Source: Candidatus Omnitrophota bacterium (lineage in GTDB: Bacteria > Omnitrophota > Gorgyraeia > Gygaellales > Profunditerraquicolaceae). Taken from it: 33,172 bases of DNA. The translations under genes and the position numbers were made by a program. The stretch lies in NCBI GenBank assembly GCA_028712255.1, contig JAQTQJ010000005.1:84950-118121 (forward strand), read 5' to 3'. Positions 1-33,172 of the stretch are shown piece by piece; the first letter of the stretch is position 1; each line of letters begins with the position of its first letter. Below the pieces are notes generated by a model, which saw only the letters and a program-made list of their open reading frames with translations, made no database searches and was not told the DNA's origin.

Positions 1-2
1 TT

Positions 3-1733
3 ATTATTGAAAGTACACTTGGTAAAACTTTATGTATCCCCACGATATTTATTTCTTACCATGGCGAGGCGTTAGATAAAAAATTACCGCTTTTACGTTC
101 AGATGAAGCATTAAATAATGCTGCTATAGGATTGGTAAAGCTTTTCGGTCGTAAAGATGTAAAGAAAGTATTTTCCACCTGTGGGCCGGAACAGGAATAT
201 TTTCTAATTGATAAAAACTATTATAATTTACGCCAGGATTTGATTATGACCGGCCGTACTTTGGTTGGCGCGCCGTCACCTAAGGGGCAGCAGTTAGAGG
301 ATCAATATTTTGGCACGATTAAAGAACGTGTAGTTAATTTTATGTTTGAAGTGGCTGTTGAAGCCTATAAGTTGGGAATTCCTGTAATGACCCGGCATAA
401 TGAGGTTGCGCCGCATCAGTATGAATTTGCTCCGATATTTGAAGAGTCAAATATAGCCGCTGACCACAATCAGCTACTTATGGAGTTGATGAAAAAAGTT
501 GCTTTAAGGCATGGTATGGTCTGTCTTTTACATGAGAAGCCTTTTGCCGGCATAAACGGAAGCGGAAAACACCTAAATTGGTCGCTGGCGGATGATTTAG
601 GTAATAATCTGCTTAATCCTGGGCAGACTCCTGAAGATAATTTACAGTTTTTAGCAGTGTTGGCTGCGGTTTTAAGAGCAGTTTATTTGCATGCCGATCT
701 CCTGCGTGCTTCCGTTGCTCTAGCCGGTAATGAGCACCGCTTGGGCGCCAATGAAGCTCCGCCGGCAATCATTAGTGTTTTCTTGGGCGCGCAACTTACC
801 TCTATTCTGAATATGATTGAGAAAGGGGTTAAATCTAAGGTTTCCAAAGCCGATATTATTGATTTGGGGTTAGCCCGCTTGCCTAAGTTTAATAAGGATA
901 CAACTGACCGTAATCGTACCTCGCCTTTTGCTTTTACCGGCGCTAAGTTTGAATTCCGCGCCGTCGGTTCATCGCAAAACATCTCAACACCTATTGCGGT
1001 AATTAACACGATTATTGCTGAAAGTCTGGATTATGTTGCGGATAGCATTAAGCGGGCCACGTCTACGGGGAAGGATTTTAATTCTGCGGTACTCTTGGTA
1101 ATTTCTAAGATCGTTAAAGAGACTAAAGATATTCGTTTTGAGGGGAATAATTATGCAGAGGAGTGGATTAAGGAAGCCAAGAAGCGTGGATTGCCGAATA
1201 TTGCTTCGACTTATGAGTCGCTAGAGGCTCTAACCAAAAAAGAGAATATTGCTCTTTTTGAGAAATATAAAGTTTTTTCCAAAGAAGAACTGGTCGCCCG
1301 TTACCATATCTGGATCCACATGTATAACCTGACCCTTGAAATCGAGGCCAATACTTTAAATGAGATGGTCAATGCCTCAGTAGTCCCGGCAGGTTATGAA
1401 TATGAAAAATTGTTAGCGTTAAATTTGGATGCGCTAGTAAAATTACAGAAGGATGCCGGTTTAAAAGTTGATGTTGCGGCGTTAAAGGATAAGAAGGAGC
1501 ATTTGGCTGAAATAGTTGCCAAGATTTATTATGTACGCAGGAATGTCGGTGAAATGATTAAGCTGCTTGAGAAGGCCAGTAAGGTAAGCAATGAGAAGCG
1601 CGCAGAGCTTTATTTTGAGGGACTTAAGCCTTTGATGGAGCACATTAGAAAGCATGTTGATCAGCTTGAATGCGTGGTCTCCGATGATGCCTGGGATTTA
1701 CCTAAGTATCGCGAAATGTTGTTTATAAAATAG
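3..1733 (+). CDS. glnN: Glutamine synthetase type III, 5'-truncated by window edge
   Basis: Catalyses ATP-dependent amidation of glutamate to glutamine, the entry step of ammonia assimilation. The reading frame is open from base 3, so the gene begins upstream of the window; an internal ATT-frame stretch reads PTIFISYHGEALDKK and LLRSDEALN, typical of the GSIII family before the catalytic domain. Further family marks are CGPEQEYFL, the EVAPHQYEFAPIFEE segment, and GINGSGKHLNWS, which contain the metal- and nucleotide-binding residues. About 576 residues are visible; family members are usually around 700, so roughly the first 120-150 are missing. The C-terminal third is helical, as expected for GSIII. 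It lies upstream of a Fis-type regulator and gltBD, forming a GS-GOGAT block. The assignment is based on recognised motifs; the TAG stop is at 1731-1733. Confidence 0.93.
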   Translation: MIESTLGKTLCIPTIFISYHGEALDKKLPLLRSDEALNNAAIGLVKLFGRKDVKKVFSTCGPEQEYFLIDKNYYNLRQDLIMTGRTLVGAPSPKGQQLEDQYFGTIKERVVNFMFEVAVEAYKLGIPVMTRHNEVAPHQYEFAPIFEESNIAADHNQLLMELMKKVALRHGMVCLLHEKPFAGINGSGKHLNWSLADDLGNNLLNPGQTPEDNLQFLAVLAAVLRAVYLHADLLRASVALAGNEHRLGANEAPPAIISVFLGAQLTSILNMIEKGVKSKVSKADIIDLGLARLPKFNKDTTDRNRTSPFAFTGAKFEFRAVGSSQNISTPIAVINTIIAESLDYVADSIKRATSTGKDFNSAVLLVISKIVKETKDIRFEGNNYAEEWIKEAKKRGLPNIASTYESLEALTKKENIALFEKYKVFSKEELVARYHIWIHMYNLTLEIEANTLNEMVNASVVPAGYEYEKLLALNLDALVKLQKDAGLKVDVAALKDKKEHLAEIVAKIYYVRRNVGEMIKLLEKASKVSNEKRAELYFEGLKPLMEHIRKHVDQLECVVSDDAWDLPKYREMLFIK

Positions 1734-1757
1734 GTTACCAAAATAACCTTATTTTTA
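1732..1757 (+). terminator. Possible weak intrinsic terminator after glutamine synthetase
   Basis: A 6-bp stem (AGGTTA at 1732-1737 with TAACCT at 1744-1749) with a 6-base loop overlaps the stop codon and is followed by a T-rich stretch, TTATTTTTACTTG. The stem is short and AT-rich and the T tract is interrupted, so this is only a candidate end of the glnN transcript. Confidence 0.3.
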
Positions 1758-1764
1758 CTTGTAT

Positions 1765-1790
1765 ATTTAGGCACATTGTAGTGCCTAAAT
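1765..1790. promoter_or_regulatory. Perfect 10-bp inverted repeat, probable operator
   Basis: ATTTAGGCAC (1765-1774) and GTGCCTAAAT (1781-1790) are exact reverse complements separated by six bases. The repeat ends directly before a TATAAC hexamer (1791-1796), so a protein bound here would cover the -35 region of that promoter. No T tract follows, which argues against a terminator. The GCAC-N6-GTGC core recalls NtrC-type or other homodimer sites, but the binding protein is unknown; the Fis-type protein encoded just downstream is an obvious candidate (inference). Confidence 0.5.
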
Positions 1791-1796
1791 TATAAC
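1791..1796 (+). promoter_or_regulatory. Candidate -10 element for the regulator-gltBD operon
   Basis: TATAAC lies immediately after the inverted repeat at 1765-1790 and upstream of the hairpin leader at 1808-1859. No good -35 hexamer is visible at 16-18 bases upstream (that space is the inverted repeat), which would suit an activated promoter. Predicted transcription start is near 1803. Confidence 0.4.
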
Positions 1797-1807
1797 AAAA
1801 AGAACAT

Positions 1808-1859
1808 AGACGTTCATGATGGCCAAGGTTGTTTTTTGCCAAAGTGAACGTCTTTTTTT
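1808..1859 (+). terminator. Leader hairpin followed by T7, terminator- or attenuator-like
   Basis: AGACGTTCA (1808-1816) pairs perfectly over 9 bp with TGAACGTCT (1845-1853), enclosing a 28-base region, and the stem runs into seven T (1853-1859). It sits between the candidate promoter at 1791 and the start codon at 1892, so it could act as an attenuator or end a short RNA. The stem base and the trailing TTTTTTTATC resemble the leader at 25797-25839 in front of the ATP synthase operon. Confidence 0.5.
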
Positions 1860-1891
1860 ATCGCCAGGCATGCATAAAGTTTAGGCAATTT

Positions 1892-2275
1892 ATGATTACT
1901 ATACTTATCACAGAAGATGAATTAAAGGCTAAAGAGGCCTTGACTAAAATGTTAGAGCAGGAAGGTTACGCCTTATCCGGAAGTGAATCTGGAAATGATG
2001 TAATCCGAGTAGTCAAGAAAGACTGCATAAGGGATCTGGCTTTTATTAAAGATAAAGTAATAGAGCTGGAAAATTCTTTGTTTATTGAAAAAAAAGGGGT
2101 ACTTTATAAATCTGTTTTAGAGGCAATAGAGAAGCCTTTGCTTGAACAAACTCTGGAACGTTGTGAAGGCAATCAACTAAAGGCAGCGCGCATTTTGGGA
2201 ATAAATCGCAATACCATGCGGGCAAAAATAAAAAAATTGAGCATTAATGCAGATAGGTGGAAAACAAATATATGA
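1892..2275 (+). CDS. Small Fis-type DNA-binding regulator with vestigial receiver domain
   Basis: A 127-residue protein if begun at ATG 1892; longer in-frame starts fall inside the leader hairpin. Residues 2-40 look like the first half of a response-regulator receiver (ITILITEDELKAKEAL), with the acidic patch but no room for the phospho-acceptor Asp and the rest of the fold. Residues about 70-118 match the C-terminal Fis-type helix-turn-helix of NtrC-family activators (EKPLLEQTLERCEGN, then LGINRNTMRAKIKKL). There is no AAA+ domain, so it cannot act as a standard sigma-54 activator. Its stop overlaps the start of gltB (ATGA), implying co-transcription with glutamate synthase and, by inference, a role in nitrogen control. 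The upstream Shine-Dalgarno is weak (TTAGG). Confidence 0.75.
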   Translation: MITILITEDELKAKEALTKMLEQEGYALSGSESGNDVIRVVKKDCIRDLAFIKDKVIELENSLFIEKKGVLYKSVLEAIEKPLLEQTLERCEGNQLKAARILGINRNTMRAKIKKLSINADRWKTNI

Positions 2276-5200
2276 GATATACGCATTTACCGAAAAAACA
2301 AGGTTTATATGACCCGCAGTTTGAACATGATTCATGCGGCGTTGGGTTTGTTTGTAATATTAAAGGGAATAAGAGCAATGATATTGTCAGGCAAGGCCTG
2401 GAAGTCCTAAGGCGTCTTGCTCATCGCGGCGCAACCGGGGCAGATCCTAAAACCGGAGACGGGGCCGGCTTGCTTATTCAATTTCCGCATGAATTTTTTG
2501 TTTCTGTATGTAAAAAAGAAAATATTAGCCTGCCTCAAAAAGGTAAGTATGCTTCCGGATTAGTATTTTTGCCGCAGGATGCCTTAGAGCGTAAATTTTG
2601 CAAAGAAACATTTGAGAATATTATTAATAATGAGGCCCAGATATTTTTAGGCTGGCGCAAGGTTCCCGTTAATAATCAGGATATTGGAAAAACCGCAAAA
2701 GATACTCAGCCGCAAATTGAACAGATTTTTATTGGCCGCAATAAAAATATAGTTGACGTTTTAGCTTTTGAAAGGAAACTTTATATTATCCGTAAGCAGG
2801 TTGAAAATATTATCCGTGCCTCTAAGATAAAACAAAAACCTTTTTTTTATATTCCAAGTTTGTCCAGCCGAACCTTTATCTATAAGGGCCTGCTTATGCC
2901 GCATCAGGTAGAAAGTTTCTTTTTAGATCTAAGTTCCAAGGAGATTAAAAGCGCTTTAGCCCTGGTGCATTCGCGTTACTCGACCAATACTTTTCCTACC
3001 TGGGATTTATCCCAGCCATTTAGATTTATTGCCCATAATGGCGAGATTAATACTTTAAGAGGAAATATTAATTGGATGCGTGCCCGAGAGAGTTTTTTAA
3101 AGAGTGAATTATTCAGCAAAGATTTAAAGAAGATTTTACCGGTAATCGTTGCAGGCGGTAGTGATTCAGCGATCCTGGATAATGTTTTTGAGCTTTTAAC
3201 CTTATCCGGTAGAAGCCTTGTGCATACAATCTCGATGTTAATACCAGCTGCCTGGGAGCAGAATAATATGCTCAGTCAGGATGTGAGGGTTTTTTATAAA
3301 TATCATACTTGTCTTATCGAGCCATGGGACGGACCGGCAGCGATTGCGTTTACTGATGGCGATTCTATCGGCGCAGTTCTTGACCGTAACGGATTGCGGC
3401 CTTGCCGCTATATTGTGACTAAAGATGATTTTGTGGTTATGGCTTCTGAGGTAGGAGTTTTGAATATTAAACCTTCTAATATTCTTCATTCGGGACGGCT
3501 TGAACCAGGGAAGGCCTTTTTTATCGATACAAAAGCTGGGCGAATTATTGAAGATAGCCAGATAAAAAAAGAGCTCGCGCATGAGAGGCCATATGAGCAA
3601 TGGGTTAAGAAAAATATATTGGAGTTAGATACTTTGGCGGAGAAAACCCCCAAAAAAGATAAGGCTGATACTTTAACGCAGTTAAAAGCCTTCGGCTATA
3701 CGCGTGAAGATTTAAAAACACTGATTAAACCAATGGCTGAAAATTCCCAGGAGCCGGTGGGCTCGATGGGTAATGATACTGCGCATGCTGTGCTTTCAGC
3801 CAAGCCGCAACTCTTGTTTTCTTATTTTAAGCAATTGTTTGCCCAGGTAACTAACCCTCCGATTGACCCTATCCGCGAGGAGTTGGTAATGAGTTTGGCC
3901 AGCTACCTGGGCCCGGAAAAGAACATTTTAAGCGACGGAGAGGATCATTGCCATAAATTATTAGTGGCTCGTCCGGTTTTAAGCGATATCGAGCTTGAGA
4001 AAATACGAAGAATAAAAAAGAATGGCTTTAAAACTAAAACTATCTCGTTACTTTTTCAAGCGGACGAAAAAATTAATTTTTCCAAGGAGCTTAAAAAAAT
4101 ATTTCAGGCAGCCGAATCCGCCATAAAGGCAGGTTATAGTTTTATTATTTTAAGCGATAGAGGGGTCAATAAAGATTATGCTAGCCTCCCAAGCCTCTTG
4201 GCAGTCTCTGCGCTGCACCATTATTTAGTGCGGCGTTCTTTGCGTACACAGATCAGTATTATTTTGGAAAGTGCCGAGCCCCGCGAAGTAAACCATTTTG
4301 CCTTGCTTTTTGCCTACGGAGTAGACTGTGTTAATCCGTATTTAGTCTTTAGAGCAGTAGAGAGCTTGGTTAAAGATAAAGAGCTTGACCTGGATACAAA
4401 AAAGGCCAAGCATAATTATATAAAGGCAGTAGATAAGGGGATTTTAAAGGTCCTTTCTAAAATGGGTATATCAACCTTACAGAGCTATCGCGGTGCCCAG
4501 ATTTTTGAAGCGGTGGGATTAAGTGAAAGTGTGATTGATGAATATTTCACTGGTACAGTTTCTAGGATTAACGGTGCATCTTTAGGTGTAATCGCCAAAG
4601 AGACTATTATGCGCCATACTGGGGCATTTCCGAAAAGGCCTCAAGGGCAGGATTACTTGGCAACAGGCGGCCTTTACCAGTGGAGGCGCGACGGAGAATT
4701 TCATCTCTGGAATCCGGATAGTATTACTGCTTTGCAGGATGCGGTACGCAATAATAATACCAAGAAATATCAGGAGTTTGCCGCCTTAATTAATGATCAG
4801 TCAAAAAATCCTACCACTTTAAGAAGCTTACTGAAATTTAAAACACAAAAACCTATTTCCTTAGATGAAGTTGAACCGGTCCAAGAGATTGTAAAAAGAT
4901 TTGCTACCGGAGCAATGAGTTTTGGTTCGATTAGCCGCGCTACACACGAAACAATTGCTATTGCTATGAATAAATTGAAGGGAAAGTCTAATACCGGAGA
5001 AGGGGGAGAAGATCCATCGCGTTTTACTCCTTTACCAAACGGCGATTCCACTAGAAGCGCAATTAAGCAGGTTGCTTCTGGTAGGTTTGGCGTAACTACA
5101 ACTTATTTAGTTAATGCCGATGAAATCCAGATTAAAATTGCTCAGGGAGCAAAACCCGGCGAGGGAGGCCAGCTTCCTGGGCATAAGGTAAGCGCAATAA

Positions 5201-6798
5201 TTGCCAAGACTCGTTATACTACTCCGGGAGTTACTTTAATTTCACCTCCTCCCCACCATGATATTTATTCAATCGAAGATTTAGCGCAACTTATCTTTGA
5301 TTTGAAGAATGCCAATCCTAGAGCGCGCATTAGCGTAAAATTGGTCTCTGAAATTGGTGTAGGTACAGTAGCTGCTGGCGTGGCAAAGGGGCATGCGGAT
5401 ATGATTCTTATTTCAGGCCAGGACGGTGGTACCGGGGCATCTCCATTGAGCTCGATTAAATATGCTGGTCTTCCTTGGGAGCTAGGCCTTTCAGAAACTC
5501 ATCAGACTTTGGTGTTAAATGATTTAAGAAGTAGGGTTCGTTTGCAAACCGACGGTCAGATGCGTACCGGACGCGATGTAGCTATTGCTGCATTACTTGG
5601 CGCTGAGGAGTTTGGTTTCTGCACTGCGGTATTAATCGTATTAGGGTGCGTAATGCTGCGGCATTGCAACTTAAATAATTGCTCGGTAGGGATTGCTACC
5701 CAAGATGAGGTTTTAGAGAAAAGATTTACCGGCAGGCCGGAATATATTATAAATTATTTTATTTTTATTGCCAATGAGCTGCGCCAGATTATGAGCTCTT
5801 TAGGCATAAAGAAATTAGAGGATATGGTGGGAAGGGTTGATTTATTAGAGTTAAATCAGGAGATTTTACCTTGGAAGGCAAAGGAAATAGATTTTTCTAA
5901 AATTCTTTTTAAACCGCAGGTGCCTGAATCGGTAATTACGCATTATTGTAAAGAGCAGGATCATGGTATCGATAAAATTATGGATTTAAAACTTATAGAA
6001 TTATCCATGCCGGCATTAGAGAAATCACAAAACGTTCATATAGAGCAGTTGATTGAAAATGTAAATCGTACCACAGGAGCAATGTTAAGTGGAGAGGTTT
6101 GCAAAAGGTTTGGCGAAAGCGGGCTGCCCGAAGATACGATTAAATGTAATTTTAAAGGTGTAGCCGGACAGAGTTTCGGGGCTTTTTTAGCTAAAGGGAT
6201 AACTTTTGCTCTTGAGGGTATGGCCAATGATTATGTGGGTAAAGGGATATCAGGAGGAAAAATTATAATTTATCCGGATAGATTGGTTGACTATAAACCG
6301 GATGAAAATATTATTATCGGTAATACTACTTTTTACGGTGCAATTAACGGAGAGGCTTATATCAGAGGGGTTGCCGGAGAAAGGTTCTGTATTAGGAATT
6401 CCGGGTTAAACGCGGTTGTTGAAGGATTAGGTGATCACGGTTGTGAATATATGACCGGAGGAAGGGTTGTTATTTTGGGCAAATGCGGTAGGAATTTTGG
6501 AGCCGGAATGTCCGGCGGGATCGCTTATTGTCTGGATGAAAGTAGCGATTTTAAGAAAAGATGTAACTTGGGAATGGTCGGCTTAGAAAAGATAGATGCT
6601 CAGGATATAGAAACAATCAAAAAATTGTTGTTTAATCACCACAAATATACGCAGAGCCCCAAAGCAAAAGAGGTCCTTGCTAATTTCCATAAGTATGCAA
6701 ATCTTTTTATCAAGGTTATGCCTTTAGAATATAAGCGTATATTGGAAGAGAGAAAAGTTCTTAAGAAAGCTGATTTGGGAGAATATACTGATGGGTGA
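2272..6798 (+). CDS. gltB: Glutamate synthase large (alpha) subunit
   Basis: Transfers the amide of glutamine to 2-oxoglutarate, yielding two glutamates together with GltD. From ATG 2272 it has 1508 residues, the usual family length. This start is preferred over GTG 2257 because AGGTGG (2255-2260) is well placed for it and it overlaps the upstream stop as ATGA. Cys22, in HDSCGVGF, should become the N-terminal nucleophile of the class II glutaminase domain after loss of a 21-residue propeptide. The central domain is followed by the FMN-binding synthase domain (GEGGEDPSRF, GAKPGEGGQLPGHK, SGQDGGTGASP). C1126, C1132 and C1137 (CVMLRHC then NLNNC) fit the [3Fe-4S] site. The C-terminal GXGXG beta-helix domain ends the protein. 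It overlaps gltD by 8 bases. Confidence 0.97.
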   Translation: MRYTHLPKKQGLYDPQFEHDSCGVGFVCNIKGNKSNDIVRQGLEVLRRLAHRGATGADPKTGDGAGLLIQFPHEFFVSVCKKENISLPQKGKYASGLVFLPQDALERKFCKETFENIINNEAQIFLGWRKVPVNNQDIGKTAKDTQPQIEQIFIGRNKNIVDVLAFERKLYIIRKQVENIIRASKIKQKPFFYIPSLSSRTFIYKGLLMPHQVESFFLDLSSKEIKSALALVHSRYSTNTFPTWDLSQPFRFIAHNGEINTLRGNINWMRARESFLKSELFSKDLKKILPVIVAGGSDSAILDNVFELLTLSGRSLVHTISMLIPAAWEQNNMLSQDVRVFYKYHTCLIEPWDGPAAIAFTDGDSIGAVLDRNGLRPCRYIVTKDDFVVMASEVGVLNIKPSNILHSGRLEPGKAFFIDTKAGRIIEDSQIKKELAHERPYEQWVKKNILELDTLAEKTPKKDKADTLTQLKAFGYTREDLKTLIKPMAENSQEPVGSMGNDTAHAVLSAKPQLLFSYFKQLFAQVTNPPIDPIREELVMSLASYLGPEKNILSDGEDHCHKLLVARPVLSDIELEKIRRIKKNGFKTKTISLLFQADEKINFSKELKKIFQAAESAIKAGYSFIILSDRGVNKDYASLPSLLAVSALHHYLVRRSLRTQISIILESAEPREVNHFALLFAYGVDCVNPYLVFRAVESLVKDKELDLDTKKAKHNYIKAVDKGILKVLSKMGISTLQSYRGAQIFEAVGLSESVIDEYFTGTVSRINGASLGVIAKETIMRHTGAFPKRPQGQDYLATGGLYQWRRDGEFHLWNPDSITALQDAVRNNNTKKYQEFAALINDQSKNPTTLRSLLKFKTQKPISLDEVEPVQEIVKRFATGAMSFGSISRATHETIAIAMNKLKGKSNTGEGGEDPSRFTPLPNGDSTRSAIKQVASGRFGVTTTYLVNADEIQIKIAQGAKPGEGGQLPGHKVSAIIAKTRYTTPGVTLISPPPHHDIYSIEDLAQLIFDLKNANPRARISVKLVSEIGVGTVAAGVAKGHADMILISGQDGGTGASPLSSIKYAGLPWELGLSETHQTLVLNDLRSRVRLQTDGQMRTGRDVAIAALLGAEEFGFCTAVLIVLGCVMLRHCNLNNCSVGIATQDEVLEKRFTGRPEYIINYFIFIANELRQIMSSLGIKKLEDMVGRVDLLELNQEILPWKAKEIDFSKILFKPQVPESVITHYCKEQDHGIDKIMDLKLIELSMPALEKSQNVHIEQLIENVNRTTGAMLSGEVCKRFGESGLPEDTIKCNFKGVAGQSFGAFLAKGITFALEGMANDYVGKGISGGKIIIYPDRLVDYKPDENIIIGNTTFYGAINGEAYIRGVAGERFCIRNSGLNAVVEGLGDHGCEYMTGGRVVILGKCGRNFGAGMSGGIAYCLDESSDFKKRCNLGMVGLEKIDAQDIETIKKLLFNHHKYTQSPKAKEVLANFHKYANLFIKVMPLEYKRILEERKVLKKADLGEYTDG

Positions 6799-8233
6799 TG
6801 TTAAGGGTTTTTTAAAGGTTAAAAGGCAGCCAGGTATATACCGGCCGGTTTGCGAAAGGGTAAAAGATTTCGCCGAGGTTAATTTGCTGCGTACTGAATC
6901 TCAGAGCAAGGAGCAGGCATCGCGTTGCATGGATTGCGGCACACCTTTTTGCCATTGCGGATGCCCTATTGGGAATTATATACCGGAATGGAATGATCTT
7001 GTTTTCCATAATCAATGGGAGAAGGCTTTTAATTTACTGAGAGCTACCAATAACCTTCCTGAAGTCACCGGAAGGATCTGTCCTGCGCTTTGCGAATATT
7101 CCTGTGTTTTAGGGATCAATGATGACCCGGTAACGATCCGCGAAAATGAGCTGGGTATCATTGAATATGCTTTTAAGTCTGGATTAATCAAACCGAGGAT
7201 CCCCAAAAAAAAGACAGGAAAAAAAGTTGCCATTGTTGGTTCAGGCCCGGCCGGCCTTGCTTGCGCCGACCAGTTAAATTCCGCTGGTCATCAGGTTGTA
7301 GTTTTCGAAAGAGACGATACTATTGGAGGAATCCTGCGCTATGGTATTCCCGAGTTTAAATTGGAGAAGAAAATAATTGATCGTAGGGTAAAGATTTTAG
7401 AAAAAGAAGGGATTAAATTTAAAACGAATGTTTTTGTAGGCGTAGATTTATCCGCGAAAAAATTATTGCAGGAGTTTGATGCCGTTTGTATTGCCTGTGG
7501 GTCACGGACGCCGCGGGAATTAAATATTGAGGGTAGGAATCTTTCGGGAATCAATTTTGCCATGGATTATTTAATTCAGTCTAATAAGAGGGTAAAAGGA
7601 GAATATATTCCAGATGATAAATTGATTGATGCTAAGGCTAAGCGCGTGGTAGTTATCGGCGGAGGGGATACCGGAGCAGATTGTTTAGGAGTTGCTCATC
7701 GCCAGGGTGCATCATGCGTTATGCAGATTGAAATTATGCCCAAACCGCCTACCTGCAGAACTAGCGATTATTCTTGGCCTAAGTATCCTTTACTGTTTAA
7801 ATCTTCTACCAGCCATGAAGAAGGGGGGCAAAGGGATTGGTCGATATTAACCAAAAAATTTATCGGCGCAGATGGAAAAGTTAAGAAGCTTATATGTGTA
7901 AGAGTTGAGTTGAATAAAGACGCTTCGGGATGTCCGCTTATACATGAAGTAAAGGGGTCAGAGTTTGAAATTGAGGCAGATTTGGTAATTTTGGCTTTAG
8001 GTTTTCTGCATCCTGAGAAAAAAGGCGTAATTGAGGAGTTTAAATTAGATCTAGATCAAAGGCAAAACGTAAAGACCGGCAATAATTTTATGACTTCTAA
8101 GCAAGGTGTATTTGCTTGTGGAGATATGCGCCGCGGCCAATCCCTGATTGTCTGGGCAATCGCTGAAGGCCGGCGCGCTGCCCACTATATGGATAAATAC
8201 CTTACGGGTAACTCAAGCCTACCGATGTTATAA
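6791..8233 (+). CDS. gltD: Glutamate synthase small (beta) subunit
   Basis: Oxidises NAD(P)H and passes electrons through FAD and Fe-S clusters to GltB. It has 480 residues, a normal length. The N-terminal cluster-binding region carries C46, C49, C54 and C58 in [16 protein letters not shown], with a second group in [12 protein letters not shown] near residues 95-105. The FAD site is [15 protein letters not shown] (about 146-160), followed by [13 protein letters not shown], and the NAD(P)H site is [12 protein letters not shown] (about 286-297). The C-terminal [18 protein letters not shown] is the second FAD contact. The ATG lies inside the end of gltB, so the two are translationally coupled. 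The same fold occurs in other NAD(P)H-dependent flavin subunits, but the gltB partner makes the call firm. Confidence 0.97.
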
Positions 8234-8259
8234 AATTCGAGTTTTTTCTAATTTTGAGT

Positions 8260-8265
8260 TATACT
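8260..8265 (+). promoter_or_regulatory. Possible -10 of an ech operon promoter
   Basis: TATACT lies in the only notable gap (8234-8290) between gltD and the hydrogenase genes. The best -35 candidate is TTCGAG (8236-8241), 18 bases upstream and poorly matched. The ribosome binding site AAGGAG (8279-8284) follows, six bases before the TTG start at 8291. Confidence 0.3.
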
Positions 8266-8290
8266 ATCAGGAAAATACAAGGAGAGAAGT

Positions 8291-10174
8291 TTGTACCTAT
8301 TAGCGTTTTTAATCATATTTCCGTTATGCACATCTGTAATTCTGCTTCTGTTAAAAGGGCAAAGGTTTCAGAATGCGGTAGTCAAATTGTCTGCTCTGGC
8401 TATCTCTGCGATAGCGATTTGCTTGTTGATAAGCACCTTTCATCAAAGCATCCAATATTTTAAGGCACAGTCGTATCTGGTTGATAAGATTATGTTTTTT
8501 ACGAAATGGGTTTTGGCCGGTTATATTTTATATTTAGGGTTAAAATTTAAACGCGCCTGGGTGGCCCTGTTTATTTTATTTCAAGCAGCCCTGATGTTTT
8601 ATTTCGAGTATTCCTACGGCGCCAAAGTTATTGTAGAGAATAACCTGTTCATAGATAAATTTTCGATTATTATGTCCCTGATAGTGGGGATTATTGGCAG
8701 TTTAATTTGTGTTTATTCTATCGGGTATATGGGTGATTTTCACCGTGATTATCATAAAGAGATTAAAGACAGGCGCAACTTCTTCTTTTTTGTTATTTTT
8801 GTATTTCTTTCTGCGATGTTTGGGGTGATTTTTTCCAATAACCTCCTTTGGCTTTACTTTTTTTGGGAGATTACTACAATCTGTTCTTTTTTGCTGATCG
8901 GGTATAAGAAGACGCAGGAGTCAAGAAATAATGCTTTTGTTGCTTTAGAATTTAATCTTTTAGGGAGCCTGGCATTTTTGGCAGCAATCATAATTTTTTA
9001 CAGGACAACAGGAAGTATTGAGTTGAATAAAGTAATGTTATTAGGTAAGGCTTGGGTTTTGATTCCGGTAATGTTAATTTGTTTTGCCGGGTTGACTAAG
9101 TCTGCGCAGCTGCCTTTTTCTTCTTGGTTATTGGGAGCGATGGTTGCTCCTACTCCGGTATCGGCATTGTTACATTCCAGCACTATGGTAAAAGCAGGGG
9201 TATATATAATTTTAAGGTTTGCTGCGGTTTTACAGGGGACTATGGCGGGTTTTGTCCTGGCATTAATCGGGGGGATAACTTTTTTGGTTGCTTCATTTTC
9301 AGCTGTTTCACAGAGCGATGCCAAAAAGATTCTGGCTTATTCCACTATTGCCAATTTGGGATTAATTGTTTTATGCGCCGGTATCGGCACATATGAAGCA
9401 ATGTGGGCGGCAATTTTGCTGATTGTATTTCACGCTATCGCTAAGTGTCTTCTGTTTCTTTGCGTGGGGACTGTAGAGCATAAGATTCACAGCCGTAATA
9501 TTGAAAATATGTCAGGTTTGATTATTACTATGCCTAAGCTGTCTATTATGCTGCAGATTGGTATGGCAGGCATGTTTTTGGCTCCTTTTGGCATGTTAAT
9601 CAGTAAATGGGCGGCGCTTAAGGCGTTGGTGGACTACAATCCTTTGCTAGTTATATTTGTAGTTTTCGGAAGTTCAGTTACCCTTTTCTTCTGGGTAAAA
9701 TGGATGGGAAAACTCATTATTGTTGCCGAACATAAGAATGAAATTGAGCAGGGAATTAGCAGAAGCCAATGGTTTTCGCTGGGAGCATTATCGGTATTAA
9801 CGATTAGTATCTGCGGTTTCTTCCCGCTGGTTTCCTCTTTTTTAATTGAGCCGTATTGCCTTGAGATTTACGCGCGCACAATTACGATGAGCCGCGGAAA
9901 TATTGAGATTATGTCCATTATGTTAGCGATGGTTTTGCTTTTTCCTTTGAGTTTTATCAATTACGGAAAGCGGGTAAAGGTAGTGGATGCCTATTTAGGC
10001 GGGGCAAATATCAATAGTAATGTCGAGTTTCGCGGTTCTGCCGGGGCAATCAAGAGTATGTCGATGAATAACTATTACCTAGAAGATTATTTTAACGAGA
10101 AAAAATTACTTAAATTCGGAGTGATTATCAGTATTGTTTTAGTAATCGCCATGCTGGGATTGTCTTTGCTATGA
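8291..10174 (+). CDS. echA: Ech hydrogenase NuoL-like membrane subunit
   Basis: A 627-residue, strongly hydrophobic antiporter-like subunit of an energy-converting [NiFe] hydrogenase, expected to move ions across the cytoplasmic membrane when electrons pass between ferredoxin and H2. The family signature is present: FFFWEITTICSFLLIGY carries the conserved acidic residue of a transmembrane helix, and LTKSAQLPFSSWL followed by APTPVSALLHSSTMVKAGVY holds the conserved Lys and His of the ion channel. I chose TTG 8291 because AGGAG ends six bases earlier and the hydrophobic N-terminus starts at once. It overlaps echB by four bases (ATGA). It could be read as a NuoL or MrpA protein, but the following six genes form a hydrogenase, not complex I. 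Confidence 0.9.
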   Translation: MYLLAFLIIFPLCTSVILLLLKGQRFQNAVVKLSALAISAIAICLLISTFHQSIQYFKAQSYLVDKIMFFTKWVLAGYILYLGLKFKRAWVALFILFQAALMFYFEYSYGAKVIVENNLFIDKFSIIMSLIVGIIGSLICVYSIGYMGDFHRDYHKEIKDRRNFFFFVIFVFLSAMFGVIFSNNLLWLYFFWEITTICSFLLIGYKKTQESRNNAFVALEFNLLGSLAFLAAIIIFYRTTGSIELNKVMLLGKAWVLIPVMLICFAGLTKSAQLPFSSWLLGAMVAPTPVSALLHSSTMVKAGVYIILRFAAVLQGTMAGFVLALIGGITFLVASFSAVSQSDAKKILAYSTIANLGLIVLCAGIGTYEAMWAAILLIVFHAIAKCLLFLCVGTVEHKIHSRNIENMSGLIITMPKLSIMLQIGMAGMFLAPFGMLISKWAALKALVDYNPLLVIFVVFGSSVTLFFWVKWMGKLIIVAEHKNEIEQGISRSQWFSLGALSVLTISICGFFPLVSSFLIEPYCLEIYARTITMSRGNIEIMSIMLAMVLLFPLSFINYGKRVKVVDAYLGGANINSNVEFRGSAGAIKSMSMNNYYLEDYFNEKKLLKFGVIISIVLVIAMLGLSLL

Positions 10175-11025
10175 ATATATTCCTGAATATCATATTATAT
10201 TTAATTTTTGCTCCTTTAATCGGAGGCCTTTTGTCCGGATTAGACAGAAAGATTACCGCGCGCATGCAGTCCAGGATCGGCCCGCCGATCCTACAGCCGT
10301 TTTTTGATATTTTAAAATTAGTTCAGAAAGAAAATTTGGTGGTAAGAAGGTCTCAGAATTTTTACATTGGGTTTTTTTTGGTTCTGGCAATCTTTACCGG
10401 AGCTATTTTCTTTACCGGAAAAGATATATTGCTTGTAATCTTTGCTTTTACCTTGGCAGCGATATTTTTTGTTCTCGCCGGGTTTAAAGCCAGCTCACCA
10501 TACAGCTTTATTGGCGCCCAGAGAGAATTACTGCAGATGATGGCTTATGAGCCGATCATTATTTTAACTGCCGTGGGTATGTATATGGTTACGCGCAGTT
10601 TTTATATTTCCGATATCGTTTCTTTTGGGAGGCCGTTAATTTTTTATTTACCAGGAATTTTATTTGGTTTGTTGTACGTTTTAGCAATGAAGTTTAGGAA
10701 ATCACCTTTTGATTTATCTACTTCGCATCATGCGCATCAGGAGTTGGTTAAAGGGATTACCACGGAGTTTTCCGGAAAGGCGCTGGCGATGATTGAGCTG
10801 GCACATTGGTATGAAAATATGCTGATTTTAGGTTTTATTTATCTATTCTTTGCTCATCGGCCGCTTGCAGGATTGGCTTTAAGTTTATTTGCGTATTTTT
10901 TAATTATTCTTATTGATAATACTTTTGCCAGGGTAAAATGGCAGCTGGCTTTGTTAAGTTGTTGGTTGATAACTGTAATTTTTGGTTTTGGGAACATTTT
11001 AGCGCTGTTTATTCTACCTAAATAA
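10171..11025 (+). CDS. echB: Ech hydrogenase NuoH-like membrane subunit
   Basis: A 284-residue integral membrane protein of the NuoH/HycD/EchB family, which anchors the soluble hydrogenase arm and links its redox chemistry to ion translocation. Family marks are the N-terminal GLDRKITARMQSRIGPP, where cytoplasmic loop residues contact the small and large subunits, IGAQRELLQMMAYEP in the middle, and MKFRKSPFDLSTSHHAHQE, the loop with conserved acidic and basic residues. About eight hydrophobic segments are visible. The start overlaps echA as ATGA, and echC begins one base after its stop. No internal oddity was seen. Confidence 0.92.
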   Translation: MNIFLNIILYLIFAPLIGGLLSGLDRKITARMQSRIGPPILQPFFDILKLVQKENLVVRRSQNFYIGFFLVLAIFTGAIFFTGKDILLVIFAFTLAAIFFVLAGFKASSPYSFIGAQRELLQMMAYEPIIILTAVGMYMVTRSFYISDIVSFGRPLIFYLPGILFGLLYVLAMKFRKSPFDLSTSHHAHQELVKGITTEFSGKALAMIELAHWYENMLILGFIYLFFAHRPLAGLALSLFAYFLIILIDNTFARVKWQLALLSCWLITVIFGFGNILALFILPK

Positions 11026-11026
11026 A

Positions 11027-11941
11027 ATGTCATATTTAAAAAGGTCACCTTGGGTTATTCATTATGATGCTTCAAGCTGTAATGGCTGCGATATAGAGGT
11101 ATTGGCTTGCCTTACTCCGGTTTATGACCTGGAGCGTTTCGGAATAATCAATACCGGCAATCCCAAGCATGCCGATATATTCTTAGTTACCGGTTCGGTT
11201 AACGAGCAAAATAAGGAAGTAATTCAGAATATATACCACCAGATGCCTGAGCCAAAAATAGTTCTTGCTTTAGGTATTTGCGCTACATCCGGAGGGGTAT
11301 TTAGAGAATGTTATAATGTATCCGGAGGAGTGGATAAGATTATTCCCGTAGATGTTTATGTTCCCGGTTGCGCGGTGAGGCCGGAGGCAATTATTGACGG
11401 AGTGGTCCGGGGATTAAAGATTCTGGAGGAAAAACATAAGAAGTTTCAACAGATTTCAGGCGGTAAAGGAGAATTAATTATTGTCGAAGCCAATATTAAA
11501 GATGCCCAGGAGATACTGAATTTACAAAAATTAGCTTATCAAAGCGAAGCTGAAATCTATAATGATTTTAGCCTCTCTCCCTTAACCCAAACCCTTGAGG
11601 AGATAAAGAGCGATTTTAAAAATAAGGTTTTTCTAAAAAGTGTAATGCATGATAAGGCCGTGGGTTCTGTGCGCGCTTATATGGAAGAGAATACTTGCCA
11701 TATTGGGCGTTTGATTGTGCATCCTAGTTATCAGAATTATGGACTGGGTAGAAAACTGATGCATAAAATTGAAGCTTATTTTGCGCAGGCTGCAAGGTTT
11801 GAGGTATTTACCGGACATAAGAGCAGACGTAATATTTATTTTCACCAGAGGTTAGGATATAAAATATTTAAGCGGGAGCATGTTTCGCAACTGCGCGACA
11901 GGGTTTTTATGGAGAAGCTAATCAAGGAAGAGCTGAAATGA
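11027..11941 (+). CDS. echC: Ech hydrogenase small subunit fused to a GNAT acetyltransferase domain
   Basis: Residues 1-140 are the NuoB-like small subunit that binds the proximal [4Fe-4S] cluster: C18 and C21 (SSCNGCDIE), C85 (ALGICATSGG) and C115 (VYVPGCAVRPE) are the four expected ligands. Standalone EchC proteins end about here. Without a stop codon the frame continues into residues 148-304, which show the GNAT fold, including RLIVHPSYQNYGLGRKLM with the acetyl-CoA pyrophosphate loop Q236-x-x-G239-x-G241 and FHQRLGYKIF near the end. The linker is about eight residues (QQISGGKG). An AAAGGAG sequence at 11465-11471 lies at the junction but is not followed by an in-frame ATG, GTG or TTG at suitable spacing. 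The substrate of the acetyltransferase is unknown. It overlaps echD by four bases. Confidence 0.9.
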   Translation: MSYLKRSPWVIHYDASSCNGCDIEVLACLTPVYDLERFGIINTGNPKHADIFLVTGSVNEQNKEVIQNIYHQMPEPKIVLALGICATSGGVFRECYNVSGGVDKIIPVDVYVPGCAVRPEAIIDGVVRGLKILEEKHKKFQQISGGKGELIIVEANIKDAQEILNLQKLAYQSEAEIYNDFSLSPLTQTLEEIKSDFKNKVFLKSVMHDKAVGSVRAYMEENTCHIGRLIVHPSYQNYGLGRKLMHKIEAYFAQAARFEVFTGHKSRRNIYFHQRLGYKIFKREHVSQLRDRVFMEKLIKEELK

Positions 11942-12297
11942 TTGAAGAGCAAAAATTAATTAATATTGAGATTAAGGATTTGTTAAGTTATGCTGAGAAT
12001 CTTTGTAAATCCGGGCTCCGTTTGGTGCAGGTTGGTTGTACTAAACTGCCTGATTGCCTAGAACTAAATTACTCCTTTGATAAAAATTACCATTTTACTA
12101 ACCTTAAGGTTAAATTAACGGACCTAGATATTGAGATTCCCAGTATAAGCAGTATTTATTGGTGTGCCTTTTTATACGAAAACGAAATTCATGATTTATT
12201 CGGAGTAAGGTTTAAGGATATTGCTTTAGACTATAAAGGCAATTTTTATCGCACTTCCATAAAGAGAGGATTCAATCCGCAAAATGAACAGCCCTAA
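11938..12297 (+). CDS. echD: Ech hydrogenase NuoC-like subunit
   Basis: A 119-residue soluble subunit of the NuoC/EchD family, a structural partner of the large subunit in the peripheral arm. The family segment is the C-terminal IYWCAFLYENEIHDLFGVRF, matching the conserved EREIxDxFG motif of NuoC proteins, with a short tail ending just inside echE. The N-terminal alpha/beta part is divergent, as is usual for these short Ech forms. The start overlaps echC as ATGA and the stop overlaps the next gene by 14 bases. The identification relies partly on position in the operon. Confidence 0.85.
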   Translation: MIEEQKLINIEIKDLLSYAENLCKSGLRLVQVGCTKLPDCLELNYSFDKNYHFTNLKVKLTDLDIEIPSISSIYWCAFLYENEIHDLFGVRFKDIALDYKGNFYRTSIKRGFNPQNEQP

Positions 12298-13369
12298 GAG
12301 GACAATTATACCTTTTGGACCGCAGCATCCGGTGTTGCCTGAGCCTATTCATTTGGATCTAGTAGTTGAGGATGAAAAGGTAATTGAGGCAATTCCTTCG
12401 TTAGGTTTTATTCACCGCGGCCTTGAGAGATTAGTTGAGAAAAGGGATTTTATTGATTTTGTTTATGTTGCTGAAAGGATTTGTGGTATCTGTAGTTTTA
12501 TCCACGGCTTGACATATTGCATCGCTATTGAAGAACTTATGCAGGTAGAGGTTCCTAAGAGGGCAAATTACTTGCGCTTAATCTGGTCGGAGCTCTCGCG
12601 AATTCACAGCCATCTTTTGTGGCTAGGATTAATGGCTGATGGTTTTGGTTTTGAAGCGCTCTTTATGCACACCTGGAGATTAAGAGAGAAAATCCTGGAT
12701 ATTATCGAAGAGACTACAGGCGGCAGGGTAATCTTTGGGTCGGCTAAAATCGGCGGAGTAAGAAAAGATATTTCTCCTGAGAAACTGGTAGAAATTGTCC
12801 TAAAACTAGAAAATTACGCCAAAGAAATCAGGGAGATTACAGATGTTTTTATAAACGACAGTTCCGTTAAGCATCGTTTAGTGGGGGTGGGGATATTAAG
12901 CAAGGAAGACGCTTATCTTTTAGGGGCGGTCGGCCCAACCCTCAGGGCTAGCGGAGTAAGTTTAGATACGCGTAAATTAGGTTATGTTGCTTATAAGGAG
13001 ATTAATTTTGAACCGATAACTGAGACAGCCGGCGATAGCTATAGCCGTTGCCTGGTAAGGATAAGGGAAATTTTTCAGTCTATTGATATGATCAAACAGG
13101 CAGCCGGAAAAATTGAGCCGGGGGCTATTGAGGTTAAAGTAACCGGCACGCCAAACGGTGAATTTTTTGCCCGCACTGAGCAGCCGCGGGGGGAGGTCAT
13201 TTATTATGCTAAGGCAGACGGATCGCGGTTCCTCCAGCGCCTGAGAGTGCGCACTCCTACTTTTGCCAATGTGCCTGCGATGGTTAAATTATTACCGGGT
13301 TGCCAGCTGGCGGATGTGCCGATTTTAGTTTTAACCATTGATCCCTGTATAAGCTGTACGGAGCGATAA
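12284..13369 (+). CDS. echE: Ech [NiFe] hydrogenase large (catalytic) subunit
   Basis: Carries the Ni-Fe active site that reduces protons or oxidises H2. Both metal-binding pairs are present: C67 and C70 in RICGICSFIH near the N-terminus, and C355 and C358 in DPCISCTER at the C-terminus. The N-terminal FGPQHPVLPEP and the FIHRGLE segment match the NuoD-like fold of group 4 enzymes, and retention of all four Cys separates it from NuoD of complex I, which has lost them. The protein stops three residues after the last Cys, so there is no C-terminal extension to be cut by a maturation protease, a feature known from some Ech and CooH proteins. It has 361 residues, normal for EchE. Confidence 0.95.
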   Translation: MNSPKRTIIPFGPQHPVLPEPIHLDLVVEDEKVIEAIPSLGFIHRGLERLVEKRDFIDFVYVAERICGICSFIHGLTYCIAIEELMQVEVPKRANYLRLIWSELSRIHSHLLWLGLMADGFGFEALFMHTWRLREKILDIIEETTGGRVIFGSAKIGGVRKDISPEKLVEIVLKLENYAKEIREITDVFINDSSVKHRLVGVGILSKEDAYLLGAVGPTLRASGVSLDTRKLGYVAYKEINFEPITETAGDSYSRCLVRIREIFQSIDMIKQAAGKIEPGAIEVKVTGTPNGEFFARTEQPRGEVIYYAKADGSRFLQRLRVRTPTFANVPAMVKLLPGCQLADVPILVLTIDPCISCTER

Positions 13370-13371
13370 GA

Positions 13372-13710
13372 ATGAAGATATTCGTGATGGCAAAAAAGGT
13401 TTTGAAGAGTTTGTGCACAAGGCCGGTAACTTTCCGCTATCCTTTTGTTCCTAAAACTTATTATAAGTTTACGCGCGGCAGTATTACTATTGATATAAAT
13501 AGGTGTATATATTGCGGTATGTGCCAGAGAAAATGCCCTGCTCAGGCCATCCTGGTAACTAAGGACAACAAAGAATGGAAGATTGACCGGTTACGCTGCG
13601 TTTCCTGCGGCTATTGTGTAGATGTTTGTCCGGTAAAATGCCTGTTTATGGAAAACACTTATTCTGCTTCTACTCAAACCAGGACAGAGGAGGTTTTTAG
13701 GCGTGCATGA
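13372..13710 (+). CDS. echF: Ech hydrogenase ferredoxin-like subunit (NuoI-like)
   Basis: A 112-residue protein with two [4Fe-4S] motifs: C45, C48, C51, C55 (CIYCGMCQRKCP) and C76, C79, C82, C86 (CVSCGYCVDVCP). It should carry electrons between external ferredoxin and the cluster of EchC. The N-terminal RYPFVPKTYYKFTRGSI resembles the membrane-facing stretch of NuoI/EchF. The ATG at 13372 follows echE by two bases; a second in-frame ATG at 13387 is possible, and neither has a strong ribosome binding site. Its end overlaps hypA by eight bases. Confidence 0.92.
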   Translation: MKIFVMAKKVLKSLCTRPVTFRYPFVPKTYYKFTRGSITIDINRCIYCGMCQRKCPAQAILVTKDNKEWKIDRLRCVSCGYCVDVCPVKCLFMENTYSASTQTRTEEVFRRA

Positions 13711-14041
13711 GTATCATCTTATTGAGGAGGTTATTAAGGGCGTCTTAGCCGCAAGCAAAGAAAAAGAAATTGTTGAGATTATTTTGTCTGTTAGCGATTC
13801 AAGCGGTCTGGATCCGGGTTCAATTGAACTTTATTTTGAGGAAGTCAGGGAGAAGAATAGCCGGTTAAAAGGAGCCAAATTGTCTGTACGGCTGGTTAAA
13901 ACAAAATTATATTGCCCCAAATGTAATTTAGATTTTGAATGGATAAATAAGAATTTTTCCTGCCCGAAATGCTCTGAGGTGGCTTTGCGTTCTGCAGTAA
14001 ACCAACAGATACATATCGAAAAAGTGGTATTTAAATCTTAG
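13703..14041 (+). CDS. hypA: Hydrogenase nickel chaperone HypA
   Basis: Delivers nickel to the [NiFe] hydrogenase precursor, normally with HypB. The GTG start gives the family N-terminus M-H-E, where His2 is the nickel ligand, and it is preceded by AGGAGG at 13688-13693. The zinc site is complete: C71 and C74 (CPKCNLDF), C87 and C90 (CPKCSE). The 112-residue length is normal. Position directly after echF indicates dedication to this enzyme. No hypB-F genes lie in the window. A second, zinc-less HypA relative occurs at 32311. Confidence 0.93.
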   Translation: MHEYHLIEEVIKGVLAASKEKEIVEIILSVSDSSGLDPGSIELYFEEVREKNSRLKGAKLSVRLVKTKLYCPKCNLDFEWINKNFSCPKCSEVALRSAVNQQIHIEKVVFKS

Positions 14042-14105
14042 TTGTGCTATATTATCCCAATAACGGTTATTTTTATGCTTATTTTGGTAAGTAGGAGGTT
14101 CTATT

Positions 14106-14723
14106 ATGAATATATGGGGATTAATTAAGGTCGGTGGCTTTACTATGGTTGTGCTTTTGGCTTCTTCGGTATTGTCAATTGCGATAATCTTGGAGAGAAT
14201 TATTTTTTACCGCAATAAATCCAGGCTCAAGCGTGAGGATTTTATGCAAAAAATCCGCCAGGAGGTTAAAAAAGTAAACTTGAATTCGGCTAAGGAAAGC
14301 TGTGAGCAGGCAAACGCCCCTTTTGCCAAGGTGGTTTATGCCGGAATAAATTTTTTTGATTGCAGCGAAAAAGAAATCTCCAATAATATGGAGCGCCAAA
14401 TTATTATCGAAACTACAATACTTGAGCGTTTTACCGCCATAATTGGCACTATCGGCAGCGTGGCTGTTTACATAGGTTTATTTGGGACAGTTCTAGGTAT
14501 TATTCGCGCCTTTCATGATATATCCGCCAGCGGTTCAGGAGGAATAAGCGTGGTAATAAGCGGAATATCGGAGGCGTTGGCTTGCACCGCAGCCGGCCTT
14601 TGTGTGGCTGTGCCTGCTGTTGTCTCCTACAATTATTTCATGAAAAAGATCGATTCTTTTATCAAGGACATGGAGTTGGCTGCTTCTGAAACCATGGACC
14701 TGCTTAGCGCGATAAAAAAATGA
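14106..14723 (+). CDS. exbB: ExbB/TolQ/MotA-family proton channel protein
   Basis: An inner-membrane protein that forms, with ExbD, a proton-driven motor energising outer-membrane transport or envelope functions. It has 205 residues and three hydrophobic segments (about 5-27, 112-135 and 155-180). The family core is the stretch from TAIIGTIGSVAVYIGLFGTV through the GISEALACTAAGLCVAVPAV helix, whose small and polar residues line the channel. TAGGAGG lies about ten bases before the ATG. The next gene overlaps it by four bases. ExbB, TolQ and related subtypes cannot be told apart by sequence alone here, and no tonB or tolA lies nearby. Confidence 0.9.
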   Translation: MNIWGLIKVGGFTMVVLLASSVLSIAIILERIIFYRNKSRLKREDFMQKIRQEVKKVNLNSAKESCEQANAPFAKVVYAGINFFDCSEKEISNNMERQIIIETTILERFTAIIGTIGSVAVYIGLFGTVLGIIRAFHDISASGSGGISVVISGISEALACTAAGLCVAVPAVVSYNYFMKKIDSFIKDMELAASETMDLLSAIKK

Positions 14724-15124
14724 GGCCTCCTGCCGGTAAACAAAAACTGATCGCCGAAATAAATATTACTCCGTTTACGGATGTAATCCTGGTGCTTTTG
14801 ATTATATTTATGATTACAACTCCGCTTATCCTGCAGTCTAATATCCGGGTTAATCTGCCTAGTTCAGCCACAGGAGGGCCAGTGCAGGAAACCCGGCAGA
14901 TTAGTATTACATTGACCAACGAAGGCTTAATTTATCTTGATAATAAGCTTATTTTGCGCAAAAGCCTTAAGGCAGAGGTCGCCAAGATTCATCAGCTTAA
15001 TCCATCTCTAGAAGTAATTTTATTTTCGGATAGAATGGTCAGGTTTAAGGATATTGTGGGCCTTTTGGACATATTCAACGAGCTTGGTATTAAAAATCTG
15101 AATATTGCCACTAAAACCGAATAG
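14720..15124 (+). CDS. exbD: ExbD/TolR-family energy transduction protein
   Basis: Partner of the upstream ExbB. It is a 134-residue protein with one N-terminal membrane helix, VILVLLIIFMITTPLI, preceded by INITPFTD, which supplies the conserved Asp that carries protons. The rest is a periplasmic domain of the TolR/ExbD fold. Translation starts inside the exbB stop (ATGA). The downstream apbE-like gene follows after 26 bases, so the pair may be co-transcribed with it. Confidence 0.9.
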   Translation: MRPPAGKQKLIAEINITPFTDVILVLLIIFMITTPLILQSNIRVNLPSSATGGPVQETRQISITLTNEGLIYLDNKLILRKSLKAEVAKIHQLNPSLEVILFSDRMVRFKDIVGLLDIFNELGIKNLNIATKTE

Positions 15125-15150
15125 ATTAATACCCTCTCACCTTTTTAATA

Positions 15151-16137
15151 ATGAAAAAATTATTTCAGATATTTGGCGTTACACTCTTGATTTGTTTGGG
15201 GTTCTGGAGTATTAAGCAGGTTAACTTACGTATATTCCATACGGAGAAAAAAACCCGCTTGATGATGGGTACTTATGCTACGATTACAGCTTTAGGTTCT
15301 AAGGATATCGCTAATAAAGCAATTAATTTAGCTTTTATCCGGATGCAAGAGATAAACATAAAATTTAATCCGATTAATCCTCAAAGTCCGGTTTATGCTT
15401 TTAACAGAAAAAGCCAGCCGATAACTGATCCGGAAATTATCGGTTTGATAAAGAGATCATTGGAAATAAGTAAGGATTCTGGCGGCGCCTTTGATATTAC
15501 TGTTGCTTCATTGTCGGAGCTCTGGGGTTTTTACGCAAAGTCTTTGCGTATCCCCAAGGATGAAGAGATTAAAGAATGCCTGCGCCATGTTGGTTACCAG
15601 CACCTTTTATTTAAGGATGGAGAACTGAATAAAGATGATCAGGCCGTAAGAATCGATTTTGGCGGGATCGCCAAAGGTTATGCGTTGGCTGAGGCAGCAA
15701 AGGTCTTAAAAGATAATGGGATAACTTCTGCATTGATTGATCTGGGAGGCGATGTATATGTTTTAGGAAAAAATGTAATTACGCCATGGAAAATAGGGAT
15801 TAAGAATCCCCGCGGTAAAGATATCTTAGGGTATATAGAGGCACAGGATCAAGTTGTAGCCAGTTCAGGAGACTATGAAAGGTTTTTTATTGAAAATAAA
15901 AAGCGGTATCATCATATATTTAATCCGGTAACAGGATATCCTACAGAGGGGGTTGCCGGTGTAACAGTTATTCATCAGGATCCTGTCTTGGCGCAGGCTT
16001 GGGCAAAGATACCCTTTATTTTGGGGGTCCAAAAAGGAATTCAGAAGCTCAATAAGATTAAGGATCTGCGGGCGGTTATTATTACTACTGACGGCCAGAT
16101 GATCTATTCTGAAGATAAATTAAAAATTAACAAATAA
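15151..16137 (+). CDS. apbE: ApbE-type FAD:protein FMN transferase
   Basis: Members of this family attach FMN covalently to Thr or Ser of target proteins such as Rnf and Nqr subunits. The 328-residue protein starts with a hydrophobic stretch (residues 5-20) that would anchor or export it; the Cys within it lacks a good lipobox, so a membrane anchor is likelier than a lipoprotein. Family motifs are MMGTYATITA, DFGGIAKGYAL (FAD site), LIDLGGDVY, and HHIFNPVTGYPTEG, whose HxxxP-TG element is characteristic. The metal-binding region near WAKIPFILG and ITTDGQM is present. No flavinylation target was recognised in the window, so its substrate is unknown. No clear ribosome binding site precedes the ATG. 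Confidence 0.9.
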   Translation: MKKLFQIFGVTLLICLGFWSIKQVNLRIFHTEKKTRLMMGTYATITALGSKDIANKAINLAFIRMQEINIKFNPINPQSPVYAFNRKSQPITDPEIIGLIKRSLEISKDSGGAFDITVASLSELWGFYAKSLRIPKDEEIKECLRHVGYQHLLFKDGELNKDDQAVRIDFGGIAKGYALAEAAKVLKDNGITSALIDLGGDVYVLGKNVITPWKIGIKNPRGKDILGYIEAQDQVVASSGDYERFFIENKKRYHHIFNPVTGYPTEGVAGVTVIHQDPVLAQAWAKIPFILGVQKGIQKLNKIKDLRAVIITTDGQMIYSEDKLKINK

Positions 16138-16147
16138 GCCCGTAAAA

Positions 16148-16834
16148 ATGATGATTAAATATTATCCTGTAAATCTGGCGTTAAGGAATAAAAAATGCGT
16201 GGTAATTGGCGCCGGGCAAGTTGCGTTCCGTAAGGCTAAGCGAATTTTAGAATATGGGGGGCGCGTTTGGGTAATTGGTGAAAAGATAGCGCCGCAGCTG
16301 AGAAGATTAGTTGAGAAGAAGGGAATTGTATTTAAGAATAAAAGAGCTGATTTAAAGGATCTGTGTGGCGCGTTTTTGGTGATTGCCGCTACTGGCGATA
16401 GAAAATTAAACGCTCGGATTTGCGCTTATTGCCTGAGAAAAAATATCTTAGTTAATGTGGTAGATTCGCCTAAGGATTGTAATTTTATTCTGCCTTCGGT
16501 TCTAAGAAGAGGAAGTTTGACTATAAGCGTATCCACCAATGGGGTAAGTCCGGCGCTAGCCAAAAAAATCCGGCAGGATATCCAACAGAGGTTTGGTTCT
16601 GAATATGCTAAATTATTGCGTTTGATGAAGGATATCCGTCCTCAGGCTTTGAAAGAAATAAAAAACCCGCGAATCAGAAACCTCCTTTTTAAAAGGATGT
16701 TACAACCGGAAATACTAAGCCTTCTTAAAAAAAATAAAGAGCAGAAAGCAAGAAAGAGAATAAAGAAAGGTTTAAAGATTTTATTAGGAGCTAAGGGGGT
16801 TATGAGCAAGAAAGAAGGTGTGGGGTGGATTTAG
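16148..16834 (+). CDS. Precorrin-2 dehydrogenase, possibly also sirohydrochlorin ferrochelatase
   Basis: Oxidises precorrin-2 to sirohydrochlorin with NAD+, the step after the CobA reaction. The N-terminal YYPVNLALRNKKCVVIGAG and GQVAFRKAKRIL form the NAD-binding Rossmann motif (GAGQVA at 21-26), and ISVSTNGVSPALAKKIRQDI is the family signature near residues 125-145. The 228-residue length matches SirC/Met8-type proteins with a basic C-terminal extension. Because no separate chelatase (SirB, CbiK or CbiX) is in the cluster, the protein may also insert iron as yeast Met8 does, but that is inference. It overlaps hemA by ten bases and starts ten bases after apbE. Confidence 0.9.
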   Translation: MMIKYYPVNLALRNKKCVVIGAGQVAFRKAKRILEYGGRVWVIGEKIAPQLRRLVEKKGIVFKNKRADLKDLCGAFLVIAATGDRKLNARICAYCLRKNILVNVVDSPKDCNFILPSVLRRGSLTISVSTNGVSPALAKKIRQDIQQRFGSEYAKLLRLMKDIRPQALKEIKNPRIRNLLFKRMLQPEILSLLKKNKEQKARKRIKKGLKILLGAKGVMSKKEGVGWI

Positions 16835-17892
16835 CAGTTATAGGTATTAATCATAAGATGGCTCCGGTGGGGATTAGGGAAAAATTTTCATTTTCGTCTA
16901 AGCAGATTGTTGAAGTTAACCGGATGCTTAAGGGGCAGGGGGCCTTGTCGGAAAACTTAATCCTATCTACTTGTAACCGGATGGAGATATATGTGGTGGT
17001 TGGCCAGAAAAAAGATTTTATCGGCCCAGTCAAAGATTTTTTAAGTAGGTTCCATAATTTGCGCCTTGCCGATTATGAAGGTATGTTTTATGTTTACAGG
17101 GATAAAGAGGCAATAGAGCATCTATTTAGGGTTTCCTCGGGCCTTGATTCCATGGTTATCGGAGAAATGGAGATATTAGGCCAGGTTAAAAAGGCTTACC
17201 AGGATGCCAGGGAAAGCCGCTCTACTGGCAAGATATTAAACAGGTTATTTGAGAAGGCGTTGAACACCGCAAAAAAAATACGCAGCGATACTCTTGTTGG
17301 ACGTGGAGCTATTTCAGTGAGTTCAGCTGCGATAAGGTTGGCAAAAAAGATATTGGGGGGGGTAGACGGTAAAGTTGCTTTGGTTATTAGTGCAGGCCTA
17401 ATTGGAGAGCAATTAGTTTCATATTTAAAGAAAAGCGGGATTAAAAATATACTGGTTGCCAATCGCACGCTAGATAAAGCGAAAATTCTAACCGATAAAT
17501 TTTCCGCGACCGCGGTTAGCTTTGATAGTTTTAAAGAGAGATTAGGAGATGTGGATATAGTTATTACTTCTACCGGCGCCCCGTATTGTATTATCCATAA
17601 AGACGATATGCTAGGCTTCATGCCTAAGAGAAAACAGAAGCCGCTTTTTATTATTGATTTGGCAGTGCCGCGCGATGTAGATGCAGAGGTAAGTAAAATT
17701 GATAATGTTTATCTCTATAATATCGATGACTTGCAAAAAATTATTGAGCAGAATATATCTTTAAGAAAGAACGAATTAGATACTTGCGACAGGATTATTG
17801 ATAATTCCACCGAGGCCTTTATGGATTGGTGGTTAAAGGAAAACATAAAATATGGTGCTCAAGAGTTTGATTATAGGTTCGCGCGCAAGTAA
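16825..17892 (+). CDS. hemA: Glutamyl-tRNA reductase, apparently lacking the dimerisation domain
   Basis: Reduces glutamyl-tRNA to glutamate-1-semialdehyde, the first committed step of tetrapyrrole synthesis. The GTG start gives MDLAVIGINHKMAPVGIRE, the family N-terminus. The nucleophile is C50 in STCNRMEIY, and GLDSMVIGEMEILGQVKKAY completes the catalytic domain. The NADPH domain (ALVISAGLIGEQL, VANRTLDKAK) and LFIIDLAVPRDVD follow. The protein ends at residue 355, soon after EAFMDWWLKEN; most relatives run to about 410-430 with a C-terminal helical dimerisation domain. Most of that domain is absent, and hemC begins 41 bases before its stop, so a simple frameshift is not evident. Confidence 0.93.
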   Translation: MDLAVIGINHKMAPVGIREKFSFSSKQIVEVNRMLKGQGALSENLILSTCNRMEIYVVVGQKKDFIGPVKDFLSRFHNLRLADYEGMFYVYRDKEAIEHLFRVSSGLDSMVIGEMEILGQVKKAYQDARESRSTGKILNRLFEKALNTAKKIRSDTLVGRGAISVSSAAIRLAKKILGGVDGKVALVISAGLIGEQLVSYLKKSGIKNILVANRTLDKAKILTDKFSATAVSFDSFKERLGDVDIVITSTGAPYCIIHKDDMLGFMPKRKQKPLFIIDLAVPRDVDAEVSKIDNVYLYNIDDLQKIIEQNISLRKNELDTCDRIIDNSTEAFMDWWLKENIKYGAQEFDYRFARK

Positions 17893-18772
17893 GCTGGCGC
17901 TGGTGCAGGCAAATATCGTAAAAGATCTGTTAAGAGAAAAATACCCGCTTTTGGATATAAAAATTAAAACTATTAAGACTACCGGTGATAAGATTTTGGA
18001 TTTATCTTTGGATAAGATCGGGGATAAGGGTTTATTTACCAAGGAGATTGAAGAAGTTTTATTAGCAGGTGAAATTGATTTGGCAGTACACAGTATGAAG
18101 GATTTACCCGTTGAGATAACCTCAGGTTTAAAAATAGCAGCGGTTACGCCAAGAGAAGACTTACGTGATATTTTGGTTTCCAAAGATGAATATAATATTA
18201 AGTTTCTTCCTAAAAATAGTAAGGTTGGCACAAGTAGTTTGCGCCGTCGTGCCCAGCTTTTACATCTTAGGCCGGATTTAAACATAATCGATCTACGGGG
18301 CAATATAGGCACCCGTATTCGCAAATTAAACGATGGTTTCTACGGCGCAATTATCTTAGCTTATGCCGGAGTAAAGCGGCTGGGGCTTAAGTTATCGATG
18401 TCGGTTATTCCTCTGGAAGAAGTTTTACCCCAGGCTGCCCAGGGCGCTTTAGGAATCCAGATTTTGCAAGGTAGAATGGATATAGAGGAAATAGTAAAAA
18501 CGTTGGATGATGAGCTCTCGCATCTTTGTATTAACGCGGAACGCTCAGTGTTGTCTAGATTAGGAGGCGGATGCCATGCTCCGATAGGGGTGTATGCGCA
18601 AATAGAGAGGGATAAAATAATTATTAATGCCGGTGTGTTTTCCCTGGATGGTAAAGTTGCAATAAAAGATAAGATTTCCGGAGACAAGAAAGATGGAGAG
18701 GGTTTGGGATTGGCTCTGGCGGATAAATTACTTGTTAACGGGGCAAAAAATATTCTTGAAAGAATAGGCTAA
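17852..18772 (+). CDS. hemC: Hydroxymethylbilane synthase (porphobilinogen deaminase)
   Basis: Joins four porphobilinogens into hydroxymethylbilane. The N-terminus IGSRASKLALVQAN and the core VGTSSLRRRAQLL, IDLRGNIGTRIRKL, AYAGVKRLGL are canonical; C241 in GGGCHAPIG binds the dipyrromethane cofactor. It has 306 residues, a normal length. The ATG at 17852 lies within the hemA coding region and is preceded by AAAGGA at the right distance. The cobA-hemD fusion starts four bases after its stop. Confidence 0.96.
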   Translation: MVLKSLIIGSRASKLALVQANIVKDLLREKYPLLDIKIKTIKTTGDKILDLSLDKIGDKGLFTKEIEEVLLAGEIDLAVHSMKDLPVEITSGLKIAAVTPREDLRDILVSKDEYNIKFLPKNSKVGTSSLRRRAQLLHLRPDLNIIDLRGNIGTRIRKLNDGFYGAIILAYAGVKRLGLKLSMSVIPLEEVLPQAAQGALGIQILQGRMDIEEIVKTLDDELSHLCINAERSVLSRLGGGCHAPIGVYAQIERDKIIINAGVFSLDGKVAIKDKISGDKKDGEGLGLALADKLLVNGAKNILERIG

Positions 18773-18776
18773 AAAC

Positions 18777-20300
18777 ATGCTTAAGCCAAAAGTATATCTA
18801 ACAGGAGCTGGGCCGGGTGATTCGAAATTAATTACTGTTAAAGGCCTCCAGTTGATCAAGCGGGCTGATTGTATTATCTATGATTATTTGGTTAATTCCA
18901 ATCTGCTTCAAAATGCGCAAAGCAATTGTAAGTTAATATATGTAGGTAAAAAATCCGGCGCCCATACTTTGCCGCAAGATGAAATCAATCAACTGCTTGT
19001 AAGAGAAGCGCGTATGCATAAGGTAGTCGTGAGGCTTAAGGGCGGAGACCCATTAATTTTTGGCAGGGGAGCGGAAGAAGCGCTTTATTTGAAGAAGAGA
19101 AAAATAGATTTTGAAATTGTACCGGGAGTAACCAGCGCAATTGCAGTTGCCACATATGCCGGTATTCCGCTTACAGTCAGGAGCCAAAATTCTACTGTTG
19201 GGTTTATTACTGGTAATGAAGACCCTAAAAAAAAAGATTCTAATATTAATTGGGAAGCTCTTGTTCAAGGATTGGGTACAATGGTTTTCTTAATGGGCGT
19301 AGGTAATTTAGAGAAAATAATTGGGAAATTAATTGAGAATGGAAAGCCGCCTAAAACGCTTGTTGCGATAATCAGGTGGGGGACAACTGGAAAACAAAAA
19401 ACTATTACCGGGACCCTAAAAAATATTGTGCAGTTGGCTAAAGAAAGCAAAATTACTCCGCCGGCAATAATTGTAGTTGGCGAGGTGGTTAAATTCAGAA
19501 AAGATTTAAACTGGTTTGAGAAAAAGCCGTTATTAGGCAAGAGAATTTTGGTTACGCGCAGCAGAGAACAGGCAAGTTTACTTTCTGAGAAATTAATCGA
19601 CTTAGGCGCTGAAGTTATTGAAATTCCAGTAATTAAAATTGTATCTCTTAAAGCTGATATTCAGCTACAGAAAGCATTTTCGCAGAATGAATACGATTGG
19701 GTATTTTTTAGCAGTCAAAATGGTGTTGCGGAATTTACGGAATTCTTAAAGAGAACTGGTAAAGATAGCCGAATATTCGCAAGGGCTCAGGTTTGTGCGA
19801 TTGGCTCTGAGACAGCAAAGTCATTGGTTAGGATAGGGATAAGAGCAGATTACGTACCCGTACAATTCTGCGCTAAGGCAATTGTCAAACATTTTAATGA
19901 TATTAAATTAAAAAGTGGTAGCGCTTTGATACTGCGTACAAAACAGGCGCCCGATGTGCTTCCGGATGGGCTTAAAAAACTGGGATTTAAGGTCAAAGTA
20001 ATTGATTTATATGATACTCTTGTTGAAAAAAAGAGCGCGCCAAAATTAAAAGAATGTTTAAAGCAGGGAGTAGGTTTAGTTACCTTTACCAGCTCCTCAA
20101 GTGTGAAGAATTTTATGGAGTTACTGGGTAAAGATTACCGCAGCCTGCTTAAAGGCGTCTGCCTTGCTTCCATCGGCCCGGTTACATCTACGACTATCCG
20201 AGAATATGGTTTAAAAGTAAATCAAGAAGCAATGGTTTATACAATTGATGGTTTAGTAGAGTCGATTCAAAAAACAAAAAGGAAACAGTTTTCAGGCTAA
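18777..20300 (+). CDS. cobA-hemD: Uroporphyrinogen-III C-methyltransferase / uroporphyrinogen-III synthase fusion
   Basis: A 507-residue two-domain enzyme. Residues 1-245 are the SAM-dependent methyltransferase (KVYLTGAGPGDSKLITVKG, VVRLKGGDPLIFGRGAEEA, PGVTSAIAVATYAGIPLT), which makes precorrin-2. Residues about 255-505 are HemD (GKRILVTRSREQASLL, WVFFSSQNGVAEF, VTFTSSSSVKNF, CLASIGPVTSTTIREYG), which closes hydroxymethylbilane to uroporphyrinogen III. The fusion is widespread in anaerobes and channels uroporphyrinogen III toward siroheme. It sits between hemC and ahbC, consistent with the siroheme-dependent heme route. Confidence 0.95.
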   Translation: MLKPKVYLTGAGPGDSKLITVKGLQLIKRADCIIYDYLVNSNLLQNAQSNCKLIYVGKKSGAHTLPQDEINQLLVREARMHKVVVRLKGGDPLIFGRGAEEALYLKKRKIDFEIVPGVTSAIAVATYAGIPLTVRSQNSTVGFITGNEDPKKKDSNINWEALVQGLGTMVFLMGVGNLEKIIGKLIENGKPPKTLVAIIRWGTTGKQKTITGTLKNIVQLAKESKITPPAIIVVGEVVKFRKDLNWFEKKPLLGKRILVTRSREQASLLSEKLIDLGAEVIEIPVIKIVSLKADIQLQKAFSQNEYDWVFFSSQNGVAEFTEFLKRTGKDSRIFARAQVCAIGSETAKSLVRIGIRADYVPVQFCAKAIVKHFNDIKLKSGSALILRTKQAPDVLPDGLKKLGFKVKVIDLYDTLVEKKSAPKLKECLKQGVGLVTFTSSSSVKNFMELLGKDYRSLLKGVCLASIGPVTSTTIREYGLKVNQEAMVYTIDGLVESIQKTKRKQFSG

Positions 20301-20327
20301 TCGGGAAATAGGGTTATAAGAAATAAG

Positions 20328-21479
20328 ATGATTAACTGCACGAGATTACTTTGCGAAAAAGCTGGGTTTTATGATGAGATACGCTACCAAAAGGGGAAGC
20401 CTGCAGATACAAATCGTCCGATTGTGGTTTGGAACTCTACACTCCGCTGCAACTTAAAATGTATTCATTGTTATATTGATGCCAAAAAATCCCCTGGTGC
20501 CGGTGAGCTTACCACGCAGGAGGCAAAAATACTTATTGATGACCTGGCTGCTTTTGGCGTCCCGGTAATTTTGTTTTCTGGAGGCGAGCCATTTATCCGT
20601 GAGGATTTATTTGAGCTGGGAAAATATGCCAAAGAGCGTGGCCTACGCACGGTAATTTCAACCAATGGCACTTTAATCACCGATGATATTGTTAAAAGAG
20701 TCAAAGACGCCGGATTTTCTTATGTTGGTATAAGTTTGGATGGTTTAGAATCAATCAATGATAAGTTTAGAGGGCAAAAAGGCGCATTTAAGAAAACTTT
20801 ATCCGGCATAAGGAATTGCCTGTCCAATAATGTGCGTGTGGGGTTGCGTTTTACCATCAATAAGTATAATTTTAAAGATGTTTCCGGTATCTTTGATTTA
20901 GTTGAAGCGGAGAATATTCCTCGTGTTTGTTTTTATCATCTGGTTTATTCCGGAAGAGCAAGCGCGATGATTGATGATGATCTAACGCATCAAGAGGCGC
21001 GCGATACCATGGATTTGATTTTTGCTCGCTGCAGAGGGCTTTCTAAAACTAATACGGAGATATTAACCGTGGATAATCACGCCGATGGTGTTTATTTATA
21101 TATGAAGTTAATTAAAGATGATCTCAAAAGAGCGCAAAGAGCTTTAGAGCTGCTTAAGATTAATGGTGGTAATAAATCGGGAATTGGCATTTCCAATGTG
21201 GATAATTTAGGTAATGTGCATCCGGATCAGTTCTGGAGAGAGCATGTTCTTGGCAATGTTAAGCAGAAGAAGTTTAGCGAAATCTGGATGGACCAGAGCA
21301 ACCAATTACTGCGTAATTTAAGAAATCGCCTACAGCTTTTAAAAGGTAAATGTGGCCGTTGTAATTTTAAGAATATATGCGCTGGAAATTTTCGGGCGCG
21401 TTCTGAGGCATTTTACGGTGATCTCTGGCAAGAGGATCCTGCCTGCTATCTGACTGAAGAAGAAGTTTTAAACAGATGA
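20328..21479 (+). CDS. ahbC: Radical SAM 12,18-didecarboxysiroheme deacetylase (AhbC)
   Basis: Removes two acetate side chains from 12,18-didecarboxysiroheme to give Fe-coproporphyrin III in the alternative heme pathway. The radical SAM cluster ligands are C41, C45 and C48 (CNLKCIHC), followed by the SAM-binding GGEP and STNGTLI. The C-terminal Cys-rich region (CGRCNFKNICAGNFRARSEA) fits an auxiliary [4Fe-4S] cluster, and NLGNVHPDQFW plus GDLWQEDPACYLTEEE are typical of AhbC/NirJ proteins. It has 383 residues. The end overlaps hemB by four bases. NirJ of heme d1 synthesis is close in sequence, but the presence of ahbD and absence of other nir genes favour AhbC. Confidence 0.9.
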   Translation: MINCTRLLCEKAGFYDEIRYQKGKPADTNRPIVVWNSTLRCNLKCIHCYIDAKKSPGAGELTTQEAKILIDDLAAFGVPVILFSGGEPFIREDLFELGKYAKERGLRTVISTNGTLITDDIVKRVKDAGFSYVGISLDGLESINDKFRGQKGAFKKTLSGIRNCLSNNVRVGLRFTINKYNFKDVSGIFDLVEAENIPRVCFYHLVYSGRASAMIDDDLTHQEARDTMDLIFARCRGLSKTNTEILTVDNHADGVYLYMKLIKDDLKRAQRALELLKINGGNKSGIGISNVDNLGNVHPDQFWREHVLGNVKQKKFSEIWMDQSNQLLRNLRNRLQLLKGKCGRCNFKNICAGNFRARSEAFYGDLWQEDPACYLTEEEVLNR

Positions 21480-22474
21480 GTTTGAGAGATAGACGAAAAA
21501 ATGAGCTAACACGTAAGAAATTACGTGAAACGCAAGAGTTATCGGCAAAAGATTTGATTATGCCTATCTTTGTGAAAGAAGGCATTTTAGAAAAAAAAGA
21601 AATCAAGTCAATGCCGGGAATTTATCAGTTTTCTTTGAAGCAAGTTGTTAAACAAGCGGAAGAAATCTATAGTTTAGGGATACCATCAATAATTTTATTT
21701 GGCATACCCGCGCATAAAGATAAAATTGGTTCTGTAGCTTACGACAAAAAAGGAATCGTGCAAGAGGCAATAGGCGCAATTAAAACAGCTGTTCCGAGAT
21801 TGAATGTAATTGCTGATGTTTGTATGTGTGGATATACAACGCATGGCCATTGCGGAATTATAAAAAATTCTTACGTTGATAATGTTCAAACAGTAAAAAT
21901 GTTAAGTAGGATTGCTCTTTCATATGCGTGCGCAGGCGCAGATACTGTCGCTCCTAGCGCGATGATGGATGGGCAAGTCAGAGCGATAAAAGAAGTGTTG
22001 ATAAGAAATAATTATCCGAAAGTAAGGATTTTAGCTTATTCGGTAAAATACGCTTCTAGTTTTTATAACCCTTTCAGGGACGCGGTTGAGTCAGCTCCTA
22101 AATTTGGCGATAGGAAAACCTATCAGATGGATTATTATAATTCTGATGAAGCAATACTTGAGGCCAAACTTGATATCCAGGAGGGCGCGGATATGCTGAT
22201 GGTAAAGCCGGCATTAGGATACCAGGACATAATCTATAGGATTAAAAAGGAATTAAAATTTCCGCTTGCCTGTTATTCTGTAAGCGGTGAGTACGCGATG
22301 ATTAAAGCCGCTTCAGTTAAAGGGTATCTTGATGAAAAAAAAGTGCTACTTGAGACTATGACGGGTTTTAAGCGCGCAGGCGCCGATTTAATTATTTCTT
22401 ACTATGCTCAGGATCTGGCCAGATGGCTAAAACAATGGGGACGGTTCTCGAAGAGAACCGTCCCCATGATTTAA
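21476..22474 (+). CDS. hemB: Delta-aminolevulinic acid dehydratase (porphobilinogen synthase)
   Basis: Condenses two 5-aminolevulinates into porphobilinogen. The zinc site C116, C118, C126 (DVCMCGYTTHGHCG) and Schiff-base lysines K191 (SVKYASSFYNPFR) and K244 (MLMVKPALGYQD) are present, so this is the zinc type. It has 332 residues. The family normally ends near YYAQDLARWLKQ (residue 320); the last 12 residues, WGRFSKRTVPMI, are encoded by a REP-like palindrome (22435-22467) that supplies the end of the frame. The stop is one base before ahbD. ATG 21476 overlaps the ahbC stop as ATGA. Confidence 0.96.
   Translation: MSLRDRRKNELTRKKLRETQELSAKDLIMPIFVKEGILEKKEIKSMPGIYQFSLKQVVKQAEEIYSLGIPSIILFGIPAHKDKIGSVAYDKKGIVQEAIGAIKTAVPRLNVIADVCMCGYTTHGHCGIIKNSYVDNVQTVKMLSRIALSYACAGADTVAPSAMMDGQVRAIKEVLIRNNYPKVRILAYSVKYASSFYNPFRDAVESAPKFGDRKTYQMDYYNSDEAILEAKLDIQEGADMLMVKPALGYQDIIYRIKKELKFPLACYSVSGEYAMIKAASVKGYLDEKKVLLETMTGFKRAGADLIISYYAQDLARWLKQWGRFSKRTVPMI
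22435..22467. repeat. REP-like perfect palindrome at the hemB/ahbD junction
   Basis: ATGGGGACGGTTCTC (22435-22449) is followed by the three-base loop GAA and the exact reverse complement (22453-22467): 15 bp with no mismatch. Palindromes carrying a GGGGACGGTTCT core are, from memory, a recurrent class of dispersed REP-type elements associated with REP-associated tyrosine transposases; no transposase lies here. It encodes the last residues of HemB and ends nine bases before the ahbD start codon, so the mRNA hairpin may affect ahbD translation or mRNA stability. Confidence 0.75.
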
Positions 22475-22475
22475 A

Positions 22476-23504
22476 ATGAATAATTCAAGTACCCTAAGGA
22501 TGATTGCCTGGGAGCTTACTCGTAGGTGTAATTTAGCCTGCAGCCATTGCCGCGCTTCTAGCAAATATGGGCCGTATGACAATGAGTTGACTACAAATGA
22601 ATGCTTTAAATTGATAGATGAGATTACGTCTTTTAATAATCCAATCATAATTCTTACCGGAGGGGAACCATTATTAAGAGAAGATATTTTTGAGATTGCC
22701 AAATATGGGAAGAAAAAAGGTTTAAGGATGGTTTTGGCGACCAATGGAACATTGCTTACTTATGAGAATGTCGCAGAAATTATACAGGTGGGTATAAAAA
22801 GAATTTCTGTAAGTTTAGACGGCTCTGATGCGGCTACTCATGATAATTTAAGGCAGGTTTTTGGGGCCTTTAAGCAGGTTTGTGAGGGCCTAGCCAAGGC
22901 AAAGAAAGCCGGCCTTGAATTTCAGATAAATTCCACGGTTACCAAGCGCAACATTAAATTACTTTCTCAAATTATGGATTTGGCCAAGAAGCTCGGTGCT
23001 AAAGCGCATCATATTTTCCTGCTTGTACCTACAGGCCGCGCTAAGGGTATGATAGGCGAAGAGTTGTCGGCGGCGGAATACGAAGAGACGCTTAAGAGGC
23101 TGGCTAAAGAGAAGGATAAATCAACTTTAGAGATAAAGATTACCTGTGCTCCGCATCTAAACCGTATTTTACTACAGGAGCATCTTGAACCTGCCGTTTC
23201 TTTAACCGGCAAGGGATGTATGGCGGGAGTAAGTTTTTGTTTTATTTCGCATACCGGAGATTTGCAGCCTTGCGGGTATTTAGATATAAAATGCGGTAAT
23301 GTAAGGGAAAAGGAGTTTAAGAAAATCTGGGCAGAATCGGAAGTATTTAATAATTTAAGTGATTTCTCTAAATATAAAGGTAAATGCGGTATCTGTGAAT
23401 TCAGGACAGTTTGCGCAGGATGCCGCGCCAGGGCCTATGCCGTATCCAAAGATTATTTAGAAGAGGAGCCGTATTGTGTCTATATACCAAAGGCAAAGGA
23501 GTAA
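22476..23504 (+). CDS. ahbD: Radical SAM heme b synthase (AhbD)
   Basis: Converts the two propionates of Fe-coproporphyrin III to vinyls, giving heme b, the last step of the siroheme-dependent pathway. The N-terminus LRMIAWELTRRCNLACSHCR is characteristic, with cluster ligands C18, C22 and C25; the SAM-binding GGEPLLR and ATNGTLL follow. A C-terminal CGICEFRTVCAGC region fits an auxiliary cluster. It has 342 residues. The ATG at 22476 lies directly after the REP-like palindrome and has no visible ribosome binding site. The end overlaps ahbA by 29 bases. Confidence 0.92.
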   Translation: MNNSSTLRMIAWELTRRCNLACSHCRASSKYGPYDNELTTNECFKLIDEITSFNNPIIILTGGEPLLREDIFEIAKYGKKKGLRMVLATNGTLLTYENVAEIIQVGIKRISVSLDGSDAATHDNLRQVFGAFKQVCEGLAKAKKAGLEFQINSTVTKRNIKLLSQIMDLAKKLGAKAHHIFLLVPTGRAKGMIGEELSAAEYEETLKRLAKEKDKSTLEIKITCAPHLNRILLQEHLEPAVSLTGKGCMAGVSFCFISHTGDLQPCGYLDIKCGNVREKEFKKIWAESEVFNNLSDFSKYKGKCGICEFRTVCAGCRARAYAVSKDYLEEEPYCVYIPKAKE

Positions 23505-23961
23505 ATTAAGTTTACTGGACAGGCGTCTTTTGAATTGTTTACAGGAGGATATTCCTTTTATGGAGAGGCCTTGGGAAGTTATAGCTGATAAATTGGATAT
23601 TAAAGAGGATTATCTTTTAAAAAGAATCGCTGCATTAAAAAAACAAGGCGTAATTCGCAGAATAAGCGCGGTTTTCTCCCCCCGTAAGATTGGTTTTGTC
23701 TCTACTTTAGTAGCCGCAAAAATTACTTCCGGATATATTGAAAAAGTTGCCAAGGGGATAAATTTGTATCCCGAGGTTACTCATAATTACAAGAGGGATG
23801 GCGAGTATAACCTTTGGTTTACTTTGATTGCTCGGGATACTAAGAGAATCGCCCAAATTATAACTGAGCTCAAGGAAGATAGTGAGATTAGGAAGATTTC
23901 GGAATTTCCGGTAATAAAGATATTTAAAATTGATGTAAAGTTTCCGATAAAAAATTCATAA
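23476..23961 (+). CDS. ahbA: Siroheme decarboxylase subunit AhbA
   Basis: Lrp/AsnC-related protein that, with AhbB, removes carboxyl groups from siroheme to give 12,18-didecarboxysiroheme. It has 161 residues: a winged-helix part (LLDRRLLNCLQEDIPF to KKQGVIRRISAVFSPRKIG) and an Lrp-like ligand domain with EVTHNYKRDGEYNLWFTL, the family signature. GTG 23476 is supported by GAGGAG seven bases upstream and lies within ahbD. The neighbours ahbC, ahbD and ahbB separate it from ordinary Lrp regulators. AhbA rather than AhbB is chosen from the WFTL signature. Confidence 0.88.
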   Translation: MSIYQRQRSKLSLLDRRLLNCLQEDIPFMERPWEVIADKLDIKEDYLLKRIAALKKQGVIRRISAVFSPRKIGFVSTLVAAKITSGYIEKVAKGINLYPEVTHNYKRDGEYNLWFTLIARDTKRIAQIITELKEDSEIRKISEFPVIKIFKIDVKFPIKNS

Positions 23962-23963
23962 AA

Positions 23964-24425
23964 ATGCTTTCAAAGCTCGATAAAAGTATAATCAGTTTAA
24001 TCTCTCAGGATATTCCGTTGGTTAAGCAGCCTTTCAGAAAATTGTCTTGTAAACTTGGTATAAAACAAAAGGTTCTTCTTAGGAGGCTGAGGTTTTATAA
24101 AGCAAACAATCTCTTGCGTAAATTTTGTGCGAGTTTTAACCATAGAAAAATAGGTCTCAGATATAATGCGATGGTAGTTTGGAATATTCCGTCGGAACGC
24201 CTTAATAAAGCGGGCAGTTTAATGGCTAGCTTTCCACAAATCAGCCATTGTTATCAGAGAAAAAAGGCGCCTGGTTGGAATTATAACCTTTATTCAATGA
24301 TTCACGCTAGCTCTAAAAAAGAGTGTTTGAATGTGGTTAAAGGTATTCATAGAAGAATAGGCTGTAAAGGTTATAATGTTTTGTTTTCTTCGGAAGAATA
24401 CAAAAAAACTGCAGCTAATTATTAA
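23964..24425 (+). CDS. ahbB: Siroheme decarboxylase subunit AhbB
   Basis: Second Lrp-like component of siroheme decarboxylase, 153 residues, two bases after ahbA. Residues 1-65 form the winged helix (LDKSIISLISQDIPLVKQPF, LLRRLRFYKANNLLRKF). The C-terminal half carries HRKIGLRYNAMVVWNIP, ISHCYQRKKAPGWNYNLYSM and the tail SSEEYKKTAANY, which are typical of AhbB. The shared DNA-binding-like N-terminus is a family feature and need not mean DNA binding. Its stop is directly before the hemL GTG. Confidence 0.88.
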   Translation: MLSKLDKSIISLISQDIPLVKQPFRKLSCKLGIKQKVLLRRLRFYKANNLLRKFCASFNHRKIGLRYNAMVVWNIPSERLNKAGSLMASFPQISHCYQRKKAPGWNYNLYSMIHASSKKECLNVVKGIHRRIGCKGYNVLFSSEEYKKTAANY

Positions 24426-24426
24426 T

Positions 24427-25713
24427 GTGAAAAATTTAATACTTAAAAAATCAAAGGCCTGTTTTAATTTAGCAAAAAAGTTCATCCCCGGTGGAGTAAA
24501 CAGCCCCGTGCGTGCTTTTAAAGCGGTAGGAATGGGCCCGTTGTTTATTAAAAAAGCCAATGGCGCCTATATTTACGACGTCGATAATAATAAATACATA
24601 GATTATGTGCTTTCTTGGGGGCCGATGATTTTAGGCCATGCTGATAGAAGAGTGATAGGAGCTGTTAAGCAGTCTCTTGAAAAAGGCACAAGTTTTGGAG
24701 CTCCCACTCGGAAAGAAACTGAGCTTGCCCAATTAATCAATAAAATTTATCCTTCTATTGAGAAGATACGATTTACTTCTTCCGGCACTGAAGGCGCAAT
24801 GTCTGCTTTGCGCCTTGCCCGCGGTTATACGGGTAGAGAGAAAATAATAAAATTTCAAGGTTGTTATCACGGGCATTTTGACAGCCTTTTGGTTGCTGCT
24901 GGTTCAGGTTGTGCCACCTTTGGGGCTCCTTCTTCAGCAGGGGTAAATAAAAGTTTCGTGCATGATACTATTGTTTTGCCATTTAATGATATCGATAAAG
25001 TAAAAATTGCGGTAAAACGCTATAAGAATAATATTGCTTGCGTGATTATTGAACCTATTGCGGCAAATATGGGAGTTATTCTGCCGCAAGAGAGTTTCTT
25101 AGAAGAATTAAGGGAAATTACACGGGTAAATAATATTGTGTTAATCTTTGATGAAGTCATTACCGGCTTTCGCGTTGCTTTGGGAGGAGCGCAGGAGATT
25201 ACCGGAGTCAGGCCGGATTTGACGATATTGGGCAAGATCCTAGGAGGAGGTTTTCCGATAGGCGCCTTCGGGGGGAGGAAAGAGATAATGGATTTTCTTT
25301 CTCCGGACGGGCCGGTATATCAGGCAGGGACATTGTCCGGTAACCCTGTGGCGGTAGAAGCAGGGATCAAGACTATTAAAATATTGAGCGAAAATAAGAT
25401 TTATGATAGTTTAAACCAATTGAGCTTAAGTTTTGAACTGGGGCTAAAAGAAATTATTGCTAAAGCCGGAGTTCAGGTAACGGTACAAAGGGCAGGTTCT
25501 TTATTTACTTTATTTTTTACAAATAGAAGGCTACTTAGGAATTATGATGATGTTTCTAGGTGCAATTTACCCGGGTTTTCTTGTTTTTTCCGGAATATGC
25601 TCAAGCAAGGGGTTTACTTGGCTCCGTCGCAGTTTGAAGCTAATTTTATTTCCATAAAACATACAGCCTGCGATATTAAAAATACTTTAAGGGCAGTGGG
25701 GCGTGCACTTTAG
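24427..25713 (+). CDS. hemL: Glutamate-1-semialdehyde 2,1-aminomutase
   Basis: PLP enzyme that isomerises glutamate-1-semialdehyde to 5-aminolevulinate, partner of HemA. Starting at GTG 24427 gives 428 residues and places FIPGGVNSPVRAFKAVG near the N-terminus as in the family; an upstream ATG (24376) would add 17 residues overlapping ahbB and is not favoured. PLP contacts are SSGTEGAMSALRLARG, IFDEVITGFR, and K270 in LGKILGGGFPIGAFGG, the Schiff-base lysine. It lies at the far end of the cluster from hemA, directly after the ahbB stop, and closes the heme operon. Confidence 0.96.
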   Translation: MKNLILKKSKACFNLAKKFIPGGVNSPVRAFKAVGMGPLFIKKANGAYIYDVDNNKYIDYVLSWGPMILGHADRRVIGAVKQSLEKGTSFGAPTRKETELAQLINKIYPSIEKIRFTSSGTEGAMSALRLARGYTGREKIIKFQGCYHGHFDSLLVAAGSGCATFGAPSSAGVNKSFVHDTIVLPFNDIDKVKIAVKRYKNNIACVIIEPIAANMGVILPQESFLEELREITRVNNIVLIFDEVITGFRVALGGAQEITGVRPDLTILGKILGGGFPIGAFGGRKEIMDFLSPDGPVYQAGTLSGNPVAVEAGIKTIKILSENKIYDSLNQLSLSFELGLKEIIAKAGVQVTVQRAGSLFTLFFTNRRLLRNYDDVSRCNLPGFSCFFRNMLKQGVYLAPSQFEANFISIKHTACDIKNTLRAVGRAL

Positions 25714-25724
25714 GAACATAATAA

Positions 25725-25752
25725 TTGACAAGCATTTAACTTGTGATATAAT
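25725..25752 (+). promoter_or_regulatory. Sigma-70-type promoter of the ATP synthase operon
   Basis: TTGACA (25725-25730) and TATAAT (25747-25752) both match the consensus exactly and are separated by 16 bases. Predicted transcription start is near 25759, giving a leader of about 90 bases before the first start codon. This is the clearest promoter in the window. Confidence 0.82.
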
Positions 25753-25796
25753 TTAAAACAATTCTACAAAGAGGCAGTAGTAATTAATAAAACGTA

Positions 25797-25839
25797 GACG
25801 TCCTAAATCCGATATTGGATAGAAGACGTCAATTTTTTT
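25797..25839 (+). terminator. Leader hairpin followed by T7, upstream of the ATP synthase operon
   Basis: GACGTC at 25797-25802 pairs with GACGTC at 25825-25830; inside, ATCC and GGAT form a second short stem around GATATT. Seven T follow at 25833-25839, 11 bases before the ATG at 25851. It lies downstream of the promoter at 25725, so it may be an attenuator or end a short RNA. Its base and tail resemble the element at 1808-1859. Confidence 0.5.
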
Positions 25840-25850
25840 ATCAATAGCTT

Positions 25851-26081
25851 ATGCGCAAGGAAGATTTTTATAAAGAGGTAAAAACAGTTGGTTTTGCCAC
25901 TTTTATCCCGTTTATGCTGGCGGCGGGGCCGCTTTCGGGTTATTTTGTCGGGGATTTTTTACAAAAGAAATTTAATTTGTCTACACATGTAGTGTTGGTA
26001 AGTGTTGTTTTTGGTTTGGTAGTAGGTATAATGGAAGCGATCAGGATCATAAGGCTTGTAGCCAGGACAACTAAGAGATGA
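25851..26081 (+). CDS. AtpZ/AtpI-like small membrane protein of ATP synthase operon
   Basis: A 76-residue protein with two membrane helices (about residues 15-33 and 46-66) and glycines in GPLSGYFVGDFL and GLVVGIMEAIR, as in the AtpI/AtpZ group that precedes atpB in many operons and helps c-ring assembly or Mg2+ movement. The basic tail RLVARTTKR and position support the call; family-level assignment between AtpI and AtpZ is uncertain. No ribosome binding site is visible before the ATG, which follows the T-rich end of the leader hairpin by 11 bases. It overlaps atpB by four bases. Confidence 0.75.
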   Translation: MRKEDFYKEVKTVGFATFIPFMLAAGPLSGYFVGDFLQKKFNLSTHVVLVSVVFGLVVGIMEAIRIIRLVARTTKR

Positions 26082-26836
26082 GTCACAATATTAACATGCC
26101 GGAGTTACCGGATATCTTTGCCGTATTAGCGCAGAGGTTTCCCGCAAATTCATTTTTTAAATATATTTATCTTTGGGAACATGTCAGTTACTCCCTGATT
26201 GTTGTTCTACTGTTAGGTGTTTTAGCTTATTTTGCCAGTAGAAAAAATAATTTAGTCCCTAGTAGCCGCCTGCAGAATTGCGCTGAGGTATTTGTAGGAG
26301 GCCTTAATGATTTTGTCTGCGGGATACTTGGGCCTAAGGGTAGAAAATATACTCCTTTTATCGGAACATTATTTATCTATATTCTTTTTATGAATCTAAC
26401 TGGCTTGATTCCGTTTATGAAGGCATCAACTGCCAGCTGGTCTACGACTCTGGCTTTGTCATTATGCGTATTTTTTTATGTGCAATATACTGCGGTAAAG
26501 GAATTAGGTTTTTTAGGTTATCTGGACCATTTGGCTGGTAAACCGCGCGGGATCTTAGCCGTTACAATTATTATGCCGTTATTCATGTTATTTTTGCATA
26601 TTATTACGGAGTTGATTCGGCCTTTAAGCCTATCTTTACGTCTGCGGGGAAATATTTGGGGAGATGAGATTCTCATTGGTTTACTTTCTGGTTTTGGAAT
26701 TAAAGGATTGCCGCTCCTATTTTTTAATATGTCTATGGCGGTATTAACGGCCATAGTGCAGGCAGTAGTTTTTACTTTGTTAACCACAATATATTTTGCG
26801 CTTGTATTAACTCATGAAGAGGAAGCTATACAGTAG
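26078..26836 (+). CDS. atpB: ATP synthase F0 subunit a
   Basis: Membrane subunit that carries the two half-channels and the essential arginine facing the c-ring. The family core is TELIRPLSLSLRLRGN, in which R188 matches the essential Arg; R190, where many relatives have Phe, is an extra positive charge. GNIWGDEILIGL follows. There are about five or six hydrophobic segments in 252 residues. The ATG overlaps the upstream stop (ATGA). No truncation was seen. Confidence 0.93.
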   Translation: MSHNINMPELPDIFAVLAQRFPANSFFKYIYLWEHVSYSLIVVLLLGVLAYFASRKNNLVPSSRLQNCAEVFVGGLNDFVCGILGPKGRKYTPFIGTLFIYILFMNLTGLIPFMKASTASWSTTLALSLCVFFYVQYTAVKELGFLGYLDHLAGKPRGILAVTIIMPLFMLFLHIITELIRPLSLSLRLRGNIWGDEILIGLLSGFGIKGLPLLFFNMSMAVLTAIVQAVVFTLLTTIYFALVLTHEEEAIQ

Positions 26837-26851
26837 AGGGAGGAGAGTAAT

Positions 26852-27079
26852 ATGGATTTTAAGGCAGCGTTAGATTTAGGTGTTCCGTTAGCGTTGGGGC
26901 TAGCGGCATTTGGTTCGGCAATCGGTTTAGGTATTGCTGTGGCTGCGGCTTTGGGAGGTATTAGCAGGCAGCCGGAAGCGAGCAATAAAATCATGATGAA
27001 CATGATTATCGGTTGCGCTTTTATTGAAGCAATCACCATCTATGTTTTGGTTTTCGCTTTTATGTACGCAGGGAAATAA
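26852..27079 (+). CDS. atpE: ATP synthase F0 subunit c
   Basis: 75-residue hairpin of two helices joined by the RQPEA loop (R39-Q40-P41). E59 in CAFIEAITIY is the ion-binding carboxylate of helix 2. At the positions that bind Na+ in Ilyobacter-type rings (Gln32, Val63, Ser66) this protein has L26, F57 and A60, so proton coupling is predicted. GGGAGGAG-like sequence precedes the ATG. The glycine-rich first helix (GSAIGLGIAVAAALGG) is typical. Confidence 0.95.
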   Translation: MDFKAALDLGVPLALGLAAFGSAIGLGIAVAAALGGISRQPEASNKIMMNMIIGCAFIEAITIYVLVFAFMYAGK

Positions 27080-27097
27080 TCGGGAAGGAATAGTTAA

Positions 27098-27595
27098 GTG
27101 GAACTATTGAAGATGCTCAGCGCAAGTGAGATTTTTGCGCAGATCCTAAGTTTTTTTCTGCTATTATTTTTACTCAGGCATTTTGCCTGGAAAAAAATTC
27201 TAGGCCTTTTGGATAAGCGTAAGGAAAGAATCAGCGCTGAACTTAAAGAGATAGAAGATACCAAAATCCAAATTGCCAAGATCAAGGCGGATTATGAATC
27301 AAAGATGGTTTTAATTCAAAACCAGGCACAGGTAAAGATTAATGAGGCTATTGAAGAAGGAAAAAAAATAAATTCTTCAATGCGTAAAAAGGCACATGAG
27401 GATGCTCAGGATATCCTTACTGATGCGCGTAATCAGGTAAAATACGAGGTTTCTAAAGTAGAGGAGCAGCTCAGGGATAAGATTGTGGATATCGCCTTGA
27501 GCGCGGCCAGGAACCTTATTCAGGAAAAGTTAACTGAAGAAGGTGACCGCAAAATAGTGGAAAATTTTATTAAAGAAATTGAGAAAGTAGAATGA
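27098..27595 (+). CDS. atpF: ATP synthase F0 subunit b
   Basis: Peripheral stalk subunit: one N-terminal membrane helix (AQILSFFLLLFLLRHF, about residues 12-28) followed by a long charged coiled coil and a C-terminal part that binds delta. It has 165 residues, normal for b. The GTG start follows AAGGAA by seven bases. It overlaps atpH by four bases. Only one b-type gene is in the operon, so the stalk is expected to be a homodimer. Confidence 0.93.
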   Translation: MELLKMLSASEIFAQILSFFLLLFLLRHFAWKKILGLLDKRKERISAELKEIEDTKIQIAKIKADYESKMVLIQNQAQVKINEAIEEGKKINSSMRKKAHEDAQDILTDARNQVKYEVSKVEEQLRDKIVDIALSAARNLIQEKLTEEGDRKIVENFIKEIEKVE

Positions 27596-28140
27596 TAAAA
27601 GATAGAGCGGTAGTGAGTAGATATGCTGAGGCTTTCTTTAGTTTTGCTAAGGCAAATTGCGGGCAAAAGAAGGCTTTAGAGGATTTGGTGGCTGTAAAAA
27701 ATATTATCCGCGATAATCCCGGATTTAGCCAGCTAATGGATAATCCGGAAATTTCTTACGTTGAAAAGTGCCTGATTATCGATGGAGTAATCAAAGACGG
27801 TATTGCCAGTGAGATGCTTAATTTTTTAAAGCTTCTTCTTGATAAAAAACGTTTTGACATCTTTTTAGATGTCGCCGAATACCTGCGCGTAAAATACGCC
27901 CATCAAGGCCAGGTTGATGTTTTGCTTAAAACCGCTTTTCCGTTAGATTTAGATTTGATTAAAAAGATAGAGCTTGCTTTGAAGAAGAGGTTTAAACAGG
28001 ATTTAAGGTTTTATATAAATTTAGACGGTAGTTTGTTGGGTGGGGTACAGGTGGTTATAGGCAATACCATTATTGATGGTTCGGTAAGGAAATGCCTTGA
28101 GGGTTTGAGGGAGAAGCTTTCTACAGTAAGGATAAATTAA
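27592..28140 (+). CDS. atpH: ATP synthase F1 subunit delta
   Basis: Connects the b-subunit stalk to the top of the alpha3-beta3 head. It has 182 residues, with the N-terminal helical domain ([16 protein letters not shown]) and the C-terminal segment [19 protein letters not shown] and [12 protein letters not shown], which are the family signature. The ATG overlaps the atpF stop. atpA follows one base after the stop. Confidence 0.92.
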
Positions 28141-28141
28141 G

Positions 28142-29665
28142 ATGGTTTTAAAACCCGAAGAAGTTACTTCAATAATTAAAAAAGAGTTGGAAAAATATAA
28201 GACTCGCCTGCGCACCGAGTCTATCGGTACAGTTATTCAGGTGGGGGATACGATTGCGCGTATTTACGGGCTGGATGATGTAATGATGGGGGAGTTAGTG
28301 CAATTTTCCGATAATATTATGGGTATGGTTTTAAACCTGGAGGAGGATAGTGTTGGGGTAGTGATTTTTGGCACGGATAATCCGGATAAAAATATCCGTG
28401 AAGGGGATATTGTTAAGCGCACAGGCAAGATCGTCCAAGTTCCTGTTGGGGAGGCTTTAGTCGGTAGAGTGGTGAATGCTTTAGGCAAGCCAATCGACGG
28501 TAAAGGCCAGATCAATACGCAGAAATTTCGGCCTCTGGAATCTAGCGCTCCCAATGTAGTAGAAAGGCAGCCGGTTAAGGAACCGTTACAGACAGGGATT
28601 AAGGCTGTTGATACTATGACTCCTATCGGCCGCGGCCAACGCGAACTAATTATCGGAGACCGGCAAACCGGAAAAACCGCGATTGCTATCGATACAATTA
28701 TTAATCAAAAAGGCAAAGATGTTTATTGTATTTATTGCGCTATCGGCCAGAAATTATCCAGCGTGGTGGCAGTAAGCGAAGTTCTTAAAAAATACGGGGC
28801 AATGGAGTATACTACGATTGTTAGCGCTTCTAGCCGTGCTTCCGCGAGTTTACAATATTTGGCCCCATATGCTGCTTGTGCCATGGCTGAAGAGTTTATG
28901 TATACGGGAAAACATGTCTTAGTAATTTATGATGATCTCTCTAAACATGCCCAGGCTTATCGGCAGTTGTCATTACTTCTAAGGCGGCCGCCGGGAAGAG
29001 AAGCTTACCCGGGTGATATTTTCTATCTGCATTCGCGGCTGCTTGAACGCGCCGCAAAATTGAATGATGAATTAGGCGCCGGTTCCATTACCGCTATTCC
29101 CATTATCGAAACTCAGGCCGGAGATATTTCAAGTTATATCCCAACCAATGTGATTTCAATTACCGACGGCCAGATTTATCTGGAAAGCGATTTATTTTAT
29201 GCCGGTGTACGTCCTGCGGTAAATGTGGGTCTATCAGTTTCGCGCGTGGGAGGCAAGGCGCAGAGTAAGGTTATGCGCCAGGTGGCTTCGAAACTCAGGC
29301 TTGATCTTGCGCAGTACCGGGAGCTAGTAACCTTTACGCAATTTGGCACTGACTTGGATAAAACTACACGCGCTCAGTTAACCCGCGGAGAAAGAATGGT
29401 CGAGGCATTAAAACAATCCCAGTATGAGCCTCTTTCAACAGCCAAACAGATAATTATTATTTACGCCGGTACCAATGGGTACCTGGATGGGCTGCCGGCC
29501 AAAACAGTGAAGAGATTCGAGAGCCAACTTTATAAATTTATAGATGAGAAATATTCCGGAATTTTGGCGGAAATAGATTCTAAAAATGATTTAGATGCTA
29601 GCCTAAAGAGTAAATTAGATAGCTTGATTACTGATTTTAAACAAACATTTTCAACTAATCCTTAG
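28142..29665 (+). CDS. atpA: ATP synthase F1 subunit alpha
   Basis: Non-catalytic nucleotide-binding subunit of the hexameric head. It has 507 residues. The P-loop is GDRQTGKT (172-179); the N-terminal beta-barrel ([18 protein letters not shown]) and the central [20 protein letters not shown] and [12 protein letters not shown] (the arginine finger lies in this segment) are intact. Six bases separate it from atpG. No oddity was seen. Confidence 0.97.
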
Positions 29666-29670
29666 AGATT

Positions 29671-30525
29671 ATGCCGCAACCTATAAAACAGATAAAAAAT
29701 CGTATTCGTAGCGTGGAAAACACCAGAAAGGTAACTGCGGCCATGCAGCTGGTTTCTGTTGCCAAGCTCAACCGTAGCGAGAATGCGTTATTTGCTTTAA
29801 GGCCATATGCATTGAGGTTTGAAAACCTTATGCATAACCTGGCTGTTTTATCGCAGGGGTCTTTACTGCGATATTTTAATCAAAGCTCTCTGGAAGGGGA
29901 TATTGTGCTTTGCGTGATAACTTCCGATAGCGGTTTATGCGGAGCATATAATCAGAATATTTTTCGTGTTGTCGAAGAATTTCTGAGTAAACATGGTTTA
30001 GATAAGGTGAAGCTAATTCTGTTGGGCCAGAAGGGGTTAAGTTATTTTAGGAATAAACCGGTAAAAATTATAAATTCATACTTAGGGCAAAACGCAAAAT
30101 TTGCGCAGAGTACTTCCGATAAGATTGCCACGGAATTCATTCAGTTGTTCTTAAGCGGCAAGGCCAACTCGATTTATCTGGCCTATACGTATTTTGAGAA
30201 TTCTATCGTCCAGAAGGCAACTATTGAGCGCCTTCTGGCTATCGAAGCAAAAGAAAAAAAACCAATTGAATATATCAGTGAACCGGATTTGGAGAGCTTG
30301 CTTGAGGATTTGGTCCCGCAGTATCTTTTGGTTAAAATGCGCCTGGTTTTTTTAGAGGCGTTTACTTCTGAACATGCCGCCAGGACTATTTCCATGAAAA
30401 CTGCAACCGATAATGCTTTAGAGCTTTTAGAAGGATTACTACTGTTAAGAAATAAAGTTAGGCAGGCAGGGATTACTCAGGATATTTTAGAGATTAGTTC
30501 ATCAGTTGAAGCGTTGAAAGGATAA
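29671..30525 (+). CDS. atpG: ATP synthase F1 subunit gamma
   Basis: Central rotor shaft of F1. It has 284 residues. The N-terminal helix IKQIKNRIRSVENTRKVTAA and MQLVSVAKL, the SDSGLCGAYNQNIF loop, and the C-terminal EHAARTISMKTATDNALELL, which returns into the head, are typical. It is separated from atpD by 45 bases, the widest gap in the operon. Confidence 0.96.
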   Translation: MPQPIKQIKNRIRSVENTRKVTAAMQLVSVAKLNRSENALFALRPYALRFENLMHNLAVLSQGSLLRYFNQSSLEGDIVLCVITSDSGLCGAYNQNIFRVVEEFLSKHGLDKVKLILLGQKGLSYFRNKPVKIINSYLGQNAKFAQSTSDKIATEFIQLFLSGKANSIYLAYTYFENSIVQKATIERLLAIEAKEKKPIEYISEPDLESLLEDLVPQYLLVKMRLVFLEAFTSEHAARTISMKTATDNALELLEGLLLLRNKVRQAGITQDILEISSSVEALKG

Positions 30526-30543
30526 ATAGCATACTGTTATATT
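30514..30543 (+). promoter_or_regulatory. Possible internal promoter before atpD
   Basis: TTGAAA (30514-30519) and TATATT (30538-30543) are 18 bases apart, starting inside the end of atpG. The following CGGAG at 30561-30565 is a ribosome binding site for atpD. Spacing is one base over the optimum, so this is a weak candidate for separate expression of beta and epsilon. Confidence 0.25.
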
Positions 30544-30555
30544 AATAAAAATTAA

Positions 30556-31971
<1,416 letters not shown>

Positions 31972-31977
31972 AAGGAT

Positions 31978-32229
31978 ATGCTTAAAGCTTTTCAGGTCGG
32001 TATTTATTCCAGTGATAAGATAATATATGAAGGAGAAGCAGTTTCTCTGGTTGCTCCTTCTGAATCGGGTTATCTTGGTATCCTGGCATCTCATGCCCCG
32101 CTGGTTGCTAAGCTTAAGTGCGGCGTAATTACTTTCAAAGATAATGCAGGCCTAGCCAGGTCGATAGAAACAAAGCAAGCCGGGTATCTTGAAGTTTTAC
32201 GTAACAATATTACCATTCTGCTTAAATAA
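31978..32229 (+). CDS. atpC: ATP synthase F1 subunit epsilon, short form
   Basis: 83 residues, against about 130-140 in most bacteria. The N-terminal beta-sandwich is complete (FQVGIYSSDKIIYEGEAVSL, GYLGILASHAPLVAKLKCGV, KQAGYLEVLRNNITILL), but the C-terminal two-helix domain, which inhibits ATP hydrolysis in other species, is absent. Similarly short forms are known in some anaerobic and green sulfur bacteria, so this is probably natural rather than a broken gene. It closes the operon. Confidence 0.92.
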   Translation: MLKAFQVGIYSSDKIIYEGEAVSLVAPSESGYLGILASHAPLVAKLKCGVITFKDNAGLARSIETKQAGYLEVLRNNITILLK

Positions 32230-32255
32230 CCGTTTTTAAAATTATATTTTTTATT

Positions 32256-32311
32256 CTTGTTTTATCCAGTTTTTTTGTTATACTTAAATAAATCCATACT
32301 TGTTTTATCCA
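32256..32311 (+). repeat. Pair of 13-base direct repeats flanking a promoter
   Basis: CTTGTTTTATCCA occurs exactly at 32256-32268 and 32299-32311, 43 bases apart, about four turns of B-form DNA. The first copy contains the -35-like TTGTTT, and the second ends on the A of the start codon at 32311. This could be a site for a regulator that binds two faces of the promoter; the binding protein is unknown. Confidence 0.5.
32257..32284 (+). promoter_or_regulatory. Candidate promoter of the second hydrogenase operon
   Basis: TTGTTT (32257-32262) and TATACT (32279-32284) are 16 bases apart, in the gap after atpC. Predicted start is near 32291, leaving a leader of about 20 bases with no visible ribosome binding site before the ATG at 32311. 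Confidence 0.5.
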
Positions 32312-32577
32312 TGCACGATACCTATCTTCTAAAAAATATCCTGAAGTATCTCCAGGAACAGGAGGATCAAGCTTCCCGTAAACTCAGGAAGGTGCGCCTT
32401 TCTATTTCCGAATTCGGGAGCCTGAATAAAGAGCATTTTCTCCAACATTATCAACAAGCAGTTTTGGGTACAAGGTTTGAGGGCCTGGAGGTTGCCGTCG
32501 ATACAATATCTTTTGGGCCGGAACTGGAAATTACCGGATTAGAGTTTGCAGGAGAAACGGAGGCTATAGAAAAGTGA
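32311..32577 (+). CDS. HypA-like protein without the zinc-binding domain
   Basis: An 88-residue protein that begins M-H-D, retaining His2 as in HypA, and shows the HypA N-terminal nickel-binding fold: ILKYLQEQEDQASRKLRKVR, LSISEFGSLNKEHFLQHY, GTRFEGLEVAVDTI and ELEITGLEF. It has no cysteine at all, so the two CxxC zinc pairs of full HypA are missing. It stands first in an operon with a soluble hydrogenase beta-subunit gene (overlap four bases), suggesting nickel delivery or an accessory role for that enzyme. It is unlike the full-length HypA at 13703. The assignment rests on pattern recognition of the N-terminus and context. Translation start is ATG; no Shine-Dalgarno sequence is visible. Confidence 0.65.
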   Translation: MHDTYLLKNILKYLQEQEDQASRKLRKVRLSISEFGSLNKEHFLQHYQQAVLGTRFEGLEVAVDTISFGPELEITGLEFAGETEAIEK

Positions 32578-33172
32578 AATACGCAAGCTTAAAAAAAATA
32601 AACCTAAATAATTGGTTAGAGCACTTAAAGGGCAAGGCCAAGCTTTATGCCCCGCGTAAAAAGGAGAACCTTTTTGTTTTCCGGCCGGTAAAAGATGCCC
32701 AGGATGTCTGCCTTGAGTATATACCTACTATCCTACCGCCTAAGAAATATTATTTTCCGCAGAAAGAAAAATTATTTAAATTCAGCGTCCAACCGTTTAA
32801 AACCTCTAAGGCAATTGATAAATTCGAGGATTTCATTCTTTTCGGGGTGCATACTTGCGATATCGCCGGTATTCAATGCATGGATGTGGTTTTTAGAGAT
32901 GCCCCGGAGGATCCCAATTATCTTAACCGCAAAGACAGGATGTCGATTATCGGCATAGAATGTTTGAAATACTGCGATAAATACGCAAACTGTACTTCTA
33001 TGGGTAACCATGTCCCTCGCGGGGGGTATGACCTGATGCTGGTGGATTTGGGCGAAAAATTTATCATTCATATTAATTCTGAAAAAGGCGAGAAATTGGT
33101 TAGCGGGTTGGATTATATCAAAGAGGCGACGGCAGCCGATATGGAACTGCTTGAACGCGCCAGAGATGCCAA
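32574..33172 (+). CDS. Soluble [NiFe] hydrogenase / sulfhydrogenase beta subunit, 3'-truncated by window edge
   Basis: Begins at GTG 32574, overlapping the upstream stop by four bases and preceded by CGGAGG (32558-32563). The frame is open to the window end, giving 199 codons. The segments FEDFILFGVHTCDIAGIQCM, PNYLNRKDRMSIIGIEC and a Cys-rich YCDKYANCTSMGN match the N-terminal part of the beta subunits (HydB/HyhB type) of group 3b hydrogenases, which carry [4Fe-4S] clusters and pass electrons between the flavin and hydrogenase subunits. The ferredoxin-like C-terminal region expected next is outside the window. Related proteins also act in sulfite or sulfur reduction, so the hydrogenase assignment is family-level. 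Confidence 0.75.
   Translation, partial: MKYASLKKINLNNWLEHLKGKAKLYAPRKKENLFVFRPVKDAQDVCLEYIPTILPPKKYYFPQKEKLFKFSVQPFKTSKAIDKFEDFILFGVHTCDIAGIQCMDVVFRDAPEDPNYLNRKDRMSIIGIECLKYCDKYANCTSMGNHVPRGGYDLMLVDLGEKFIIHINSEKGEKLVSGLDYIKEATAADMELLERARDA

Follow-up and report, generated by a model that had tools for sequence, protein, structure and literature searches.

HypA has been solved on a hydrogenase large subunit in the HyhL–HypA complex (5yxy). The zinc site of HypA tunes its nickel affinity (PMC5557546), and the tight nickel site of known systems is formed by HypA bound to HypB (PMC12134894). In Escherichia coli, Cys2 of HypC holds the iron unit and is required for binding to the apo large subunit, while His51 of HypC may coordinate iron jointly with Cys41 of HypD; HydG and HydE are not named in the text of the same source (PMC12134894). 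According to PMC9431212, HydG produces an Fe(CO)2CN synthon, and a form with the motif CX5CX19C is reported there for a Clostridium HydG.

The window analysed in this study is a stretch of 33,172 nucleotides from a Candidatus Omnitrophota genome (G000; contig 5, G000:C5:84950–118121), the final base of which is the end of that contig. Close to this end lies a gene for an 88-aa protein, here called mini-HypA, which would represent a domain-minimal HypA, that is, the N-terminal Met-His-Asp/Glu nickel domain without the zinc hairpin. Taken alone, mini-HypA is of moderate interest; its main value lies in the cassette that begins with it, as this suggests a hybrid maturation route for [NiFe]-hydrogenases. 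We consider it likely that mini-HypA delivers nickel inside this hybrid cassette, in which HydG and a HypC–HydE fusion protein take over the part of HypD, HypF and, presumably, HypE. A HypC–HydE fusion, a HydG serving a [NiFe]-hydrogenase and a zinc-less HypA were not found among the titles and abstract openings listed for the open-licence literature, and the words 'HydG' and 'maturation' are absent from the main text of two Omnitrophota papers (PMC10066038, PMC8542988).

The mini-HypA gene and the group 3b operon

The mini-HypA gene occupies positions 32311–32577 of the forward strand, its ORF starting at the ATG at 32311, and the encoded protein begins with MHD, keeps His2 and has no cysteine. 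PF01155 (HypA) matched it over positions 1–67 of 112 at E 1.3e-5, the score of 25.7 bits being just under the cut-off of 28.9, and TIGR00100 gave E 0.012 with 15.7 bits against a cut-off of 88.1; the zinc-less HypA of another genome (G063) reached 54.7 bits against PF01155. The predicted structure of mini-HypA, built on an alignment of three rows (window, L028 and L029 only), had a mean pLDDT of 83 and the order helix-strand-helix-strand-strand. The original prediction, made from the window alone, had called the protein HypA-like, and its fold agreed: a structural aligner superimposed the model on seven solved HypA entries with Z 10.2–11.8 over 80–85 residues. The aligned range of these seven chains ran from residue 1–3 to residue 117–139, spanning the hairpin that is absent from the model. 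An eighth solved entry, 3a44, aligned over 67 residues with Z 8.1; the top non-HypA match reached Z 6.5. With Foldseek, the best 14 matches were HypA without exception; when the solved chains were searched by sequence instead, the 88-aa protein matched no HypA.

When 35 zinc-less sequences (77–113 aa) were aligned with full HypAs, they covered the nickel domain, skipped the CxxC...CxxC hairpin and retained the last beta-strand. From this alignment across the hairpin to the final strand, the zinc domain appears to have been neatly excised in mini-HypA, which does not look like a truncated protein. Met1-His2 was present in all 35 sequences, the window protein having been predicted to keep His2, and CxxC was found in none of them, indicating the absence of the two-pair zinc site, although 18 of the 35 carry one or two cysteines. 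The dN/dS ratio was 0.04–0.16 in the eight closest pairs among those listed, indicating purifying selection, and the reading of mini-HypA as a pseudogene or fragment was rejected on this basis. Near the gene, an Rfam scan gave no match, and promoter and terminator scans gave about as many matches as in shuffled sequences.

The GTG start of the next gene, at 32574, sits four bases inside the mini-HypA gene. This gene (32574–33172, forward strand) is cut by the contig end; its 199 aa are the N-terminal part of a beta subunit of the group 3b hydrogenase/sulfhydrogenase type (ShyB/HydB), with a match to NF040829 at E 8.5e-40 that stays under the cut-off, so the predicted neighbourhood of a cysteine-free HypA-like protein and a soluble-hydrogenase beta subunit was confirmed. 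Upstream by 81 bases, an 83-aa ORF (31978–32229, forward strand), which we take to be atpC, closes an ATP-synthase-type gene cluster; this neighbour cluster (c13) also precedes mini-HypA in L028, L032, L034 and L035. The window holds, as was likewise predicted, a full-length HypA of 112 aa from a GTG start with two CxxC pairs (13703–14041, forward strand; PF01155, E 2.6e-16). It adjoins a membrane [NiFe]-hydrogenase, the large-subunit match of which lies at 12416–12622 on the forward strand in a 368-aa frame (PF00374 positions 1–69, E 6.0e-14; G000:C5:97365–97571). A third HypA of G000, on contig 20 (L005:8815–9171), is also full with two CxxC pairs; its neighbours, identified by eye, are two ATPases with ferredoxin-like inserts and radical-SAM-like, metallo-beta-lactamase-like and thioredoxin-like proteins.

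Contig 21 of G000 opens inside the C-terminus of ShyB and continues with the gamma, delta and alpha subunits, a protease and the HypC–HydE fusion. Because L028, L029, L031 and L032 show the same order unbroken, we infer that the mini-HypA operon of contig 5 continues on contig 21, and synteny would thus supply the genes past 33172, for which the original prediction had asked. Beyond HypC–HydE lie a regulator, a kinase-like protein, two subunits, an [FeFe]-hydrogenase of group A6, HydG (G000:C21:13033; 501 bits, cut-off 312), an unfused HydE, HydF and two further genes; we take the regulator to be Rex-like, the kinase histidine-kinase-like, the two subunits Hnd-type and the last two genes Nfn/Sud-type. 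The beta, gamma, delta and alpha subunits each have the NF040828–NF040836 sulfhydrogenase models among their best matches, all below the equivalog cut-offs. The group 3b large subunit carries RICGIC and DPCISC (the L1/L2 cysteines, four active-site Cys; L050) and ends in a short C-terminal tail. In G015, the large subunit and its own maturation protease form a single open frame of 610 aa (L031:4194–6026), where the protease is expected to cut near the junction of the two parts.

Recurrence of zinc-less HypA in Omnitrophota

The sample comprised 97 Omnitrophota genomes (the bacterium's own, and those of its genus, family, order and class), 27 of them of one genus. The 88-aa protein matched 22 at E ≤ 1e-3, and 20 genomes, G000 included, carry mini-HypA at E ≤ 1.3e-18; this spread, together with the dN/dS values, shows that the gene is not a chance ORF. 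Among the 22, the match in G085 is a full HypA; that in G087, though weak, belongs to a gene immediately ahead of ShyB. A wider HypA profile revealed further zinc-less forms in the same 97 genomes. A scan of a genome collection with the 88-aa protein gave two loci, and both named relatives are genome bins assigned to Candidatus Omnitrophota.

Hydrogenase subunit or protease genes adjoin 33 of the 35 zinc-less HypAs, so no consistent association with non-nickel enzymes emerged. The expected link to group 3b genes was borne out by 22 loci at which the zinc-less gene lies directly before ShyB; at seven it lies between a hydrogenase protease and the HypC–HydE gene, and at four after a hydrogenase protease, the next gene in one of these (G063) being a triple HypC–HydE–HydG fusion. 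The remaining copies have no hydrogenase gene in view: that of G059 (L062:3404–8300) lies between NikR and a CbiM/CbiQ transporter (nickel/cobalt uptake), and that of G094 near CutA1. The suggestion that mini-HypA is a nickel accessory for the group 3b enzyme is thus well supported. Its description as a specialised addition for a second enzyme holds in part, as a zinc-less HypA is the sole PF01155 match (at 1e-3) in 17 genomes that are at least 90% complete (G005, G006, G009, G011, G013, G014, G015, G016, G018, G028, G039, G049, G055, G062, G063, G087 and G094).

The idea that the zinc-less forms could be a distinct family was not supported. The tree comprised 34 zinc-less sequences (L028 left out) together with 15 full HypAs; it rests on short sequences of about 80 residues and is weak. 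It needed five changes of state, at least two of them forced by well-supported branches. This argues against a single monophyletic family, and zinc-less HypA is probably a recurrent form of HypA.

None of the 97 genomes gave a HypB (TIGR00073) match over the cut-off, not even where HypD and HypF are present, and nickel insertion in the entire class may proceed without classical HypB. Because HypB is missing where HypD is present too, its absence explains little; its loss as the cause of the loss of zinc was rejected, since full HypAs coexist with zinc-less ones in this sample. Given this absence, we suggest only that a HypA without the hairpin may operate at ambient nickel.

An alternative role, which we regard as unlikely, is that of a chaperone that holds the apo large subunit open, the delivery of nickel having been lost and the metal entering without a carrier. 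The missing hairpin is the part that tunes affinity (PMC5557546), and the position of Glu3 is occupied by Asp in the genus of the window and by Asn in G075, both of which would fit such a role. Against it stand the invariant Met1-His2 of all 35 sequences and the copy within the NikR/CbiM/CbiQ cluster.

HypC–HydE, HydG and the classical Hyp proteins

The HypC part of the G000 fusion matched PF01455 over residues 1–64 (E 3.4e-15, over the cut-off; TIGR00074, 44.2 bits versus 48), and its HydE part matched TIGR03956 over residues 96–410 (E 2.1e-71), the 241 bits being just below the cut-off of 254.6. Two other fusions, both of the linker-less form, exceeded this cut-off with 267–268 bits; in this second form, HypC is joined to HydE in all 11 genomes read. 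The whole radical-SAM domain of the fusion HydE aligned with solved HydE (E 6e-67), and every fusion examined for CX3CX2C has this motif (31 of 31 and 4 of 4). A branch of 100/100 split the HydE domains of the fusions from five unfused canonical HydEs, in a tree that carries a long-branch warning for G053 and in which the HydE of G061, cut at a contig edge and labelled 'unfused', falls among the fusions. A profile was used to select 36 fusions, from all fusion genomes but one (35 genomes) and from L029. In every one of them, the HypC domain begins with Met-Cys and carries Gln at the position of the conserved His, whereas the His is kept in all three free HypCs from HypD-bearing genomes; the G005 fusion looks alike, its HypC part being cut off at the contig end. 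The structure predicted for the fusion from a two-row alignment had a pLDDT of 42 and was set aside. HydE-like genes turned up in 13 plasmid records, but no match extended over 80% of the fusion.

Of 30 HydG-type frames from the fetched loci, some of them from [FeFe] genomes, 27 carry CX3CX2C and CX2CX22C, and three have the CX5CX19C variant; dN/dS for HydG was 0.09–0.14 in five pairs. The variant motif marks the C-terminus of a second HydG paralogue (L089, G000:C17:23852–25264; L094, G030:C8), and hydrogenase references gave no match beside the G000 copy. The triple fusion of G063 (L061:7651–10398) unites HypC, HydE and HydG in a single protein of 915 aa immediately after a protease and mini-HypA; by eye, the operon that it ends resembles a group-4/Mrp-type hydrogenase operon. 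In G000, the genes are ordered HypC–HydE, [FeFe] genes, HydG, HydE, HydF and Nfn, while L031, L080 and L081, from relatives without [FeFe]-hydrogenase, show the [NiFe] operon, HypC–HydE, HydG and Nfn, with the [FeFe], HydE and HydF genes absent. HydG is thus retained in genomes with no [FeFe] match. In G014, which has no [FeFe]-hydrogenase match, an 85-aa remnant like the HydF C-terminus lies between HydG and an Nfn-type gene (L033:13903–14160).

Eight markers were tabulated over the 97 genomes. A [NiFe]-hydrogenase was counted for PF00374 at E 4.6e-9 or better, which dropped G001 (3.2e-8); eight weaker matches fall in genomes counted anyway. HypF was counted from 188 bits upwards, dropping G050 (110 bits, with stops), pieces of 40–43 bits in G000, G003, G056, G073 and G081, and a second one in G064. 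HypD was counted for any match at 1e-10, and HydG and HydF over the cut-off only, leaving out six genomes with only weaker HydG matches. A fusion was counted for a whole or contig-split match, or where HypC was seen on the fetched locus; a HydE piece without its N-terminus (G056, contig 89) and the contig-edge HydE of G061 were not.

The fusion is present in 36 of the 97 genomes, all of which have a [NiFe] large subunit, and was found in none of the 28 [NiFe] genomes with HypD and in none of the 16 [FeFe]-only genomes (of these, G070 has HypD and HypF, and G079 matched neither HydE nor HydG). In genomes with a [NiFe]-hydrogenase, the fusion and HypD were mutually exclusive (both, fusion only, HypD only, neither: 0/36/28/8; Fisher 8e-13), as were HydG and HypD among [NiFe] genomes without [FeFe]-hydrogenase (0/26/24/5; Fisher 7.8e-11), although these p-values overstate independence because the genomes are related drafts of one class and kinship is ignored. 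A [NiFe]-hydrogenase, HydG and the fusion occur with no HypD, HypF, [FeFe] or HydF match in 24 genomes (G005, G006, G009, G014, G015, G016, G018, G019, G020, G025, G030, G031, G049, G060, G062, G063, G067, G069, G071, G072, G074, G075, G078 and G087); conversely, 22 have a [NiFe]-hydrogenase with HypD and HypF, and HydG, fusion, [FeFe] and HydF are all absent. HypD had no match in the genus of G000 (27 genomes), and HypF gave only N-terminal pieces of 40–41 bits in G000 and G003. In 23 of the 27 HypF-bearing genomes, the profile was matched only from about 366–480 to 740, and the N-terminal part of HypF seems to be missing or encoded apart in those Omnitrophota.

It appears decidedly unlikely that zinc-less HypA is an ordinary paralogue, that HydG and HypC–HydE serve [FeFe]-hydrogenases, and that undetected Hyp proteins mature the [NiFe] enzyme. 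G000 and nine further fusion genomes do possess an [FeFe]-hydrogenase, the group A6 gene of G000 lying 4.7 kb after the fusion gene; however, 26 of the 36 fusion genomes have no PF02906 ([FeFe]) match, and all but one of these 26 (G023) also lack HydF over the cut-off. The fusion is, moreover, absent from the [FeFe]-only genomes, and G000 has a separate unfused HydE beside HydF. As for undetected proteins, HypB was missed even in HypD genomes and some factors are perhaps too divergent for the models, but the 31 HypD matches across the class all have E 4.6e-128 or better, so that a hidden HypD is unlikely.

Some genomes fit neither set. Of the 54 [NiFe] genomes without [FeFe]-hydrogenase and HydF, five lack both HydG and HypD (G050, G059, G061, G076 and G080), and the first four of these have no counted fusion either. 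The assemblies of G050, G061 and G076 are incomplete, fragmented or truncated at contig edges; G080 (about 10 contigs, 96% complete), in which the fusion is present and HydG was not found at 1e-30, is a true exception. G045 has a [NiFe]-hydrogenase and HydG with no HypD, and the fusion was not found; G029 has the fusion and [FeFe]-hydrogenase, with HydG not over the cut-off. G052, G053 and G056 have both hydrogenases, HydG and an unfused HydE, with no HypD and no whole fusion, and G023 has HydE and HydF with no [FeFe] match. HypD occurs without HypF in G042 and G092, and both classical sets occur with both enzyme types in G028, G034, G039 and G085.

A proposed hybrid pathway and its relation to known systems

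We find it fairly probable that these genes constitute a third, hybrid pathway, in which an Fe-CO-CN unit from tyrosine is made by HydG and handed over by HypC–HydE, and nickel is brought by zinc-less HypA, with no classical HypB, HypD or HypF. In such a pathway, HydG, by orthology, would make the Fe-CO-CN synthon, and HypC–HydE would receive, carry and remodel it, its HypC domain standing in for HypCD by docking through Cys2 to the apo large subunit. By analogy with HypA, mini-HypA would most likely bind Ni(II) at its N-terminus and, without a classical HypB partner, pass it to the group 3b large subunit from its own operon while the active site is open, after which the HycI/HyaD-type protease of the operon would close the site. 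Where a genome has both enzyme types, a single HydG would supply the [NiFe] enzyme via HypC–HydE and the [FeFe] enzyme via HydE/HydF. Support for this hybrid route is correlational and comes from drafts of one class; it comprises predicted fold, domain loss, operon structure, co-occurrence, motif retention and selection. Mini-HypA itself also occurs in HypD/HypF genomes (G055 and others) and is therefore not specific to the hybrid route.

The [NiFe] site carries Fe(CN)2CO, and we know of no precedent for a ligand exchange from Fe(CO)2CN to Fe(CN)2CO. Given this mismatch between the HydG product and the site, the hybrid route needs either such an exchange or a site that differs. In G055, which has HypD and HypF and no HydG, the 3b large subunit shares 78–84% identity with its counterparts in the other operons led by mini-HypA and has the same EVPRG, IPTNQN and DPCISC motifs. 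From this likeness, it seems that either route can serve the one enzyme, which favours the usual Fe(CN)2CO site over a new set of ligands. In its boldest form, the hybrid pathway would give the [NiFe] site a different CO:CN set, but a non-canonical Ni-Fe(CO)2(CN) cofactor, though compatible with the two CO per CN of the HydG synthon (PMC9431212) and with genomes that have no HypF for cyanide from carbamoyl phosphate, is very improbable given how alike the sites look in G055 and its counterparts.

The Omnitrophota set seemingly builds a [NiFe]-hydrogenase without HypD and HypF, using an enzyme known for making CO and CN from tyrosine. If this is true, both hydrogenase maturation routes are joined in it, the zinc hairpin of HypA is dispensable, and a small cassette is suggested for [NiFe]-hydrogenase production in new hosts.

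Compared with the HypABCDEF system, neither HypD nor HypF is counted in G000 and its genus. With the HydEFG system of [FeFe]-hydrogenases, the set shares HydG, unaccompanied by [FeFe]-hydrogenase or HydF in the 24 genomes and accompanied by both in G000. Omnitrophota HydG matches known HydG (TIGR03955; 4wcx) over its full length and over the cut-off, keeping the radical-SAM and C-terminal cluster motifs, but differs in its setting: in genomes with no [FeFe] or HydF match, it neighbours [NiFe] operons or forms part of a fusion within them. The fusion shares its radical-SAM domain with HydE (TIGR03956; 7o1o, 5few), from which it differs by the HypC domain in front and the separate tree branch. 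It shares the Met-Cys start with HypC/HupF (PF01455; 2z1c, 3vyr), but its HypC is joined to HydE, has His replaced by Gln, and occurs in genomes with no HypD match. Mini-HypA resembles HypA/HybF (PF01155, TIGR00100; 3a43, 2kdx, 6g81) in the fold of the nickel domain, the Met-His start, the final strand and its place among [NiFe]-hydrogenase genes, but has no zinc hairpin with CxxC pairs and no HypB in its sample of 97 genomes. Finally, the operon has the beta, gamma, delta and alpha subunits and the L1/L2 cysteines in common with the known group 3b [NiFe]-hydrogenase/sulfhydrogenase (NF040828–NF040836), and is set apart from it by subunits that score below the NCBIfam equivalog cut-offs and by the inclusion of mini-HypA and HypC–HydE.
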